A DNA stretch of 64,000 nt from Candidatus Rifleibacteriota bacterium (GTDB taxonomy: Bacteria > Muiribacteriota > Ozemobacteria > Ozemobacterales > Ozemobacteraceae). Location of the stretch: assembly GCA_015233155.1 (NCBI GenBank), contig JADFYG010000014.1, positions 517-64,516 of the forward strand. The letters are read 5' to 3'. This document shows positions 1 to 64,000 of this stretch, piece by piece (positions within the stretch are counted from its first letter, which is position 1; every line of letters begins with the position of its first letter). A model generated the notes under the pieces. It was not told where the DNA came from, did no database searches, and saw only the letters and a list, made by a program, of their open reading frames with translations. The translations under genes and the position numbers were made by a program.

Positions 1-26
1 TTTCAGCTGTCGTCTTTTTTTCCTGC

Positions 27-55
27 TTGAAACGCAGATCAAATCATGCTACCAT
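27..55 (+). promoter_or_regulatory. Probable sigma-70 promoter of the rpsF operon
   Basis: TTGAAA at 27-32 and TACCAT at 50-55 are separated by 17 bp, about 70 bp upstream of the rpsF start. The leader between them and the start could also carry the S6/S18 autoregulatory site known from other bacteria, but I could not verify a fold by eye. Confidence 0.5.
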
Positions 56-128
56 ACTGGGTACCGTTCCCTGCTCCTGTCGTTTCAATGTCGGGGGCTA
101 AATATCCGAAGGGAGGTCTGTACTATCC

Positions 129-416
129 GTGCGACCTTATGAAAGCCTGTTTTTTACGGAACCCAACATTTCTGATGAAGCTCTTGATTCCTTGATGACC
201 AAGGTAGAGGGAGCCATTGCTCGTTACGGCGGCGAAGTCGAAAAGGTTAACCGCTGGGGCAAGCGCAATCTGGCCTACAATGTCGAAAAACATTCTGAAG
301 GCTACTATGTTTTGGTTGATTTCAAGGGAGGCGCCGAAGTTCTCAAAGAACTCGAACGTTTCTATCTCATCAATCAGACTGTACTGCGCTTTATTACCAC
401 GTCCCGCGTCCAATAG
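129..416 (+). CDS. rpsF: 30S ribosomal protein S6
   Basis: Ribosomal protein S6 binds 16S rRNA together with S18 in the platform of the small subunit. The 95-residue product has the usual S6 length. It starts MRPYES and has the alternating strand and helix pattern of the family, including the internal NRWGKRNLAY stretch. The start is GTG at 129, preceded by GGGAGG at 111-116. It heads the conserved rpsF-ssb-rpsR-DUF2232-rplI cluster and is followed after 12 nt by ssb. Co-transcription with its S18 partner, encoded two genes downstream, is the norm. Nothing odd was seen; the assignment is very secure. Confidence 0.98.
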   Translation: MRPYESLFFTEPNISDEALDSLMTKVEGAIARYGGEVEKVNRWGKRNLAYNVEKHSEGYYVLVDFKGGAEVLKELERFYLINQTVLRFITTSRVQ

Positions 417-428
417 GACCGAGACATT

Positions 429-896
429 ATGGCAGCCAATCTCAACAAGGTCTTCCTTATGGGAAACCTCACCCGGGATCCGGAGTTGAAGTTTACCCCA
501 CAGGGAACTGCGGTCGCCAAACTTGGTATTGCCGTCAATCGCCAGTTCAAAGGCAGTGATGGTGAACTGAAGAAGCAGACCGATTTTTTCAATATTGTTG
601 TTTGGGGCAAGAGGGGTGAGAATTGCAGCAAATATCTTACAAAAGGTCGCCCGGTCTTTGTTGAAGGGCGTCTGCAGACTCGCACTTACGAGACCCAGGA
701 CAAACAAAAACGCACAGTCACGGAGATTGTTGCCGACAACGTTCAGTTCCTTGGCGGCAATACCCCTGGCGGAACCGCTCCCGGCACAGGAGGAGCACCC
801 CGTTCAGGTGGTTTCGGTGACGATTCAGGTGTACCAGAAGAATTCCCGGCCGACACAGGATTTTCCGATGGACCCGACGGCGGGGTTCCGTTTTAG
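429..896 (+). CDS. ssb: Single-stranded DNA-binding protein
   Basis: SSB coats single-stranded DNA during replication and repair and recruits partner proteins through its C-terminal tip. The 155-residue protein has an N-terminal OB fold (about 5-107, with the LNKVFLMGNLTRDPE and FFNIVVWGKRGENC blocks). A Gly/Pro/Thr-rich linker follows, then an acidic tail ending in GGVPF. That tail is a variant of the usual DIPF tip: the Pro-Phe end is kept but the acidic residue directly before it is replaced. It lies between rpsF and rpsR as in many bacteria, where SSB and ribosomal proteins are transcribed together. Confidence 0.98.
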   Translation: MAANLNKVFLMGNLTRDPELKFTPQGTAVAKLGIAVNRQFKGSDGELKKQTDFFNIVVWGKRGENCSKYLTKGRPVFVEGRLQTRTYETQDKQKRTVTEIVADNVQFLGGNTPGGTAPGTGGAPRSGGFGDDSGVPEEFPADTGFSDGPDGGVPF

Positions 897-927
897 GACC
901 CCTTGAAATTACGGAGGTTTTTATATC

Positions 928-1170
928 ATGGCTGAAAATACTCACAGTGAAGTTCGCCGGCAGCGCCATCGCAAGGTCTGCCAGTTTTGCAAGGAAAAAG
1001 CAACGCGTATCGATTACAAGGACGTTTCCAAGCTTCGCCGCTTCGTCAATGATCGCGGCAAGATCATCAGTCGCCGCACCACCGGCACCTGCACCGGACA
1101 CCAGAAGGTCTTGACGACAGCTATCAAGCGTGCCCGCAACATAGCTCTCCTCCCATTCACCGTAGTCTGA
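928..1170 (+). CDS. rpsR: 30S ribosomal protein S18
   Basis: S18 forms the platform heterodimer with S6. The 80-residue product has the typical CQFCKEK segment, the [14 protein letters not shown] core and the [20 protein letters not shown]-terminal block. It keeps the C..C and C spacing of zinc-type S18 proteins. The ATG at 928 is preceded by an ACGGAGG ribosome-binding site at 911-917. It is followed by about 80 nt without a gene before the membrane protein gene. A standard member of the operon with nothing unusual. Confidence 0.98.
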
Positions 1171-1250
1171 TGACCTGCTGAAGGTCAAATGCGGGGCTGT
1201 TGCCATAGAAAACGAATTATCCCAAAACTAAGTCTTTATCGGAGAGAAAA

Positions 1251-2273
1251 GTGATCGAACAGACCCTGGCCGGACGCACACTCCGGACCGGCATGATGGC
1301 GGGAGTAACTCTGGCAGGAATTTTTCTTGCCGGGTACCTGCCTATGTTTGGAGGGCTGTTGTTAGCGATGGCAGGCATTCCTGCATTGCTGGTACTGCTT
1401 GGACAAGGCGCGATATGGTTTTTGCTTTTCGGCGTGCTCACGCTTGTTACGGCAACAGTCTGGAATGGCTGGCCTTCGGCCGTTCTGCTGATACCGATCG
1501 TCCTTGCTCCGGCCGCAACCCTTGCCTGGACAATAAAAAATGGCCTGGAAGGCTTTCGCGCTATCTCCGTAACGTTGGTTTTGACATTCACGTTATCCAT
1601 TACCCTCTGGATGGTTGCACCCGTACTCGGCGAATTGGGCGTCTCCCTATGGTCCGTAAAAGATGCATTCGTCCAGCAGGGGCGGGCAATGGAATCCCAG
1701 ATAGCTCAGCTCACGAAAAGCAAAGATATAGATCAGGCTGCCTTGAACATTGTGCGTGAACAGTTTCACAACTGGATAGACTTCGTCGCCATGTTGATTC
1801 CATGGACATTCGTTTTTCTATGGCACCTGCTCTCCACAGGAGTCCTATACCTTGGAGGCGTCTATATCGGCCCCCGGTATGGAGTATTCATTCCATCTCT
1901 ACCGCGGTTCTCGACCTGGCGTTTCGAGTGGCACCTCATCTGGCTCTTCATTGCAGGCTGGGCTTTGTTTTACGGAGATGAATACTTCGTGAGCACTGGC
2001 TTTGCGGCAACCGCACGGGCCATTGGCGCAAACTGCCTGGTAATCAGTAAAACCTTGTATTTCATTCTTGGCCTTTCTCTTCTGGCCTCGTTCTTCGAAA
2101 TACATCAGGTCAGCCGCCCTAACCGTATTGGCCTGTCGTTTCTGGCTCTAATCTTCAATCAACTGCTCGTCTGGCTTGGCATCATGGATGTCTGGCTGGA
2201 CTTTCGAGCCCCTAAAGATCCATCCACCCCCAAGCGTGATGAATCTGATGATGAAGGCTCATTTTTCGACTGA
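1251..2273 (+). CDS. DUF2232 (YybS-like) polytopic membrane protein
   Basis: An integral membrane protein of 340 residues with about eight hydrophobic segments. One is around residues 12-35, several fall between 40 and 135, and more lie between 170 and 315. The C-terminus is charged and cytoplasmic-looking (RAPKDPSTPKRDESDDEG). A DUF2232/YybS family protein at this position, between the S18 and L9 genes, is a recurrent arrangement in bacteria; its biochemical role is not established. The start is GTG at 1251 with a GGAGAG site at 1241-1246. The gene ends 17 nt before rplI, so co-transcription with ribosomal proteins is likely. Family assignment rests on topology and context more than on motifs. 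Confidence 0.8.
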   Translation: MIEQTLAGRTLRTGMMAGVTLAGIFLAGYLPMFGGLLLAMAGIPALLVLLGQGAIWFLLFGVLTLVTATVWNGWPSAVLLIPIVLAPAATLAWTIKNGLEGFRAISVTLVLTFTLSITLWMVAPVLGELGVSLWSVKDAFVQQGRAMESQIAQLTKSKDIDQAALNIVREQFHNWIDFVAMLIPWTFVFLWHLLSTGVLYLGGVYIGPRYGVFIPSLPRFSTWRFEWHLIWLFIAGWALFYGDEYFVSTGFAATARAIGANCLVISKTLYFILGLSLLASFFEIHQVSRPNRIGLSFLALIFNQLLVWLGIMDVWLDFRAPKDPSTPKRDESDDEGSFFD

Positions 2274-2290
2274 TCAGGAGGAAAATATCC

Positions 2291-2746
2291 ATGGAAGTTC
2301 TGTTGATTCGTAATGTTGATCGTGTCGGGACCAAGGGAGAAACTAAGCGCGTAACCGAAGGCTACGCAAGAAATTTCCTTTTCCCCCGTTCTCTCGCCGT
2401 TCCTCTTACTCCTGGCGCCATTTCACACCTCAATCTGGTGAAGGTGTCCTGGGAGCGCAAGGCTGCCAAGGAAAAAAATGCTATCGAGGTTCTGGCTCAA
2501 AAAATCAATGGCCTGACCGTGAGGATTACAAAAAAGGCCGGAGACAAGGGACGTCTGTTCGGCTCAGTTACCAGTTCTGAATTATCAGATATGATCAAAA
2601 AAGAATCCGGTATCGAGATCGACAAGCACCAGATCATCGCCGACCACATCAAAGAACTCGGTCAGCATGAAGTGAATGTTCGTTTCCCACACCAGGCAAA
2701 GGCGATTCTTAAAGTAGTCGTCGTTCCTGAAGAAGCCAAGGCCTGA
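2291..2746 (+). CDS. rplI: 50S ribosomal protein L9
   Basis: L9 is the elongated large-subunit protein that binds 23S rRNA near L1 and helps keep the reading frame. The 151-residue product starts MEVLLIRNVDRVG and has the characteristic GYARNFLFPRSLAVP motif (about 28-42), a central helix, and a C-terminal domain with the DKGRLFGSVTSSELSD block. Length is standard. The start ATG is preceded by AGGAGG (2277-2282). A T-tailed hairpin 31 nt downstream closes the operon. Confidence 0.98.
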   Translation: MEVLLIRNVDRVGTKGETKRVTEGYARNFLFPRSLAVPLTPGAISHLNLVKVSWERKAAKEKNAIEVLAQKINGLTVRITKKAGDKGRLFGSVTSSELSDMIKKESGIEIDKHQIIADHIKELGQHEVNVRFPHQAKAILKVVVVPEEAKA

Positions 2747-2776
2747 ACGGTAGTCTAAAAAACCACAGATCTATCA

Positions 2777-2823
2777 AACGGTTGCCCTGTTCTCGCCTTT
2801 GTCGAGTTGGGCAGCCGTTTTTT
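2777..2823 (+). terminator. Rho-independent terminator after rplI
   Basis: Arms AACGGTTGCCC (2777-2787) and GGGCAGCCGTT (2809-2819) pair with one G-T wobble and run into six T residues (2818-2823). This ends the rpsF-rplI unit. It also argues against any dnaB start upstream of 2858, because such a start would lie inside the terminator. Confidence 0.85.
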
Positions 2824-2857
2824 CCATTCATATAGCTTCTTTCAGGAGGCATTCCCC

Positions 2858-4216
2858 GTGACTGAACTGATTTCCCGGATTCCACCGAACAACCTTGAAG
2901 CTGAGCAGAGCTTGCTGGGTTCGATGATGATGAGCGAAGAAGCTATAATCAAAGGCCTCGAAATGCTCGACGCCGACGATTTCTATCAGGCTTCGCACCG
3001 GGCAATCTTTTCATCCCTCCTTGATTTATATAAATCACAACGTCCATGCGACCTGATTACTCTTACCGAAGCCCTGCGATCCAGAAATCAGCTTGCCGAC
3101 ATTGGTGGAGCAAGCTACCTGTCAACACTGTTGAATTCTCCCCCAACAGCAGCCAATGCCGCGCATTATGCTGAAATAGTCAAACAAAAATCCCTGTTGC
3201 GGAAATTGATTTCCGTTTCAGGAGAAATCAATCGTGAAGCTTTCGAGCCACAAGCCGAGGCTGAGTTGATGCTCGATCAGGCAGAACAAAAGATTCTGTC
3301 TTTAAGCCAGTTCCGAGTCACACAGCCCTACGTAAAAATAAAAACGCTTGTTAAAGAGACATTTGATCGTCTGGAAAGACTTTCCGAAAACAAGCAGTCA
3401 GTTACCGGCATCGCCACCGGATTTAATAGACTCGATGAATACACCTCCGGTTTTCAAAACTCGGATTTGATAATTGTGGCCGCCCGCCCATCAATGGGTA
3501 AAACGGCATTCTGTCTGAACATTGGCATGCATGTGGCCAGTACAAGACAACTTCCGGTGTTGATTTTTTCCCTGGAAATGTCGCGAAGCGCTTTGGTTTC
3601 CCGTCTTATGTGCTCGGAAGCCCGCATAGACGGACAAAAGTTGCGGCGCGGTTTTTTGAGTGGGGAAGACTGGGCCAAATTAACTCTGACTGCCGGAACG
3701 CTTTCAAACTCGCCGATTCTGATTGATGATACGCCGGGAATAAGTTTGCTGGAGCTTCGAAGCAAAGCGCGCCGAGCCCACGCGGAAGAAAAAATCGGGA
3801 TGATCGTCATCGATTACCTGCAACTGGTTACCGGACCAAGCTCAGGCAACAATGATAATCGTCAGCAGGAAGTTTCCGCGATTTCCCGTGGTTTGAAGGG
3901 CATTGCCAGGGAACTCAATATTCCGGTTATCTGCCTATCCCAACTTTCACGCGCAGTAGAGAGTCGCACGGATAAAAGACCGATGCTTTCAGATCTTCGC
4001 GAATCCGGTGCCATCGAGCAGGATGCCGACGTCGTAATATTTCTGTATCGCGATAGTTATTACAATCCCAAAAAAGAAGAGAGTCGCAATAAGGCCGAAG
4101 TCATAATAGCCAAACAGCGAAACGGCCCCGTCGGCGGAATGGATATGGCCTTCTTCTCGGAGTTCGCGCGTTTCGACAATCTCGAAACAGTCTATACGGA
4201 CGACGTTTACCGCTGA
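2858..4216 (+). CDS. dnaB: Replicative DNA helicase
   Basis: DnaB is the hexameric helicase that unwinds the fork. The 452-residue protein has the N-terminal primase-interaction domain (PPNNLEAEQSLLGSMM) and a RecA-like C-terminal ATPase. The ATPase shows Walker A ARPSMGKTAF, FSLEMS, a Walker B-like MIVIDYLQLV, and the SRAVE and DLRESGAIEQDAD motifs. I chose the GTG start at 2858 because AGGAGG lies 8 nt upstream (2844-2849) and family homology begins there. A longer frame open from 2807 starts inside the upstream terminator. No intein or insertion was seen. Confidence 0.97.
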   Translation: MTELISRIPPNNLEAEQSLLGSMMMSEEAIIKGLEMLDADDFYQASHRAIFSSLLDLYKSQRPCDLITLTEALRSRNQLADIGGASYLSTLLNSPPTAANAAHYAEIVKQKSLLRKLISVSGEINREAFEPQAEAELMLDQAEQKILSLSQFRVTQPYVKIKTLVKETFDRLERLSENKQSVTGIATGFNRLDEYTSGFQNSDLIIVAARPSMGKTAFCLNIGMHVASTRQLPVLIFSLEMSRSALVSRLMCSEARIDGQKLRRGFLSGEDWAKLTLTAGTLSNSPILIDDTPGISLLELRSKARRAHAEEKIGMIVIDYLQLVTGPSSGNNDNRQQEVSAISRGLKGIARELNIPVICLSQLSRAVESRTDKRPMLSDLRESGAIEQDADVVIFLYRDSYYNPKKEESRNKAEVIIAKQRNGPVGGMDMAFFSEFARFDNLETVYTDDVYR

Positions 4217-4326
4217 TTTCACATCCATCATCTTTGCAACAGTATGCCCGGATTTATGTCCCAGAGAGTTGCAACTGATTCATATTTGCCAGGAATATGA
4301 CATTGCCTAAAAGATCAAAATTAAGT

Positions 4327-4356
4327 TTGTCTTTACTTAGTTAAATCACTTATCCT
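4327..4356 (+). promoter_or_regulatory. Possible promoter of the phosphatase/anti-sigma gene
   Basis: TTGTCT (4327-4332) and TATCCT (4351-4356) are 18 bp apart. The -10 box ends only 7 nt before the first possible start codon (TTG 4364) and 16 nt before ATG 4373, and no Shine-Dalgarno sequence is visible. The message might therefore be leaderless or nearly so. Weak evidence from boxes alone. Confidence 0.3.
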
Positions 4357-4372
4357 GACCAAGTTGCCAAAC

Positions 4373-5623
4373 ATGCCAATACAAGAAACGTCTTCCCTGA
4401 AACTGATTCACGCCAAATGTCCGCGTAACGTGGCTCTTGACGATAATCATCATCTGTTCATAGAAACTCAGACGCTGTCCGGTAAAACCACCGGCGGGGA
4501 CCATTTCTCCGGCTGTGTTTTTCAGGAAAGCTTGTCCTCCAGCGGATTGACTATCCTAAGTCTGAGTAATTGTTCAGACAATGAAACTGAATGTCGGCTG
4601 CACGGCATCATCACTGATTTGATTAATGGCAGTCCGTCGTTCGCCCATCTGGGTTCCGGAATCGTAGATATTATTACCCGTTTGAACAAACTTATCACTC
4701 GTTTGAATGAAAGGATAAATGAGTCTAGAACGTCTGGTTTTGAGACCATCTTCACGAACCTGACATTAGAGATAGATCATGCAACAAGGCTGTTACACGT
4801 CGTGGCCGTTGGGCATCCGGCCTTCCTGTTGATTCGGGGAAATGAGGTATTCAGGGTTCCTAAGCAATGCGGCAAGATCAATGACTTGCACCCCGTGGCA
4901 AAGCCCGACACAGCTTTAGTGGTACAAGACCTGCAGCTGCGGCTACAACCGCGTGATCGCATCCTGTTGTTTACTGATGCTTTTCTAGAGCGATTTAGCG
5001 ATAGTGAAGATCAGTCTTCCGATACGGAATCTCTGCAACAACTGATTGCAAACATCATCACTGCTCAACCGGAAATGAGAGTTTCCGAACTGATTCACCG
5101 GCTGATAACTGTTGCCGGCGAATCCGAGTATAAGAACGCAGAACAGGCTCCGAACTACGCAATTTCCGGCAATGTCAACATGATCGGCCTTGAACTGGAA
5201 ACATGGACACAACCACTAGTCGAACGAATCATCCCAAGAGATCTTGACCATTTCGAACTCGCACTCAATGCACTGACCAGCCGTATAAGCGCGGAATGGG
5301 GAAAATGCGGTCTGACGGATGCCGTCAGAAGGGTTCGTTTTACCATCGAGGAAACAGCCATGAACGCATGGAAACATGGCCATAAATACAATTCGCAGCT
5401 GCCGATCGAGTTTCGGTGGTGGCAGGGAAATGATTTTCATTTTCAGGTTTCAGATCAGGGGCTTGGCTTCCGGCTCGACGAAATACTTAATCCCACGACT
5501 CCGCCAAATCTCCTTTTAGAACACGGTCGTGGAATTTTCCTGATGCACCTCATGGCCGATAGCATCACCTGGAACCAGAGCGGCAATCAAATTCTGGTTT
5601 CATTTCGTCGAAATTTTTCATAA
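4373..5623 (+). CDS. PP2C-type phosphatase fused to RsbW-like anti-sigma ATPase
   Basis: A fused partner-switching regulator of about 416 residues. The N-terminal two thirds form a SpoIIE/RsbU-type PP2C phosphatase, with KTTGGDHFSG (metal-binding Asp), VVAVGHPAFLL and DRILLFTDAFLERF. The C-terminal about 130 residues form an RsbW/SpoIIAB-type ATPase, with N-box EETAMNAWKHGH, G1-like VSDQGLGF and GRGIFLMHLMAD. In known systems these ATPases bind a sigma factor or other target and phosphorylate a STAS antagonist, which the phosphatase reverses. Here both activities are in one chain and the STAS protein is encoded next. ATG 4373 or TTG 4364 could start it; neither has a clear ribosome-binding site. 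The target of the switch is not visible in the window. Confidence 0.85.
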   Translation: MPIQETSSLKLIHAKCPRNVALDDNHHLFIETQTLSGKTTGGDHFSGCVFQESLSSSGLTILSLSNCSDNETECRLHGIITDLINGSPSFAHLGSGIVDIITRLNKLITRLNERINESRTSGFETIFTNLTLEIDHATRLLHVVAVGHPAFLLIRGNEVFRVPKQCGKINDLHPVAKPDTALVVQDLQLRLQPRDRILLFTDAFLERFSDSEDQSSDTESLQQLIANIITAQPEMRVSELIHRLITVAGESEYKNAEQAPNYAISGNVNMIGLELETWTQPLVERIIPRDLDHFELALNALTSRISAEWGKCGLTDAVRRVRFTIEETAMNAWKHGHKYNSQLPIEFRWWQGNDFHFQVSDQGLGFRLDEILNPTTPPNLLLEHGRGIFLMHLMADSITWNQSGNQILVSFRRNFS

Positions 5624-5732
5624 CGGCATGATTCAATGCCCCTGCTATTCATGAAATAGATGATGACTTTTCCATTACAAAAATGGTATTTTCCCAAAAG
5701 CCTAACGATGATTTATCTTACGGAGAGGTTAA

Positions 5733-6035
5733 ATGAAAATAGAAAAGTCCGGTTCTTCAGATTCTATCAGATTGGTTATTGACGGTTCGATTGATGAACG
5801 TGGCGCACAGGAAATGAAAGATGTTTTCGAAGGATTGAATTTTTCCGGAATCAAGTCAATCGTTCTGGACTTCAAAAAAGTCGATCACATCGGCAGTTCC
5901 GGACTTGGAAAACTTTTATTGCTGTACAAGCGGACCGCCACAGCCGGCGTCGAAGTCAGGATAGAGCATATATCATCTGAAATTCACCAGCTCCTTAAAG
6001 GAGTCAAAATAGACGGTCTATTCAAGTTGTCCTGA
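5733..6035 (+). CDS. STAS-domain anti-sigma factor antagonist
   Basis: A single-domain STAS protein of 100 residues, the RsbV/SpoIIAA-type partner of the anti-sigma ATPase encoded just upstream. The central motif [17 protein letters not shown] carries the serine pair that is phosphorylated in this family. The rest follows the alternating strand-helix pattern, with [11 protein letters not shown] at the start. ACGGAGAGG at 5721-5729 precedes ATG 5733. The gene lies about 110 nt after the phosphatase/ATPase and 41 nt before a chemoreceptor gene. That suggests, without proving it, that the switch tunes chemotaxis or motility rather than a general stress sigma factor. Confidence 0.93.
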
Positions 6036-6076
6036 TTCCGACCTTTCAACAATCACATTGCCGAAGGGAAGCAAAT

Positions 6077-8392
6077 ATGTGGAAATCCTTGAGTCTTAGC
6101 CGCAAGATATGGTTCGGGTTCCTTGTCATATTGTTCTTTCTCGCTTTTGTTGTCATGGATTCACGATTCGGTGTAGAGGATATAGTCGGCAAGGCGAAGG
6201 AGGTTATCAGCGGCAATCAGCTTCGCGCAATCATGACCGAGCGCGAGCTCGATCACTTGCGCTGGGTGAACAAGGTTAATGCGTTGTTAGTCGATCAGAA
6301 TGTCAAAGAATTGCAGGTCGAACTCGATGACCACAAATGCGCCTTCGGAACCTGGCTGTACGGCCCGGATCGATTGGAAACGGAAAGACTCATTCCCGCA
6401 TTAAAAGATCTCCTGAAATCCATAGAAGAACCGCATCAGCTGCTTCACGCTTCGGCGGGAGAGATCAAGAAAGTCTTTCGCAAACCACACTTCGGCCTTG
6501 ATCTTGTGCTCGCAAACAGGCTGTCTGACCATTTTGTCTGGGTAGGAAAAATGGCCGCAGCGCTGGCGATAGAATCGGCAGGCCTTTCATCCTATCAGGA
6601 TCGCGTTCAGGCGTTTTCAGACCAGGCCTTGTCGATCGTCAAAACGTGTGCCGCCGATGAAAGCCTCGGAGATGTGGCTTCGCGACAGGCACGCGCTATT
6701 TCGATCATCGGCTCAATGCGCGGAGGAAGCGAAAACAAGGATTACATCTGGATCCATACTAAGGCCTTGAAGATGGTCATGCATCAGGTTAACCCCGAAT
6801 TAAACAATACGGATGTAGCCTCTTTTACCGATTCCGAAGGTCATAATATGTTCGCCGAGATGAACAAAAGCTGCTCGAGCGGTGACGGTGGCGGCGGCGG
6901 GTTCGTAATCAACAAGTTGCCGCTTCCCGGCACTAAAACAATCGTTCCCAATGTTTCTTTCGTCAGGTTTTACGAACCCTGGGACTGGATCATCGGAACC
7001 GGAATCTTCCTCGATCATGCCAATACCCAGCTCATTGCCCGCACGGAAGCTTTCTCCCGTAAAGAACCCTTCAAATTAGGATTGGTAAGCGATCCGACTA
7101 AATGCAAATTCGGTGAGTTCCTGCAAGCCTCAACGACAAAAGAGCTCCGCGAAACATTCAAGGAGTTTGATGAGGCTCTTACGGCAGTCGAAGAGCCTCA
7201 TCGTAAGCTCCATGCCTGTGCTCTGACCGTCGAAAAGCTCGTCAATGAAAGAAAGACAGGACAGGCAATGCGCATTTACACCGAAGAGGTGCTTCCCATT
7301 CAGGAAGAGGTCAAGAAGCATTTTCACGCAGCCATCGAAGCAGAACAGAAATTGCACGAAGGCAATGCGGCAGCCATGGAGATATTCGCAAAACAGACTG
7401 TGCCCAATTTACAGAAAATCCAACAAATGCTTGCCCAGATACGAACTGTCGCCAAAGAAAAAATGTTGTCCGATGAAAGCTTGATGAAATCGGCCCAGGA
7501 CCTGAAATATAGCGTCACCGTGTCCGGGTTATGCGCTACGTTGCTTGGAATCTTTTTGGCATTCTTCATTGCCCGGTCTATCGCGGCTGTTCTTGAAAGT
7601 GCTATCGCCAGATTGTCAGCCGGCGCTGGCGAAGTGGCTACAGCAGCATCCCAGATCGCCACTGCCATGCAGAGCATGACGCAGGGTTCGGAAAAACTGG
7701 TTACCGCATCGGGACAAACCAGCACTTCTCTTTCAGAAATCCGGAACCAGACCACTCATGCCGAGAAACTTTCCAAAGGGGCGGGTGAACTCATGAAAGA
7801 GAACATCCGCAAATCAGGCGATTCACTGCAATCGATCGTAGAGATGACCCGACAAATGGCCAAGATCGAGACCGACGGCAATGAAATGATCAAGATTATC
7901 AAGACGATCGACGAGATCGCTTTCCAGACAAATCTGCTGGCATTGAACGCCGCTGTCGAAGCCGCACGAGCCGGTGAACAAGGCAAGGGCTTCGCCGTGG
8001 TCGCGGAAGAAGTGCGGTCTTTGGCGCTCCGATCCGCTCAGGCTTCTTCTGAAACGCAAAGACTTCTTGAAGGCACATCGAAACGCGTAAAGACCTCCTC
8101 CGGAACAATCAAAGACATCAATAGCAATTTCGATGGCATCGTCGAATCGGCTTCGACAATGGGCGAAAGACTGGATCAGCTTGCGGAGGTGAATTCCACG
8201 ATCGTGACCGGCATCGACAATATTGCAGCGGCGGCGGATCAGTCCACCAGTGCCATGGAAGGGTTCGCGGCCAGCACGGAAGAAGTCGCGGCATCCGCCG
8301 AGGAACTATCCGCTGAAGCCCGGAACATAGAAGGCCTTGCAAATGAACTTAGTGCACTTGTACATGGGGCAGACGCTGCTACAATAAAATGA
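6077..8392 (+). CDS. Methyl-accepting chemotaxis protein with CZB and Cache sensor domains
   Basis: A 771-residue membrane chemoreceptor. A first membrane segment (about 11-28) is followed by a CZB-like zinc-binding block with H60, C88 ([13 protein letters not shown]), H120 and H124. Next comes a single-Cache-type domain (about 170-315, from [16 protein letters not shown] to [12 protein letters not shown]). A second CZB-like block keeps C343, H375 and H379 but not the first histidine. The second membrane segment is at about 478-500, then the cytoplasmic signalling hairpin with core [20 protein letters not shown]. No clear HAMP domain and no C-terminal CheR-tether pentapeptide were seen. Having the CZB blocks between the two membrane segments is unusual. 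An AAGGGAAG site precedes ATG 6077. Confidence 0.95.
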
Positions 8393-8416
8393 AACTTTAA
8401 ACTAAGGAGCGAAAAC

Positions 8417-8524
8417 ATGAGTAAAAGCACTGAAGCCAAGAAAGAAGTCAAGAAAAAACCGGCTAAAACCATGCAGGAAAAGAAACTTGAGAAGAAGGCC
8501 AAGAAGGAAAACAAAAAAGTGTGA
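8417..8524 (+). CDS. Small Lys-rich protein, 35 residues
   Basis: A tiny open frame 24 nt after the chemoreceptor with a good ribosome-binding site (AAGGAG, 8404-8409) and ATG at 8417. The product is nearly half lysine, runs MSKSTEAKKEVKKKPAKTMQ and ends KKENKKV. It resembles no family I recognise. The charge pattern suggests a helical nucleic-acid- or membrane-binding peptide, or a disordered one. It lies upstream of the terminator at 8646-8676 and so would be co-transcribed with the receptor. Expression is not demonstrated; the case rests on the ribosome-binding site and position. Confidence 0.55.
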   Translation: MSKSTEAKKEVKKKPAKTMQEKKLEKKAKKENKKV

Positions 8525-8645
8525 AATCTCATACCTGATTTTTTTTACACAAGGGCGCGTTGATTATCAGTCCATTAACAATGGCATTTGCCTGCCCGTG
8601 TCATTGAAAATTATCTGCTGATCGCTATCCGCTTTTGTAATAACA

Positions 8646-8676
8646 ATCCCCGGGAAATCCCGGGGATGATTTTTTT
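8646..8676 (+). terminator. Rho-independent terminator after the chemoreceptor cluster
   Basis: Perfect 9-bp arms ATCCCCGGG (8646-8654) and CCCGGGGAT (8659-8667) with an AAAT loop are followed by seven T residues (8670-8676). It separates the chemotaxis cluster from the pyruvate-kinase-like gene, whose ribosome-binding site (AGGAGCC) begins three nucleotides later. Confidence 0.9.
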
Positions 8677-8694
8677 CCAGGAGCCCCACAAAGT

Positions 8695-9693
8695 ATGACC
8701 GAGATCATTCTGACAATTGGACCGGCTTCCTCGAGCACCGAACTTATTCGCCGCATGAACGGTATTGCCACGAGATTTCGTCTCAATACGGGGCATCTCC
8801 GGCCAGACCAGCTGAGAGAGGTTCTCGATCGTCTTGCTGAAGAGTTTACACGTTCAGGAAAAGTATTGCCTGTTACACTTGATCTTCAGGGAGCCAAATT
8901 GCGCATCGGTTCATATCCGTCCGTTGAAACAATGCCACCGTCGGTGGAATTGAGATTCGGTGCAGCTTCAGATGACCCGGGGATTATTGCAGTGCCGCAT
9001 GAACGGTTTTTGCGCGAAACGCAGCCCGGAGACCTGCTATGTCTTAATGATCGACGCGTCATTTTGCGCGTTATCAGACGCAGCGGGGAAACTGCATTGC
9101 ATGCCGAGTGTCTGCAGACCGGACCGCTGAGTGCGCGCAAAGGACTGAATTGTCCCAGTCGCGGATATACGCTGGACGCCATCCCTGAAGGCGATCGCGA
9201 CTCCATAGGGATTGGCAACCGGTACCCGTTTGTCGAATATGCGCTTTCCTTCGTTCGTGACGGATCAGAGGCGGCCTTGTTTCGCCCCCTGACAGGTACA
9301 AGACGTTTGATTGCAAAAATAGAACAACCTGCGGCGCTTTCCGCGCTGAAAGCTCTCGATGATGCGTTCGACGAGCACTGGCTCTGTCGCGGAGATCTCG
9401 GTGCGGAAGCAGACATTCGCGACCTCGGACGCCTGCAGAGAAGTTTCATCGACGCGTTTCCAACATTGCGCAAACCGAAAATCCTGGCAGGCGAGGTACT
9501 TGGCTCAACCGTGAAATTGCCATTTCCTACGCGGAGCGAAATCGTACACCTTTACGATTGTCTGTGTACTGGATTTAATGGTTTCGTGTTATCGGATGAA
9601 ACCGCGCAGGGCGGACATGTTCCGGAGGTGCTGAGCTTTCTGGAACATTTTTTCTCCACTAATTCCGCTGATTCACAAACGAAGAACTGGTAG
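8695..9693 (+). CDS. Divergent pyruvate-kinase-like barrel protein
   Basis: A 332-residue protein that follows the pyruvate kinase fold through domains A and B but stops before the regulatory C-terminal domain; true enzymes are about 470-590 residues. Recognisable blocks are TIGPAS near the N-terminus, FRLNTGH in place of NFSHG, LDLQGAKLRIG in place of DTKGPEIRTG, IAKIEQ, CRGDLGAE, and a SDETAQGGHVPE version of the GETA motif. The catalytic Lys and Glu of KIE and the Asp of RGDLG are present. The threonine of the ATQMLESM motif is missing (KILAGEVLG here). It could be a pyruvate-kinase-related phosphotransferase of different specificity, or an inactive relative. It is monocistronic, between two terminators. 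Confidence 0.75.
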   Translation: MTEIILTIGPASSSTELIRRMNGIATRFRLNTGHLRPDQLREVLDRLAEEFTRSGKVLPVTLDLQGAKLRIGSYPSVETMPPSVELRFGAASDDPGIIAVPHERFLRETQPGDLLCLNDRRVILRVIRRSGETALHAECLQTGPLSARKGLNCPSRGYTLDAIPEGDRDSIGIGNRYPFVEYALSFVRDGSEAALFRPLTGTRRLIAKIEQPAALSALKALDDAFDEHWLCRGDLGAEADIRDLGRLQRSFIDAFPTLRKPKILAGEVLGSTVKLPFPTRSEIVHLYDCLCTGFNGFVLSDETAQGGHVPEVLSFLEHFFSTNSADSQTKNW

Positions 9694-9699
9694 AAATTA

Positions 9700-9733
9700 A
9701 AAACCACGTCCCCGGTGGAAAGGACGCGGTTTT
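9700..9733. terminator. Bidirectional terminator between convergent genes
   Basis: AAAACCACGTCC (9700-9711) and GGACGCGGTTTT (9722-9733) pair at 11 of 12 positions, with A-rich and T-rich outer ends, so the hairpin can terminate in both directions. It lies between the pyruvate-kinase-like gene (plus) and the metallopeptidase gene (minus). Confidence 0.8.
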
Positions 9734-9768
9734 CTGAACTATTTCAGTGTCAGCCGAATCGGCTCTGT

Positions 9769-11847
9769 TTACTTTGAATTGATAGCTTCGACGGATTTTT
9801 TAGCTGCCTTAATGATAGCCTCGGGAGAAATGTCCGAGCCGACGGCGTTTTCCATCCATTGTTTGGGGGTAAGATAGCCGGCTTTGCACATGCGTTCCAT
9901 CTCTACGCTCAGATTTTTGCCCTTCAGGAAGTCCTCGATCTGATAGCAGATAATGAAGCCAAGCGGATAATCAGATAAATACAGCGGATAAGCGATCATG
10001 TGCGAGTAAATCGCAAGAACCGGACTGTCCTTAATCTTGAAAACCGGCGCGTAATACTGGTTCCAGATGTCCTTTGCGATTTTAATGGTAGCATCCTTCA
10101 GCTGCGCCGGAGTTGCATCTTTATGCTCGTATAGCCAGTTCCAGGCATGCATGTCAACGAGAGCGACCCCGGCGATTTCATACGCTGACCAGAACGTGTC
10201 GATCGTGTTGTAATACTCAACCTTGGGGTCCTTCATCGGCATACCGATGACATCCATGTCGCGGGCCTGAAACACAAATGCAAAACACTCGGTGCATGCC
10301 GAGTTCGGAACTTGTGCGAGCAGGATATGGTCTGAATCGAACAGGGTGAAAGTCTGCTCGACACAGTGCCCAAGTTCGTGCATGGCCGTATTGAAGCCCT
10401 GATAATCCATGCTGCCCTTTGGAACGCGGGTTCGCAGATGGGCCTTGTCAGTATGCATCAGCGCACCTGTGGCATGACCGGCTCCGCGTGCGGGCTCCAT
10501 GACAATACGATCCAACAGATACTGGGCTTTCTCAGGGGTGAAACCCAGATTTTTAAGAATCTGCGGGGCATCCTTTATGACTGCATCGAGATTCGCATAT
10601 TTCTGTCGAATCTTCTCGTTAAGTTCTTTTTCCGGGATCATACCGGAGACCTTGAAACCCGAATACCAGAGATCAAAAGGACGCAAGGGACGATTGATGC
10701 GCTTGGAAATCAATTCCCCTACAGATGGGAGAACATCCGCCGATATCAGTGAGGTCAGCAGGCGTTCCACCTCTTTCTCCGGAATCTGACGTTCCAGATC
10801 GAAGCGCCGATCAATATAGCGGGGATATTTCGGATACAACGGATCGGCCAGTTGCTGCGCATGGAAAATATTCAGGATCTGCGCATAACGGGTATCTGGC
10901 TCCGGATCAGCCGGAAGCGGCTTCCATGTGTCTGAAGCCTTCTCGAAAACCGTGTTTGCATACGGATCCCAATATGTTTTTTTGTTAATGACGCTCTTCG
11001 GAATAGACTGGTCGATGATTCGCTCCATTACTTTGTAAATCATTTCCTGTTTTGGCAATCCATCGGCCTGGGCATACAGTGACGAAAGGTGATCGCGCAA
11101 CCCCCAGTGACTGATCAGACTCAGGTCTTCCGCAAATGGGCTTTTCTTGTCGGCCGTAAGCAGATATCCGACAAAAATGTTGTAATCATTGACATAGGAT
11201 TCGCCGGCTATTTCCGCTTCACTGATTTTTTGCTGAATATCCGAGGAAACCCGAGCCGGGAAATAATCGGCAAGCCGTGTCTGAGCCCATTGATCTCGAG
11301 ACCATTTCGGACCATCCCGGAGTTTGTCCGCAAGCGAAGTCTGCGGGAAATTCAGCAAAACGTAAAATGCTATTTTTGTTTTGAACAGATCCTCCTGAAG
11401 ATGACTGGACGGATCTATTTTCGCGAACGGTTCATCAATAGGAAGTTTATCGCCTATATCGAGGTCGATAGGTTCCTTGACGTCGCGGGTAAGACAATGA
11501 AAATATCCCTGGATCGACTCGATGTTTTTCTCGAAACGAGCGAAGACATCCTTAAGCAATACCGGATCCGAGGCAAAGTTATCCAGACAATACTGCTCGA
11601 ACTCCTGTGCCGTGCCATCTTCGGCCCGCCAGAATGGAGTGGCCTGCGCCACACCACGCTCTATGCGAGATCTGGACGCCTCGCCGAATTTCGCGACCAG
11701 TTTGTCAATTGTCTGTTTCGCGGCTCCCGCAGCAATACCAGCATCAAGAGCAACCGCGCCAGTTCCTACGACTGGTTCCGCCGCTCCGGCAATGCCGGTA
11801 ATCGCTGTAAACGCACAGAGGGTAAGTATAATTGTCCAACGTTGCAT
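9769..11847 (-). CDS. Secreted M3-like zinc metallopeptidase
   Basis: A 692-residue exported protein with a signal peptide (MQRWTIILTLCAFTAITG, cleavage likely after GAA). The HELGH zinc motif sits in AMHELGHCVEQTF, and a glutamate in ACTECFAFVFQ about 30 residues later fits the third ligand of a gluzincin such as family M3. The long helical region before the motif also fits M3-type oligopeptidases. I chose ATG 11847 because AGGAGGCAAT precedes it and the signal peptide starts there; the frame is open 15 codons further upstream. It is the last gene of the minus-strand run behind two sensor kinases, so its expression may be tied to them. Substrate unknown; peptide degradation outside the cytoplasm is inferred. 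Confidence 0.75.
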   Translation of the reverse strand: MQRWTIILTLCAFTAITGIAGAAEPVVGTGAVALDAGIAAGAAKQTIDKLVAKFGEASRSRIERGVAQATPFWRAEDGTAQEFEQYCLDNFASDPVLLKDVFARFEKNIESIQGYFHCLTRDVKEPIDLDIGDKLPIDEPFAKIDPSSHLQEDLFKTKIAFYVLLNFPQTSLADKLRDGPKWSRDQWAQTRLADYFPARVSSDIQQKISEAEIAGESYVNDYNIFVGYLLTADKKSPFAEDLSLISHWGLRDHLSSLYAQADGLPKQEMIYKVMERIIDQSIPKSVINKKTYWDPYANTVFEKASDTWKPLPADPEPDTRYAQILNIFHAQQLADPLYPKYPRYIDRRFDLERQIPEKEVERLLTSLISADVLPSVGELISKRINRPLRPFDLWYSGFKVSGMIPEKELNEKIRQKYANLDAVIKDAPQILKNLGFTPEKAQYLLDRIVMEPARGAGHATGALMHTDKAHLRTRVPKGSMDYQGFNTAMHELGHCVEQTFTLFDSDHILLAQVPNSACTECFAFVFQARDMDVIGMPMKDPKVEYYNTIDTFWSAYEIAGVALVDMHAWNWLYEHKDATPAQLKDATIKIAKDIWNQYYAPVFKIKDSPVLAIYSHMIAYPLYLSDYPLGFIICYQIEDFLKGKNLSVEMERMCKAGYLTPKQWMENAVGSDISPEAIIKAAKKSVEAINSK

Positions 11848-11888
11848 TTTATTGCCTCCTGCCATGGCAGAATGGAATTCAACAGCTT

Positions 11889-13076
11889 TCACATATTATC
11901 AGACTTTGTCTCATTGTTCCCGACCTTTGGAAACACGCAAATCATACGCAAACCAGAAGGCTCGAGGTTTTGAATCCTGACTTCTCCACCCATGGCCATG
12001 ATGATTTTCGCTGCGACCGGAATGGCCAGTCCCAGCTCTTCCGCGAATGACGATGTGCGTGCGGTTGAAAATGTGGCAAAAAAACTACTCAGGGAGGCTT
12101 CAGGAAGGGTGCGGCCATTTGAAGATATGGCCAGTTCCAGATGAGCATTACAAGCCAGGAATGTAATCCGGACCTCATTGCCCGATGCTGACATTTTGAC
12201 CATAGTGTGAATCATTGTTTCCATCGCTTGTTTTAAAAGCGTTTCATCGCCAATAATTGAAGCGTCATTAAAATCCGGCAGAGATAGCGTAATTCCTGCC
12301 TTGGCCGCTATCGGACCAATATTATCAATGGCTGCGACAATAAGCGTTTTCAGCTTGATTGCATCCACCTTCAGTGATGCATCGCCAGCCTGGAGTTGTG
12401 CCAGTCGCAATGCATTGTTCACAGTAGACATCAATCGCTTACTGCTTGATTCAAAGCATTCGGTCAACTCCTCGCGCTCCTTATTATTCTGTATTGAATT
12501 CAACGCAAGCTTCCCGATTCCAAGAATGCCGCTGATTGGAGTCCGAAGTTCATGAGAAATCGCTCGAAGAAAATCTCCTTTTGCATCGTCCAGGACTTTT
12601 AATCGCTCATGGGCGGTAGCCAACTCTCGTGAACGCTCACGAATGAGATCCTCCAGATGTTCGTTGTGTTTTTGAAGTTCGAGTTTAGCTGAACACAAAG
12701 CCAGGTGATTTCGAACTCTCAGCTTGACCAAATCTGAGTTGAAAGGCTTTGTTATGAAATCCATGGCTCCCAACTCCAGACCCATGGTTTTATCGCTATC
12801 CTCAGACAGGGCGGAAAGAAAAATCACAGGGATGTCTCTTGTGGCCTGATTTGCTTTTAATCTTCTGCAGACTTCATACCCATCGATTCCCGGCATCATA
12901 ATGTCCAGGAGAATTAAATCCGGATGGTCAGCGGATTCAGCGACCTTCAGCGCTTCGATTCCATTTTTGGCCACTTTGATCTTGTATTCCGACGAAAGGG
13001 CTCGACCAAGGATCTCGATGTTCTCCAGAACGTCATCGACAATCAGAACGATCATTTTGGGACTGTTTTGTTCCAT
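11889..13076 (-). CDS. Response regulator fused to a histidine-kinase-like module with decayed ATPase
   Basis: A 395-residue cytoplasmic protein. An N-terminal receiver domain has phosphoacceptor D58 in DLILLDIMMPGIDGYE, acid-pocket VDD and the switch lysine in KPF. A coiled linker follows, then a HisKA helix pair with H175 (AISHELRTPISGILG). The C-terminal ATPase-like region has lost the N-box asparagines (METMIHTMVKMS), has no DxGxG box (SSNGRTLPE), and keeps only a remnant of the second glycine box (EELGLAIP). It probably cannot bind ATP on its own. It may serve as a phosphotransfer or regulatory partner of the hybrid kinase encoded 44 nt upstream. No DNA-binding output domain is present. 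Confidence 0.85.
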   Translation of the reverse strand: MEQNSPKMIVLIVDDVLENIEILGRALSSEYKIKVAKNGIEALKVAESADHPDLILLDIMMPGIDGYEVCRRLKANQATRDIPVIFLSALSEDSDKTMGLELGAMDFITKPFNSDLVKLRVRNHLALCSAKLELQKHNEHLEDLIRERSRELATAHERLKVLDDAKGDFLRAISHELRTPISGILGIGKLALNSIQNNKEREELTECFESSSKRLMSTVNNALRLAQLQAGDASLKVDAIKLKTLIVAAIDNIGPIAAKAGITLSLPDFNDASIIGDETLLKQAMETMIHTMVKMSASGNEVRITFLACNAHLELAISSNGRTLPEASLSSFFATFSTARTSSFAEELGLAIPVAAKIIMAMGGEVRIQNLEPSGLRMICVFPKVGNNETKSDNM

Positions 13077-13120
13077 ATTGTTGCCTTCACCTTTTTGTCG
13101 AAGGAATGCTCACGCGTATT

Positions 13121-16100
13121 TTATTCAATTTGCTTCAGTTTAGCCATAAGTAATTCAAAGGATTCAAGTGCTTCGTCAAATGAATACTGACCGACACTCT
13201 TACCGAGTGATCCAAAATCTGAATGGCTTTCGAGCAGTTTTCCCCATTGTTGCTGAATTTTCTCGTATATATCAGCAGAATCGAAATCATGCTTTTCGAG
13301 GCTGCTCCTGAGGTGCTGAAACATCTCGAAAGAATCCGATAACTTTCCTGATTCATGACGTTCAGCGGGCAAATCGGCAGCCTTCTCCGAACTCCAGTGC
13401 TGACGCTCAACATGCGCAATCTCACTGCAAATTTGTTCCATGCTTTCCCGAAGTTTGTTCCAATTAGTTATGACCGCGCTTTCGTCATTCCCTGAGGCTG
13501 TTTTTTCGAGAAGACCCGCATTCATGAAGACGTCATCCATCCCAAGATTTCCCGCAATTCCCTTAGTGGAATGCGCCAGAAATTTTATCTGATTATAATC
13601 CTTCGCATCTATACAGCATTGCAAATCATGAATGGAAGATTCCTTTGCTCCAAGAAACTTGAGCAGAATTTTTTTATAGCTTCCTGTATTCCCATTCATT
13701 CGATTCAGTCCGGCTTGAATGTTAATTCCAGTAATTGCCGGAAAGAATACTGATTCAGGCTTTGTCACAATCTGTTTTTTCGCTGAAATATGGAAAAAAC
13801 CCTTGAGATACTCCTGAAGTTTACTTCTTAATCCCACCGGATCTATTGGTTTGGCAACGTGATCATTCATTCCGGCTGCAAGCGCTTTCGCCTTGTCTTC
13901 GGCAAAAGCATTAGCGGTCATCGCAAGAATGGGAAGCCCGGCAAAGCGACCATCGCTTCTTATTGCCGTGGCGGCTTCATATCCATCCATTTCAGGCATT
14001 TGTATATCCATCAAAACAATGTCAAAACTCTTTGATGAATTTTTAACAACCTTTTCAACGGCTTCACGCCCGTTTTTTGCGCAATCAACACTGAAGCCCC
14101 AGGTTTTGAGCAACTCCTGCGCAATTTGACGGTTATCATCATTGTCTTCAACCAACAATACGTAACAATCTTTTGACAGACTCATTTCACCCCATTCGGA
14201 AAGTATCGCCCGATAGGAATTGCTCTCTTCTGGAGAAAATATCCTGACAATAGAATCTAAAACCGTTGAACTGGTCACCGGTTTTTCCAAAACATCGTCA
14301 ATTCCGACTGCGAACAACTGCCTTTTTTCATGCTCCGTCAGGGCAGATGCGAGAATAATGACTGCCGGAACATTCTTCAAAGCCAGCTTTTTCTTGATCT
14401 GATCAATCAGAATCAAATTAGCTTCTGATATTTTCTTTTCCTCGAACAGAATAAGTCTGTATGGGGATTCCAGATCATACTTTTGAATTTCATCGATAGT
14501 TTCGCCCGGTGAAGAAACCGCTGCTATTTGAAATGGAAACCGCGCGAGCATTCTCATGACTGTTCGACGCATTACGGAATCAGTATTGACCACGAGCACA
14601 CGAAGGCCCTCAAGAACCTGCGGAATAGCTCTCTTACATTTATTACTTCTGTGATTTATTTTTAAACATACTGAAAATTGGAATAAACTCCCTTTGCCAT
14701 ATTCACTTTCAACACTAATTTCTCCACCCATCATTTCAACCAGATGCTTCGAAATGCTCAAACCCAAACCTGTTCCGCCAAATTTTCTAGTCGTGGAACC
14801 ATCCGCCTGCGTAAATGGCGTGAAGAGTCTGGACTTTTCTTCCGGAGTCATCCCGATTCCGGTATCATGAATGCAGAAACGAAGCTTGATCGAGTCATCA
14901 AACTGCTCGGCAAGTTCGACATCCAATCTGATTTCACCTGATTCGGTGAACTTCGCGGCATTTCCCAGAAGATTCACAAGTATTTGCCCGATACGAAGAG
15001 GGTCCCCTACAAAGTCTGACGGAATATCAGGAGAAAGGTCGACCACGAATTCAAGACCCTTATCGCGAACTTTATGGCTAATAATATTTACGGCGTTGCT
15101 GATGACGTCATCAAGATCAAAATCGAGTTTATCAATGTCGAGTTTTCCCGCTTCTATCTTAGAAAAATCAAGAATGTCATTGATGATTCTCAAGAGAGAA
15201 GTACCGGCAGTTTGAATTTTGCTGACATAATCAAATTGCTTGTTAGAGAGATTGGTTTGCAAAGCGAAGTTCGAAAACCCGATAATCGCATTCAATGGCG
15301 TCCTGATTTCATGGCTCATATTGGCCAGAAACCTTTTCTCAAACTGAAGCGATTTGGAAAGATTATCGGAAGCCATTGCCAGCTCATCGGTTTTTTTTCG
15401 CAACTCCTCCTCTGTCCTTCGTCGCTCCTCCAGTTCTGTTCTTAATTTCCGAACCGCTTCCTGCCATTGATAGGTGCGCGTATCCACAAGTTTTTCAAGG
15501 TTTTCGCGATGAGCGACAATTTCCTCGCTCCATATCTGGGTAGTTTGCAGCATATCGTTGAATCTGTCAGCCAGAGTGGCTATTTCCTGGGGGCCGACAA
15601 TCGGCACCCTTCGTGAATAATCCTTGTCCAGTGATATTTCCTCCATGGTTTCAACAACTTTCAGGACCGGATCAGAAATCGAACTCATCTGGCGGGAAAA
15701 TAAATACGATGCGGCAAAAATGGTCGCGATTCCAAATACAAGTAAGATAACAACGGACTGGATAAAACTGATAAGGATTGGCGAAGTGTCATAAATAATA
15801 TGTACGTGGCCGATCGTCGAACCCTTGAAAGTGATGGGTTCTATGATGGAAACGGTCCGAATGCCTATGATAACGTTTTGCTTGAACAGAATCGGCGAAT
15901 TTTCGGAGACTGTATCGATCGCGGTTTCATCGCGATTGTATCGGGCGAATAACACACCGTGGCCGTCATGAATATCGCCTGAAATGACATATGGCACACT
16001 TTTCAAAGAGGTCAAAATATCTTCAGCAGCTTTTGCGTCGCCAAATGTCAAAGCTGCCGTGCTGTTAGTTCCAACTATTTTCGCCTGGGAGGTCAGGTCA

Positions 16101-16276
16101 TATACAACCATGTTTCGGACGGTTGCTATATCTCTGGCGATGATAAAAATGGAGGCCAGGATTACGACAAAACCTATGGACAAACGATTCATTCGCGAAA
16201 GCAGATTGCGAATGTTTTCTCTCGGTTGTCTGGCCTCTGACCTATCGGCAATGCCGGTCAAATGCGAATCTGTCAT
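13121..16276 (-). CDS. CHASE8 hybrid sensor histidine kinase with REC-REC-Hpt
   Basis: A 1051-residue inner-membrane hybrid kinase. Membrane segments at about 32-48 and 168-194 enclose a CHASE8-type sensor (SQAKIVGTNSTAALTFGD through VLFARYNRDE). A HAMP domain (about 195-250) and coiled coil lead to HisKA with H322 (ANMSHEIRTPLN) and an intact HATPase (N-box NLLGNAAKF, DTGIGM, GGTGLGLSI). A first receiver (about 555-680) lacks the phosphoacceptor aspartate. A second receiver has D757 (IVLMDIQMPEMDGYE), and a C-terminal Hpt domain has H902 (AHSTKGIAGNLG). It overlaps the upstream YfiR-like gene by 4 nt. CHASE8 is the sensor of YfiN-type proteins, which YfiR controls, so the pair very likely works together. 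Confidence 0.93.
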   Translation of the reverse strand: MTDSHLTGIADRSEARQPRENIRNLLSRMNRLSIGFVVILASIFIIARDIATVRNMVVYDLTSQAKIVGTNSTAALTFGDAKAAEDILTSLKSVPYVISGDIHDGHGVLFARYNRDETAIDTVSENSPILFKQNVIIGIRTVSIIEPITFKGSTIGHVHIIYDTSPILISFIQSVVILLVFGIATIFAASYLFSRQMSSISDPVLKVVETMEEISLDKDYSRRVPIVGPQEIATLADRFNDMLQTTQIWSEEIVAHRENLEKLVDTRTYQWQEAVRKLRTELEERRRTEEELRKKTDELAMASDNLSKSLQFEKRFLANMSHEIRTPLNAIIGFSNFALQTNLSNKQFDYVSKIQTAGTSLLRIINDILDFSKIEAGKLDIDKLDFDLDDVISNAVNIISHKVRDKGLEFVVDLSPDIPSDFVGDPLRIGQILVNLLGNAAKFTESGEIRLDVELAEQFDDSIKLRFCIHDTGIGMTPEEKSRLFTPFTQADGSTTRKFGGTGLGLSISKHLVEMMGGEISVESEYGKGSLFQFSVCLKINHRSNKCKRAIPQVLEGLRVLVVNTDSVMRRTVMRMLARFPFQIAAVSSPGETIDEIQKYDLESPYRLILFEEKKISEANLILIDQIKKKLALKNVPAVIILASALTEHEKRQLFAVGIDDVLEKPVTSSTVLDSIVRIFSPEESNSYRAILSEWGEMSLSKDCYVLLVEDNDDNRQIAQELLKTWGFSVDCAKNGREAVEKVVKNSSKSFDIVLMDIQMPEMDGYEAATAIRSDGRFAGLPILAMTANAFAEDKAKALAAGMNDHVAKPIDPVGLRSKLQEYLKGFFHISAKKQIVTKPESVFFPAITGINIQAGLNRMNGNTGSYKKILLKFLGAKESSIHDLQCCIDAKDYNQIKFLAHSTKGIAGNLGMDDVFMNAGLLEKTASGNDESAVITNWNKLRESMEQICSEIAHVERQHWSSEKAADLPAERHESGKLSDSFEMFQHLRSSLEKHDFDSADIYEKIQQQWGKLLESHSDFGSLGKSVGQYSFDEALESFELLMAKLKQIE

Positions 16277-16842
16277 CGTAATACGAAACTAGCCAGACTC
16301 AGCAATTGAGAACTTATTTTCAGATGAGCCTTCACGGCCCCCTTTAAGCTGACCATGAATCTTACACGCTGATTCTCGATTGTGAAGGCGATAATACCAC
16401 CCTGTTTGAGAAAATCTTCACCTTCACCAATGGTCAAAACAGGTTTTTCCTTGATACTTCTTACAATTGATGAAACAGCGTCCGGATCTGAATTAGAAAT
16501 AAACATGATGTGAACTTTGGAAAAGTCCTCATCATGAATCGAGGCTCGGGCAACTTTGAAAGAAATGCCGTCCGGACCATCAGCGGGAATTTCCTGGGGA
16601 AGAAGGTCGCCGAACGGATCATCACCGACCACACAGATTTTAAAAGGAGATGTTCCGGGGTTTAAAACGTCGGCAGGCCACTCTACAAAAGCCGCAAATT
16701 TCAAAATGAAGGCTGCTTTTACCTTATACTCCGCCAGCGTTGCTCCATGTACAGAGAAAGGCAGCATCATGCAAAGATAAAGCATGAAACCAATAGAGAA
16801 AAAAGCGGAAAGCCTCGATCTCTTTTTTATACTGAATTTCAT
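16273..16842 (-). CDS. YfiR-family (DUF4154) periplasmic protein
   Basis: A 189-residue exported protein with an N-terminal hydrophobic signal segment (FSIGFMLYLCMMLPFSVHG). It matches the YfiR/DUF4154 pattern: YKVKAAFILKFAAFVEWP, then FKICVVGDDPFGD, a central VHIMFIS strand, and the C-terminal NQRVRFMVSLKGA. In Pseudomonas YfiR is a periplasmic repressor that binds the sensor domain of the diguanylate cyclase YfiN. Here its start-to-stop overlap (4 nt) is with a CHASE8 histidine kinase, so a periplasmic ligand or inhibitor role for that kinase is inferred. The start codon lacks a clear Shine-Dalgarno sequence. The disulfide-forming cysteines of Pseudomonas YfiR are not obvious here. Confidence 0.9.
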   Translation of the reverse strand: MKFSIKKRSRLSAFFSIGFMLYLCMMLPFSVHGATLAEYKVKAAFILKFAAFVEWPADVLNPGTSPFKICVVGDDPFGDLLPQEIPADGPDGISFKVARASIHDEDFSKVHIMFISNSDPDAVSSIVRSIKEKPVLTIGEGEDFLKQGGIIAFTIENQRVRFMVSLKGAVKAHLKISSQLLSLASFVLR

Positions 16843-17060
16843 TAGAAATTCAACAACATATTACAGAAATTTTGCAAGTTACTCTCAGTTCAAATGTTTT
16901 GAATCAGTGGTGTGCAATGAAAGATATCACTAGATGTCAATTATCGCAAACTTCCTGCAAGCCATTTCTACATGGAGGTATTGAATCGCAAGAAAAGGTG
17001 TATCAATATGCATGCAAAATGTGGTTTACTAAAACGTCAATAATTTCAGGAGACTGTTCA

Positions 17061-18431
17061 ATGAAGCGTATAAGAGCATCTATGCCGTCATTTACATCTT
17101 TTTCCCTCGTTATTTCCACATTTTTTCTGATTGCATCGACTCTCTGCGCTGAATTTCCCGTCGCTAAAACGCGGGATGCCGCTGTTGAGCGATTTCTGCG
17201 GTATGTCGTCATCGATACACAATCCCATGAAGACATAGCAACCGTTCCGAGCAGCATCGGACAAATACAGCTGGCACAGCTCCTGAAAAAAGAAGTAACG
17301 AGCCTGGGCCTTTCTGATGTCCGCATCGATGATCACGGATATGTATACGCAGTTCTTCCTGCAAGCGGAGTCAGAAATCCGGAAACCATACCTACGATCG
17401 GATTCATCTCCCATATAGACACTTCCAATGCGGTCACGGAAAAACAAATTCATCCTAAACTTCATGAAAACTACCAGGGTGGAGACATTAAACTTCCCGG
17501 AAATGAATATCAGGTAATAACGTCAGCCAAAAATCCATTGTTGAAAAAGGCTATAGGCGCAACAATAATAACCGCAAATGGTAACTCGCTTCTTGGTGCA
17601 GATGACAAAGCGGGTATCGCGGAAATTATGACGGCCATGGAGTACTTGATCCAACATCCGGAGATTCCTCACGGCGCAATCAGAATCGCTTTCACGCCGG
17701 ATGAAGAAGTAGATAAAGGTCCGGCCGGCTTCGATCTGAAAACTTTTTGTGCGAGTTTCGCCTACACTGTTGACGGAAGCGAGGAAGGCGAACTCAACGA
17801 TGAAACTTTCAACGCTGCTTCCGCCATTGTTTCATTTCACGGGAAAAACAGTCATCCGGGAAGCGCTAAAGACAATATGATCAACAGTCTGTATGCTGCT
17901 TCGCATTTCATTTCCGCCATTCCTTCAGACCAACGTGCGGAGCATACGGATGAACGAATGGGATTCATTCATCCGTATGAAATCAAAGGGTCAGAAGAAG
18001 AATCGAGCGTAAAAATCCTGTTACGGGATTTCGAGAACAGCGGAATAGAGTCGAAGAAAAGTCTGATACGGGATTTGGAAAAACAGACCAAAAACAAATT
18101 TCCTCAGGTGAATATCGATGTTGCGATTGAGGATACCTACAAAAATATGAAGGTCATACTGGCCTCGTATCCATTTGTCGTTGACTGCGCACTGGAAGCA
18201 ATGAAGCGCGCCGGAGTGACTCCGGTCAGGAAACCCATTCGCGGAGGAACTGACGGGGCCGATTTTTCTTTTATGGGTCTACCGTGCGCGAACATCTTTT
18301 CCGGAGCGATGAATGAACACAGCATGGAGGAATGGGTTTCCGCGAATACCATGGAAAAAGCCGTTGAAACCATAATCAATATCGCCATAGTCAGTGGTGA
18401 AAGCCACTCATCCGCAAAACGCAGTGACTGA
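17061..18431 (+). CDS. pepT: Peptidase T with a predicted signal peptide
   Basis: A tripeptide aminopeptidase (M20B family). Metal-site and catalytic blocks are visible: FISHIDTSNAV, LLGADDKAGIAEI, FTPDEEVDKGPAG, YTVDGSEEGEL and GGTDGADFSFMGLPC. The 456-residue form starting at ATG 17061, after AGGAGA (17048-17053), begins with a hydrophobic signal-like segment (SFSLVISTFFLIASTLCA). Classic PepT is a cytoplasmic protein of about 408 residues, so export to the periplasm is predicted. The frame is open back to 16872, but those codons have no ribosome-binding site. It lies alone on the plus strand, flanked by minus-strand genes for a YfiR-like protein and a TonB-dependent receptor. Confidence 0.93.
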   Translation: MKRIRASMPSFTSFSLVISTFFLIASTLCAEFPVAKTRDAAVERFLRYVVIDTQSHEDIATVPSSIGQIQLAQLLKKEVTSLGLSDVRIDDHGYVYAVLPASGVRNPETIPTIGFISHIDTSNAVTEKQIHPKLHENYQGGDIKLPGNEYQVITSAKNPLLKKAIGATIITANGNSLLGADDKAGIAEIMTAMEYLIQHPEIPHGAIRIAFTPDEEVDKGPAGFDLKTFCASFAYTVDGSEEGELNDETFNAASAIVSFHGKNSHPGSAKDNMINSLYAASHFISAIPSDQRAEHTDERMGFIHPYEIKGSEEESSVKILLRDFENSGIESKKSLIRDLEKQTKNKFPQVNIDVAIEDTYKNMKVILASYPFVVDCALEAMKRAGVTPVRKPIRGGTDGADFSFMGLPCANIFSGAMNEHSMEEWVSANTMEKAVETIINIAIVSGESHSSAKRSD

Positions 18432-18467
18432 CGACTGAAGTTACTTTGATATACCGTCAGCCGTGAT

Positions 18468-18504
18468 TATTTGGCCTTCTCACAATTAACAAAGAAGCCA
18501 AATA
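18468..18504. terminator. Hairpin between convergent pepT and receptor gene
   Basis: TATTTGGC plus TTCT (18468-18480, one bulged C) pairs with AGAA plus GCCAAATA (18493-18504) around a 12-nt loop. It is placed 37 nt after the pepT stop, and gene ends on both sides point to it, so a bidirectional terminator is likely. Confidence 0.6.
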
Positions 18505-18546
18505 CTCAAGGCTTTATGCCAAACAAGATTCCTCACATTCGTTCTG

Positions 18547-18596
18547 AATGACAAACAATGCTGTCATTTCGAACGGAGGGAGAAATCTCAACGATC
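18547..18596. repeat. Short palindromic intergenic repeat (GTCATTTCGAAC type)
   Basis: AATGACA (18547-18553) and TGTCATT (18562-18568) form an inverted repeat, followed by TCGAACGGAGGGAGAAATCT. Sequences of the form GTCATTTCGAGCGNAGNGAGAAATCT recur as interspersed intergenic elements in many bacterial genomes; membership is by resemblance only. It sits between the pepT and receptor gene ends, in a 223-nt gene-free stretch with nothing else recognisable beyond the hairpin. Confidence 0.5.
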
Positions 18597-18654
18597 CGGT
18601 CAGCATCATTTGTAATCATGGGCCTTCTATAATCATGCTGACGGCAAATCTGAA

Positions 18655-20700
18655 TCAGAAGAAATAGGTTCCCTTTACACGAAAGGTTCTGCCGTTCTGT
18701 TCAATTTTGTCCTGGATATGTTCTTCCGCTCCGGGATCAAAATAAGTTTTTCCAAAAAGATTGTAGCAGCTCAGCGCAAACTCAACATTTTTTGGACGGT
18801 TGCGATGGGCAATGGTGAAATTGGTTAAAAATACATCTCCTGACTCATTTCCTGCTAGTGTCTTTCTGGTGCTCATATACTGAGTCTCCAGGCCACAATT
18901 GAACTTACTTTGCATCATGGGAACACTTATCAGCAATTTAGCCATACGATTCGGCGAATTTGATAACATCTCACCCGACCGTTGATCTTTGTTGGTTTGC
19001 CATGAACAGTTGAACCGGCACTCCTTCCCGTCTTCCCATTGTTTTTTCAACGAAACTTCCGAGCCCCTGGCTTCTACGGAGTCGAGATTCTGAAAAAACA
19101 TAAGATTATCAACTGGATCGCGAACGAGAGAGATAAGATTCTTTATCTTATATTTATATAAAGAAACAGATCCGAAAAGGCCGTCAGAAAACGTCTTTTC
19201 ATAGACTCCTTCAAGAGTGTCATTTGTTTCAGGCTGTAAATTAGGATTTACCTTCTGAGTCAATCCACCGTCCTGATAATATCGCTCATATCCGTTTGGA
19301 GCCCGAAAAGCCTGGCCGGAAAGCAGCTTTATTACCGAGCTTTTCGCCGGATTGAACACAAGAGCAAAACGGGGATTAGTTCTTTCACCGAACTGGTTAA
19401 GACGATCGTCCCTTATGCCGGCGCTTAAAGACAGTTTTGAACAAATTTTGTATTCATCCTGAATGAATAAAGCCGATTCGAGAAAACTTCGATTATCATC
19501 GAGTTTCTGGGTCAGATCATAGTTTGACTGATTCATATATACAGTGTCTTTAAATTCAGTGCCTATGATGAAAAGATGTCGTTCCCAGCACTTCTTTGTC
19601 CACTGACAGTCAAGCACGCGACGCATGCCGGCTCCCACATCAAAATTGAAGGCATAGCTTGGAGGATCTCCAGCCGCGGCAAAATCGTAATTATACTTCC
19701 CTTGATACTGCGACTTGAATTGATTCAATCGTATGGTCAGATCGCCATTAGTTTTTGAACTTTTCAGATACTGCAAACTCAACAGAGAGTATTCATCCGT
19801 GGTACTGTTTCCGTCAGAATTAAAGACAGTCCCATAAGACCCAGTAGGAATTCCCTTTGTTCGACGCCCGAATGCACCTTCAACGGTGAAATGGCCGCTC
19901 TTGTATTTCAAAAAAGCTTGCGAATTGCCATCATAATCACGATTTTCAGCCACGCCATTATTCGTCGCCGGACTGTTGAACTCAGGGTAAAACAGTCTGG
20001 TCTGACCGGCAGAATCCATGAAAGACGTTGAAAAGATCAGATCCCGACCGGATTCCTGCTTGGGAGCATGGGTGAAACGACACTTGAATGTATTGAAAGA
20101 GCCTGCTTCCCCCGAAATCTCATTGCCCTTTATATCAGAACCTTTTCGGGTAATCACGTTGATGACTCCGAAAAAGGCGTTGTTTCCATACATGGAAGAA
20201 CTGGGACCGCGGATGATTTCTATGCGATCGATCAAGTCGATATCCAGTAAAAATTCTGTACCTATGGTACCGGTTTCATAAACGGGATCATTAACCCTGA
20301 AGCCATCAACAAGCAAAAGAGCACGCGCATTGAAATCTCCGGGCCGGCTGAAGCCTCTGATGCCCAGATAGCTGTAGTTTCTATCATATGAAGAATAAAA
20401 CCCACTTAAACTCTGTAACGCTTCGCCAAGGGTTCTGTACCCGAATTTCCTGAAGTCTTCCGAGGTGATGACGGAAACTGATGAAGGAGCCTGCGATGCT
20501 TTCTGTGAATATTTCGAGGCAGTGGTTACCGTTTCCACTTTGATGTTCATGAGCTCTTCAAGGCTCAGACTCGCGAGACTGGATGTGCTTGTCGCCTGTT
20601 TTACATTGGCGCAGACTGCCACCGCAAAGGAACAAAAAATATAAACAATCATGGCATTGAGAAAGATCTTCCCGTCATGAAAACGCTTATTTCTATTCAT
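18655..20700 (-). CDS. TonB-dependent outer-membrane receptor
   Basis: A 681-residue outer-membrane receptor: a signal segment (about 15-35), a TonB-box-like region (IKVETVTTASK), and a plug domain (about 55-165, with SVSVITSEDFRKFGYRTLGE and GIRGFSRPGDFNARALLLVDG). A 22-strand-type barrel follows, with many alternating aromatic strands, and the chain ends in a terminal aromatic strand RTFRVKGTYFF. I chose ATG 20700 because GAGGCAG lies just upstream. Such receptors import scarce ligands with energy from TonB-ExbBD, none of which is in the window. The SLEELMNIKVETVT type of N-terminus is often found near YfiR-like proteins and sensor kinases, as here. Substrate not deducible; peptides are one guess from the peptidase neighbours. 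Confidence 0.93.
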   Translation of the reverse strand: MNRNKRFHDGKIFLNAMIVYIFCSFAVAVCANVKQATSTSSLASLSLEELMNIKVETVTTASKYSQKASQAPSSVSVITSEDFRKFGYRTLGEALQSLSGFYSSYDRNYSYLGIRGFSRPGDFNARALLLVDGFRVNDPVYETGTIGTEFLLDIDLIDRIEIIRGPSSSMYGNNAFFGVINVITRKGSDIKGNEISGEAGSFNTFKCRFTHAPKQESGRDLIFSTSFMDSAGQTRLFYPEFNSPATNNGVAENRDYDGNSQAFLKYKSGHFTVEGAFGRRTKGIPTGSYGTVFNSDGNSTTDEYSLLSLQYLKSSKTNGDLTIRLNQFKSQYQGKYNYDFAAAGDPPSYAFNFDVGAGMRRVLDCQWTKKCWERHLFIIGTEFKDTVYMNQSNYDLTQKLDDNRSFLESALFIQDEYKICSKLSLSAGIRDDRLNQFGERTNPRFALVFNPAKSSVIKLLSGQAFRAPNGYERYYQDGGLTQKVNPNLQPETNDTLEGVYEKTFSDGLFGSVSLYKYKIKNLISLVRDPVDNLMFFQNLDSVEARGSEVSLKKQWEDGKECRFNCSWQTNKDQRSGEMLSNSPNRMAKLLISVPMMQSKFNCGLETQYMSTRKTLAGNESGDVFLTNFTIAHRNRPKNVEFALSCYNLFGKTYFDPGAEEHIQDKIEQNGRTFRVKGTYFF

Positions 20701-20885
20701 GCCTGCCTCATTGTAATAATCTATAATGCCCAACTTCTAAACATACACTTGGCGCGTTATTTTATCATTAAGTATATGAAAATAACAGCAATTATCCATT
20801 TGGGCGCTGGTGATGGTCTCCGAGGGATTTCCATAGATTACCTGGTGAAATAAAACGAAATTAAACAATTCCCTAAAAAGCCAGT

Positions 20886-20911
20886 CGCGTAACCCGTTGC
20901 GGGGTTACGCG
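20886..20911 (-). terminator. Terminator downstream of the pyrophosphatase gene
   Basis: CGCGTAACCC (20886-20895) and GGGTTACGCG (20902-20911) are perfect 10-bp arms. Read on the minus strand the stem is followed, after a short GC step, by five T residues, which fits Rho-independent termination of the minus-strand gene ending at 20951. Confidence 0.8.
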
Positions 20912-20950
20912 GCTGCATTTGTTTATCTTTACAGATCTGCGTCAGCCGGT

Positions 20951-23422
<2,472 letters not shown>

Positions 23423-23434
23423 CGATGTCTCCAA

Positions 23435-24262
23435 TTAGTTGGCGCGGTCCCACGCGTGGGGAATTTCCTTGGGGAAACGCCATAGATAGGCACCGTCACG
23501 ATCTCCTGTGTACAGCCCCCCCGCGATATCTTCCCGATAACCTTTCCACCACGCATACGGTACCCGGGCAAAGCACTCACCCTGGGTGATGGTCTTGGTC
23601 TTTTTCATCGGTGTCTCGGACAATGCCTTGATCGCCGTCTCAAAAATCTCCCGTGCTGCGAGGTCGCTGGCCTGCTGGCTCAACTCGGCAAACATCATCT
23701 GCCGGAAGACTTTTCCGGCGCGATGCGTCGCATACCAGACATACTCCGCTGGGGTCAGATTCGAAAGTACAAGCATTTCGACCGGTCCGATCACAAGGTA
23801 AAATCGGGGACGGCGACCTTCTATTTCAGGCAGACCGGCCACGGCAGCAACCTGATTAGGTGCGAGGTTCTCAGCCGAAGCATGTCCCTTGAACTGAATA
23901 AGACGCTCGCCAGGCTGCATTTCGAGGAGGTGCCCACTCGACTTCGCCAGGTAAACATGTCCGTAGGCGGTCAGGGGAGTACAATTGAACGCGCCATTGG
24001 AAAGTGCCGTCTTCGTGCGCTTGCCGGTGCGAATGGCATCAAGGGCGGAGCGTGCATCAGCTCCGGCATCCCGCCAGCCGCCTTCATCCATGAACTGGAA
24101 GGCCGGACTGCCCTCCTTCAGCGCGAGATCAACTAAAACGGATTGCCCGTGGAACTTGCCGCTAGTCCCAGGACTGCGGTGCCAGGCCAATCCCGACATA
24201 CCCAGACTTGTGGCCGTGACAGCACCATTCGGCAGGCTCATTACCAGATTAACGTTTGACAT
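23435..24262 (-). CDS. Unknown protein preceding the pyrophosphatase gene
   Basis: A 275-residue protein I do not recognise. It starts MSNVNLVMSLPNGAVTATS after an AGGGAAG site and has no signal peptide or membrane segment. It contains a hydrophobic strand pair (RFYLVIGPVEMLVLSNL, about residues 155-171). Later come a basic helical region (AREIFETAIKALSETPMKKTK) and a Trp/Tyr-rich C-terminus ending HAWDRAN. The stop lies 12 nt before the hppA ATG, so the two genes are almost certainly co-transcribed and perhaps translationally coupled. Composition matches hppA rather than other neighbours, suggesting the two moved together. A regulatory or accessory role for the pyrophosphatase is conceivable but unsupported by any motif. 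Confidence 0.75.
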   Translation of the reverse strand: MSNVNLVMSLPNGAVTATSLGMSGLAWHRSPGTSGKFHGQSVLVDLALKEGSPAFQFMDEGGWRDAGADARSALDAIRTGKRTKTALSNGAFNCTPLTAYGHVYLAKSSGHLLEMQPGERLIQFKGHASAENLAPNQVAAVAGLPEIEGRRPRFYLVIGPVEMLVLSNLTPAEYVWYATHRAGKVFRQMMFAELSQQASDLAAREIFETAIKALSETPMKKTKTITQGECFARVPYAWWKGYREDIAGGLYTGDRDGAYLWRFPKEIPHAWDRAN

Positions 24263-24349
24263 CGAGACTTCCCTCTGTGAATTTTTTTTATAGGAAATTG
24301 CTTTTCCGACCCTAGAGGATAATCCCATCGATTTCGCAAGTCAAGAGTG

Positions 24350-24373
24350 GTTATTTCTTCTGTTATTTCTTCT
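24350..24373. repeat. Tandem 12-mer, two copies
   Basis: GTTATTTCTTCT occurs twice back to back (24350-24361, 24362-24373) in a pyrimidine-rich tract upstream of the divergent pair formed by the unknown minus-strand gene and the plus-strand gene at 24549. No function assigned. Confidence 0.6.
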
Positions 24374-24548
24374 TCTATTTATTTGAATTTATCAGAGATG
24401 GCCCTGAAAACTCGCGTTTTTTCGCCTGAGACTAACCCCCTGGCATGAATTCTGAAACCTTTAATTCCTATCAACGCCAGAAATTATGATAGACTAGTAC
24501 ACACCGTCTATCAGATGACGGGACTTTTTCATCCATGGAGGGAAGAAA

Positions 24549-25169
24549 TTGAAACGGTTTACTAATGCGTTGGGCGTATTTCTACTGGTTCTTCCATTGA
24601 TTTCGATGATGCCGTCTGTTGCGACGTGCGCAGTAACAGCGACTGCCAATCACTATTTCGCCGATTTGCAGGGCAGATATGCTTCGGTACAGGATGCCAA
24701 CATTCTGATCGAAGCCCTTCGGGAAAAGAACAAGAGGCCACCGGCAGTGGACGCAAGACCCATATGGTCTGTGTTATGGGCTTCGGCTACTCCGATGATT
24801 CCTTCCGGCCCTGGAATGACAAGCGATGAGGTATACCCTGACCCCGAAAAAGAATCGGAGACAGACACTCACAAGACAGTCAAAAAGCATGGCAAACATT
24901 CAACAAAACGGCACAAACATCATAAAGCCGCCAGTTCATCCCGACATAGCGGCAAACATGAGAAAAAAACGGCAAACGGAAACAGCTCCCTGACAGACAG
25001 CGGGTCCCCCGGAACCGCCAAACCCGTGACTCCTTCGCCATCGGTCAAGGCTAAAAAGGAAGCGAAACCACCCATGGCACCGAAGGCATCAAAAGCAGTA
25101 AAACAAACAGGGCCATCAAATCTTCCGAAAGTACCAAAAACAGTTAAACCAACAAAACCCATTAAATAA
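24549..25169 (+). CDS. Exported Lys/His/Pro-rich low-complexity protein
   Basis: A 206-residue protein with a signal peptide (KRFTNALGVFLLVLPLISMM, cleavage near TCA). A short globular part (about 30-95) has the FADLQGRYASVQDAN segment. A long disordered tail follows: first His/Lys-rich (KHGKHSTKRHKHHKAAS), then Lys/Pro/Ala-rich to the end (KTVKPTKPIK). TTG at 24549 is the start, with GGAGGGAAG at 24537-24545. The basic tail could bind polyanions such as LPS, peptidoglycan or nucleic acid, and the His clusters could bind metals; both are inference. No family recognised. Confidence 0.7.
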   Translation: MKRFTNALGVFLLVLPLISMMPSVATCAVTATANHYFADLQGRYASVQDANILIEALREKNKRPPAVDARPIWSVLWASATPMIPSGPGMTSDEVYPDPEKESETDTHKTVKKHGKHSTKRHKHHKAASSSRHSGKHEKKTANGNSSLTDSGSPGTAKPVTPSPSVKAKKEAKPPMAPKASKAVKQTGPSNLPKVPKTVKPTKPIK

Positions 25170-25299
25170 TCAGACAACGCCGACCACTAAGTTAACGCCT
25201 AAATCAGTTTTCCTGGACACGGCACGCCCCAGGAAAGTGTAACTCATAATTTATTCGGCTTATCTGCATTCTGTGGTGAATTTTCCGTTCCGGTCTTTA

Positions 25300-25391
25300 T
25301 CCGTGTGCATCTGTGTTAATTGTGGTTAACCTCTTTTCCGGTCTTTCTTTTTATCTGTATTCAAGCTTTATCCGTGTTCATCTGTGGTTAA
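25300..25391. repeat. Two degenerate copies of an interspersed repeat
   Basis: TCCGTGTTCATCTGTGGTTA (25371-25390) and a longer variant with an internal insertion (25300-25329) share the TCCGTGT.CATCTGTG...TGGTTAA core. TTCCGGTCTTT is also repeated nearby. Repeats of this wording turn up in many unrelated environmental genomes. It occupies most of the 284-nt gap between two convergent genes. Confidence 0.55.
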
Positions 25392-25399
25392 ATAGAGGC

Positions 25400-25440
25400 A
25401 TTCAATACAGCGCCCTTTAAAACCGGGCGCTGTATTGAAT
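25400..25440. terminator. Perfect 16-bp palindrome between convergent genes
   Basis: ATTCAATACAGCGCCC (25400-25415) and its exact reverse complement (25425-25440) flank the 9-nt loop TTTAAAACC. It lies between the exported basic protein gene (plus) and the deaminase fusion gene (minus), 13 nt from the latter's stop. No T tract follows on either strand. Probably a bidirectional transcription stop. Confidence 0.75.
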
Positions 25441-25453
25441 ATAAATCGTAGTC

Positions 25454-27430
25454 TCAAGAAGCCCTGATCAGATCAATGTAGTCTTTGGTGACCGGTTCAT
25501 TCGAAGCTGAACCGAACAATTCAAGCAACTCAGTCATGAGATTCGTTTTCGTTATCGAGTCTGAGCGGTTCCAGGTGCGGCTTTTGATCTCAAGAAATGT
25601 GCCGATATCGGGTTTGATAATGCGATCGATGTGAACAAAAAACTCTGTTTCCTTATATCGAATCAGATAGCGCAAACGGTCTTTCTCTATCTCGACTTCA
25701 CCAACCGGTTTGAAGTATTCACGATAGAAACGAAGACTGTTGACTGCCGGAGCAAAATATCGGCTGCGTGAAAGCAGAATTTCGTGGGAAACGTGCTCTT
25801 CCCGGACCTCGCCTATCAATGTAAGACGAGCACGGGCTTGGGTTACATTGCCGGTTTCATCTATAAACTCGTCTTCCCGATATCGTATACGCCCCTGAGA
25901 CGGATCTTCAAACAGGAAATACGTGTCAAACTCACGATAATGACGAGTGCGATCAATGGTGACGGCAGGCATTGCAAGTCCTTTGAGAATACTGGCGGAA
26001 TCATTGATGCGCACTTTAACCTGGATCTCGTAACTTTCCTCTTCCATGGCGCCGCCTATTGCAACCAGCTTGGACAGTATTGACTGTTCGCGCTTGGCCA
26101 GAAAAGCATCTATGCGTACAGCGAAACTCTGGCATTTTTCGAGCAGATCAGCTTCGTTAAGCGTTTTCAGCTTTCTGTCCCGCATGAGAAAAGCCCCCTC
26201 GACCATGACATCCGTAACATCGCTGGATTTCGATGCATAAACGAGCTGCGAATACGGGCTGTTCGTGTCACGCCGAAATCGTGGTGCATTATGAACAAGA
26301 TCTATGTCGACCAGAATCAGATCAGCGCGCTTGCCAGGCTCGATCGAACCGATTTTATCCGACATATGGATGGCACGCGCGCCTCCGCGAGTGGCCATCA
26401 TGATCACTGTGCGGGCCGGAAGAGATGTCGGATCGCCAGTGGTCAGTTTGCCCAAAAGGCTCGTCAGGCGCATTTCTTCAAACATGTCGAGATCGTTGTT
26501 CGAGGCCGGACCATCGGTACCGATACCCACATTTACATGAAAATCCAGCATCTTGGAAACCGGTGCACCACCAGAGGCAAGCTTCAAATTCGAAGACGGG
26601 TTGTGAGCCACACCGGCTCCGGCATGTGCCATGGCTCGAATTTCACCCTCGTCAATGTGAACGCAATGCGCGGCGATTACCTTCGAATCGAACAAATTCA
26701 GCTTTTTCATGTATGGAATTACCGGCATTCCATGAACTGCGCGTATTCCCTCAACTTCCTGACTGGTTTCAGAAAGATGAATCTGAAGAGGGACATCGAA
26801 TTCGACCGCCATCGCAACGCAAGCCTTGATAATTTCAGGAGTTGTCGTGTATGGTGCGTGTGGAGCTATGCTGGGCACGATCAGCGGGTGGTTTTTCCAT
26901 TTCTGAATGAATTTGCGAGCCAGGCTAAACGCTTCTTCATAATCGCGCGAATCCGGGGTGGGAAATTTGAGTATCGAGGATCCGCACACAGCACGCATAC
27001 CTGCTGCCGCTGTTCCTTCGGCGACGGAATCCTCATAATAAAACATGTCCGCAAAACAGGTGGTTCCACCGCGAATCATCTCGGCACATGCAAGCTGTGT
27101 TCCGAGACGAACGAACTCAGGGGATACGAACTCCCGTTCCACCGGCATCATATATCCCATCAGCCAGACATCAAGCCGTAAATCATCTGCAAGACCACGC
27201 ATCAGGGTCATTGGAACATGCGTGTGCGTGTTCACAAGGCCGGGCATGAGTATTTTGCCTTTGCAATCTACGGTTTGGCTTCCCATGAAGGCTGCGCGAA
27301 TTTCGGCATCCGGGCCTACGGCGACGATACTGTTGCCGGAAACGGCTACAGCGCCTGGATCAAATTGCCGGAACGAATCGTCGATCGTAAGAACCAGAGC
27401 ATTCGTAAAAAGGATATCAACCTGCTTCAT
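25454..27430 (-). CDS. MTA/SAH-deaminase-type amidohydrolase fused to a CYTH domain
   Basis: A 658-residue two-domain protein. Residues 1-440 form an amidohydrolase of the 5-methylthioadenosine/S-adenosylhomocysteine deaminase (MtaD) type. H69 and H71 (NTHTHVP), H218 with catalytic E221 (QIHLSET), H255 and D306 (GIGTDGPAS) fit the metal site. After a linker, residues about 465-640 read as a CYTH triphosphate-tunnel domain: EIQVKVRIND, REFDTYFLFED, a RIRYRED arginine strand, ARARLTLIG, DRLRYLIRYKE, HIDRIIKPDIGTFLEIKSR. CYTH proteins act on triphosphorylated substrates such as ATP or thiamine triphosphate. The join is in frame without a stop. ATG 27430 follows an AGGTGG site. The combination suggests coupled nucleoside deamination and polyphosphate chemistry, which is inference. 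Confidence 0.88.
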   Translation of the reverse strand: MKQVDILFTNALVLTIDDSFRQFDPGAVAVSGNSIVAVGPDAEIRAAFMGSQTVDCKGKILMPGLVNTHTHVPMTLMRGLADDLRLDVWLMGYMMPVEREFVSPEFVRLGTQLACAEMIRGGTTCFADMFYYEDSVAEGTAAAGMRAVCGSSILKFPTPDSRDYEEAFSLARKFIQKWKNHPLIVPSIAPHAPYTTTPEIIKACVAMAVEFDVPLQIHLSETSQEVEGIRAVHGMPVIPYMKKLNLFDSKVIAAHCVHIDEGEIRAMAHAGAGVAHNPSSNLKLASGGAPVSKMLDFHVNVGIGTDGPASNNDLDMFEEMRLTSLLGKLTTGDPTSLPARTVIMMATRGGARAIHMSDKIGSIEPGKRADLILVDIDLVHNAPRFRRDTNSPYSQLVYASKSSDVTDVMVEGAFLMRDRKLKTLNEADLLEKCQSFAVRIDAFLAKREQSILSKLVAIGGAMEEESYEIQVKVRINDSASILKGLAMPAVTIDRTRHYREFDTYFLFEDPSQGRIRYREDEFIDETGNVTQARARLTLIGEVREEHVSHEILLSRSRYFAPAVNSLRFYREYFKPVGEVEIEKDRLRYLIRYKETEFFVHIDRIIKPDIGTFLEIKSRTWNRSDSITKTNLMTELLELFGSASNEPVTKDYIDLIRAS

Positions 27431-27522
27431 CTTTGATTTTCCACCTGTTCTTCGAGTTCTTCACCTAATTTGGGAAACCAGAATCAAAATGCACCATCAA
27501 GGCCGAACCACTGCGATTCATC

Positions 27523-27550
27523 GCGGCGCGTCCAGCGGTCGCGCCCTACC
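27523..27550. repeat. G+C-rich interspersed repeat, copy 1
   Basis: A 28-bp stretch running from GCGGCGCGTCC to GGTCGCGCCCTACC matches the one at 51191-51218 at 26 of 28 positions. It lies in the intergenic region between the deaminase fusion and thioredoxin-like genes. Confidence 0.7.
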
Positions 27551-27614
27551 TGCCGATATGCAACAGTAATTTCCAGTGGATGTTGTTTTCGCGGACATTT
27601 TGTCAGGACATCAG

Positions 27615-27641
27615 TTTGGGCGCGGCGCCGCCGCGCCCAAA
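27615..27641. repeat. Perfect 12-bp G+C-rich palindrome
   Basis: TTTGGGCGCGGC (27615-27626) and GCCGCGCCCAAA (27630-27641) with a GCC loop. Downstream of the thioredoxin-like gene on the minus strand, so it may act as its transcription stop, but no T tract follows. It may alternatively be a mobile palindromic repeat like the other GGGCGCG units in the window. Confidence 0.6.
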
Positions 27642-27671
27642 TGAACAAATGCCAATTACGTATTTATATCC

Positions 27672-28190
27672 TTACTTGATGGCTTTTTTCCACGTGTCGA
27701 GACATGTATCCGGAGAATTTGTCACATCGCCACGCCCGTCCTGGCTGATCGTTTCGCCCTTAGGGGACAGAATTATGAGCGTTGGGATGCCTTCTACGTT
27801 GTATTTAGTCTTGAGTGCCTCAGCCGCAGGGGATTGATATTTCATGGTCAGCCATTCCATTTTGAGATCAGACATGTATCCAAACTGCTCTTTTTCGCCC
27901 TTGTCAGAACTGACGAATACGATTTCAAAATCATCTTTATGCGCGTTGCGAAACTCGACGAGCTTGGGGGAAAACGCACGGCATGGAGGACACCAGTGAG
28001 CGGAATAGTAGATTCCAACGATCTTGTTTCCGAGTTGTTCGATACCAACCGGTTCCCCCTTGGCATTTAGCAGGCCGTCCGGGAAAAAGGTCTTCCATGT
28101 GCCGCTCGCGGCCGGATCGGCTGCAAAAGCGAAACTGCCGCAGAACGCCACGAAAAGGACAGCTAACAGGACAGTACGAGTATTGATCAT
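27672..28190 (-). CDS. Exported thioredoxin-like (nucleoredoxin/tryparedoxin-type) protein
   Basis: A 172-residue protein with a signal peptide (TRTVLLAVLFVAFCGSFAFA) and a thioredoxin fold with active site WCPPCR (YYSAHWCPPCRAFSPKL). The VFVSSDKGEKEQFGYM and MEWLTMKY segments and the cis-Pro strand EGIPTLIIL are typical of the tryparedoxin/nucleoredoxin group. It probably acts as a periplasmic thiol-disulfide oxidoreductase. ATG 28190 is preceded by AGGAAAAC; the frame is open six codons further upstream. It is divergently oriented from the PepD-like gene. Confidence 0.92.
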   Translation of the reverse strand: MINTRTVLLAVLFVAFCGSFAFAADPAASGTWKTFFPDGLLNAKGEPVGIEQLGNKIVGIYYSAHWCPPCRAFSPKLVEFRNAHKDDFEIVFVSSDKGEKEQFGYMSDLKMEWLTMKYQSPAAEALKTKYNVEGIPTLIILSPKGETISQDGRGDVTNSPDTCLDTWKKAIK

Positions 28191-28307
28191 GTTTTCCTCC
28201 TGATACAATGTCGGTCGGCTATTAAATGCATTCGAATAATTTCGACGCCCGACCGTCGGAAAAGAATGATACCATACTCGACAAACCAGTTGTCAAAAGG
28301 AGCCATC

Positions 28308-29996
28308 ATGACATTTTCATGTAATTTTGAATATGCATCGAGGCAATTCGGCAAGCCCTCAATGCATTGTCGTTTATTGATCTCGTCTTCGATGATAAAA
28401 TTCATTCGGACATCAGTATTCGCGCTTTTTTCTATTCTCTCGACATCCGTTGTAATGGCTGATTCAGCTGCCATAGCGTTATCGGCAGCCCCCCGATCAA
28501 CGGTTTCTCCGGCATTATCGTCTTCTTCAGCCGACTCCCCCTATGATGGTCTTGCGGCAAAAGCAGTATGGCGTAAGTTTCTCGAAATCAGCCTGATCCC
28601 GAGAGAATCGAAGCATGAGAAGGAATTAGCCGACCATATATGTGAGCGAGCTTGTGGTGCCGACCTCCAATTCAATCGTGATCGCGCCGGAAATGTGGTC
28701 GTCTTTCTTCCGGCAACGCCCGGTCATGAAAAATCACCAACGGTTGTACTGCAAGCTCATCTCGATATGGTTTGCGTAAAAGCCGCCGGGAGTAAACATG
28801 ATTTTGCACGGGATCCCATTGAAATAGTTTTCGAGAGCGGGCGTGTCAGAGCAAAAGATACGACCCTCGGTGCTGACGACGGGATCGGGGTATCCACGTT
28901 GCTGGCTATTCTTGACGGGGCAATTTCCGAACATGGCTCGCTGGAGTTGTTGTTTACCGTTGACGAAGAAGGCGACTATACCGGGGTATCAGCTTTGACT
29001 CCGGTTTTTTTCAAAGGACGAATTCTGATAAACCTGGACGCTGAAGAAGCCCACCTTGCGGACATCGGTTGCGCCGGCGGTCAGGCGGATACATTCACTT
29101 TTCCTCTTCGGAAGATAGCCGTAGAAATGCCATGTCGCTCATATAACTTGCGTATCGGAGGACTTCGTGGTGGTCATTCCGGAGTAGACATTCATCGCGG
29201 GCGCGGAAATGCAATCCGACTTCTCGGTCGTCTGCTGCGTGCTCTTTCTGAATCTTTCGGTGCCAGAGTGGTATCTGTTAATGGCGGGACGGTCGATACC
29301 GCTATTCCGGCTGCGGCCGAAGCCCTCATTTTCGTTCCCGGTATCCCGGATGTTGAAATCAAGCGCCTGGTTGATATTTATCGAAGAAGTTTCGCCCGCG
29401 AACTCGCGTCTTCTGACCCGGATATTACAATCGATCTGCGCAGGAATCTTTCCGATATGGCGCATGAGCGTTATGCCGCTTCGAGTGAAGACACAAGACG
29501 TCTGGTTGGATTTCTTACAGCGTTGCCACAGGGAGTATTACGTATGAGCGCAGTATTTCCGGGAACTGTTGAGCAATCTACAAACCCCGGAATCCTGCGG
29601 ACATCGACTGATTCAGTCACTCTGATTTCTCACTTGCAGAGCCTGTATCCCGAGGCCAAGACACGATTATCGGCACGGATGGCACGACTGGCCGGCATAT
29701 ATGGTTTTAGCGCAAATGCGGGCGATCCATACCCATCCTGGGAGCCCAGTCCATCTTCTCCACTATTGAAGCTTGCTGCATCAGTTCATAAGGATTTGTT
29801 CGGAGTCAGTCTCGCGACACGTGTAGTTCATGCCGGCCTGGAATGCGGCGTATTAGCCGGATCGATTCCCGGAATAGATATGATCGCGCTCGGACCAACC
29901 ATTCGAAACGCTCATTCGCCCTCTGAATATGTCGATGTCGCCTCGGTCGAGTATCTATGGACCTTTTTAAAGGCATTATTGAGGCGTATTTCCTGA
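28308..29996 (+). CDS. pepD: PepD-type aminoacyl-histidine dipeptidase with a predicted signal segment
   Basis: An M20-family Xaa-His dipeptidase. Metal and catalytic blocks are VVLQAHLDMVCVK, TLGADDGIGVSTLLA and LFTVDEEGDYTGV; LDAEEAHLADIGCAGG and GLRGGHSGVDIHRGRGNA are also seen. Escherichia coli PepD is a 485-residue cytoplasmic enzyme. This one has about 60-80 extra N-terminal residues that include a hydrophobic signal-like segment (SVFALFSILSTSVVMA). ATG 28308 has the best ribosome-binding site (AAAAGGAG). ATG 28392 would place the signal at the very N-terminus and give 534 residues. The 3' end overlaps the convergent YitT gene by 21 nt. Confidence 0.9.
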   Translation: MTFSCNFEYASRQFGKPSMHCRLLISSSMIKFIRTSVFALFSILSTSVVMADSAAIALSAAPRSTVSPALSSSSADSPYDGLAAKAVWRKFLEISLIPRESKHEKELADHICERACGADLQFNRDRAGNVVVFLPATPGHEKSPTVVLQAHLDMVCVKAAGSKHDFARDPIEIVFESGRVRAKDTTLGADDGIGVSTLLAILDGAISEHGSLELLFTVDEEGDYTGVSALTPVFFKGRILINLDAEEAHLADIGCAGGQADTFTFPLRKIAVEMPCRSYNLRIGGLRGGHSGVDIHRGRGNAIRLLGRLLRALSESFGARVVSVNGGTVDTAIPAAAEALIFVPGIPDVEIKRLVDIYRRSFARELASSDPDITIDLRRNLSDMAHERYAASSEDTRRLVGFLTALPQGVLRMSAVFPGTVEQSTNPGILRTSTDSVTLISHLQSLYPEAKTRLSARMARLAGIYGFSANAGDPYPSWEPSPSSPLLKLAASVHKDLFGVSLATRVVHAGLECGVLAGSIPGIDMIALGPTIRNAHSPSEYVDVASVEYLWTFLKALLRRIS

Positions 29997-30881
29997 CGGA
30001 GAAGCATCGTCAAAATCCACTTCCGATTCCAGATCGTCAAACCCTTTCCCCAGGATTCGCCGGGCGTCGGTCACGATGAGAAATGCCATTGGATCAAGGC
30101 GATAGACCAGCTCTTCAAGCAGTGGCACTTCGCGCCTTCGAACGGCTGTCAACAGTATTTCTATCGATTTGTTGGAATATGCGCCGCGCCCATTCAATAC
30201 TGTCACTCCGCGATGCAACTCCTCGATGATGCTCCAGGTGATAACCTCCGACTGATTAGAGATGATCATGATCTGACGGTGAATCGAGGAGCCTTCCATG
30301 AAATTATCGACGGTTTGACCAAGAATGAATGATTTTATCAGCGCATACAGGGCCAGGTTCGGGCCATAGACCATGCCGGCCACGGCCAACACTACTACAT
30401 CACTCCAGAAAAATGTAGTTCCGATCGGAATACGTTTGAACTTGAGCAGAAGCTGTGCAAGAATGTCAGTTCCACCGAGCGTCGCACCTCCCTTGAATAT
30501 GCATGCAATGCCCATTCCGGTGAGCACTCCGCCATAAACACTTGCCAGAATAGGATCTTCGGCCAGGCGCGGGACTTTGAACACTGATGTACAAAGATCG
30601 AGAAATGTGCCCTGGATCAGAATCGCGATGATTGTCTTCCAGCTCGAACCAAAGCCAATCAGCTTGCCTTGAAGCAGTATGAGAAGTGTATTATTGGCAA
30701 TGATAAACAAACCTATCGGAACGTGTGCGTAGTGATACAGGATCGTTCCCAGGCCGACCAGGCCACTCGGGACGATCTTGTTCGGAATAAGAAAACATGC
30801 TTGTGAAAAGGTCGAAAGAAGTATTCCTGCAATGATATACAGAACACTTTCCATGGAAACTTTTTTATTGATTTTACTCAT
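29976..30881 (-). CDS. YitT-family membrane protein
   Basis: A 301-residue inner-membrane protein with about five hydrophobic segments in the first 200 residues: the YitT/DUF161 region, with GLVGLGTILYHYAHVPIGLF and FKGGATLGGTDILAQLL. A soluble C-terminal DUF2179-type domain follows (ITWSIIEELHRGVTVLNGRG to LIVTDARRILGKGF). Function in the family is not settled. The gene shares its last 21 nt with the end of the convergent dipeptidase gene. GAGGAGT lies 12 nt before ATG 30881. The last dozen residues are acidic and low complexity. Confidence 0.92.
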   Translation of the reverse strand: MSKINKKVSMESVLYIIAGILLSTFSQACFLIPNKIVPSGLVGLGTILYHYAHVPIGLFIIANNTLLILLQGKLIGFGSSWKTIIAILIQGTFLDLCTSVFKVPRLAEDPILASVYGGVLTGMGIACIFKGGATLGGTDILAQLLLKFKRIPIGTTFFWSDVVVLAVAGMVYGPNLALYALIKSFILGQTVDNFMEGSSIHRQIMIISNQSEVITWSIIEELHRGVTVLNGRGAYSNKSIEILLTAVRRREVPLLEELVYRLDPMAFLIVTDARRILGKGFDDLESEVDFDDASPSGNTPQ

Positions 30882-30984
30882 GAACAGCGAGGACTCCTCA
30901 GTGAAATGCCCAAACGCGAGGCTTGTCTGCCTCTAGATTGAATCGGCCGTTTGAGGGAGTTTTTTGACTCGCCGCGAAAATTCT

Positions 30985-32700
30985 TTACTCGTCGTCGCTT
31001 CCGAACTTCACGACATCTCTTATCAGGCGCAAGCCGAGTATCGCTGCGGCGACGTAGCCAGCCCCGCCCAGCAGCAATGTTACCGGGATTCCCAGAAAAT
31101 GGTAGTCTATGTGCGAAAAAGTTATGAACAGGGCTGAACTCAGAATCAGAGACGAAATGATTAATGCAGCCGTGAGCTTCCCGCTGATGCGCTCCAAATT
31201 GCGCAGCATCTGTGGCTGATTAGTCTGTTCGACATTCACTTTAAGATGACCGCCTTGCAGATCATCGAGAATGGTCATGACGTGCGCAGGCAGTTCGTGA
31301 GACCAATGGTAGAAATCAGCGGCGCGCTTAATAAGTGAACGCGTAATGCGTTTTGGTGAATACTGTTCGATCAGCAGCTCGCGAATGAAGGGGGCGACTT
31401 CGCCTTCTATATCTAGGTCCGGGTCCAGTGCTTTGCCTACTCCTTCAACCGTAAGTAACGCTTTGCCCATCAGCGTATATTCGTTTGGAATCTTGATCTG
31501 ATGGATTCTGGCAATGTCCATAAGATCTTTTATAATCTCACTGAAATTTATTTCACTTATTGGTAAGCCCAGAACCTTGTCCATGACCCCACCAACGTCG
31601 TGCCGGAATCGCGGCAGATTGACCTTTGCCTCTCTAAGACCCATTTTCAGTAATATTCGGGAGACTTCTTCCGAATCGCGATCAAGCAAACGTACTATCA
31701 GTGCCGCAAGTCGGAAACGCATCGATTCATCAAGACGCCCGACCATACCCAGATCAAGGAAGGCAATCCGATTTCCGGCAAGTGCGAAGATGTTTCCAGG
31801 ATGTGGATCAGCGTGGAAAAAACCGCTTCGGAAAACCATCTTCAATACTGCCTGAAGTGCGATACGCGCAAGCTTTTTGGGGTCGGAACCCAGTTCGGCA
31901 GCGTGTGTGATTTTTACCCCGTGAATGCGTTCCATGGTAAGGATTTTTTTTGCGGAGTGGCTTTTATATATCTTCGGAATTGTAACCTCAGGATCATCAC
32001 GAAACGCTTCGCCGAATTTTACCGCACTGCGCAGTTCATGAGTATAATCGAGCTCTTTTCTAATGGCCTTATCGAATTCGCTGACTATCCCGACAGGATC
32101 AAAAAATCGAATTTGCGGAATTTGTCTTGCAAGCGCGCGTGAAAGCAGATACATTAGATCTAGATCGCTTTCGATAATCGTTTTGATTCCAGGTCTCTGA
32201 ATTTGTACAACAACATCCTCACCTGCATGAAGACTTGCCGCATAAACCTGGCCGATCGAGGCAGTTCCGAGGGGAGTTTCCCCGAATGAAGAAAATGCAT
32301 CATCAAGACTTCGCCCCAACTCGCTCTCAATCTGGATACGGGCATCGGAAAAACTGAAAGGCGGCACATTATCCTGAAGTTTTTTGAGCTCTTCGATGAG
32401 TTCTTCCGGGATAAGATCAGGACGCATACTCAGGATCTGACCCAGCTTGATGAATGTCGGTCCGAGGTCCTGAAAGACCAGACGGCCGCGCACGGCAAGT
32501 GTCGTAGACTCCTCGACAAAGCCGGAAGGCTCTACTCTGAAAGAACCAAGCGCTTTTGCTATAGCATTTTCACCGCGAACCAGTTCGGTAACAAGTTGGC
32601 CAAACCCGTGTCTGGCAAGGACTGTAATTATCTCCCGAAACCGGTTGAGATCCTTTACGGCTGATAACGGATTATAGGAGAAGGGTGTGACACTGGACAT
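30985..32700 (-). CDS. ABC1/UbiB-family atypical kinase
   Basis: A 571-residue member of the ABC1/AarF/UbiB family, atypical membrane-associated kinases often linked to quinone metabolism. Visible motifs are the family KxGQ (FIKLGQILSMRPDLIP), an Ala-rich nucleotide loop variant (PLGTASIGQVYAA), VVVQIQRPG with the catalytic-type lysine region replaced by VQ, then FHADPHPGNIF and IAFLDLGMVGRL. Two C-terminal hydrophobic helices end the protein (LIISSLILSSALFITF and VTLLLGGAGYVAAAILGL). I prefer ATG 32700; the frame extends 34 codons upstream without a ribosome-binding site. No quinone biosynthesis genes are nearby, so the substrate is open. Confidence 0.92.
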   Translation of the reverse strand: MSSVTPFSYNPLSAVKDLNRFREIITVLARHGFGQLVTELVRGENAIAKALGSFRVEPSGFVEESTTLAVRGRLVFQDLGPTFIKLGQILSMRPDLIPEELIEELKKLQDNVPPFSFSDARIQIESELGRSLDDAFSSFGETPLGTASIGQVYAASLHAGEDVVVQIQRPGIKTIIESDLDLMYLLSRALARQIPQIRFFDPVGIVSEFDKAIRKELDYTHELRSAVKFGEAFRDDPEVTIPKIYKSHSAKKILTMERIHGVKITHAAELGSDPKKLARIALQAVLKMVFRSGFFHADPHPGNIFALAGNRIAFLDLGMVGRLDESMRFRLAALIVRLLDRDSEEVSRILLKMGLREAKVNLPRFRHDVGGVMDKVLGLPISEINFSEIIKDLMDIARIHQIKIPNEYTLMGKALLTVEGVGKALDPDLDIEGEVAPFIRELLIEQYSPKRITRSLIKRAADFYHWSHELPAHVMTILDDLQGGHLKVNVEQTNQPQMLRNLERISGKLTAALIISSLILSSALFITFSHIDYHFLGIPVTLLLGGAGYVAAAILGLRLIRDVVKFGSDDE

Positions 32701-32844
32701 GTAATTAGCCTGACATACGTATTTGTTACCGCAAATTTGTGAATCATAATTTTTTTTAAAGACGCATTTATGATAAGCCTGGAAATTCTTCGAAGCAAGC
32801 ACTAGAATTCAACAGGATAACAGATATGATTACAAGAAGTACGC

Positions 32845-32874
32845 TTGCACTACGAGATTTACCTATGCTATTAT
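32845..32874 (+). promoter_or_regulatory. Probable promoter of tex
   Basis: TTGCAC (32845-32850) and TATTAT (32869-32874), 18 bp apart, about 62 nt before the tex start in the divergent gap with the UbiB-family gene. Confidence 0.45.
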
Positions 32875-32936
32875 ATTTTTAAATAAAATCATGTGATTAT
32901 GCTTATTTTCAACAACAAAATATTTCAGAGGTGAGC

Positions 32937-35123
32937 ATGCTTGTAAATCATGCCCGGCGCATCGCGAATGAGCTTGGCATTTCAATTGAACAGGTCGAGG
33001 CGACCGCAGCCCTGCTTGATGATGGAGGCACAGTTCCTTTCATTGCCCGTTATCGCAAGGAACGAACCGGCTCGCTTGATGAATTGGCAATACAGGGAAT
33101 TCGCGATTGGAAAGCTCGATTGATCGAGTTTGATGCTCGTCGTGAATCTATTCGCGCATCACTGATCGAACGAAACCTTCTCTCTGATGAACTATCAGAG
33201 AAGATTTCCGCTGTCGATTCAATTGCCGCTCTCGAAGATATATATCTTCCATTTCGACCAAAGCGACGCACGCGAGCGATGATCGCCCGCGAAAAAGGCC
33301 TGGAACCTCTTGCTGATATAATTCTTCTTCAAGCGACGGATTGTGATCCGCGGCATGCAGCAGGAGCCTATATTTCCCCTGACAAAGGTGTCGAAAACAT
33401 TGATGATGCGATAGCAGGCGCCCGCGACATCATTGCTGAATCAATCTCAGAAAATGCTGACGTTCGAAATGAAATGCGTAGTATTTTCATGAATGAAAGT
33501 TTTTGGGTTTCAGCTGTCGCCAAGGGGCGCGAAGAAGATGGAGCAAAATTTCGTGACTATTTCGCCTGGACGGAATCCGTCGCGAAATCTCCTGGACATC
33601 GCGTGCTTGCAATGCTTCGTGGTGAAAGCGAAGGTGTTTTGAAACTGACTGTTCGCCTTCCCGAAAATCGAGGACCGGAATTATTGCGTCGCCGTTTTAT
33701 AAAGGGGCGCGGCCCGTCATCCGATGAGGTTGCAACCGCGATTGAAGACGGCTTCAAAAGATTGCTTGCCCCATCCATGGAGACCGAGATTCGCCATCAG
33801 ATCAAGATCCGGGCGGATGAAGAGGCTGTTCGCGTCTTTGTTTCAAATCTACGGGAACTGCTGATGGCTGCACCACTTGGACGAAAAGCGGTACTTGCGA
33901 TTGACCCCGGAATTCGTACCGGCTGCAAGATCGCATGCCTGGATGCACAGGGCAAACTTCTCGACCACACCGTGATATTTACATCCGGTTCGGAACGGCA
34001 GACAGCCGAAGCGGCAAAGACCCTGCTGGCACTTGCAGACCGATATTCGATCGAAGCAATCGCGGTTGGGAACGGTACGGCGGGACGCGAGACAGAGATG
34101 TTCGTTCGAAGTCTTCCCTGGCCACGGGCGATCCCTGTCGTCCCGGTAAATGAAAGCGGAGCGTCCATTTACTCAGCCTCCGAGGTTGCACGCGAGGAGT
34201 TTCCAAACGAAGATCTTACAGTACGCGGCGCGGTTTCCATAGGCCGCCGCCTCATGGACCCACTTGCCGAACTGGTTAAAATCGATCCGAAGTCGATCGG
34301 AGTGGGACAGTATCAGCATGATGTAGATCAGAAACTATTAAAGGCGGGACTCGACGATCTTGTGTCGAGTTGTGTAAATGCTGTCGGGGTAGAAGTGAAT
34401 ACGGCCAGCAAACAACTCCTCCAGTATGTTTCAGGGCTTGGTCCCCAGCAGGCAAAGAATATAATCGCATGGCGTGACGAGAATGGGCCATTCACCTCGC
34501 GTTCAGATCTGCGAAAGGTGCCGCGTCTTGGCCCCAAGGCATTCGAACAGGCCGCCGGATTTTTGCGCGTGGGCGTCGGCACCCACCCCCTGGATTCAAG
34601 CGCGGTTCACCCGGAAAGTTATGCGATCGTCGAAAGCATGGCAAAGGACCTTGGTTGCGTCGTGCGCGATTTGTTGGCGGATGAGACGCTTCGAGCTCGT
34701 GTCAATCCAGAGCGATATATCAATGATCGGGTTGGACTTCCCACGCTAAACGACATTCTCGATGAACTTGCCAGGCCAGGTCGCGACCCGCGTGCAGCAT
34801 TCGAGATATTTTCTTTCGCTGATGGGGTTCATGCTGTTTCCGATTTACACCCCGGACAAAAATTACCGGGAATAGTGACCAACGTGACACGTTTTGGGGC
34901 ATTTGTCGATGTAGGCGTTCACCAGGACGGCCTGGTACATGTAAGCGAGCTTGCCGACAGATTTGTTAAAGAGCCGTCCGAAGTTGTAAAAGTTGGGCAA
35001 CACGTATCTGTAAGCGTAATCGATATCGATGCACCTCGAAATCGTATATCATTATCCATGCGGTCGATGCCGGGTGCAGGGCGAGCAAGGAAAGCATTAT
35101 CATCGGGTTGGAGGGAAGAATAG
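32937..35123 (+). CDS. tex: Tex-family S1 RNA-binding transcription accessory protein
   Basis: Tex binds nucleic acid and influences transcription; the family is highly conserved. The 728-residue protein has all parts in order: an N-terminal helical region with VPFIARYRKERTG, a YqgF/RNase H-like domain (KAVLAIDPGIRTGCKIA), and helix-hairpin-helix segments (VGVEVNTASKQLLQYVSGLG and RSDLRKVPRLGPKAFEQAAG). A C-terminal S1 domain closes it (PGIVTNVTRFGAFVDVGVHQ). ATG 32937 follows AGAGGTG; a GTG two codons earlier is possible. The stop codon abuts the start of the next gene, which encodes an AT-hook protein, so the two are co-expressed. Confidence 0.97.
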   Translation: MLVNHARRIANELGISIEQVEATAALLDDGGTVPFIARYRKERTGSLDELAIQGIRDWKARLIEFDARRESIRASLIERNLLSDELSEKISAVDSIAALEDIYLPFRPKRRTRAMIAREKGLEPLADIILLQATDCDPRHAAGAYISPDKGVENIDDAIAGARDIIAESISENADVRNEMRSIFMNESFWVSAVAKGREEDGAKFRDYFAWTESVAKSPGHRVLAMLRGESEGVLKLTVRLPENRGPELLRRRFIKGRGPSSDEVATAIEDGFKRLLAPSMETEIRHQIKIRADEEAVRVFVSNLRELLMAAPLGRKAVLAIDPGIRTGCKIACLDAQGKLLDHTVIFTSGSERQTAEAAKTLLALADRYSIEAIAVGNGTAGRETEMFVRSLPWPRAIPVVPVNESGASIYSASEVAREEFPNEDLTVRGAVSIGRRLMDPLAELVKIDPKSIGVGQYQHDVDQKLLKAGLDDLVSSCVNAVGVEVNTASKQLLQYVSGLGPQQAKNIIAWRDENGPFTSRSDLRKVPRLGPKAFEQAAGFLRVGVGTHPLDSSAVHPESYAIVESMAKDLGCVVRDLLADETLRARVNPERYINDRVGLPTLNDILDELARPGRDPRAAFEIFSFADGVHAVSDLHPGQKLPGIVTNVTRFGAFVDVGVHQDGLVHVSELADRFVKEPSEVVKVGQHVSVSVIDIDAPRNRISLSMRSMPGAGRARKALSSGWREE

Positions 35124-35786
35124 ATGGCGATGACCAATAAAGAACGGAATAAAATTTGCAGGGATAAGGGCATTTGCGATCGCTGCCATGTCCGACCTGT
35201 GAAGCCAGGGTTAACGAAATGCCACCAGTGCGAAGGGTGGCTGATCAGATACAATCGCAAGTGGCATTTCGCAGTTCGAAAAAAGCGCAAACAGGAAGCT
35301 GCTCAAAAGATTGCAGCGGAGCGCGAGGCTGCCCAAAAAGCTGCCTCTGAAGCCGCTGCCCGCGGAGCACCGCCAGAAGTCGTCGCCGCGATGATGCCGT
35401 CTCCAAAGCGGGGACCAGGACGTCCGCAAAAAAAACGGATAACAGAGACTGTTTCCGCAACCGCTCCGAAAAAACGGGGGCGTCCGCGCAAGGTTCTTTC
35501 GACCCATGAAGCTCCATTGAAAGCAGAAAAAGCGAAATCCGCAGCTAAAAAAATTGTGGATGCGCCAAAGCGTCGCGGTCGCCCACCAAAGGCTTCTGTT
35601 GCAGCTGTTTCCAAACGTCGCGGCCGCCCACCCAAGGTTGCCGTGACTCCAGTTGCAGCAGCAGCTCCCAAACGTCGTGGTCGCCCACCCAAGAATCCAG
35701 TGATCATCAAGCAGAAAGCAAGCTCCAAGCCTGTGTCAGCTCCGGTTAAACGCGGTCCCGGGAGGCCCAGGAAGAATCTCAAATAA
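35124..35786 (+). CDS. Zinc-finger and AT-hook-like DNA-binding protein
   Basis: A 220-residue, strongly basic protein. An N-terminal cysteine cluster (C12, C18, C21, C33, C36 in CDRCHVRP...KCHQC) suggests a small zinc site. An Ala/Glu-rich helix follows (about 55-85), then a tail with six GRP-centred AT-hook-like cores: two RGPGRP, one KRGRPRK and three KRRGRPPK. AT-hooks insert into the minor groove of A+T-rich DNA. ATG 35124 directly follows the tex stop, with GAGGGAAG just upstream, implying coupled translation. It is probably a nucleoid-associated protein, which is inference; histone-like tails of this kind are uncommon in bacteria. Confidence 0.85.
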   Translation: MAMTNKERNKICRDKGICDRCHVRPVKPGLTKCHQCEGWLIRYNRKWHFAVRKKRKQEAAQKIAAEREAAQKAASEAAARGAPPEVVAAMMPSPKRGPGRPQKKRITETVSATAPKKRGRPRKVLSTHEAPLKAEKAKSAAKKIVDAPKRRGRPPKASVAAVSKRRGRPPKVAVTPVAAAAPKRRGRPPKNPVIIKQKASSKPVSAPVKRGPGRPRKNLK

Positions 35787-35819
35787 TAAGTTTCCCGGTA
35801 AATTCCTGGAATAAACTGT

Positions 35820-35843
35820 AGGGGCACGATGCGTCGTGCCCCT
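35820..35843. terminator. Hairpin between convergent AT-hook and kinase genes
   Basis: AGGGGCACGA (35820-35829) and TCGTGCCCCT (35834-35843) are perfect 10-bp arms with a 4-nt loop, directly touching the stop codon of the minus-strand kinase gene. Probably a bidirectional terminator. The sequence also resembles dispersed GGGGCACGA repeats. Confidence 0.75.
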
Positions 35844-38800
35844 TATTTTCGCTCTTTTTTTAGACTCCGGCCTGTGAGATTGAGCGAACCATCCGCTTCA
35901 GCTTGCCAAAGTGCATCAAAATTCTGTTCAATGCGACTTTTTAATTCTACGGCCCGTTTATAATCCTCTGACAAAGCACATTCTTCAATATTGCGGCAGA
36001 GGTTGAACAAATCGAGCGCATTGATGTTGCCGCAAGCCCCCTTCAGACCATATGCAGCCATTTTCAGTTCTTTCGCATTTCGTTTTTCGATAGCATTTCT
36101 GATATCGTTAAGATAGTGCGGAACTGCTTCCAGAAATAAATTCCATATCTCTCGCGTTCCTTCCTCATCGAGCGCGGAAAACAGTTCGTCAATCTTTGTC
36201 TGTACATTCGCGAGTTCATCTGAACCTGGTTTCCCGGGAGTTTGCGAAGAAGGCATCGAAACATGTGGTAAAAAGCCTTCAACTCTCTTTTTTAACACAT
36301 GTGCGAGCATAATTGGGTCGGCGGGCTTCGACAGAAAGTCATCCATTCCTGATTCCATACACTGGCGACGAATTTCTTCCTCGGTATGTTCGGTAAGCGC
36401 TATGATAGGAATTCGGTTATCTGCCGTCTCTTTTCTTCGAATGTTACGAGTTGTTTCAAAACCATCCATGACAGGCATTTGGCAATCCATTATGATGACA
36501 TCATATGTGCAGCGATCAAGAACAGCCAGGGCTTCATGACCATTCGACGCAACATCCACTCTCAAGCCGAGACGTTCCAGCACTTTTACTGTGGCTTTTC
36601 TGTTTAGGATCTCGTCTTCGACCACAAGAACCCTGAGACGCTGTTTAGAAACCTTTTCAGCGATGCTGTGACGAGTCACCAGTTCGTCAGACCGGGTCGG
36701 GCGCAGAATTTCCAGGAGGCAATCACGCAGAAGACTCTGCTTGAATGGTTTCGTCAGATAAGCTGAAAAACCTGCCGAACGCGCCTGTGATGCTTCTCCT
36801 CGCTGACTGTGAGAACTGGCTAGAATGAGCGGTAGACCGGACCAGACGGGCGACTGCTTGATCGAATGGGCGAGCTCCATACCGCTCATTCCCTGAGTAT
36901 GGAAGTCGATCAATGCCATGTCGAATCGACGTCCTGAGGCGGCTGCTTCATGCAATATCTGGAGAACTGCCGCCCCATCCTCAGCCATCTCCACTTTGAG
37001 CCCCAGGGTCTCCAGCTGTCTTGAAAGGATTAGTCGACCAGTTGGGTTTCCTTCTACGGCGATAATGCTTTTTCCGAGAAGTTTATTGTCGGTGGGGGCA
37101 ATCTTATCATTTTCCATAGCCATCCGAAGGGGCAATTCGAGGCTGAACCAGAAAAATGAGCCTGAATGTTCCCGGCTCTCCATGCCCATTTCTCCGCCCA
37201 TAACTGCAATCAGTCTCTTGCATATTGAAAGTCCAAGCCCGCTTCCACCAAATTTGCGCGACGAAGAGGAGTCCGCCTGAATGAACGGCTCGAATATCCG
37301 CGCCTGATCACTCAATGGTATACCGATTCCGGTGTCGCTGACTTCGAAGCGGATAACTGCCGTCGCCTCGGTTGTTCTTACCAGTCGCAATCCGACCAAA
37401 ACCTCGCCCTTCTGCGTAAACTTCACTGCATTCGTCAACAAATGCAACATGACTTGCCGAATACGGGCAGGGTCTCCGGAAACTCGCTCCGGCAGGCCAG
37501 CCTGAGCCAGAAGACCGATTTCAAGTCCTTTGTCTGAAGCATCCCAGGCAACCAGTTCGATTGCTTCCTCGATGGTCGTTCTGGGATTGAAATCTATCGA
37601 AACGAGTGAAAGTGAGTTTGATTCCAGCTGAGAAAAGTCCAAAACGTCGTTGAAAGCGTGAAGAAGCATGTCCCCGGAAGTATGGATTGTTTTCAAATAG
37701 TCTCGTTGCTCCGGACTCAGTTTTGTATCCAGAAGCAAGCTTGTCATTCCCATGACGGCGTTGAGCGGAGTCCGCAGTTCATGGCTCATATTAGCCAGAA
37801 ACACGGATTTCGCTTTGTTTGCCTTCAATGCTTCATCGCGGGCAAAACGCAACTCTTCGGCCTGCTGAACAAGATCACGTTCAGCGTTTCTGTGTGCCGT
37901 AACGTCATGAACGATTGCCAGGACACACTCCTTATTGTCAAACACTATACGGATACCGGTTTCTTCAATTTCGACAACAATTCCATCACTCTTGCGAAAT
38001 CGACGCCCTGTTTGTCTGGCCGTCCCATGGTTATGCACAAGCTCAACAAAATCATGGATCAGCGCTTCATTGGTAGACATTTCGAACAATTCAAAGTAGT
38101 GCATGGAAAGCAATCGCTCCCGGGTGAAACCCAGCCATTTCACCATGTACTGATTGACCATAAATATCTGCTTTGTGTCAGCGTTGAATATGAATACTGC
38201 CTCGGGAACATTTTCTAAAAAAGTGCTGAATCTGACTTCGGAGTCCTGAAGTCTGTGAGAAAATTCATCAGAGCGGACTCGCTCATGGTCTATCTTATCC
38301 AGCATACTGTTCAATGCGGATGAAACTTCAGATATTTCGCTGGTCCCGCGAAGATGTATTCTTCGCGCAGTATTGCCGGTCGCACCGATATCGTGAATTG
38401 CATTCATGACAAGGCTGATCTTTGATAGAACGTGCCGGTCCAAAAACCATAACATAAACAGACAAAGCCAGATGCCACTCGCAAGGACAAGCCTAAAAAA
38501 GGCTGCAAAGGCTTGCGTTTCTCTATCATGGATAACGGTATTTCCGGCCGCCTTCAGAAGAAATATCGGGGTCCCAAAAATATCCTTTACGACTCGGTAG
38601 ACAAAAGTCGACTCACCTTCGCTCTGAACAATTTCGACGCTCGATGATGACGCCAGACAGTCCATGGCATACTTGTCCGACAGAGTTTTCGCGGAGGTGT
38701 CAAACCTGACAATGGAAAATGGGAAATGAGCTATCTCACAAATTTTCCGGATTTCTGAGTCGTCGAAAAATCGTCCCGTTAGGAGGCTTCCCCGGGAAGT

Positions 38801-39328
38801 TTCGGCATTTTTGCCTGTAAGTACAGGATGTGCTCCGATCATCATCAGGCCTTCCGAAAGCCTCATAAAACCTGAACATCCATCTTTTGCACTGGCGGCA
38901 TCAAGTAACCGCGAAGGAGACCCCAATAAACTGTTTAAAGATGCGGGAAGTGCCGTGGATGCACCATTTTTCAGGTCCATGGCGACTCCATGAACGAGAT
39001 TTCCCTGGACGTCGATATATGCAATAAGATTGAGACGTTTGAGTATAAATTCGGAAGAAGTAAAGTTTGTTTCAATGAATTTATGAGATTGTGTAGCCAT
39101 AAAATCAGAACTATCGCCAAACGAAGATAGGCTAACGTTATCACGATTTATTTTGTCTATGTTTTCTTCTATTATCGAGACCACCTGTACAAGATTGTGT
39201 TGCATATCACTTTCATACAGATTGTGGAAAGAATCGGAAAACAGTCTGTAAGAAGCGATACATAACAAGCTCACGAAAAAAATGATCGTTGCGCAGACAA
39301 TTATGACGGTCTGTCTGATAAGAGTCAT
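35843..39328 (-). CDS. CHASE4-PAS hybrid histidine kinase with Hpt-like domain lacking its histidine
   Basis: An 1161-residue membrane kinase. A CHASE4-type sensor lies between membrane segments at about 8-28 and 275-297, followed by HAMP (about 298-350) and PAS (about 365-480). HisKA has H516 (ANMSHELRTPLNAVMG), and the HATPase is intact (HLLTNAVKF, DTGIGI, GGSGLGLSI). Receiver 1 has D808 but a weak acid pocket (AVEGNP). Receiver 2 has D948 (VIIMDCQMPVMDGFE). In the C-terminal Hpt-like domain the motif reads AAYGLKGACGN: Y1093 (codon at 36050-36052) replaces the phosphorylated histidine. It overlaps the paralogous upstream kinase by 4 nt. It probably needs a partner Hpt to pass its phosphate on. 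Confidence 0.94.
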   Translation of the reverse strand: MTLIRQTVIIVCATIIFFVSLLCIASYRLFSDSFHNLYESDMQHNLVQVVSIIEENIDKINRDNVSLSSFGDSSDFMATQSHKFIETNFTSSEFILKRLNLIAYIDVQGNLVHGVAMDLKNGASTALPASLNSLLGSPSRLLDAASAKDGCSGFMRLSEGLMMIGAHPVLTGKNAETSRGSLLTGRFFDDSEIRKICEIAHFPFSIVRFDTSAKTLSDKYAMDCLASSSSVEIVQSEGESTFVYRVVKDIFGTPIFLLKAAGNTVIHDRETQAFAAFFRLVLASGIWLCLFMLWFLDRHVLSKISLVMNAIHDIGATGNTARRIHLRGTSEISEVSSALNSMLDKIDHERVRSDEFSHRLQDSEVRFSTFLENVPEAVFIFNADTKQIFMVNQYMVKWLGFTRERLLSMHYFELFEMSTNEALIHDFVELVHNHGTARQTGRRFRKSDGIVVEIEETGIRIVFDNKECVLAIVHDVTAHRNAERDLVQQAEELRFARDEALKANKAKSVFLANMSHELRTPLNAVMGMTSLLLDTKLSPEQRDYLKTIHTSGDMLLHAFNDVLDFSQLESNSLSLVSIDFNPRTTIEEAIELVAWDASDKGLEIGLLAQAGLPERVSGDPARIRQVMLHLLTNAVKFTQKGEVLVGLRLVRTTEATAVIRFEVSDTGIGIPLSDQARIFEPFIQADSSSSRKFGGSGLGLSICKRLIAVMGGEMGMESREHSGSFFWFSLELPLRMAMENDKIAPTDNKLLGKSIIAVEGNPTGRLILSRQLETLGLKVEMAEDGAAVLQILHEAAASGRRFDMALIDFHTQGMSGMELAHSIKQSPVWSGLPLILASSHSQRGEASQARSAGFSAYLTKPFKQSLLRDCLLEILRPTRSDELVTRHSIAEKVSKQRLRVLVVEDEILNRKATVKVLERLGLRVDVASNGHEALAVLDRCTYDVIIMDCQMPVMDGFETTRNIRRKETADNRIPIIALTEHTEEEIRRQCMESGMDDFLSKPADPIMLAHVLKKRVEGFLPHVSMPSSQTPGKPGSDELANVQTKIDELFSALDEEGTREIWNLFLEAVPHYLNDIRNAIEKRNAKELKMAAYGLKGACGNINALDLFNLCRNIEECALSEDYKRAVELKSRIEQNFDALWQAEADGSLNLTGRSLKKERK

Positions 39329-42300
39329 TTACTGAGCTTTCCGGGATTCAGTCGACCGTCAGCATTAGCTTTGACAAGACACTCGAAGGTTTTTCGAAGT
39401 AAGTCGAGTGTTTCTGAAGCCTGGGTGAGAGTATTGTTCTTGCCCATCTCCTCGAGGGATTTGCAGAGGCCCTGAATGGCGCTCGCACCTATATTGCCAC
39501 AAGCTCCCTTGAATCCGTGAGCTTCCTTCCTAAGACATGTAGCGTCAGCCTTGGCAATTGCATTCGCCATTCTCTCGATATAAACAGGGCCGGATTCCAG
39601 ATATAACCCCCAAATTTCTACGGCAGATTCGTAATCGAGACTTTTTACCAATTGGGTTAACTTTTCCCCGACAAGCCTGACGTCGTCTGTTTCGTCATCA
39701 CTACCTTCCGGGAGTGTTGGTGAAACTGGTTCCGCGGATACTTGCGAAACAGGAGATACGGGCGAAACAGATGGAGACGGTATTTCATGTGCCTGAACCG
39801 GAGACTGCTTTTGTTCCCCACCTTTTAGCCACTTTTCGAGCATATTGGCAAGAGTTTCTGGCTGAGCTGGCTTCGTCATAAAATCGTCCATTCCTGCATC
39901 AAGGCATCGTTGTCTTTCCCCTTCAATAGCGTGGGCGGTCAACGCGATGATCGGGATTCGCTTCCCCTTCATTGCGGCTTCCCTTTCACGAACCTTTCTG
40001 GAAGCGTCATAACCATCAAGCTCGGGCATCTGACAATCGGTAAGAATGGCGTCATATGACTGACGTTCGAGGGCGGCAAGAACTTCGAGGCCATTAGCTG
40101 CAACATCTGTGCGATAGCCAAGTTTTTCAAGCGTCAGGACCGCAACTTTCTGATTCATTATATTGTCTTCAGCAACCAGAATGCGATATTTCGAACGAGC
40201 ATCCTTTTCCCGGATAGTATGACGGGTAATGAGTTTTTTCTCATCACGGGGAACCTGGTCAAGAACTTCCAGAATGCATTCACGCAGCAGCGTCTGTTTT
40301 ATTGGTCTGGTTATATAAGCCGCAAAACCCGCTTCGCGTGCTCCGGCAGCTTCTCCCTGGAGAGTGAGGGACGTAAGCAAAACCAGAGGAAGATTTGCTC
40401 CGGCCGAGGCCTGTTTCAATGTTTTCCCGAGTTCAAGCCAATCGGCACCCGGAAGCTGATGATCCTGAATGATCAGAGAGAACGGACGGCCCTGAGATGC
40501 TGTTTGTTCCATCAGATGGATTGCCTGAAGAACGTCTGCTGCCATTTCAGAGACCATTCCAAGATTGTCCAGTTCTCTGGCCAGCACTTCCTGGGCAGCC
40601 GGGTGATCAGTTATTACGAGAACACGTTTTCCGAAAAGAGATCTCGGAGGGCGAACCTGAGGTATTGTATCGGGACGTACTGCAAAACGAACAGTGAACC
40701 AAAAACAGGAACCTTGCCCGAGACTGCTTTCAACACCTATTTCCCCCTGCATCATCTCAGCGAGACGCTTGCAGATGGAAAGTCCCAGGCCCGTTCCACC
40801 ATACTTGCGCGTTGTCGATGTGTCGGCTTGTGTGAATGGTGTGAATAGCCTGGATTGCTGCTCTTGTGATAACCCAATGCCCGTGTCCTTTACCTCAAAC
40901 CGGACCAAAGCGGTTCCGTCTCGTTCTCCCTGAGGTCTTACAATTACGATTATCTCGCCTTGCGAAGTGAATTTCAATGCATTGCTCAAAAGATTAAGCA
41001 GAATCTGCCGCAATCTCCCGGGATCGCCACGAACGCTGGACGGAAGACCGGGTTGTACCAATAACGCCAATTCCACATTCTTTGACGACGCCTTTGAGGC
41101 TATCATATCGACGGTTTCTTCAAGCGTGGTCCTGAGATCGAAATCGATATGTTCCAGTTCGAGTCTGCCAGCCTCTATTTTCGAGAAGTCCAGAATATCA
41201 TTCACAACCTGCAGCAGAGTTTCGCCTGCGATCATTATGGAATCAAGAAACTCCTGCTGATGCCTTGTAAGGGGGGTATCACCCAATAGACCTGACATGC
41301 CTATGACTGCGTTCAGAGGAGTGCGGATTTCATGACTCATGCTTGCCAGAAATTCCGATTTGGCACGAGTGGCCGCAAGAGCCTGATCTCTCGCCAAAGC
41401 AAGTTCCATTGCCTGCAGTGCAAGAGCATCTTCAGCGTGTTTTCGATTCTCTTCGACACTGATGGCAAGAGAGACTATGTTCAGGAAATTAAGTTCTTCC
41501 GGGGAAGGCTCCATATCTTTCTTGAACAGGATGCACAGAGAACCGACATAATCCTGTCGGCATTTCACTGCCCGCCCCAGATAGGTTTCGAACTGGAGCC
41601 CTCCGATGTTCGGATCGGTTTGAACATATCGGCTGATTTGAAGATTACGTATTACCAATGGGACTTCTTCGCCCCGTCGGATAACGTCATAGCAAATATG
41701 TCCCTCCGGGCGATCGAGCATCTTGAAGTCAGGTGGGGTGTTCCATCTATGCATTGCAGTAAGAAGTTGTCCCTGCAAGCGGTTGTACAGACTACATGTG
41801 CCGCCAAGAACCTGACCACAGAGCTCGACGAGTCGCTGGATGTTCTCATCAGGGTTTGTCGTGAAGTTCAGAAAGGTTTCATTAAGACGATCCAGCCGCT
41901 CTTTTGCAAATTTCTGTTCAGTTATATCCTGGAAAACAGTCAGAAAATACTGTGGGCGTCCATCGGGAAATCTCACACAGTGAGAGTCAAGACGAACGTA
42001 AATAATTTTTTTGTCTTTGCGGATATAGCGCTTTTCGAGCGTATAACTGTTGATTTTTCCTTCCAGGGCGTCCTGGAAGAAATCGAGATTTTTTTTAACA
42101 TCCTCCGGGTGCGTGAATTCACTCCATGTTGCTTTTAGAATCTCATCCCGCGAATATCCGAGAATATCGCAAAGACGGGTATTAACTTCGAGCCAGTTTT
42201 GATCAGGAGTTGAAATCGCCATCCCGGTCAGTCCAAGGTCGAAATACCCGCGAAATCGCATTTCACTTGCGCGAATAGCTTCTTCTGCATGTTTTTGCTC

Positions 42301-43728
42301 AGTGATATCCTTCAAAAACATCAGGATGGCATCTCGATCGTCATGAATTATTTTAGCTGCCGAGATTTCGACGTAAATTATGCGCCCATCATTATGCCTG
42401 CACTGCAGATTGGTGATATTGATGACTCCGTCACGTTGCACTTGAATGACATTCTTTTTGATACTGTCATGGTCATCATCAATCAGTTGAAACAGATTGG
42501 ATTTGAGTAAAAAATCTGATGAATATCCAAAAAGCTGCGTAGCATAAGCATTTGCCATTAGAATGCCAAGAGTATTGCTGTCAAAAACAAAAACAGCTTG
42601 AGGTGCACAATCAAACATTTTTTTGAATCTATTTTGACTGACTTGAATTTTTTCAAAAGCCTTCAGAAGCCGAAGCCGGTTTTGTCCAAGGGAATTCAGC
42701 ATAGCGTTGATTGCCGACGCCATCGCCGTAACTTCATCGCTACCCGAAATATTTATCGATCCGGCATCTTCTCCTAATTCACTGATACGCTTGATCGCAA
42801 CTGTAAGAGCACTAATTCGCGATAAAAATTGTGTTTGCAACAGTATAAATGTAATAAAAAACAGGATCGAGCCTGCTCCAACAAGGAGCATGGTAAATCC
42901 GGATATAATTTTTCGTCCCTGAGAGATTATGACGCGATCACTCGTGTTTTTCAGGATAATACCCGGATGGCCAAAAATATCGGACATCAGGTTATATTCC
43001 GTAATTTCGTTCTCCGTCTGTGACCGTATCGACAGTTTATTCTCAGTATCCATGGCCGCTTTAGCCCGCAGGAAATCAACCGGAAGATCAGGGGAATTGT
43101 ATGCATACGCGGCAAGACTATATTGATTTTCCGCGGCGAGTCGTTCAATCATGGTTTTATCAAGATATTTTCCAAACATCACGGTGCCTTTGGAGTTTTC
43201 CGGTTTATTGGACAACACAATCGGACACAGACTGATCATTAAAATCTTTTTCGGAAGTAACAGGATACCGGCACAGCCGCTCGTTTCGACACGCAGCTTT
43301 TCAGTCAGTGGCGAATTAGGCCCTAGTTCGGACAACAGAGCCGCCGGAACAGAAGCATTGCTTGCTTTTTGCAAATCAAACTCCTGCTGAAAAATGACAC
43401 TTCCGGAAGAATTCATAATGACCAGAACATCAAATTGATAATTCTTGAATAAAGACGGCCCAATGTTCCCTTTTACCAACTGCGCATTCTGATCCTGAAA
43501 GAATGCGTAACAATCGTCACTGCTCGACCAGTCTCGTGCATTCTCCTGAAGTACAGCGAGCGTTTTCTGAATAAGCGCGCACGCGCGAATACTCTCCATG
43601 GTGGTTTTTTTGTCTTCAAGATCATGAAGCACAGACAAAACTAACCGCGTGGAAAACCCATGCAGAAGTATTAACAGACAAACAACGGCTGCGGCAATAG
43701 TTAGTAATGTTTTCTTGAGATGGCTCAT
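39325..43728 (-). CDS. CHASE4-PAS-PAS-GAF hybrid histidine kinase with REC-REC-Hpt
   Basis: A 1467-residue membrane kinase. A CHASE4-type sensor lies between membrane segments at about 8-26 and 277-299. HAMP (300-350), PAS (365-480), PAS (490-610) and GAF (625-760) follow. HisKA has H799 (LASMSHEIRTPLN); the HATPase is intact (NLLSNALKF, KDTGIGL, GGTGLGLSI). Receiver 1 has D1089, and receiver 2 has D1231 (AILTDCQMPELDGYD). A Pro/Ser/Val linker then leads to an Hpt with H1404 (EAHGFKGACGNIG). Its last 4 nt overlap the start of the second kinase, and both share the same C-terminal domain order, so they look like a tandem duplication. No response regulator with an output domain is adjacent. Confidence 0.95.
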   Translation of the reverse strand: MSHLKKTLLTIAAAVVCLLILLHGFSTRLVLSVLHDLEDKKTTMESIRACALIQKTLAVLQENARDWSSSDDCYAFFQDQNAQLVKGNIGPSLFKNYQFDVLVIMNSSGSVIFQQEFDLQKASNASVPAALLSELGPNSPLTEKLRVETSGCAGILLLPKKILMISLCPIVLSNKPENSKGTVMFGKYLDKTMIERLAAENQYSLAAYAYNSPDLPVDFLRAKAAMDTENKLSIRSQTENEITEYNLMSDIFGHPGIILKNTSDRVIISQGRKIISGFTMLLVGAGSILFFITFILLQTQFLSRISALTVAIKRISELGEDAGSINISGSDEVTAMASAINAMLNSLGQNRLRLLKAFEKIQVSQNRFKKMFDCAPQAVFVFDSNTLGILMANAYATQLFGYSSDFLLKSNLFQLIDDDHDSIKKNVIQVQRDGVINITNLQCRHNDGRIIYVEISAAKIIHDDRDAILMFLKDITEQKHAEEAIRASEMRFRGYFDLGLTGMAISTPDQNWLEVNTRLCDILGYSRDEILKATWSEFTHPEDVKKNLDFFQDALEGKINSYTLEKRYIRKDKKIIYVRLDSHCVRFPDGRPQYFLTVFQDITEQKFAKERLDRLNETFLNFTTNPDENIQRLVELCGQVLGGTCSLYNRLQGQLLTAMHRWNTPPDFKMLDRPEGHICYDVIRRGEEVPLVIRNLQISRYVQTDPNIGGLQFETYLGRAVKCRQDYVGSLCILFKKDMEPSPEELNFLNIVSLAISVEENRKHAEDALALQAMELALARDQALAATRAKSEFLASMSHEIRTPLNAVIGMSGLLGDTPLTRHQQEFLDSIMIAGETLLQVVNDILDFSKIEAGRLELEHIDFDLRTTLEETVDMIASKASSKNVELALLVQPGLPSSVRGDPGRLRQILLNLLSNALKFTSQGEIIVIVRPQGERDGTALVRFEVKDTGIGLSQEQQSRLFTPFTQADTSTTRKYGGTGLGLSICKRLAEMMQGEIGVESSLGQGSCFWFTVRFAVRPDTIPQVRPPRSLFGKRVLVITDHPAAQEVLARELDNLGMVSEMAADVLQAIHLMEQTASQGRPFSLIIQDHQLPGADWLELGKTLKQASAGANLPLVLLTSLTLQGEAAGAREAGFAAYITRPIKQTLLRECILEVLDQVPRDEKKLITRHTIREKDARSKYRILVAEDNIMNQKVAVLTLEKLGYRTDVAANGLEVLAALERQSYDAILTDCQMPELDGYDASRKVREREAAMKGKRIPIIALTAHAIEGERQRCLDAGMDDFMTKPAQPETLANMLEKWLKGGEQKQSPVQAHEIPSPSVSPVSPVSQVSAEPVSPTLPEGSDDETDDVRLVGEKLTQLVKSLDYESAVEIWGLYLESGPVYIERMANAIAKADATCLRKEAHGFKGACGNIGASAIQGLCKSLEEMGKNNTLTQASETLDLLRKTFECLVKANADGRLNPGKLSK

Positions 43729-43809
43729 ATCATCTTTTCAAGCCTATATCTTGCCCTAACTTTCTCAAAAATGCAATGTTCGAGTACAATGCGTCCAGAT
43801 GTGCAGCCG

Positions 43810-43837
43810 TTTGCATTTTTTATTGAAAAGGTATAAT
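43810..43837 (+). promoter_or_regulatory. Probable promoter of ettA
   Basis: TTTGCA (43810-43815) and a perfect TATAAT (43832-43837) are 16 bp apart, in the divergent gap between the large kinase gene and ettA. An AGGGGG ribosome-binding site lies before ATG 43906. Confidence 0.6.
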
Positions 43838-43905
43838 TTTCACGTCGTTTACGGGTATCATAAGCAATCATTGCAAATGATGATTTCACACTTTCAGGGG
43901 GTTGC

Positions 43906-45582
43906 ATGGCCGAACAGTATATTTTTACCATGATGGGCTTGAGCAAATTCTATGGTACGAAACAGATTCTGAAAGATATAAACCTGTGTTTCTTTCCCGG
44001 CGCCAAGATAGGTATAGTTGGAGAAAATGGTTCCGGAAAGTCAACCATACTCAGGATAATGGCTGGACTTGACCGCGAATTCGTCGGACATGCCGAGCCC
44101 GCTAAGGGCATCAGAATCGGATTTGTACCGCAGGAACCGCGACTAGAAGCCGGGAAGACAGTCCGGGAGCATCTGGAATCCGCAGTGGCCGATGTCATGG
44201 CGTTATTGCGTGAGTATGAAGAGCTTTCAGGAAGCATGGGTGATCTCGATGGCGATGCCATGGATAAAGCCATGAATCGCATGGGCGTTTTGCAGGACAA
44301 AATAGAAGCGGCGGGTGGATGGGAAATAGATACCAGGTTAAACGTTGCCGCCAACGCACTTGTTCTTCCCCCGGACGATATGCTGGTCGACAATCTGTCT
44401 GGTGGAGAATTGCGACGCGTTGCTCTCTGCCGCACTCTTCTGGAACAACCCGACATGCTTCTCCTGGACGAACCGACCAACCATCTTGATGCCGAAACAA
44501 TTGACTGGCTTGAAAACCATCTGAAGAATTACCCGGGCACGGTTATCATATCGACGCATGATCGATATTTTCTGGACAACATCACGAAATGGATCCTGGA
44601 ACTGGAAGACTCACGCGGCATTCCTTTTGAAGGAAATTATACATCATGGCTGGGGCAAAAACTGGAGATTCTCGCCCAACAGGAAAAAAAGGAATCCTCA
44701 CGTCGACGCTCTTTGGATCGTGAATTGAAATGGATAAAAATGAGCGCCGGAGATAAACATGAGCTAAATCGCGCTCGCATTTCCCAATATGAACAACTTG
44801 TCGCGAGAGAAAAAGCCGCAAGCCAACCGGACCCGACGGTGATTCAGATTGCCCCCGGCGAGCCGCTCGGAGACCAGGTAATTGAATTCGATAGTCTTTC
44901 CAAAGGATTCGGAGGCAGGAAACTCATTGAAGATCTCACATTGAAACTTCCTAAAGGAGCCATTGTAGGCGTTGTCGGACCCAACGGCATTGGAAAAACC
45001 ACGCTGTTTCGCCTTATCGCTGGATTGGAAAAAGCGGATTCCGGCAGTATAAAAGTCGGATCAACCGTGCGTTTGGCATGGGTGGAACAGACGCGCGACT
45101 GCCTTGATGGCGATAAAATCGTGTTCGACGAGATAAGTGAGGGAAAAGCTGATATATCCTTCGGCAAGGGAAGCATGTCGGCTCGCGCATACTGCGGTCG
45201 ATTCGGTTTTCGTGGAAGTGATCAGCAGAAATTAGTGAAAAACCTGTCTGGCGGTGAGCGCAATCGAGTCCATCTCGCAAAGATCCTGAAGTCCGGCGGC
45301 AATATGATTATGCTTGATGAGCCGACGAATGATCTTGATGTCGGCACTCTGCGCATGCTCGAAGATGCTATTGGCGACTTTGCCGGCTGCGCAATGATAA
45401 TCAGTCACGATCGTTTTTTCCTTAATCGTGTCTGTACTCATCTACTTGTATTTGAGGGTGGATCAAAGGTGCGATGGTTCGATGGAAACTGGGAAGACTA
45501 CGAAAATATGCGCAGAAAAACTCTTGGAGCAGCAGCGGTGGAGAACCGCCGCGCCAGATACAGAAAGTTCTCGCTGACCTGA
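43906..45582 (+). CDS. ettA: Energy-dependent translational throttle protein EttA
   Basis: An ABC-F ATPase of 558 residues, the usual EttA length. It binds the ribosomal E site and gates translation by energy state. Two ABC domains are present: Walker A GENGSGKST and GPNGIGKTT, signatures NLSGGELRR and NLSGGERNR, and Walker B LLLDEPTNHLD and IMLDEPTNDLD. The arm insertion lies in the first domain, and the linker between the domains is basic (KKESSRRRSLDRELKWIKMS). There is no transmembrane part. The start MAEQYIFTMMGLSKFYG is typical. Divergent from the kinase pair and convergent with the galT genes. Confidence 0.96.
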   Translation: MAEQYIFTMMGLSKFYGTKQILKDINLCFFPGAKIGIVGENGSGKSTILRIMAGLDREFVGHAEPAKGIRIGFVPQEPRLEAGKTVREHLESAVADVMALLREYEELSGSMGDLDGDAMDKAMNRMGVLQDKIEAAGGWEIDTRLNVAANALVLPPDDMLVDNLSGGELRRVALCRTLLEQPDMLLLDEPTNHLDAETIDWLENHLKNYPGTVIISTHDRYFLDNITKWILELEDSRGIPFEGNYTSWLGQKLEILAQQEKKESSRRRSLDRELKWIKMSAGDKHELNRARISQYEQLVAREKAASQPDPTVIQIAPGEPLGDQVIEFDSLSKGFGGRKLIEDLTLKLPKGAIVGVVGPNGIGKTTLFRLIAGLEKADSGSIKVGSTVRLAWVEQTRDCLDGDKIVFDEISEGKADISFGKGSMSARAYCGRFGFRGSDQQKLVKNLSGGERNRVHLAKILKSGGNMIMLDEPTNDLDVGTLRMLEDAIGDFAGCAMIISHDRFFLNRVCTHLLVFEGGSKVRWFDGNWEDYENMRRKTLGAAAVENRRARYRKFSLT

Positions 45583-45606
45583 CTTTGAATATCTTCATCA
45601 ATATAA

Positions 45607-45647
45607 AACAAACATCGGCATCTGAATTTCGGATGCCGATGTTTGTT
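45607..45647. terminator. Perfect 16-bp palindrome between ettA and galT
   Basis: AACAAACATCGGCATC (45607-45622) and its exact reverse complement (45632-45647) flank a 9-nt loop, 24 nt after the ettA stop and just before the end of the convergent galT gene. The T-rich outer arm end supports bidirectional termination. Confidence 0.85.
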
Positions 45648-45654
45648 CAATGTA

Positions 45655-46653
45655 CTATATTACAGCGTCTCGCAGAAACTGGGCGGCGTCTTCCGGGGGA
45701 AGAGGATTGATGTAAAAGCCGGAACCCCATTCAAAACCCGCTACCTGTGTCAGTTTCGGGATGAGTTCAAGATGCCAGTGAAAAAAATCACGGTAAGAAT
45801 CTGAACATGGTGACGTATGAATTATGAAATTATAAGGAAGATTAGCAAGCAGAGCCTGCATTTTTTTTAATGTAATTTGCAGTATTTGAGCAAACCCATG
45901 AACGTGGTCGTTATCAATAGCTTCGAAAAATGGTTGGTGCGTTTTCGGTATTATCATCACTTCAAATGGAAATCGTGAAGCAAACGGACAAAATGCAACG
46001 AAATACGCATCCTGATAAATTATACGACCGGGCTGATCCAGTTCCTGTTTTATTATGTCACAGAAAATACACCGGTCGTGGTAATGGTAATACTCGCGGG
46101 CACCATCGATTTCTTCTTCTATGCGTTTGGGAATAATCGGGGTGGCAACGATGTGAGAGTGCGAATGGCTGAAATTGGAAACACTGCGACCGCTGTTTTT
46201 GACAATCATGAGATGCTTGAATCTGGGATTTTTCTTGATATCCAGCATTCGCTGTTTATATGTCCAGATAACTTCGCGTACCTGATCAAGGGGAACTGTC
46301 TGCAGTGTTTGCGTATGACTTGGAGTCTCGACGACAACTTCATGGATGCCTATAGCATTCATAGCATCGAACATGCCGATGCCCTCGCGACCTGTATCTC
46401 CCGTGGGGACAAGTATCGGATCGCGATCAGGAATGACGCGAACCCACCATCCAGGCTGGTTTAAGGCCGTCCCTGCTTTTCGGAAAGCCATTGTTTCAAG
46501 GGGGGTAAGCCCTTCGTGACCCTCACAAAAGGGGCAGGTTTCGGGATCATCTATTTGCTCAGTTTCGAGACGAAAATCGTGAGGACGTTTTCCTCTCTCA
46601 GGAGAAATAATCACCCACTGCTTGAGAATCGGATCCTTGCGAAGTTGAGGCAT
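45655..46653 (-). CDS. GalT-like nucleotidyltransferase, variant HSHSH active site
   Basis: A 332-residue homologue of galactose-1-phosphate uridylyltransferase. It keeps the zinc-site residues C40 and C43 (CPFCEG), H113 and H163, and the nucleophile-position H165. The usual glutamine two residues after it is H167, so the motif is HSHSH, not HPHxQ. In GalT that glutamine stabilises the uridylyl-enzyme, so the substrate or reaction may differ. A second zinc-like CIFCDI segment is shared with the neighbouring paralogue. ATG 46653 is preceded by GAGGG and gives the family-typical start MPQLRKDPILKQWVIISPE. It is the second gene of a two-gene unit, 45 nt after the other copy. Confidence 0.85.
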   Translation of the reverse strand: MPQLRKDPILKQWVIISPERGKRPHDFRLETEQIDDPETCPFCEGHEGLTPLETMAFRKAGTALNQPGWWVRVIPDRDPILVPTGDTGREGIGMFDAMNAIGIHEVVVETPSHTQTLQTVPLDQVREVIWTYKQRMLDIKKNPRFKHLMIVKNSGRSVSNFSHSHSHIVATPIIPKRIEEEIDGAREYYHYHDRCIFCDIIKQELDQPGRIIYQDAYFVAFCPFASRFPFEVMIIPKTHQPFFEAIDNDHVHGFAQILQITLKKMQALLANLPYNFIIHTSPCSDSYRDFFHWHLELIPKLTQVAGFEWGSGFYINPLPPEDAAQFLRDAVI

Positions 46654-46698
46654 GAAAACCCTCGTCCGGAAAGTTGATCGGGCGCGGCGCACCCGGAG

Positions 46699-47700
46699 CT
46701 ATAAGAAATTACTCTTGAGAAGAAAGGCAGCAGCCTGTTCTGGAGGAGTTGGATTTACGTAAAAACCAGAACCCCATTCGAATCCAGCCACTTTGGTGAG
46801 GCGTGGCATGATTTCGATATGCCAGTGATAATACTCAGCGCATAATTCATCACATGGGGATGTGTGAATAATATAGTTGAATGGCGGGTGATTAAGGGTT
46901 TTGATTAATCGTCCCAGGGTTTCGCGGAGCGTGTCAGCCAGCCCTTCGATTTCACTTTCTTCGATGTCGCCGAAAGATGCTTTGTGATCTTTTGGAGCAA
47001 TCCATGTTTCAAAGGGAAAACGTGAGGCAAATGGTGCGAAGGCCACGAAGTGTTCAGTCTCATGAATAATGCGCGTCCCTGAACTGAGTTCCTGGCGAAT
47101 GATGTCGCAGAAAACGCATCGTTCTTTGTAATAATAATACTGACGAGCCCCCTCCACTTCTTCCATGACACGCTTTGGAATGATGGGCGTTGCTATGAGT
47201 TGTGAATGCGGATGGTCGAGGCTCGCCCCCGCAGCGGCGCCTTTGTTCTTGAACAGAAGGATGTATCTAAAACGCCTGTCACGCTTAAGATCACGATACC
47301 GGTCAACATATGCGTTGACAATTTTTAACATCTGCTGCCGATCATATATTTCACCTATTATTTCATGATCAGGCGTTTCAATAATAACCTCATGAGCACC
47401 AATGCCATTCATCATGTCATATAATCCAAGACCGGTACGATCCAGATCGCCCTCTATCTGCAAAGCCGGATATCGGTTGGGAACGACTCTGACCCGCCAT
47501 CCGGATTGATTCGGTGTCGTGTTCGGTTCCCGGTATGACATTACCTCAGCCGGAGTCAACGCCTCGTTGCCAGGGCAAAAAGGACATGTTCCCGATTTTA
47601 CAATCTCAGGAACCATACGAAAATCACCCGGGCCGCGAATGTTTTCATGTACAATAATCACCCAGCGTTTGGTGACCGGGTCTTTCCGAAGTTGCGGCAT
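46699..47700 (-). CDS. galT: Galactose-1-phosphate uridylyltransferase
   Basis: A 333-residue GalT, which exchanges UMP between UDP-glucose and galactose-1-phosphate in the Leloir pathway. The active-site motif is H163-P-H165-S-Q167 (SLDHPHSQLIATP), with H165 the expected nucleophile. Zinc-site residues C39 and C42 (CPFCPG) and H112 are present. It starts MPQLRKDPVTKRWVII after GGAGGAA and is driven by a strong-looking promoter at 47740-47768. No galK or galE is in the window. A paralogue with an altered motif follows in the same operon. Some relatives act on other hexose-1-phosphates or ADP-sugars, so the exact donor is not certain. Confidence 0.93.
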   Translation of the reverse strand: MPQLRKDPVTKRWVIIVHENIRGPGDFRMVPEIVKSGTCPFCPGNEALTPAEVMSYREPNTTPNQSGWRVRVVPNRYPALQIEGDLDRTGLGLYDMMNGIGAHEVIIETPDHEIIGEIYDRQQMLKIVNAYVDRYRDLKRDRRFRYILLFKNKGAAAGASLDHPHSQLIATPIIPKRVMEEVEGARQYYYYKERCVFCDIIRQELSSGTRIIHETEHFVAFAPFASRFPFETWIAPKDHKASFGDIEESEIEGLADTLRETLGRLIKTLNHPPFNYIIHTSPCDELCAEYYHWHIEIMPRLTKVAGFEWGSGFYVNPTPPEQAAAFLLKSNFL

Positions 47701-47739
47701 CAATTCCTCCAAGGTGGGAAACGGCTGAAAATGCGATGT

Positions 47740-47768
47740 ATTATACTATGATGCAATAAGAAAGGCAA
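47740..47768 (-). promoter_or_regulatory. Promoter of the galT pair
   Basis: On the minus strand TTGCCT (47763-47768) and a perfect TATAAT (47740-47745) are separated by exactly 17 bp, 39 nt upstream of the galT start. The insertion sequence begins 46 bp beyond the -35 box. Confidence 0.75.
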
Positions 47769-47804
47769 TTGCGCTTTTTGCCATATAAAACAGGCATAAA
47801 CACA

Positions 47805-47813
47805 AGGGCGACG
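47805..47813. repeat. Target-site duplication, left copy
   Basis: AGGGCGACG directly precedes the left inverted repeat of the insertion sequence. The identical 9-mer follows the right inverted repeat at 49587-49595. Confidence 0.92.
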
Positions 47814-47830
47814 CAGTAATTCTCCATTTG

Positions 47831-48204
47831 GTTCGGGATCAGTGTTTCCTCAATATTTCGTTTTATTTTGAGGTTCACAAAACCGTTTTTATATGGAGGT
47901 CCTGTACCGATGTTTTGCAGGCGTATCCCGGTCGTGAGAATTCTCTCCAGGACACCGCTACGCTGTCTCGAAATGGTTGCCGAACACCTCTCCTCGAAGG
48001 CAGGCCAGAACCCCTTAGAATCGCCATCCTGGCGATCTGCGGGGTGCCGGCCCCTCGTGGGCCGGCATGGCCAGCCTTTGGGCTCGGGTTCAGACCATTT
48101 CGGACAGCTCCACTAGTGTCCTTACGAGAAATCTCACGACCTTGAACGAGGAAAAAACAGGAGACACCCCTTGTACCACCGGTGAAAATGTGATTTTATG
48201 GGTT
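47831..48204 (+). other. Left leader region of the insertion sequence
   Basis: A gene-poor stretch inside the element. It contains a 68-codon frame from ATG 47910 to 48116 with GGAGGT nine nucleotides upstream, whose product resembles nothing I know. It also holds two perfect hairpins: ATCGCCA/TGGCGAT (48020-48036) and GCCGGCCC/GGGCCGGC (48046-48066). The transposase frame is open from 48067, but recognisable transposase sequence begins at 48205. The hairpins may block read-through into the transposase message. Confidence 0.6.
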
Positions 48205-49524
48205 ATGACCAGAGCAATAGAGACGTTGAGACTTTCCCAGCTTCTTCCGGCCATTCGAGATGAGTTCGATCTCGTTCCTGATATTCGGAATGTTGATGCG
48301 AGCGGACATGTGCATCCAATGTCTGACGTTCTCATGGCAGGCCTAGCAATGATGCTTGTTCAAGATCCGTCGCTGCTTGAATTCCAAAATAGACTTGAGG
48401 AACGACGGCGGGGGAACAATCTTCGCACGATTTTTGGAGTGAGCAAGATTCCGAAAGAATCCCAGTTTCGTCGGGTCCTGGATCCAGCTGATCCGAGTAT
48501 CATCCAAAATGCATTCAGCGCGTGCGTGCAACGTTTACAGAAGACAAGACTTTGGTCTGAATATCGAGTATTAAATGGACGGTATCCGGTGTTATTCGAT
48601 GGTTTCGAGTTCTTTCGCAGCAATAAGCAGGGATGTGATCACTGTCTTGAGTTCCATCACCGCGACGGTCGCGTGGACTACGCTCATCAAGTTCTTGCAG
48701 CCACATTGGCACATCCAACGGCCAAGCGACCGATTCCCCTGATGCTTGAAGAAATTCGACGTGAAGATGGAACGCAAAAGCAGGACTGCGAGTTCAATGC
48801 CGCTCGTCGTTTAATTCCTAATCTTGTGAAGCAGCATTGTCATTTGGATCTCATCTTTGTCGGGGATGGACTTTATTCAAAAGTCCCAATGGTAAATCTC
48901 ATAATTGACACGGGCTCAAGCTATATTCTTGTCGCAAAACCCACTGACCATGTTGCTCTTGAGGAAAATCTTGCGAGTTTGCGTCTCTGTGACGGCGTCA
49001 AGCGTTTGGAATTCACCACTGATAAAGGAAAGCGTCGCGTTTATGAATGGGTGTATGATGTTGAACTGAATGGCTCGAGCAGTTTGGTCACGAATTGGTT
49101 CTCAATCGCGGAATTTGCCCCGAGCGGCAAAATAATCTATCGCAACAGCTGGATTACCGATCTAAAGCCATGCAAAAGTAATATCGAGGAGCTTGTTGAA
49201 GTAGGAAGACATCGATGGCAGATCGAAGATCAGGTGTTCGATATCTTAAAAAATCACGGCTACCATTTGGAGCATCGCTTCGGACACGGAAAACAGCATC
49301 TGGCGTTCATCTTCATAATATTGAATTTCCTGGCGTATATGCTTCACCAGTTGATCGCTCTTTCAGATAGACTTTTTCAAGCAGCCATGGAAAAAATCGG
49401 AACCAAGCACAAGCTCTGGGATGACATCCGAGTGCTTCTGAATCATTTCGTCTGGGGAAGTTGGGATGCCCTGCTGGAACACATTCTAGACTATCGCGAC
49501 GACACTGGCTTCGAAAGCGGATAA
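48205..49524 (+). CDS. DDE transposase of the insertion sequence
   Basis: A cut-and-paste type transposase of about 439 residues with an RNase H-like DDE domain. Likely catalytic acids are the Asp in PVLFDGFEFFR, the Asp in DLIFVGDGLYSK, and the Glu in RHRWQIEDQVFD. The last lies in a Y/R..E context like that of IS4-superfamily enzymes. An N-terminal helical DNA-binding region (IETLRLSQLLPAIRDEFD; LEFQNRLEERRRG) precedes it. The start is uncertain: ATG 48205 is favoured by homology-like content, and the frame continues upstream to ATG 48067, just after a hairpin. No frameshift or internal stop; the gene looks functional. Confidence 0.9.
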   Translation: MTRAIETLRLSQLLPAIRDEFDLVPDIRNVDASGHVHPMSDVLMAGLAMMLVQDPSLLEFQNRLEERRRGNNLRTIFGVSKIPKESQFRRVLDPADPSIIQNAFSACVQRLQKTRLWSEYRVLNGRYPVLFDGFEFFRSNKQGCDHCLEFHHRDGRVDYAHQVLAATLAHPTAKRPIPLMLEEIRREDGTQKQDCEFNAARRLIPNLVKQHCHLDLIFVGDGLYSKVPMVNLIIDTGSSYILVAKPTDHVALEENLASLRLCDGVKRLEFTTDKGKRRVYEWVYDVELNGSSSLVTNWFSIAEFAPSGKIIYRNSWITDLKPCKSNIEELVEVGRHRWQIEDQVFDILKNHGYHLEHRFGHGKQHLAFIFIILNFLAYMLHQLIALSDRLFQAAMEKIGTKHKLWDDIRVLLNHFVWGSWDALLEHILDYRDDTGFESG

Positions 49525-49586
49525 CAGAGTTAATGGCAACGAATTCCCGTGGAAACCCGTACCGACTCACAAATGGAGAATTACTG

Positions 49587-49595
49587 AGGGCGACG
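49587..49595. repeat. Target-site duplication, right copy
   Basis: AGGGCGACG, identical to the copy at 47805-47813, immediately follows the right inverted repeat. Confidence 0.92.
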
Positions 49596-49602
49596 AAAAA
49601 AA

Positions 49603-49631
49603 TTGACAAGAAATCGCCCCTCGGTTAAACT
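49603..49631 (+). promoter_or_regulatory. Consensus promoter upstream of the 49708 gene
   Basis: A perfect TTGACA (49603-49608) and TAAACT (49626-49631) with a 17-bp spacer. The insertion sequence ends only 16 bp upstream (7 bp after the target duplication), so it separated this promoter from any upstream operator without destroying the boxes. Confidence 0.8.
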
Positions 49632-49707
49632 ATTCGCACTCTCGAACATGCTGCATTTTCGGGGGGCACGGTTCCAAAGTGCGATTTCACTGTATCAGAG
49701 GTTATTA

Positions 49708-50412
49708 ATGGGACGAAAACGATACTGCGAGCTCCCCTTCTGCAAAGGCGTTGTCGAAGGCACGCGAAATAAAAGACGTTGCGATAATGACCGAAATATT
49801 CATCTGCACCAGGTAATTTCCCGAAATGTCCGCAAAATCATGAGATTTATTCAGGGGCACGAAGAATTTACGGCCAATGATGTTACCCAGGATCTGTTTA
49901 AAGACAAGTTGGACAAAAATGAAAAAGGATCGATGTATCGGCTTTTTCAGGCCATGGTTCGTGAACACTATCTTCTCGAACGCGGCAAACGCGAAGGGCT
50001 GAAAGTTTACGCCTTCAGTGGAACAGTGCGCTTTAAGTCAGAAGACGACACCGGAGATGCTTCCGAATCTGACCAGGACGTTCCTGTTGCGCCTCCGCCC
50101 ACACACGAGACCCATCACGATTCAACCGCAGATCAACTGTCCGCAGACAATATCGAGCATCCTTCTCAGGTACGACCTACCCCCGTCCAGAAACCGCACC
50201 CCATCCAGGAACCCCTATCGCCGCTTTCCCGCCAGGAACTTCTTCTTGGAAAACTCAGAGAATTCGTCTATCTGAAAAACGGCAACTGGAATCACGAGGA
50301 CTGGATGTGGCTGATAAATCGCTCCGATATCCGGGAGTTCGGAGAATCCGAGTCTGAAATTGGCCGGATTCTGGAAGAAGAAAAAAATCGCTTCTGGGCA
50401 CGCCGATCCTGA
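49708..50412 (+). CDS. Uncharacterised Cys-cluster, winged-helix-like protein
   Basis: A 234-residue protein of no family I recognise. The N-terminus (MGRKRYCELPFCKGVVEGTR, then RRCDN) has three cysteines that could bind metal. Residues about 40-110 (IMRFIQGHEEFTANDVTQDL to EGLKVYAFSGTVRF) have the helix-turn-helix plus wing pattern of a small DNA-binding domain. An acidic, Pro/Thr-rich linker follows, then a C-terminal helical block with LLGKLREFVYLKNGNWN and EESEIGRILEEEK-like charge. I chose ATG 49708 because AGAGGTT precedes it; the frame extends upstream through the promoter, which cannot be coding. Regulation is from the consensus promoter at 49603. A transcription-factor role is inference. 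Confidence 0.65.
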   Translation: MGRKRYCELPFCKGVVEGTRNKRRCDNDRNIHLHQVISRNVRKIMRFIQGHEEFTANDVTQDLFKDKLDKNEKGSMYRLFQAMVREHYLLERGKREGLKVYAFSGTVRFKSEDDTGDASESDQDVPVAPPPTHETHHDSTADQLSADNIEHPSQVRPTPVQKPHPIQEPLSPLSRQELLLGKLREFVYLKNGNWNHEDWMWLINRSDIREFGESESEIGRILEEEKNRFWARRS

Positions 50413-50431
50413 CGGAATAAATCGCTCTTCC

Positions 50432-50480
50432 CTATGCACAAACCCGGCTGAGTCAAATGATCAGCCGGGTTTGTGCATAG
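50432..50480. terminator. Perfect 20-bp palindrome between convergent genes
   Basis: CTATGCACAAACCCGGCTGA (50432-50451) and its exact reverse complement (50461-50480) flank a 9-nt loop. It lies after the winged-helix-like gene and before the end of the convergent acidic protein gene. No T tract. The remainder of the 187-nt gap shows nothing else. Confidence 0.8.
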
Positions 50481-50599
50481 AAGATGATTGATTACCAGAC
50501 TTTACAAACAAGAAAAAAATAACCACCGCTCAATCACTCAATACAGAGCGTTCAAACGGTGGTATTTGGAATATTTATTCACCAAGGGAGAAAAAAAAG

Positions 50600-50953
50600 C
50601 TATTCCTCTTCCTCGTCATCTTCCTCGTCATCGTCCAGGTCTTCTTCTTCATCGTCGACAAGATCGTCTTCTTCGTCGTCATCGAAGTCCTCTTCTTCGT
50701 CATCTAAATCGTCTTCTTCGTCGTCATCGAAGTCTTCTTCATCTTCCTCGTAATCATCGAGGTCATCATCGTCCTCTTCGAGGTCGTCATCTTCCTCGTC
50801 AAGAAGGTCGTCGCCCTCCTCGCCAAGATCGTCGTCATCATCTACAAGATCGTCATCGTCATCTTCTTCTTCCTCGTCTTCCCATTTTTTTTTGGGAGTA
50901 AGAGAAAAAATGTCATATTTGTCTTCGTTTTTCAACCAGTCGGTCTTTGGCAT
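50600..50953 (-). CDS. Extremely acidic Asp/Glu-repeat protein
   Basis: A 117-residue protein: a short ordinary head (MPKTDWLKNEDKYDIFSLTP, then KKKW) and an about 90-residue tail made almost only of Asp and Glu, with an occasional Leu, Phe or Val. In the tail units such as DDDEEDDL and DDEEEDFD recur. ATG 50953 follows AAAGGGG; an in-frame ATG at 51010 is possible. The opposite strand reads as poly-Ser or Arg/His, which is not protein-like, so the minus-strand frame is the real one. It resembles the acidic tails of histone chaperones and DNA mimics. Binding to a basic partner is a guess. Confidence 0.7.
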   Translation of the reverse strand: MPKTDWLKNEDKYDIFSLTPKKKWEDEEEEDDDDDLVDDDDDLGEEGDDLLDEEDDDLEEDDDDLDDYEEDEEDFDDDEEDDLDDEEEDFDDDEEDDLVDDEEEDLDDDEEDDEEEE

Positions 50954-51190
50954 GGCTGTACACCCCTTTAAAGAGATTTCGAGTGCAAAAGTCGAACGTG
51001 ATTTTTGCACAATTCACGAGACGTGTCAAGATTTTTTTTGCTTTTTATTAGGATCACCTACTCAGGAATGGAAGATTGCGCCACCGCAGGACAAACGCAT
51101 TAAAAACCGGGAATAGGCCTATAGCGCGGTTCTCGACACAAGAACTATGACTATGGTAGAACGTGACCGTCTGGCACGCCGAAGCGGAAA

Positions 51191-51218
51191 GCGGCGCGCC
51201 CGGCGGTCGCGCCCTACC
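51191..51218. repeat. G+C-rich interspersed repeat, copy 2
   Basis: Matches the element at 27523-27550 at 26 of 28 positions (shared GCGGCGCG start and GGTCGCGCCCTACC end). It is intergenic in both places. Confidence 0.7.
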
Positions 51219-51263
51219 ACAGAACTTTTAATGCGTTTGCACTGTGCGCTACCGCCGTTATTC

Positions 51264-51292
51264 TTGACTTGGCTTCGAGAATGCGCTATACT
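51264..51292 (+). promoter_or_regulatory. Promoter of the ffh-rplS operon
   Basis: TTGACT (51264-51269) and TATACT (51287-51292) with a 17-bp spacer, 50 nt before the ffh ATG. One mismatch from consensus in each box. Confidence 0.75.
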
Positions 51293-51341
51293 GACCCACT
51301 GTTCGTACATTGCCATACACCTTTGAGGTGGTTTTAATCTT

Positions 51342-52694
51342 ATGTTTGGAAATCTCTCCACTAAGCTGTTTTCGATTTTCGACAAGCTTCGAAAGTCAGG
51401 AAAGCTTACGGAAAAAGATATTGATGCTGCACTCTCAGAAGTTAAGCATGCGCTCCTTGAAGCGGATGTCAATTTTCGGGTTGTTAAGAATTTTATCTCC
51501 CGTGTTCGCGAAAAAGCCGTAGGTATCGAGGTTCTGAAAAGCTTTACACCCTCGCAGCAGGTCATAAAGATCGTCATGGATGAACTGACGACGTTGCTGG
51601 GTGGAACTCAGGCAAAACTGACATATTCTCCGAAGAAACCCACAGTGATTCTGATGGCCGGCCTCCAGGGCTCCGGCAAAACGACTACAGCCGGCAAGCT
51701 CGCTCTTCTCCTTCGAAAAGCAGACCAAAAGAATCCTCTGCTTGTTGCATGTGACGTGTATCGTCCAGCCGCCGTGAAACAACTCCAGGTACTTGGCGCG
51801 CAACTTGATATTCCGGTATTTTCCATGCCGGCTGGCTCCCGGCCAGCCGATATTGCCCGTGCAGCCTTGGAACATGCTCGTAACGTTGATCATGACGTGG
51901 TTATCATCGACACCGCCGGTCGACTTCATATCGATGAAGAGATGATGGCGGAAGTTCGCGAGTTAAAAGAAGTCGCCGGACCACATGAGATTCTTTTGGT
52001 TGTTGATTCGATGACCGGCCAGGATGCCGTAAATATCGCCAAATCTTTTAATGATCTTCTTGAACTGACAGGAATCATCCTGACAAAACTTGATGGTGAT
52101 GCTCGCGGCGGCGCCGCACTTTCCATTCGCGAAGTCACGGGCAAACCGATTAAATTCGTCGGTCTGGGTGAAAAGATGGCCGCCCTGGAATCCTTCCACC
52201 CTGATCGAATGGCCCAGCGAATCCTCGGTATGGGCGATGTGTTGACGCTGATAGAAAAAGCGCAAGCCAACATGGACGAGGAAAAGATGAAGGCTCTCGA
52301 GGCAAAGACTCGTGAGGGGGATTTCAACTTCAATGATTTCCTTGATCAGCTTAGTGCAATAAAAAAAATGGGTCCTCTTGATCAACTTCTTTCAATGATT
52401 CCTGGGTTTTCTAATGCTATCCCCCAGATGTCCGAATTGTCTTTTGAAAATAAAAAGTTTAAACAATTCGAGGCTATTGTCCTGTCCATGACCACCCAGG
52501 AACGTGAAAATCCCGATCTGATCGATGGCAGTCGACGAAAACGTATTGCGGCTGGAAGCGCCAACACCATCCAGGATGTAAATGCTCTTCTGAAACAGTT
52601 CAATCAGATGCGTCAAATGATGAAAAACCTCGGCGGCCTTGCGAAGCGCTCACGACAAATGAGCAAGATGGTCGGCATGGGGCGAAGGAAATAA
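51342..52694 (+). CDS. ffh: Signal recognition particle protein Ffh
   Basis: Ffh binds signal sequences and SRP RNA and delivers nascent membrane proteins to FtsY. The 450-residue protein has the N domain, the GTPase G domain (GLQGSGKTTTAGKLA, DVYRPAAVKQL, DTAGRLHID, TKLDGDARGG) and a Met-rich M domain (QMRQMMKNLGG, ending RRK). GAGGTGG at 51325-51331 precedes ATG 51342. First gene of a unit with rpsP, khpA, rimM, trmD and rplS, a common bacterial arrangement. Confidence 0.98.
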   Translation: MFGNLSTKLFSIFDKLRKSGKLTEKDIDAALSEVKHALLEADVNFRVVKNFISRVREKAVGIEVLKSFTPSQQVIKIVMDELTTLLGGTQAKLTYSPKKPTVILMAGLQGSGKTTTAGKLALLLRKADQKNPLLVACDVYRPAAVKQLQVLGAQLDIPVFSMPAGSRPADIARAALEHARNVDHDVVIIDTAGRLHIDEEMMAEVRELKEVAGPHEILLVVDSMTGQDAVNIAKSFNDLLELTGIILTKLDGDARGGAALSIREVTGKPIKFVGLGEKMAALESFHPDRMAQRILGMGDVLTLIEKAQANMDEEKMKALEAKTREGDFNFNDFLDQLSAIKKMGPLDQLLSMIPGFSNAIPQMSELSFENKKFKQFEAIVLSMTTQERENPDLIDGSRRKRIAAGSANTIQDVNALLKQFNQMRQMMKNLGGLAKRSRQMSKMVGMGRRK

Positions 52695-52764
52695 CAGGAA
52701 ACAAACCCGAACCCAGGGAATCAGTCCTTGTGTTCAGTTAAAGTAATGAACAGGAGTCGAAATT

Positions 52765-53037
52765 ATGTCAGTAGCAATCCGTCTTAAACAAATGGGCACC
52801 AAAAACCGCGCTTTTTTCCGTATCGTTGCCGTCGATAGTCGCAAGACTCGCGATGGTAAAATGCTCGCCAATCTCGGTCACTATAATCCTTTGACCGATC
52901 CCGCCACAGTAGTGATAGACGAAGAGCGTGTTCTTTCCTACCTCAAAGTTGGAGCCACTCCTTCTGAAACCGTCGCCAGTCTTTTGAAGCAGCACGGCAT
53001 CGTTCAAGGCGTCAAGGGCTGGGCAAAGAACGTCTGA
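52765..53037 (+). CDS. rpsP: 30S ribosomal protein S16
   Basis: A 90-residue S16, an early-assembly protein of the small subunit. It starts MSVAIRLKQMGTKNRAFFRI and carries the VAVDSRKTRDGK and LGHYNPL motifs of the family. ATG 52765 follows an AGGAG site. About 70 nt separate it from ffh and 34 nt from khpA. Confidence 0.98.
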   Translation: MSVAIRLKQMGTKNRAFFRIVAVDSRKTRDGKMLANLGHYNPLTDPATVVIDEERVLSYLKVGATPSETVASLLKQHGIVQGVKGWAKNV

Positions 53038-53071
53038 AACGACGTTTGCCTACGAAAGAGAGATACGGGTT

Positions 53072-53311
53072 ATGCCGGAGACATTGAGGGCTTTGATCAG
53101 TACTGTCGTGAAAGCTATTGTTGAGCATCCTGACGAAGTCATGGTCAAACCCATCGAGGGTGAAGGGACCATCGTCTTCGAGGTTCAGGTCAATCCAGAT
53201 GATGCCGGCAAAGTGATCGGAAAAAAGGGACGCACAATAAATGCCCTTCGAACTGTCATTCGTGCCAATACGGCTCTCGGTAACAAGAAAGTGATGATGG
53301 AGCTGGTCTGA
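53072..53311 (+). CDS. khpA: KH-domain RNA-binding protein KhpA
   Basis: A 79-residue single KH domain, with the VIGKKGRTINALRTVIRA motif (GxxG loop GKKG). KhpA pairs with KhpB/Jag in several bacteria and binds many RNAs. Its position between rpsP and rimM is conserved. Its stop is followed one base later by the rimM start, so translation is likely coupled. Confidence 0.95.
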   Translation: MPETLRALISTVVKAIVEHPDEVMVKPIEGEGTIVFEVQVNPDDAGKVIGKKGRTINALRTVIRANTALGNKKVMMELV

Positions 53312-53312
53312 A

Positions 53313-53999
53313 ATGGCATCCGATTCAGTGGTCGAGCGTCAGTCCCCCACGACTCCCCGGAGCGTGGGACCTTTCGTGCGCAGAAAAGCCAGGAAAGCTG
53401 ATGAACGTAAAAAACGTCTGGCGGCATTGCCAGTCGTTTCTCCGGCAGCCGAAAACATCGAACCATCCCCCTGGATTATCATCGGGCGGGTTTTGAAAGC
53501 CTTTGGACTGAAGGGCTGGGTGCGAATCGCATGTATGAGCGATAATCCAGGGCGGTTTGCTCCTGAAGTTGTTCTTCGACGCTGTCTGAGTGACGGCAGT
53601 CAGGTCACAATGCGCATTCTAGATAGCAGATGCTCTGCTGATGGTCGTTTTGCCGATCTTCTCCTCGAAGATATAACGAATGATGAGCAAGCTCGTGGTC
53701 TTGTCGGAGAGGCTTTTGTAATCCCCCGGGAAGAACGACTTCCACCTCCGAAGGGTGCTTATTACGCCGACGAACTTGTCGGCATGGATGTTTTATCACC
53801 GGCTGCCGAACACGAGGGACGCATTTCCTCCCTGGAAATGGATGTTCCATCCCCATACCTCGTCATCGAAAGTACTCGACTGGGTGAAGTTCTGGTACCT
53901 TTCAGAAAGGTATTCATTAAAAAGATAGATCGCAAGAGTCGCGCTCTGACCCTTAATGAGCCCCTGGAATTCCACTATTTCGCAGATAAAAAACCATGA
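53313..53999 (+). CDS. rimM: Ribosome maturation factor RimM with N-terminal extension
   Basis: RimM helps 30S assembly around S19 and the 3' major domain. Residues about 54-228 match the family (WIIIGRVLKAFGLKGWVRIA; YYADELVGMDV; the PRC-barrel end PSPYLVIES.. VPFRKVFIKKID). Residues 1-53 are an extra, basic, low-complexity extension (VRRKARKADERKKRLAAL) not seen in most RimM proteins. No alternative ATG with a good ribosome-binding site lies nearer the domain. The gene is one base after khpA and overlaps trmD by 4 nt. Confidence 0.95.
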   Translation: MASDSVVERQSPTTPRSVGPFVRRKARKADERKKRLAALPVVSPAAENIEPSPWIIIGRVLKAFGLKGWVRIACMSDNPGRFAPEVVLRRCLSDGSQVTMRILDSRCSADGRFADLLLEDITNDEQARGLVGEAFVIPREERLPPPKGAYYADELVGMDVLSPAAEHEGRISSLEMDVPSPYLVIESTRLGEVLVPFRKVFIKKIDRKSRALTLNEPLEFHYFADKKP

Positions 54000-54739
54000 A
54001 AATAGATATCCTCACATTGATTCCGGGTATGTTCAAGAATGTTTTCGATGAAAGCATTCTTGGAGCCGCCGTAAAGAACGATATTCTTTCGATCGAAACT
54101 CATTCGTTTCGCGAATTCGGCGATGGCCGCCACAAAACCGTAGACGACACGGCATTTGGCGGAGGCCCAGGCATGATTCTTAAACCAGGACCACTTGTCG
54201 AAGCCATCCGGGATCTACGCCGTCAGGGAAACCCCGGGCCCGTCATCGGACTCACACCGCAGGGCGTTCCCTTCACCCAATCCGTGGTTCGTCAGCTCGC
54301 CGGTTTTTCGCGCATCATCCTCGTTTGTGGCCGCTATGAAGGTTTTGATGAACGCATCCGACCTGAGTTTGATCTTGAGATGTCGATTGGAGATTACGTG
54401 TTGACCGGTGGGGAATTCCCGGCAATGATCGTAATTGATGCGGTTGCCCGCATGCTCCCCGGAGCCGTCGGCTGCAGAGAATCGGTTGAGCATGATTCTT
54501 TTTTTACCGGCCCGCTTGATCATCCACAGTTTACTCGTCCGCCAGTCTGGGAAGGTGCTTCAGTTCCCGAAATCCTTACCAGGGGCCATCACCGCATGAT
54601 CGAAGATTGGCGTCGCGGTAAAAGCCTTGTCAGGACTGCGATTCGCAGACCGGACGTCTTTAGCAGACTCGACCTGACGACTGCTGATGGTGCGATTTTT
54701 CAGGAGTGTCTGAACACCGCCCCCGGAGTCGAAGTCTGA
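53996..54739 (+). CDS. trmD: tRNA (guanine-N1)-methyltransferase
   Basis: TrmD methylates G37 of tRNAs using S-adenosylmethionine in a trefoil-knot fold. The 247-residue protein shows MKIDILTLIPGMF, the DDTAFGGGPGMILKPGP motif, GRYEGFDERI, and the knot segment SIGDYVLTGGEFPAMIVIDAV. HPQFTRP follows near the C-terminal domain. Standard length. It overlaps rimM by 4 nt and is followed after 57 nt by rplS. Confidence 0.98.
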   Translation: MKIDILTLIPGMFKNVFDESILGAAVKNDILSIETHSFREFGDGRHKTVDDTAFGGGPGMILKPGPLVEAIRDLRRQGNPGPVIGLTPQGVPFTQSVVRQLAGFSRIILVCGRYEGFDERIRPEFDLEMSIGDYVLTGGEFPAMIVIDAVARMLPGAVGCRESVEHDSFFTGPLDHPQFTRPPVWEGASVPEILTRGHHRMIEDWRRGKSLVRTAIRRPDVFSRLDLTTADGAIFQECLNTAPGVEV

Positions 54740-54796
54740 TTCGAAATACGTAAATTTTCGTTTTTTTTGCAAGAGATTTCTAAAAGGAGTTATTTT

Positions 54797-55156
54797 ATGG
54801 ACCAGATCATTGAAGGTATCGAACGTGGTTATCAGAAGAATGCTGGTATTCCGGCATTCAGGCCAGGCGACACTTTGCGTGTGAACATAAAGGTTCGCGA
54901 AGGTGAAAAGGAACGCCTTCAGGCGTTTGAAGGTGTCGTGATTTCCCGTCGCTATGCTGGATTGCGCGAGAATTTCACGGTACGGAAGATCAGCTACGGT
55001 GTTGGAGTTGAACGCACCTTTCTGCTCCATTCGCCCAACATCTCTGAGATAGCAGTAGTTCGACAGGGTAAGGTTGCTCGCGCGAAGCTCTTCTATCTCC
55101 GTGATCGCGTTGGCAAGAGGACTCGCGTCAAGGACAAGATCATCCAGAGAGCCTGA
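54797..55156 (+). CDS. rplS: 50S ribosomal protein L19
   Basis: A 119-residue L19, located at the subunit interface. Family motifs are visible: [20 protein letters not shown], then [20 protein letters not shown] and [15 protein letters not shown] 54797 follows AAAGGAGT (54783-54790); the frame is open ten codons upstream, but that would include the ribosome-binding site. Last gene of the ffh-rplS run. Confidence 0.98.
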
Positions 55157-55286
55157 AGGTTTTGTCGAATCACTTCCCCGCAAGCGTAAACTCCGGACAA
55201 ACAACTCAGGTCGGCAAAGTTACCGTCGCAGCGTATGTTTGTTCGGAGTAAGCGTGTCTGTTGGACAAGGTGCAATATCTTGTGTG

Positions 55287-55316
55287 GACACGATGTTTTG
55301 TCATGCGTATCGTGTC
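55287..55316. promoter_or_regulatory. Inverted repeat upstream of lepB
   Basis: GACACGAT (55287-55294) and ATCGTGTC (55309-55316) form an exact 8-bp inverted repeat with a 14-nt spacer, ending 16 nt before the lepB start. It could be an operator or a stem affecting translation. No clear promoter was seen in this 176-nt gap. Confidence 0.4.
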
Positions 55317-55332
55317 GACGCGGGATTAAAAT

Positions 55333-56373
55333 ATGACCGTCGTGACAGAATCCGAAAGTTTGAATGGTATCTCACCAGATACGTCGGAACGAAGGGAGTT
55401 GCCTTCCCTTCGCTTCCGTGATTTGTCTATTCGCCACGGGAAAGGTCCGGTGGTTCTTGTCGAACAGGTTCCACCCGACGAGGTATTCAGCGAAGCGACG
55501 CTTTGGCTTTCGGGCCATCTTTCCGGGCGTTTGCCTGACGGAGCGAGGCTCGAAATGGTACATATTCCGCGCGGTCGGCAAAAATTTTCATGTGATCTGC
55601 CCGCCGAGCGTGGCCGATTTGCATCGGCATTGACACTTTGCAACGGAGCAAACGACATCTCATTGCAGGTGTTCGACGTTGAAAATACGGTTTTGTGCCG
55701 ACGCACGTTCACTCTTTTTTACAAGTCAGCGTTCCGCGAATGGAATGAAACCGTTTTTATCGCTTTCGTGCTGGCCATTATCATTCGAAGCCTTGTTTTG
55801 CAGGCCTTTTGGATTCCGACCGGCAGCATGGAAAACACTCTTCTGGGTGAAGGACATAATGTAAGAACCGGAGCGCTTGAACGTGCCGGCGATCGCATTC
55901 TTGTCAATAAATTCGCATATGTGGCAGATCTGACGCTGGATGGCAGGCTTCCTTTCTTGCCGAAAATATGGTTCAGTCTGCCCAAACGTGGTGATATAGT
56001 GGTATTCAAATATCCTGACAAGATTCTGACAAACCCTCCCAGAGATTTTATAAAGCGTGTTGTAGGATTGCCTGGCGAACACATTAACATTACCGATGGT
56101 GTTGTCCACGTTGACGGGGCCGCTCTGACAGAGCCGTATATTAAAGAGCCGCCATATAGTGATTTCGAAACGACAGTTCCCCCGGACTCACTGTTTGTCA
56201 TGGGTGATAATCGCAACAATAGTGCTGACAGCCGATTCTGGGGGCCCATGCCTCTTGGCAATCTAAAAGGACAAGCAGTTTTCCTGTATTGGCCTTTCCG
56301 CCGCATAGGACCAATTCACAGTTATGAGCATTTGCCCGTGACTGCCGAAGCCGTGCCTTCGGCATCCCACTAA
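55333..56373 (+). CDS. lepB: Signal peptidase I with an unusual N-terminal domain
   Basis: Type I signal peptidase, which cleaves signal peptides of exported proteins. Catalytic S165 lies in WIPTGSMENTLL and the general base K241 in RDFIKRVVGLPGE; the MGDNRNNSADSRFWG box follows. The membrane anchor is at about 139-157. Before it lie about 130 extra residues predicted soluble and beta-rich (PVVLVEQVPPDEVFSEATLW; DISLQVFDVENTVLCRRTF), which typical LepB proteins lack. By topology this domain would be cytoplasmic. ATG 55333 has only a weak GGGA site. The following GTPase gene starts two nucleotides after its stop. Confidence 0.95.
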   Translation: MTVVTESESLNGISPDTSERRELPSLRFRDLSIRHGKGPVVLVEQVPPDEVFSEATLWLSGHLSGRLPDGARLEMVHIPRGRQKFSCDLPAERGRFASALTLCNGANDISLQVFDVENTVLCRRTFTLFYKSAFREWNETVFIAFVLAIIIRSLVLQAFWIPTGSMENTLLGEGHNVRTGALERAGDRILVNKFAYVADLTLDGRLPFLPKIWFSLPKRGDIVVFKYPDKILTNPPRDFIKRVVGLPGEHINITDGVVHVDGAALTEPYIKEPPYSDFETTVPPDSLFVMGDNRNNSADSRFWGPMPLGNLKGQAVFLYWPFRRIGPIHSYEHLPVTAEAVPSASH

Positions 56374-56375
56374 CC

Positions 56376-57272
56376 TTGGCCCAGGATCTCCCCGGACACA
56401 TTCGACGAGCATTTCGTTCGATCGAGCGTTTTGTTCCTGTAACCGATCTGATCGTCGAACTACTCGATGCCCGTATGCCGCGATCCTCTCAACTACACGG
56501 ATTGGTCAAACGCCTCGGCAAGGCCTCACTCATCATTCTGGGAAAATGCGACCTTGCCAATCCCGCGGAGACGCGACGCTGGGTCGAGTTTTTTTCCAGA
56601 GATGGCCAGCACTGCATTCCCCTGGATGCCCGCGACCCCTCTTCAGTAAAAGCAGTTAGAGAACGAGTTCGACGTGTCGCTACAGAAGCCGGAATTCGTG
56701 CAACTCCGGGAATGACACGAACAATGCGCCGACTCATGGTCATCGGAATTCCGAATGTCGGAAAATCAACGCTTATAAATGCTATTGCCGGCCGCCGCGC
56801 CACCAAAGTTGCCAACCTACCCGGCGTAACCCGCCATATACAATGGGTAAAGCTGCCCGGCAACCTGGAGTTGCTCGATCTCCCGGGAGTGCTTGATTTT
56901 GGATTGTTACGACGTGGCGAAATACTGCGTCTTATCAACACGCTTCCAGGTCCCAATGAAGACCCCATCGGAGCAGCTCGCGTGTTAGTCGACATGTTGA
57001 TAGCCATTTCACATGCTGATATGCTGCCCGGCTGGAAAGAGTCCGGCGAAGTCTGGTCAGCCTTTCTGCCGCATTACGCCTCGGATCGCCATTTTCTCGG
57101 ACGCGGGGGAGAACCTGATGAGCGCCGGGCGGCCATCGATCTCTTAAAACGTTTTCAAGACGCTTCCTTCGGGCGTTTAACGCTGGAAAAATACGACGAT
57201 CCCCCCTCTATCAGAACCGTCATTGAGGACTCCAATTTTCATGGAGAGTCAAACATAGGTTTGGTCGAATGA
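56376..57272 (+). CDS. rbgA: Ribosome biogenesis GTPase RbgA/YlqF
   Basis: A circularly permuted GTPase involved in late 50S assembly. The 298-residue protein has the permuted order G4 (LGKCDLANP), G1 (GIPNVGKSTLINAIAG), G2/G3 (NLPGVTRHIQWV; LLDLPGV), and a C-terminal helical domain. The G4 reads GKCD instead of NKCD. TTG at 56376 is the only start near the family N-terminus, and there is no good ribosome-binding site, so coupling to lepB two bases upstream is likely. It overlaps phoH by 4 nt. Confidence 0.94.
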   Translation: MAQDLPGHIRRAFRSIERFVPVTDLIVELLDARMPRSSQLHGLVKRLGKASLIILGKCDLANPAETRRWVEFFSRDGQHCIPLDARDPSSVKAVRERVRRVATEAGIRATPGMTRTMRRLMVIGIPNVGKSTLINAIAGRRATKVANLPGVTRHIQWVKLPGNLELLDLPGVLDFGLLRRGEILRLINTLPGPNEDPIGAARVLVDMLIAISHADMLPGWKESGEVWSAFLPHYASDRHFLGRGGEPDERRAAIDLLKRFQDASFGRLTLEKYDDPPSIRTVIEDSNFHGESNIGLVE

Positions 57273-58267
57273 GCGAAAACGAAGAATTGATAGACCTGAG
57301 CGATGATGTCTCCCGCCATGTTCTTGCTGCGGGAAACGGTGGTTGGTCAGGACTGGAGCTTATAAAAGGCCTGTCAGGTATTCGCGTGCGCGCCCGGGGA
57401 AATCAGTTGATACTCACAGGCCTGGATGACCGGGTCGACCTTGTGAAGCGATTTTTACGAATTCTTCAGCGGCGCCTCGATACCGGAGAACAGATCGGGA
57501 AAGACGAACTGAAGCGTATGTTCGAAGAGTCAACGGAGTGTGGCACAAAACCCGAAACGAGTGTTTCAGTTCGTGAGAAACCTTACGATGAGCTTCTGAC
57601 AACGCATTCCGGGCATGTGGTTCGTGCAAAAACGGCGAATCAGCAAGCCTATATTGATGCCATTCGTCATCATGACGTAACGATTTCGATCGGTCCGGCC
57701 GGAACCGGAAAGACATATCTGGCCATTGCCATGGCCGTACACGCGTTGCGGGAGCGACATGTCAGCCGTATAATTCTTTCACGCCCCACTATAGAAGCTG
57801 GTGAAAAATTGGGTTTTTTACCGGGCGACCTGATGGAAAAGGTTGATCCCCATTTCCGTCCCCTATACGACGCCCTCCAGGAATTCCTCGGAGTCTCCAG
57901 ATTTCAGCAGCTTCTGCGACAAGGTATCATTGAAATTACACCGCTGGCTTACATGCGCGGACGTACCTTCAATGAAGCGTTCATCGTACTCGATGAAGCC
58001 CAGAACACGACGATTAAGCAGATGCGAATGTTTCTGACCCGCATGGGACACGGATCAAAAGTCATTGTGACAGGTGATCGCACACAGGTCGATCTTCCGG
58101 ATAGTCGCGACTCCTCTCTATTTACACTCCCGGAAGTCCTGAACAAAGTCGAGGGTGTGTCGTTCATTCAGCTTCGAGACCGCGATGTCATTCGGCATGA
58201 ACTCGTGAAAGAGATAATTCGGGCGTATGAATCTTATTATCACGAAAATGACGAGTCGCCGCAATGA
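57269..58267 (+). CDS. PhoH-like ATPase
   Basis: A 332-residue PhoH/YbeZ-family protein. It has a short KH-like N-terminal domain (about 25-75) and a P-loop ATPase domain: Walker A SIGPAGTGKTYLAIAMA, ILSRPTIEAGEKLGFLPGD, Walker B FIVLDEAQNTTIKQM, and VTGDRTQVDLP. PhoH proteins are found beside ybeY, as here, and are implicated in RNA metabolism or ribosome quality control. It overlaps both neighbours by 4 nt, so the rbgA-phoH-pgpH block is tightly coupled. Confidence 0.96.
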   Translation: MSENEELIDLSDDVSRHVLAAGNGGWSGLELIKGLSGIRVRARGNQLILTGLDDRVDLVKRFLRILQRRLDTGEQIGKDELKRMFEESTECGTKPETSVSVREKPYDELLTTHSGHVVRAKTANQQAYIDAIRHHDVTISIGPAGTGKTYLAIAMAVHALRERHVSRIILSRPTIEAGEKLGFLPGDLMEKVDPHFRPLYDALQEFLGVSRFQQLLRQGIIEITPLAYMRGRTFNEAFIVLDEAQNTTIKQMRMFLTRMGHGSKVIVTGDRTQVDLPDSRDSSLFTLPEVLNKVEGVSFIQLRDRDVIRHELVKEIIRAYESYYHENDESPQ

Positions 58268-60498
58268 CCGGAATTCCTGCCTCTGCAGCATCTTCGTCTT
58301 CTTTTATTTCCAGATTCCCTTTGTCGAGTTTCCTTGCCTGGCTGGAGATCCCCGTCAAGCGACAACGTACTTTTTTGTTGCAGCTTGGCATGTTTCTCGG
58401 TGCGGTGGTTCTGATTCTTTTTCTCGATCCCACCGGATTCAGTCCCGAAGTCGTCGAAGGAATGGTATGTCCAAAGACTATTCGTAGTCCAAAGAACATC
58501 AGCTTCGTCGATGAGCGTAAGACTGACGAGCTACGTCGCCTGGAAGAAGAAAAAATTGAACCTGTTATAGCTCACATCGAAAATGCGGAAAATGAAATGA
58601 CCAATCGGTGCAATCGGTTTTTCACTGCTGCCGACAATTATTTTCGAGACTTAAAAGACAAGGAACCGTCTGAGTTATCCAATGATTTGATAGCATCGTA
58701 CTTTCCCACAGCCGATCGACTTCTCGATCTCGACTCACTAAAAGAACTGACGACTTTGCAAAAAGGTGAGTTTGATCGTTTGAAAAACGAAGCCCGCCAG
58801 ATTATTCAGAATCTTGGGCAGGGAGTGATAACGAGTCGCAACCTTGAAAGCATGCGTGTGCAGGCAAAACGGCATGTGCTTGATCTGCCCGGCGGAAACC
58901 TTCTGCGACGCCTCATGACGGATATAGTAAAAAATTGTCTGTCCGTAAACGCCATTGAGGACGAAAAGCAGACGCGCCAGCGGAAGGATCTTGCGTCACA
59001 TGCGGTTGCAGCCGTAAAGCGTACATTTCAGAAGGGCCAGAAAATCATAGATGAAGGTGTAATCGTAACGGCTGATGATGTCTATGTTTTACGCACCATG
59101 GAAAAACAGATTCACAAGAACCAGGCCTTGTCATTTCTGGGGAATTCACTCCTTGCAATCCTTCTCATTCTTACATCCCTGACACATTTGCGCTTAACAC
59201 GCCATATGATTTTAAAAGATGTAGATCTGTTCCGACTCATGGGGGGTCTTTGGATTGCAGCCCTTTTAATGGGAAAAATAGTCTACGCCTTTGGAACCGC
59301 ATACGAAGAACATGCACTGGCTATTCTTTTTACACCATTGCCTGCCGTCGGACTGCTTATGGCTACCCTTCTCGATGTGCAGGTGGCTATCTTCCACCAG
59401 ATGCTTCTGGGAGTATTGATGTTCGTCGTTGCCGAATCGAATGCACGCTTTGCAATAGTGGGGTTGATAGGCGGAGTGATCGGAGTTTTGGCCTGGCAGT
59501 CATCTTCACGAGACGTAAACATTCGCGGCACTATCGGCTGGAGCGGTGTCCGCATCGGAGTTGGAAACGCAGTGGCGCTGTTATCTCTCATGATGCTCGA
59601 TGCGGAAACTTTTGCTCTGATGAATGTCAATTCGGTCCTGGTAATGCTCGCTTGTGGATTTGGAAACGGCGTATTCGCAGGCATTCTTGCAAACGGAGTG
59701 TTGCCATATCTGGAAAACGCCTTTTCACTGGCAACCGGCTCACGATTACTTGAACTTACCGATCTCTCACAACCTCTCCTGAAACGCCTTGCTGAAGAAG
59801 CTCCAGGTACGTATCAGCACAGTTTGCTGGTTGCTAACCTGTCCGAGGCGGCAGCAATCGAAATTAATGGCGATGCTTTGTTATCGAAGATCGGTGGCTA
59901 TTTTCATGACATCGGAAAGATCAAACGACCATTGTATTTCGCCGAAAATCAGTCCAATAACAATCAACACGATAATCTGACACCTTACATGTCGAGTCTG
60001 ATTCTGGTCGGGCATATTCGTGACGGCATCGATCTGGGACGAGAACATGGCCTCCCGGACCGCGTGATCTCATTTGTTCGCGAACACCACGGAACTACTC
60101 TCATCAGCTACTTTTACGAACAGGCAAAGACCGACACCACTGGCCAGGAAGTAAATGAGGAGCGATTCCGATATCCTGGACCGAAGCCACAAACCAAGGA
60201 AACCGCCATAGTAATGTTGGCCGATTCGGTCGAGGCAGCTTCGCGGACTTTGCCACAACGCACCCACAGCCGGATTGAAGGATTGGTCAAAAAAATCATC
60301 GAAAACAAACTTAATGACGAAAACCAGCTTGATGAGAGCGATTTGACGCTGAAGGACATCGAAAAAATAGAGAGCTCCTTTGTCAGAGTACTGACTTCGA
60401 TGTATCATGGCCGGGTTGATTATCCCGGAAAGCTTTCTAATCAACCCAAGGGAGGCGCGGATGGAAGTTCTCATCAACAATCGGCAAAAGAAGATTAA
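58264..60498 (+). CDS. 7TM-HD family phosphohydrolase (PgpH/YqfF-like)
   Basis: A 744-residue membrane protein: one N-terminal membrane segment (about 37-56), a large extracytoplasmic helical region (about 60-290), a bundle of six to seven membrane helices (about 295-485), and a cytoplasmic HD domain. The HD domain shows YQHSLLVANLSEAA, GGYFHDIGKIKRP and VREHHGT. Members such as Listeria PgpH degrade cyclic di-AMP. No diadenylate cyclase gene is in the window, so this activity is by family only. The gene overlaps phoH by 4 nt and ybeY by 38 nt. Confidence 0.95.
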   Translation: MTGIPASAASSSSFISRFPLSSFLAWLEIPVKRQRTFLLQLGMFLGAVVLILFLDPTGFSPEVVEGMVCPKTIRSPKNISFVDERKTDELRRLEEEKIEPVIAHIENAENEMTNRCNRFFTAADNYFRDLKDKEPSELSNDLIASYFPTADRLLDLDSLKELTTLQKGEFDRLKNEARQIIQNLGQGVITSRNLESMRVQAKRHVLDLPGGNLLRRLMTDIVKNCLSVNAIEDEKQTRQRKDLASHAVAAVKRTFQKGQKIIDEGVIVTADDVYVLRTMEKQIHKNQALSFLGNSLLAILLILTSLTHLRLTRHMILKDVDLFRLMGGLWIAALLMGKIVYAFGTAYEEHALAILFTPLPAVGLLMATLLDVQVAIFHQMLLGVLMFVVAESNARFAIVGLIGGVIGVLAWQSSSRDVNIRGTIGWSGVRIGVGNAVALLSLMMLDAETFALMNVNSVLVMLACGFGNGVFAGILANGVLPYLENAFSLATGSRLLELTDLSQPLLKRLAEEAPGTYQHSLLVANLSEAAAIEINGDALLSKIGGYFHDIGKIKRPLYFAENQSNNNQHDNLTPYMSSLILVGHIRDGIDLGREHGLPDRVISFVREHHGTTLISYFYEQAKTDTTGQEVNEERFRYPGPKPQTKETAIVMLADSVEAASRTLPQRTHSRIEGLVKKIIENKLNDENQLDESDLTLKDIEKIESSFVRVLTSMYHGRVDYPGKLSNQPKGGADGSSHQQSAKED

Positions 60499-61015
60499 GA
60501 TCAATACTCGCCGCATCCGGACCATTGCCCAGGAAATAATGAAATTCGAAGGGCTTCCCGATCATGTCGAGTTGTCTGTGGTGTTTTGTGATGACGATTT
60601 TGTCCAGAAGCTGAACAATCAGTATCTTGGACATAACCGACCTACTGACGTTCTATCTTTTCCGATCGAGGAAGAAGAATTTGAGAGTGAAATTCGCATG
60701 ATCGGCGATGTGGTAATCAGTGTGGAAGCCGCTTGTCGGCAGGCTGAAGAGCTGAAACACCCGGTTGAACTCGAAATAGTGTTTCTGTTAACCCACGGAC
60801 TTCTGCATCTCATCGGCTACGATCATTCCGTTAAATCAGCACTGGCCCGGATGAAACAGCGCGAAGAAACCATATGCAGCCTGCTGAGTGAAAAAAAACT
60901 TCTCAAGGATCTCGAAACGCACAAGACCGCTGCTCCTTTGATCAAAAGGGCGGTGACACCTTCTGACGCTCAGAATGATTCCGATGACAAGGGGACTGGG
61001 AGAACTGAAAATTAG
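60461..61015 (+). CDS. ybeY: Endoribonuclease YbeY / rRNA maturation factor
   Basis: A metal-dependent RNase for 16S rRNA 3'-end maturation and ribosome quality control. The 184-residue protein has the zinc motif THGLLHLIGYDH (three histidines) and the LNNQYLGHNRPTDVLSFP block. ATG 60461 follows GGGAGGCG and lies inside the end of the HD hydrolase gene (38-nt overlap). A charged C-terminal tail of about 45 residues extends beyond the usual fold (KTAAPLIKRAVTPSDAQND). Confidence 0.96.
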   Translation: MEVLINNRQKKIKINTRRIRTIAQEIMKFEGLPDHVELSVVFCDDDFVQKLNNQYLGHNRPTDVLSFPIEEEEFESEIRMIGDVVISVEAACRQAEELKHPVELEIVFLLTHGLLHLIGYDHSVKSALARMKQREETICSLLSEKKLLKDLETHKTAAPLIKRAVTPSDAQNDSDDKGTGRTEN

Positions 61016-61110
61016 TTATTCGAAAAGGTTGTGCATCTGTTCTTCATGCACATTAGAGCGACTTGCAAAATTATGTGGCAATCATGAGTGAATACGCATC
61101 GTCCATTTGT

Positions 61111-61135
61111 AGGGGCGGGTTTCAAACCCGCCCCT
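61111..61135. repeat. G+C-rich palindromic repeat in the ybeY-corC gap
   Basis: AGGGGCGGGTTT (61111-61122) and AAACCCGCCCCT (61124-61135) form a near-continuous palindrome. GTAGGGGCGGGTTTNAAACCCGCCCC elements are common intergenic repeats in many bacteria. It may also terminate the upstream operon, though no T tract follows. The rest of the 235-nt gap shows nothing. Confidence 0.65.
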
Positions 61136-61250
61136 GTGTGGTGTTTCGTGGATATTGCAAGCACCTCATTAGTTTCGTGATAATAAACGTATTCCGACTC
61201 TTCCCTCATCTTTCTTGTTTTTGTATGTTGAGAAATTGCCGAGTATCATA

Positions 61251-62573
61251 ATGGAAATCTTTGTTTTCATTGCCTTGCTGTGCATGTCGGCGTTTTTTTC
61301 AGCGACCGAGACAGCATTCTTTTCTCTTTCTCCTCTGCGCCTGAAAAAAGTCGAGGATGAAGGAGACCCCCGGGCATCCGAAATACTCGCCATAATAGCC
61401 GATAAACAACGCCTTCTGATCTCACTTCTCCTTGGAAATACTCTTGTGAACGTCGTATCGACAGCGTTGGCGACGCGATTCATTCTTAGATTCGTCGAGA
61501 GCTCTGATTTTTTCAGAAATTCGATCTTCGGTAATTCAGCTTCAATCGGCGTGGCAATAGCATCGGTATTCATGACAATAATGATTCTCATTTGTGGGGA
61601 AATCACCCCAAAGACAGTTGCAATCTTCAATGCCTTCAACTTCGCCTGTATCGCCGTGTTTCCACTGAAGATCCTGCTGGCGATTACCAATCCTGTCAAT
61701 CGAGTGGTGCGATGGATTCTGCAAAAAACATTCCCGGATTACTCCGACTGGAACCGTAATCTCGGTTCGGCGACCACACTCGATGAAATCGATAGTTATT
61801 TTTCACTTGGCGAGGAGGTCGGAATCATCGAGCGAGATGAAAAGAAGATGATTTCATCTGTATTTGAATTTGGGGACACATTGGTTCGTGAAGTAATGGT
61901 TCCTCGCCCTGACATCGTGGCAATCCCTCAGAATATTGCACTCGAATCATTGTTAAAGCTGATTCGTGATGACGGACATTCCAGATTTCCAGTATATGAA
62001 GGAACACTTGATCGGGTCACAGGTGCATTGTATGTGAAAGACATTCTGGTTCGTTATGAAGAACTCAGGAATGCCGGTACGTTTGAAATTGCGAAACTGC
62101 TTCGGCCTGCCTATATTGTTCCCGAGACAAAGAAGCTCGACGAATTATTGAAAGAATTTCAAAAACGGAAGCTCCACATGGCAGTCGTCGTCGATGAATA
62201 CGGTGGAATTTCCGGCCTTGTCACTATCGAAGACCTGCTCGAGGAAATCGTGGGCGAAATAGTCGATGAATACGACCAGGATGAACAGGCACCGATCGTG
62301 CAAATTGAACCCGGAATATATAGCGTAGATGCGCGGGCATCTATTGAAGATCTTGAAGCCGAACTAGGTGCCACGTTCGATCATGAAGATTCTGAAACCG
62401 TCGGCGGGTTTGTTCTCGAAAAACTTGGACGCATCCCACGACGCGATGAAAAAGTCGATGACCCGGCAGGACTGTTCGTCGTTTCCGAAATCAAGGGGAA
62501 CCGAATTCTTCGCCTGCGCGTGACAAAAAAGACGACATCCAATACGACCACTCCGGAGCGGGAAGTCAACTGA
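61251..62573 (+). CDS. HlyC/CorC-family transporter, copy 1
   Basis: A 440-residue membrane protein. An N-terminal DUF21 domain has three to four hydrophobic segments ([40 protein letters not shown]). A cytoplasmic CBS pair follows ([34 protein letters not shown]), then a C-terminal CorC_HlyC domain ([20 protein letters not shown]). Family members are linked to magnesium or other divalent ion export. ATG 61251 is preferred; a TTG 12 codons earlier is possible, and neither has a strong ribosome-binding site. It is followed 4 nt later by a paralogue. Confidence 0.93.
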
Positions 62574-62577
62574 ATTC

Positions 62578-63834
62578 ATGCCGGTATTCATTTCCGTTCT
62601 TCTGATCGTTTTTTTTCTGTTTCTCTGTTACGTTTTTTCCGGTGTGGAAACAGGTGTCGTTTCGCTCGACGTCCACCTTTTGAGACATCGCGCCTCCACC
62701 CCGGAAGGAGTCGGCGAACGCGTATTATTACGCTATTCGCGATCTCCAGAACGTTTTCTGGCGATGACTCTCATCTGTATCAATATGAGCAATGTTGCCG
62801 TAGCATCTCTGTCGACGGAACTGTTCGAACGATTTGCGCCATGGGCGCTCTCCATAGGTACTGCCGGAGTCGCTTTTTTTCTGTTTGTGTTTTGCGAATT
62901 GATGCCTAAGACCATGTTTGCCGCTCATCCTCTTGAGCGATCTCTGCAATTTTTGAAGATCATCATGTTCTTCGACCGCCTGCTGACTGTACCTGTCAGT
63001 GTGATGACTTTTGTGACTCGCACCCTGATCGACGCGCTCGGCCTTCGAGGTGATCGACGCAAGGGCAATATCTCACGCGACGAATTACTGGTCCTGCTCT
63101 CGCTGGGAGCATCATCAGGCACTCTTCGGGAACGCCCGCACAGAATGGCACGTGGAATCATCAGCTTGAAAGATACCCGGGTTTGTGAGATCATGATTCC
63201 ACGGGTAAAAGTGACGGCGTTCGACGTTAATCTTCCGCTGATTCGTGCCCGGGAAATCATCCGGGAGAGTGGTTTTTCCCGAATTCCGGTGTATGAAGGA
63301 AGCATAGATCAGGTGATGGGTGTGGTCTATTTCAAAGATCTTTTCCTGAAAGAAGGAAGTATTGTTTCCTTACGAGAACTTGCCTCACCTCCGCTGGTTG
63401 TTCCTGAGACAAGCAGTGCCTATGACCTTTTGCGGCTGATGCAGAAAAAAAATATTCAGGTCGCGATAGCTGTCGATGAGTATGGCGCAACCGCCGGAAT
63501 GGTCACTCTCGAAGATGTGCTTGAAGAGGTTGTTGGCGAGATACACGACGAGCACGATGACGGAACGCTTCCATGGAGATTCAATGACGATGGGTCGGTA
63601 ACCCTGAAGGCCGAAATCGGTCTCAATACTCTTTTTCACGAAACAGGGATAGATTTTGTCGATGAAGAACAGGTCGCAACCCTCAACGGAATAATCCTCC
63701 TGCGATTAGGCCATATTCCCGCTGCTGGCGAGTCTCTGATTATTCGTGGACGGCGAATCGAAATTCTGGCAGCCGAAGGAAAACGGGTTATTTCCGTTCG
63801 TATTTTACCATCCGCGGAGTCCCTCCATTCATGA
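62578..63834 (+). CDS. HlyC/CorC-family transporter, copy 2
   Basis: A 418-residue paralogue of the preceding gene with the same DUF21, CBS pair and CorC_HlyC order. Seen are SGVETGVVSLDVHLLRHRA, CEIMIPRVKVTAFDV, VAIAVDEYGATAGMVTLEDV and GSVTLKAEIGLNTLFHE. It begins four bases after the stop of copy 1 and overlaps the next gene by 4 nt. Sequence between the copies has diverged strongly, so an old duplication and possibly a heteromeric transporter are inferred. Confidence 0.93.
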   Translation: MPVFISVLLIVFFLFLCYVFSGVETGVVSLDVHLLRHRASTPEGVGERVLLRYSRSPERFLAMTLICINMSNVAVASLSTELFERFAPWALSIGTAGVAFFLFVFCELMPKTMFAAHPLERSLQFLKIIMFFDRLLTVPVSVMTFVTRTLIDALGLRGDRRKGNISRDELLVLLSLGASSGTLRERPHRMARGIISLKDTRVCEIMIPRVKVTAFDVNLPLIRAREIIRESGFSRIPVYEGSIDQVMGVVYFKDLFLKEGSIVSLRELASPPLVVPETSSAYDLLRLMQKKNIQVAIAVDEYGATAGMVTLEDVLEEVVGEIHDEHDDGTLPWRFNDDGSVTLKAEIGLNTLFHETGIDFVDEEQVATLNGIILLRLGHIPAAGESLIIRGRRIEILAAEGKRVISVRILPSAESLHS

Positions 63835-64000
63835 GCATGGATCGAGAGCGCCTCCGAAATATCGCCAATCCGATGCTTGACAGTCTCGTAGCTTTGTATG
63901 GCTTCCTGCGAAGCTATTTTTTCACCGGACTTATTCTCGTTGTTCCCATGGTCGTGACCATCTACGTCATGCTCTGGATATTCACTTACGCCGACGGCAT
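63831..64000 (+). CDS. DUF502-family membrane protein, 5' part
   Basis: Starts at ATG 63831, overlapping the preceding stop by 4 nt, and runs off the window after 56 codons. The visible part has a hydrophobic segment SYFFTGLILVVPMVVTIYVM followed by LWIFTYADG. This is the characteristic N-terminus of DUF502 inner-membrane proteins. Function unknown in the family. Partial only because the window ends. Confidence 0.8.
   Translation, partial: MSMDRERLRNIANPMLDSLVALYGFLRSYFFTGLILVVPMVVTIYVMLWIFTYADG

Follow-up and report, generated by a model that had tools for sequence, protein, structure and literature searches.

A YfiR-like periplasmic protein and the CHASE8 sensor of a hybrid histidine kinase form a real pair in the window, that is, in the whole stretch of 64,000 nucleotides of a Candidatus Rifleibacteriota contig analysed here, and a TonB-dependent receptor with a distinctive N-terminal signature is encoded nearby (Table 1). 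It is considered fairly probable that these proteins constitute a trans-envelope relay, in which YfiR and the CHASE8 kinase would be the core and the TonB receptor would play the role of the lipoprotein YfiB. The first-pass annotation of this DNA had drawn an analogy with the YfiR-YfiN switch of Pseudomonas and had proposed a phosphorelay output within an envelope-sensing module; the gene contents, the analogy, the phosphorelay, and the link to the TonB receptor were retained from that interpretation, while the secreted peptidases and an intact REC-REC arrangement were not.

The identity of the 189-residue exported protein as YfiR/DUF4154 was confirmed by two profiles, PF13689 (DUF4154; E=2.7e-38, 131.7 bits with a curated cut-off of 24.9) and NF053591 (TOL_0243 YfiR-like; 139.3 bits with a cut-off of 125). 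Its N-terminus resembles a signal peptide; a scan of the genome contigs with the window YfiR as a single protein gave no match. The contact surface of YfiR is kept in this protein (Val160, Phe162, Leu181, and Leu183). Cys70 is its sole cysteine, V110, L145, and A152 occupy the other YfiR disulfide positions, and by residue alignment neither the C71-C110 nor the C145-C152 disulfide is possible. Because both disulfides are missing, redox control of the Pseudomonas type appears unlikely for the window YfiR.

The gene overlapping yfiR does encode a CHASE8 hybrid kinase, as had been annotated, with Pfam matches including HAMP, HisKA, HATPase, REC, and Hpt; the two open reading frames, both present at the positions listed in Table 1, share 4 bp (ATGA). 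CHASE8 is flanked by two apparent transmembrane helices with HAMP next to them, and a YfiR homologue adjoins a periplasmic sensor of the YfiN type with HAMP, as in YfiBNR; no solved structures related by sequence to the CHASE8 region were found. According to Pfam the GGDEF diguanylate cyclase output is absent from the window kinase, which possesses HisKA-HATPase-REC-Hpt instead. The phosphorelay part of the HK-REC-REC-Hpt proposal is supported, but its two receivers are a pseudo-receiver followed by a REC: since the acidic pair and the acceptor Asp are lost from the first one (VNTD; LILFEEKK), likewise in three relatives, and Pfam is silent, the alignment identifies this domain as a pseudo-receiver. 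In the REC-HisKA-HATPase protein encoded downstream the REC and the H-box His are intact, while the N-box Asn is changed to Thr and the G1 Asp to Ser, and because of these two losses its ATPase domain is probably inactive; the N-box Asn is retained by ten aligned homologues, several of them from related loci. A gene similar to this one adjoins several related loci, and its product may act as a phosphate acceptor or scaffold.

Table 1: Positions in the window of the proposed sensory module and its parts.
Feature	Position	Strand	Basis
yfiR, YfiR-like periplasmic protein (DUF4154), 189 aa	16273..16842	-	profile matches
CHASE8-HAMP-HisKA-HATPase-pseudoREC-REC-Hpt hybrid histidine kinase, 1051 aa	13121..16276	-	Pfam, alignment
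CHASE8 periplasmic sensor, residues 60-160	15797..16099	-	Pfam, 3.8e-16
AALTF, residues 74-78, equivalent of the YfiN "AAVVF" YfiR-binding motif	16043..16057	-	alignment; motif from PMC3375315
Degenerate first receiver, about residues 553-690	14207..14620	-	alignment; no Pfam match
Canonical receiver REC2, residues 706-820	13817..14161	-	Pfam
Hpt domain, residues 884-949, AHSTKG	13430..13627	-	Pfam, alignment
REC-HisKA-HATPase protein, predicted pseudo-kinase	11889..13076	-	Pfam, alignment
TonB-dependent receptor, proposed outer-membrane partner of YfiR	18655..20733	-	profile match; pepT in between
Receptor N-terminal signature SLASLSLEELMNI	20542..20580	-	PSSM score 33.1

The minus-strand genes follow in the order yfiR, hybrid kinase, REC-kinase-like gene, and secreted peptidase-like gene, the last two (13076-11889 and 11892-9769) overlapping by 4 bp, and because of the common strand and the overlaps the four look like a single operon. 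The product of the peptidase-like gene (9769-11892, minus strand) is a secreted 707-aa protein with a HELGH zinc-protease motif, for which no match was obtained in Pfam, NCBIfam, or solved structures; its homologues were found in five relatives, and since the closest ones lie apart from DUF4154 loci, it was rejected as part of the module. Between the TonB receptor gene and yfiR, on the opposite (plus) strand, lies pepT, a Peptidase T homologue (16872-18431) with a likely start at about 17061 that gives a signal-peptide-like N-terminus, unusual for PepT. With homologues away from DUF4154 loci in one case and the opposite strand in the other, the secreted peptidases are not a conserved component. 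A YfiB OmpA/Pal lipoprotein was not detected among eight neighbouring proteins scanned with profiles. Elsewhere in the window a chemoreceptor (6077-8392, plus strand) has CZB zinc-binding matches (best at residues 60-130) N-terminal of its Cache sensor, which is an unusual order.

The association of DUF4154 with CHASE8 is recurrent. Among 37 genomes of the phylum CHASE8 is located within 6 kb of 21/27 DUF4154 genes and, reciprocally, DUF4154 within 6 kb of 21/27 CHASE8 genes; the two occur together in 16 genomes, neither occurs in 19, and one alone in two (one each; Fisher 2e-8), two very weak partial DUF4154 matches being excluded from this count. The source genome contains two DUF4154 and two CHASE8 genes, every one paired. 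Upstream of its second complete TonB-YfiR-CHASE8 kinase array (L031, G000:C137) lies a divergent REC-kinase gene that shares 35% identity with that of the window. When 84,980 species were scanned with similarity to YfiR as the sole criterion, 80 loci were obtained from Acidobacteria, Verrucomicrobia, Nitrospinota, Proteobacteria, and others, and the pooled, duplicate-free set includes 105 distinct loci with 107 YfiR domains, found by YfiR similarity alone, where absent neighbours are sometimes explained by contig ends. In this set CHASE8 lies within 3 kb of 88/107 YfiR domains and downstream in 86; of the CHASE8 proteins, 77 carry a kinase and two carry GGDEF. An apparent three-way TonB-YfiR-CHASE8 "fusion" (L100) was discarded as an assembly artefact because of the run of N that it spans. 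Failure of the DUF4154 or CHASE8 profiles to match, or lack of co-occurrence across genomes, had been named in the first-pass annotation as evidence against it; both points were checked, and the matches and the co-occurrence are present.

In the study by Malone et al. 2012 (PMC3375315) the contacts were mapped on both proteins, to the AAVVF stretch of YfiN and to a patch of YfiR that surrounds Phe162, and the window possesses the counterparts of both, namely AALTF with Phe78 in CHASE8 and Phe162 in YfiR. CHASE8 Phe78 is the sole residue invariant in 86/86 homologues, while at YfiR position 162 68 of them have F and 18 have L/I, and Leu181 is kept in 83/86. When distances were correlated over the 56 loci having all four parts, YfiR followed CHASE8 with a partial r of 0.55, which was reached by 0/500 permutations; the value was 0.22 (weak) for the TonB receptor and 0.03 for the kinase core, though the core and CHASE8 are one polypeptide. 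Such co-variation, with CHASE8 and without the kinase core, is the prediction for a YfiR-CHASE8 sensor pair that may be swapped between different outputs. The pairing suggested earlier is hence well founded, with strong adjacency and co-occurrence, conserved contact residues, and a specific co-variation of YfiR with CHASE8. It could be argued that the gene order reflects history alone and that YfiR makes no contact with the kinase, as operon adjacency alone is generally known to persist; this is very improbable, given that YfiR-CHASE8 adjacency recurs in many phyla with different outputs, that the contact residues are conserved, and that the co-variation of YfiR is specific to CHASE8 and does not extend to the attached kinase core.

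The candidate outer-membrane partner is the TonB receptor, which in the pooled loci is found within 3 kb of 85/107 YfiR domains and upstream in 79. Nearly all YfiR-adjacent receptors contain the N-terminal signature DLTxLSLEELMxV, within a shared stretch DLTxLSLEELMxVEV, ahead of the plug; an alignment of 42 receptors has nine invariant columns, among them the signature Leu. Using a 13-column signature matrix trained without ten held-out test genomes, 10/10 receptors within 2.5 kb of DUF4154 in those ten genomes scored at least 10.1 versus 2/54 others (Fisher 4e-10; about 30 receptors with weak matches, largely long proteins from two Acidobacteria genomes, were left unscored), and one of the two scoring non-adjacent receptors belongs to Marinobacter, where a DUF4154 gene lies 9 kb away. 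In six genomes of the phylum, which belong to the training set, the signature was present in 13/13 adjacent receptors versus 1/11 others, the window receptor having the top score of these 24, and in 18 DUF4154-free relatives it was present in 0/22 receptors. YfiR-adjacent receptors at loci without CHASE8 (L033, L034, L094, L113, and L134) are signature-bearing as well. In a plug-region tree, from which the signature was excluded, the carriers form two main, related clades and a singleton, and since three changes are needed, part of the signature-YfiR association is shared descent and the counts are not independent events. One signature-bearing receptor (L141, G005:C3:12111) has no adjoining DUF4154 and is a possible unlinked partner; DUF4154-CHASE8 pairs without an adjacent receptor occur in the same genome.

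Additionally, the receptor-YfiR pair of locus L040, from a relative, was modelled by AlphaFold2 as a single chain, where the receptor stop codon was read as Ser as a computational tether only, recoding not being claimed, and the L040 receptor alone, folded from an alignment of the same 42 receptors, served as control. In this one protein pair the signature residues 41-50 reached a pLDDT of 84 with YfiR in the chain versus 58 alone and were placed between disordered flanks, whereas the ten residues after the signature changed in the opposite direction (60 with YfiR versus 79 alone). The gain is consistent with docking of the signature on YfiR and, coming from one tethered pair, is suggestive only.

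In the proposed trans-envelope relay, we infer that the YfiR-like protein would bind CHASE8 of the hybrid kinase via the AALTF patch and thereby hold the kinase in one state, most likely off by analogy with P. aeruginosa. The TonB receptor would substitute for YfiB: upon ligand binding or transport its LSLEEL segment, located just before the TonB box and the plug, would dock YfiR, which would then leave the kinase. The freed kinase would transfer phosphate from His to REC2 and further to Hpt, and the phosphate would then be handed on, perhaps to the receiver of the REC-pseudo-kinase encoded next to it. In P. aeruginosa the YfiB arm binds YfiR in a pocket that overlaps with the site for YfiN (PMC4887326), and by this mechanism the receptor segment would compete with the kinase for YfiR. 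Points that count against the proposed relay are the weak co-variation of YfiR with the TonB receptor, the clade structure of the signature receptors, the position of pepT between receptor and yfiR in the window, and the low scores of the window receptor and kinase with the NCBIfam trio profiles.

Another explanation accepts control of the CHASE8 kinase by YfiR and regards the TonB receptor merely as a co-regulated transporter, for example the regulatory target, with a substrate that the kinase senses, LSLEEL being an unremarkable element of the TonB-box region in one receptor lineage. The grouping of signature receptors in two main clades and the Marinobacter loci, where no receptor adjoins the YfiR/kinase pair, would fit this explanation, which is nevertheless rather unlikely in view of the signature beside YfiR even at five loci lacking a CHASE8 gene, its absence from receptors of DUF4154-free relatives, the invariance of its Leu, and its good ordering by AlphaFold2 only together with YfiR. 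YfiR could also be a small-molecule or redox sensor acting on the kinase with no need for an outer-membrane partner, as P. aeruginosa YfiR weakly binds vitamin B6 and L-Trp and senses redox (PMC4887326); for the window protein, where Cys70 alone remains and neither YfiR disulfide can form, this is improbable.

The relay with the receptor in the role of YfiB can be compared with several known systems. YfiBNR of P. aeruginosa is alike in its DUF4154 protein beside the same periplasmic sensor with HAMP and in the AAVVF/Phe162 residues, and differs in that the window has a kinase relay for GGDEF, a TonB receptor for YfiB, and no YfiR disulfides. YfiR-YfiN cores with sensor-kinase outputs, such as the Thauera hybrid kinase, were reported in silico by Malone et al. 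2012 (PMC3375315), and these divergent pairs likewise join YfiR to a YfiN-type sensor that is part of a (hybrid) histidine kinase; TonB receptors are not mentioned in the main text of that paper. The same three genes are represented in NCBIfam by the trio NF053590 (TOL_0244 TonB receptor), NF053591, and NF053592 (YfiR-associated sensor kinase). Because the N-terminus of the window kinase (134.9 bits with a cut-off of 194, the match spanning positions 2-220 of 223) and the receptor (142 bits with a cut-off of 645) score below the respective cut-offs, they are by sequence more distant members of this trio. In FecA-FecR-FecI an N-terminal segment of the TonB receptor also passes a signal across the periplasm, as would be the case here, but by means of an STN domain, FecR, and a sigma factor, in contrast to the short linear signature and two-component kinase of the window; the window receptor gave no profile match for an N-terminal STN domain, and its neighbours are YfiR and the kinase, with no FecR or sigma partners nearby.

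Thus, the wiring of YfiR to a kinase is not new, being published in 2012 and named as a trio in NCBIfam, while no description of a link between a TonB receptor and YfiR was found in the searchable literature. The present analysis adds a Riflebacteria member and proposes, in the receptor signature, a candidate for the missing input that can be tested. As far as could be found, the YfiR-YfiN switch with a kinase output had been described from sequence only, and it now receives quantitative support together with a testable prediction that a 13-residue segment of the TonB receptor binds YfiR. As a wider and more tentative generalization, which is possible rather than probable, DLTxLSLEELMxV may mark a large class of TonB receptors from many phyla that dock YfiR, replace YfiB, and feed the transport or ligand state into kinases or cyclases by a route distinct from STN/FecR/sigma. 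If true, this would give a signalling role to many TonB receptors of unknown function and would explain how the systems that lack YfiB are triggered.

Follow-up and report, generated by a model that had tools for sequence, protein, structure and literature searches.

CYTH proteins, which share the triphosphate-tunnel (TTM) fold, are widespread, and the role of most of them is unclear. Archaeal TTMs such as SaTTM and PH1819 are single-domain proteins that carry the motifs ExExK and ExE. Martinez et al. 2015 (PMC4641920) describe metal 1 as positioning the substrate, and metal 2, whose ligands are the glutamates of ExExK together with the second one of ExE, as activating the water; they report that hydrolysis is strongly reduced in AtTTM3 when the glutamates of ExExK or the Glu for metal 1 are mutated, and in ygiF upon mutation of the matching residues. 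According to Vogt et al. 2021 (PMC8233210), metal 1 is bound by the first Glu of ExE and metal 2 requires the second.

Multidomain CYTH proteins are found, e.g., in Arabidopsis (TTM1 and TTM2, where the partner is kinase-like) and among the YgiF-type proteins, where it is a CHAD domain; TTM1 and TTM2 also lack ExExK and ExE (PMC8233210). In Vtc4p of yeast, site 1 is present and site 2 absent, and the acidic patch is replaced by basic residues (PMC4641920). A combination of a CYTH domain with an amidohydrolase or deaminase was not mentioned in the open-access literature searched. Here, we describe a bacterial gene that encodes one real protein composed of an adenosine-type deaminase and a CYTH phosphate-binding barrel.

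Gene and domain layout

The window, i.e., the whole stretch of 64,000 nucleotides that was analyzed, belongs to a 6.3 Mb draft genome in 185 contigs of a Candidatus Rifleibacteriota bacterium. The fusion gene (25454..27430, minus strand, as are all features within it) is a single frame of 658 codons, unbroken from 27430 to 25454 in the ORF and translation check, which starts with ATG and has an AGGTGG-like ribosome-binding site about 10 bases 5′ of this codon. A plus-strand reading of the same interval was rejected as it contains stops throughout. The protein is composed of an amidohydrolase domain (residues 1-440, 26111..27430), a helical linker (residues 441-466, 26033..26110), defined by its conservation and predicted helices, and a CYTH or triphosphate-tunnel domain (residues 467-658, 25457..26032). 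Its nearest named relatives in a genome scan are from Candidatus Ozemobacteraceae (Riflebacteria).

The deaminase domain

The N-terminal domain is, on the basis of sequence matches, a metal-dependent deaminase of the TRZ/ATZ–MTA/SAH type within the amidohydrolase superfamily. Residues 60-412 match Amidohydro_1 in Pfam (PF01979, E 1.3e-69), the top NCBIfam models are those of TRZ/ATZ hydrolase, chlorohydrolase, 5′-deoxyadenosine deaminase and MTA/SAH deaminase, and among solved structures the MTA/SAH deaminase 4f0r is the closest (E 1.2e-100, residues 11-440). All listed NCBIfam models of the MTA/SAH class score below their curated cut-offs (PRK15493, 295 of 779 bits; PRK07228, 5′-deoxyadenosine deaminase, 346 of 522; PRK09045, 468 of 540), so that the class is clear but the substrate is not. 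The earlier designation of the domain as an MTA/SAH deaminase, which was made from the sequence alone, thus stands at the level of the class, as reflected in the closest structure, but not for the exact substrate; this is probably a 5′-modified adenosine such as MTA, SAH or 5′-deoxyadenosine, or adenosine.

The metal ligands that the same sequence-only reading had pointed out, H69 and H71 of the HxH motif (27218..27226), H218 (26777..26779) and D306 (26513..26515), are all present, and the set is completed by E221 and the fourth active-site histidine, H255 (26666..26668). None of the six residues varies among the 145 full-length rows. These rows are the distinct strings from 228 loci, where certain genes had been retrieved more than once, i.e., twice with differing flanks, and they reach down to 44% identity; 93 fused rows are left after thinning by identity of the deaminase part (85%). 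The metal ligands and catalytic residues are also shared with the known MTA/SAH deaminases 4f0r/4f0s and TM0936 (1p1m/2plm), which belong to the same amidohydrolase family. The known enzymes end where the linker starts, whereas the fusion protein continues into the CYTH domain, and the fused form also differs from them at six specific positions within residues 87-102 (see below).

The C-terminal domain has a CYTH fold

When used alone, the C-terminal domain of the window protein has no match to CYTH in Pfam even at E<=1, where only chance families appear, and in NCBIfam it reaches cyaB at E 1.5e-4 with 21.6 bits, where the cut-off is 57.95. Its relatives are more informative: of 23, 7 match PF01928 at E<=1 (best 5.5e-8) and 18 match cyaB (best 1.3e-6). 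Sequence searches of the PDB returned nothing, at E<=1 with the domain itself and at E<=10 with the 23-row profile. An AlphaFold2 model of the domain (pLDDT 87.6, pTM 0.83) has as top Foldseek matches the class IV adenylyl cyclase of Y. pestis and the TTM of S. acidocaldarius. Comparison of this model with known structures using VIA-align gave the best match with 2een (Z 18.7, rmsd 2.3, 169 residues aligned), and further matches with SaTTM 7ns9 (Z 17.4, rmsd 2.3, 166 aligned) and the Y. pestis cyclase 2fjt (Z 16.2, rmsd 2.9, 167 aligned). A profile–profile alignment with 20 standalone CYTHs of the cyaB type, chosen from 30 loci by the pattern E/D-x-E-x-K, gave a probability of 96.1 and an E-value of 3.6e-9; an earlier alignment had given a probability of 0.1-1.2, with a mixed set of CYTHs from 23 of 28 loci as the template and a poor sequence as its first row.

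Taken with its relatives, the model and the structure comparison, the domain is a member of the CYTH/TTM superfamily with a predicted eight-strand tunnel fold. The assignment of the last ~200 residues to CYTH, as initially made, is confirmed in this way and by the profile–profile alignment, while the direct comparison with a CYTH HMM gave a divided answer, i.e., the window sequence fails to match in Pfam and 7 of 23 relatives succeed. The domain lacks the sequence marks of a class IV adenylyl cyclase (CyaB): it scores 21.6 bits against 57.95, the HF motif that precedes ExExK in these cyclases is absent from the window protein (residues 461-467), and their Ala in place of the second Glu of ExE is Lys here (616). 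The W/YxRxR motif of thiamine triphosphatase is also absent in the window protein, the one sequence checked for it, where residue 514 is Arg.

An altered second metal site

The two motifs that define TTM hydrolases are changed in the fused domain. In place of ExExK and the C-terminal ExE, all 145 rows carry ExQxK and ExK, i.e., E468-x-Q470-x-K472 (26015..26029) and E614-x-K616 (25583..25591), where the metal-1 Glu is retained and the metal-2 Glu is replaced by Lys. The remaining phosphate-binding residues are equally invariant (145/145), namely the RxR pair R516-x-R518 (25877..25885) and the basic residues K583-x-R585-x-R587 (25670..25684), as are the conserved CYTH aspartate D602 (25625..25627) and D502 and Y504 of the DxY motif. 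The RxR, KxR (K583, R585) and DxY motifs are thus as in the TTM hydrolases, and R516, R518, K583, R585 and D602 align with conserved phosphate-binding and structural residues of standalone CYTHs. The pocket is not wholly intact, as I539 occupies the position of the tunnel lysine in the LTFKG strand.

For comparison, a profile was searched over 60 loci with standalone CYTHs, taken from the same genomes and from related ones; 37 of the loci matched, and sequences with a gap were left out of the count at each column. Glutamate occupies the second Glu position of ExExK in 29 of 29 sequences and that of ExE in 28 of 29, and lysine occupies the tunnel position in 29 of 31. As 20 rows selected with the ExExK pattern had served to build the profile, the ExExK columns are not fully independent; the ExE count is freer in this respect. 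To judge from the aligned residues, the site-1 Glu is still present in the fused CYTH domain and two ligands of site 2 are gone, one of them having become a lysine. Archaeal TTMs, with the closest fold (Z 17.4-18.7 for SaTTM and PH1819), have RxR, KxR, the aspartate and the first Glu of ExE in common with it, but retain ExExK and ExE. In the standalone CYTH of the window's genome (L115, 1495-2022), N-x-E-x-K is found in place of ExExK and ExE is kept; this gene comes after a frame that looks transketolase-like by eye.

Distribution of the fusion

The genome scan yielded 356 relatives, 80 of which were looked at. Each of these 80 kept loci encodes the two domains together, with identities of 60-69%. 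They come from Anaerolineae and other Chloroflexota, among them the cultured Levilinea and Leptolinea, and from Ozemobacteraceae. The fusion of the two domains in one gene, as proposed from the sequence, is therefore borne out by the single frame and the recurrent full-length relatives, and a frameshift that joins two genes, or an assembly artefact, is rejected, as full-length fusions occur at 80 of 80 kept loci in two phyla.

A search of 301 Chloroflexota genomes with a profile built from the CYTH part gave matches in 62; 61 of the 62 matches lie in frames of at least 658 residues and the other is broken off by a contig end. The same profile gave 18 matches across 381 bacterial relatives, of which 15 are from the 24 genomes of the window's family and three have the coordinates of genomes already among the 62 Chloroflexota. 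A standalone gene for this type of CYTH domain was found in neither the 301 Chloroflexota nor the 381 relatives. The same fusion is thus present in many Chloroflexota and in the Ozemobacteraceae, the window's family, and is old and stable. In a tree of the deaminase part, where many forks are open and the rooting is unsure, sequences from Ozemobacteraceae are placed at two points inside Chloroflexota, which suggests that the fusion was transferred from the latter to the former.

The linker and a candidate contact surface

Linker residues 441-466 have a mean majority frequency of 0.81, compared to 0.78 for the deaminase and 0.65 for the CYTH part (88 rows), and in the full-length model (pLDDT 89.2) the linker is mostly helical, with helices at 426-448 and 451-459. 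Upon comparison with 15 unfused amidohydrolases, ten positions were specific to the fused proteins and six of these, D87, V88, G92, Y93, V97 and V102, which are fixed in fused deaminases and mostly different in unfused ones, fall within residues 87-102 (27125..27172), a helix by the active site. The cluster surrounds E98, presumably equivalent to the ribose-binding Glu of TM0936. The fused versus unfused comparison suggests residues 87-102 as a candidate place where the CYTH domain could act.

One genus of the window's family, g11, has the deaminase without a CYTH domain, and the protein ends at the linker (L020, L021 and L025 in genomes G019, G018 and G014; L025 is partial and includes the C-terminal part alone). 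In the deaminase tree (quick IQ-TREE), the fused proteins group together, with the unfused L020 and L021 nested among them, adjoining the fused Ozemobacteraceae with a support of 90. The g11 branch is long, 1.55 changes per column compared to a median of 0.21 for end branches, and its rows are of odd composition, so this placement may be wrong. Both proteins retain the six catalytic residues, but have diverged at V88, G92, V97, V102 and L322, positions that do not vary among the fused rows. In the simplest reading, g11 appears to have lost the CYTH domain, after which the deaminase diverged rapidly.

Possible functions of the CYTH domain

The reading that we favor, at somewhat short of an even chance, is that the barrel binds a phosphate compound, hydrolyzes it weakly or not at all, and thereby regulates the deaminase. 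The N-terminal domain would catalyze metal-dependent deamination of 5′-modified adenosines, while the CYTH barrel, which retains most of its positive lining and the metal-1 glutamate, could bind an NTP, PPPi, polyphosphate or a similar ligand. With two of the metal-2 glutamates lost (metal 2 activates the attacking water) and the phosphate pocket mostly kept, binding with little or no hydrolysis is to be expected. The binding signal may then reach the deaminase via the conserved helical linker, and possibly contacts at residues 87-102, opening or closing the active site, which would tie the recycling of SAM by-products to the cellular energy or phosphate status. From the fusion, the fold, the residue pattern and their conservation we infer ligand binding, loss of hydrolysis, allostery and the physiological role. 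In favor of a regulated deaminase are the invariant ExQxK and ExK together with K472, R516, R518, K583, R585, R587, D602 and E614, a CYTH domain that was never found alone in the genomes searched, the conserved linker and the divergence of the g11 proteins; against it, strict conservation is equally expected of an active enzyme with another chemistry, the tunnel lysine is replaced (I539), and the g11 branch may be misplaced. More tentatively, through its exchanges of metal-2 ligands (E to Q, E to K), the barrel could have turned from an enzyme into a sensor, making the protein an allosteric, CYTH-controlled deaminase in which disposal of SAM by-products (MTA, SAH or 5′-deoxyadenosine) answers to a triphosphate, polyphosphate or alarmone.

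The main rival to a regulated deaminase is a bifunctional fusion, in which the CYTH domain is itself catalytic but with a different chemistry, acting either like Vtc4p of yeast, a polyphosphate polymerase with metal site 1 only, or like plant TTM1 and TTM2, which have lost the motifs and act as pyrophosphatases in vitro. We consider this unlikely, even if the strict conservation of the altered residues is as in an active site. According to PMC4641920, metal site 2 is also missing in Vtc4p, where positions that are glutamates in TTMs are occupied by basic residues, and Q470 and K616 stand at two such places; AtTTM1 and AtTTM2, fused to a kinase-like domain and without ExExK and ExE, use pyrophosphate (PMC8233210). 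On the other hand, no VTC family is among the Pfam matches of the C-terminal domain at E<=1, the polyphosphate polymerase 3g3r is a distant fold (Z 9.5, well below bacterial and archaeal CYTHs) with a different partner domain, and no polyphosphate gene was seen beside the fusion.

A CYTH domain that serves as a structural or oligomerization module without a ligand is still less probable. The fold is known without catalysis, and Mediator chains (e.g., 7emf_R, Z 13.2) are among the fold matches; we take the Mediator subunit with a CYTH-like fold to be Med18. Yet the invariant tunnel residues E468, K472, R516, R518, K583, R585, R587, E614 and K616 are difficult to explain without a ligand. The lowest probability is assigned to a conventional triphosphate hydrolase that stays active despite the two changes, with deamination coupled to triphosphate removal: the fold is correct, and the phosphate-binding residues and the DxY motif (D502, Y504) are invariant, but Q470 and K616 replace the metal-2 glutamates in 145 of 145 rows, and the AtTTM3 and ygiF mutations reported in PMC4641920 strongly lower hydrolysis. 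Coupled hydrolysis in its simple form, one of two roles suggested originally, is unsupported because of these replacements; sensing by the CYTH domain, the other role, fits better given Q470 and K616, and a nucleotide is one candidate for the ligand.

This type of CYTH domain is strictly conserved and always tied to a deaminase, so that ligands of the barrel could be screened by means of the easily measured deamination. If regulation of the deaminase is indeed its role, the protein would represent a new bacterial link from phosphate or energy state to disposal of methyl-cycle waste, and a phosphate-sensing module of known fold.

Genomic surroundings and pathway context

The neighbors of the fusion gene in the window include a thioredoxin-like protein upstream and, further downstream on the same strand, a membrane H+-pyrophosphatase (20951-23434, minus; PF03030, E 3.1e-179). 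Directly upstream of the latter frame is a 297-residue protein without a Pfam match (23435-24328, minus), and a 206-residue protein that starts with a signal-like sequence and has a long tail rich in Lys/His/Ser/Pro, also without a Pfam match, is convergent with the fusion gene (24549-25169, plus). The window's neighbor genes are absent beside the fusion in 9 of 12 stretches from the family; the other three are uninformative, as a longer overlapping frame masked even the fusion. A cinA-type gene (one representative named by Pfam) is found in the flank of 51 of 88 Anaerolineae-type loci, and coaE in 14 of 31 loci of a more distant group. None of these neighbors, i.e., cinA, coaE or the window's own, points to the ligand. 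At one locus (L200, 8762-9862), a protein of the IF-2B/MtnA family, to which methylthioribose-1-phosphate isomerase belongs, is encoded three frames upstream on the opposite strand; equivalents are found at L197, L199, L225, L226 and L228, i.e., in six large-genome Chloroflexota including that of L200.

SAH hydrolase is present in 293 of 301 Chloroflexota genomes, including all 62 with the fusion, and in 23 of 24 genomes of the family. MTA/SAH nucleosidase scores above its cut-off in only 16 of the 301 Chloroflexota (4 of 62 fused, 12 of 239 unfused) and in one of the 24 family genomes (0 of 15 fused, 1 of 9 unfused). With the hydrolase nearly universal and the nucleosidase rare, a deaminase route for MTA or 5′-deoxyadenosine is plausible; the pattern is not peculiar to fused genomes, as neither enzyme separates these well from unfused ones among the 301 Chloroflexota and the 24 family genomes. 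The SAH hydrolase itself matches PF05221 as one stretch (~222-237 bits) in 11 genomes, all of them fused (G064, G077, G105, G114, G123, G139, G171, G179, G283, G328 and G356), and as two stretches in most other Chloroflexota.
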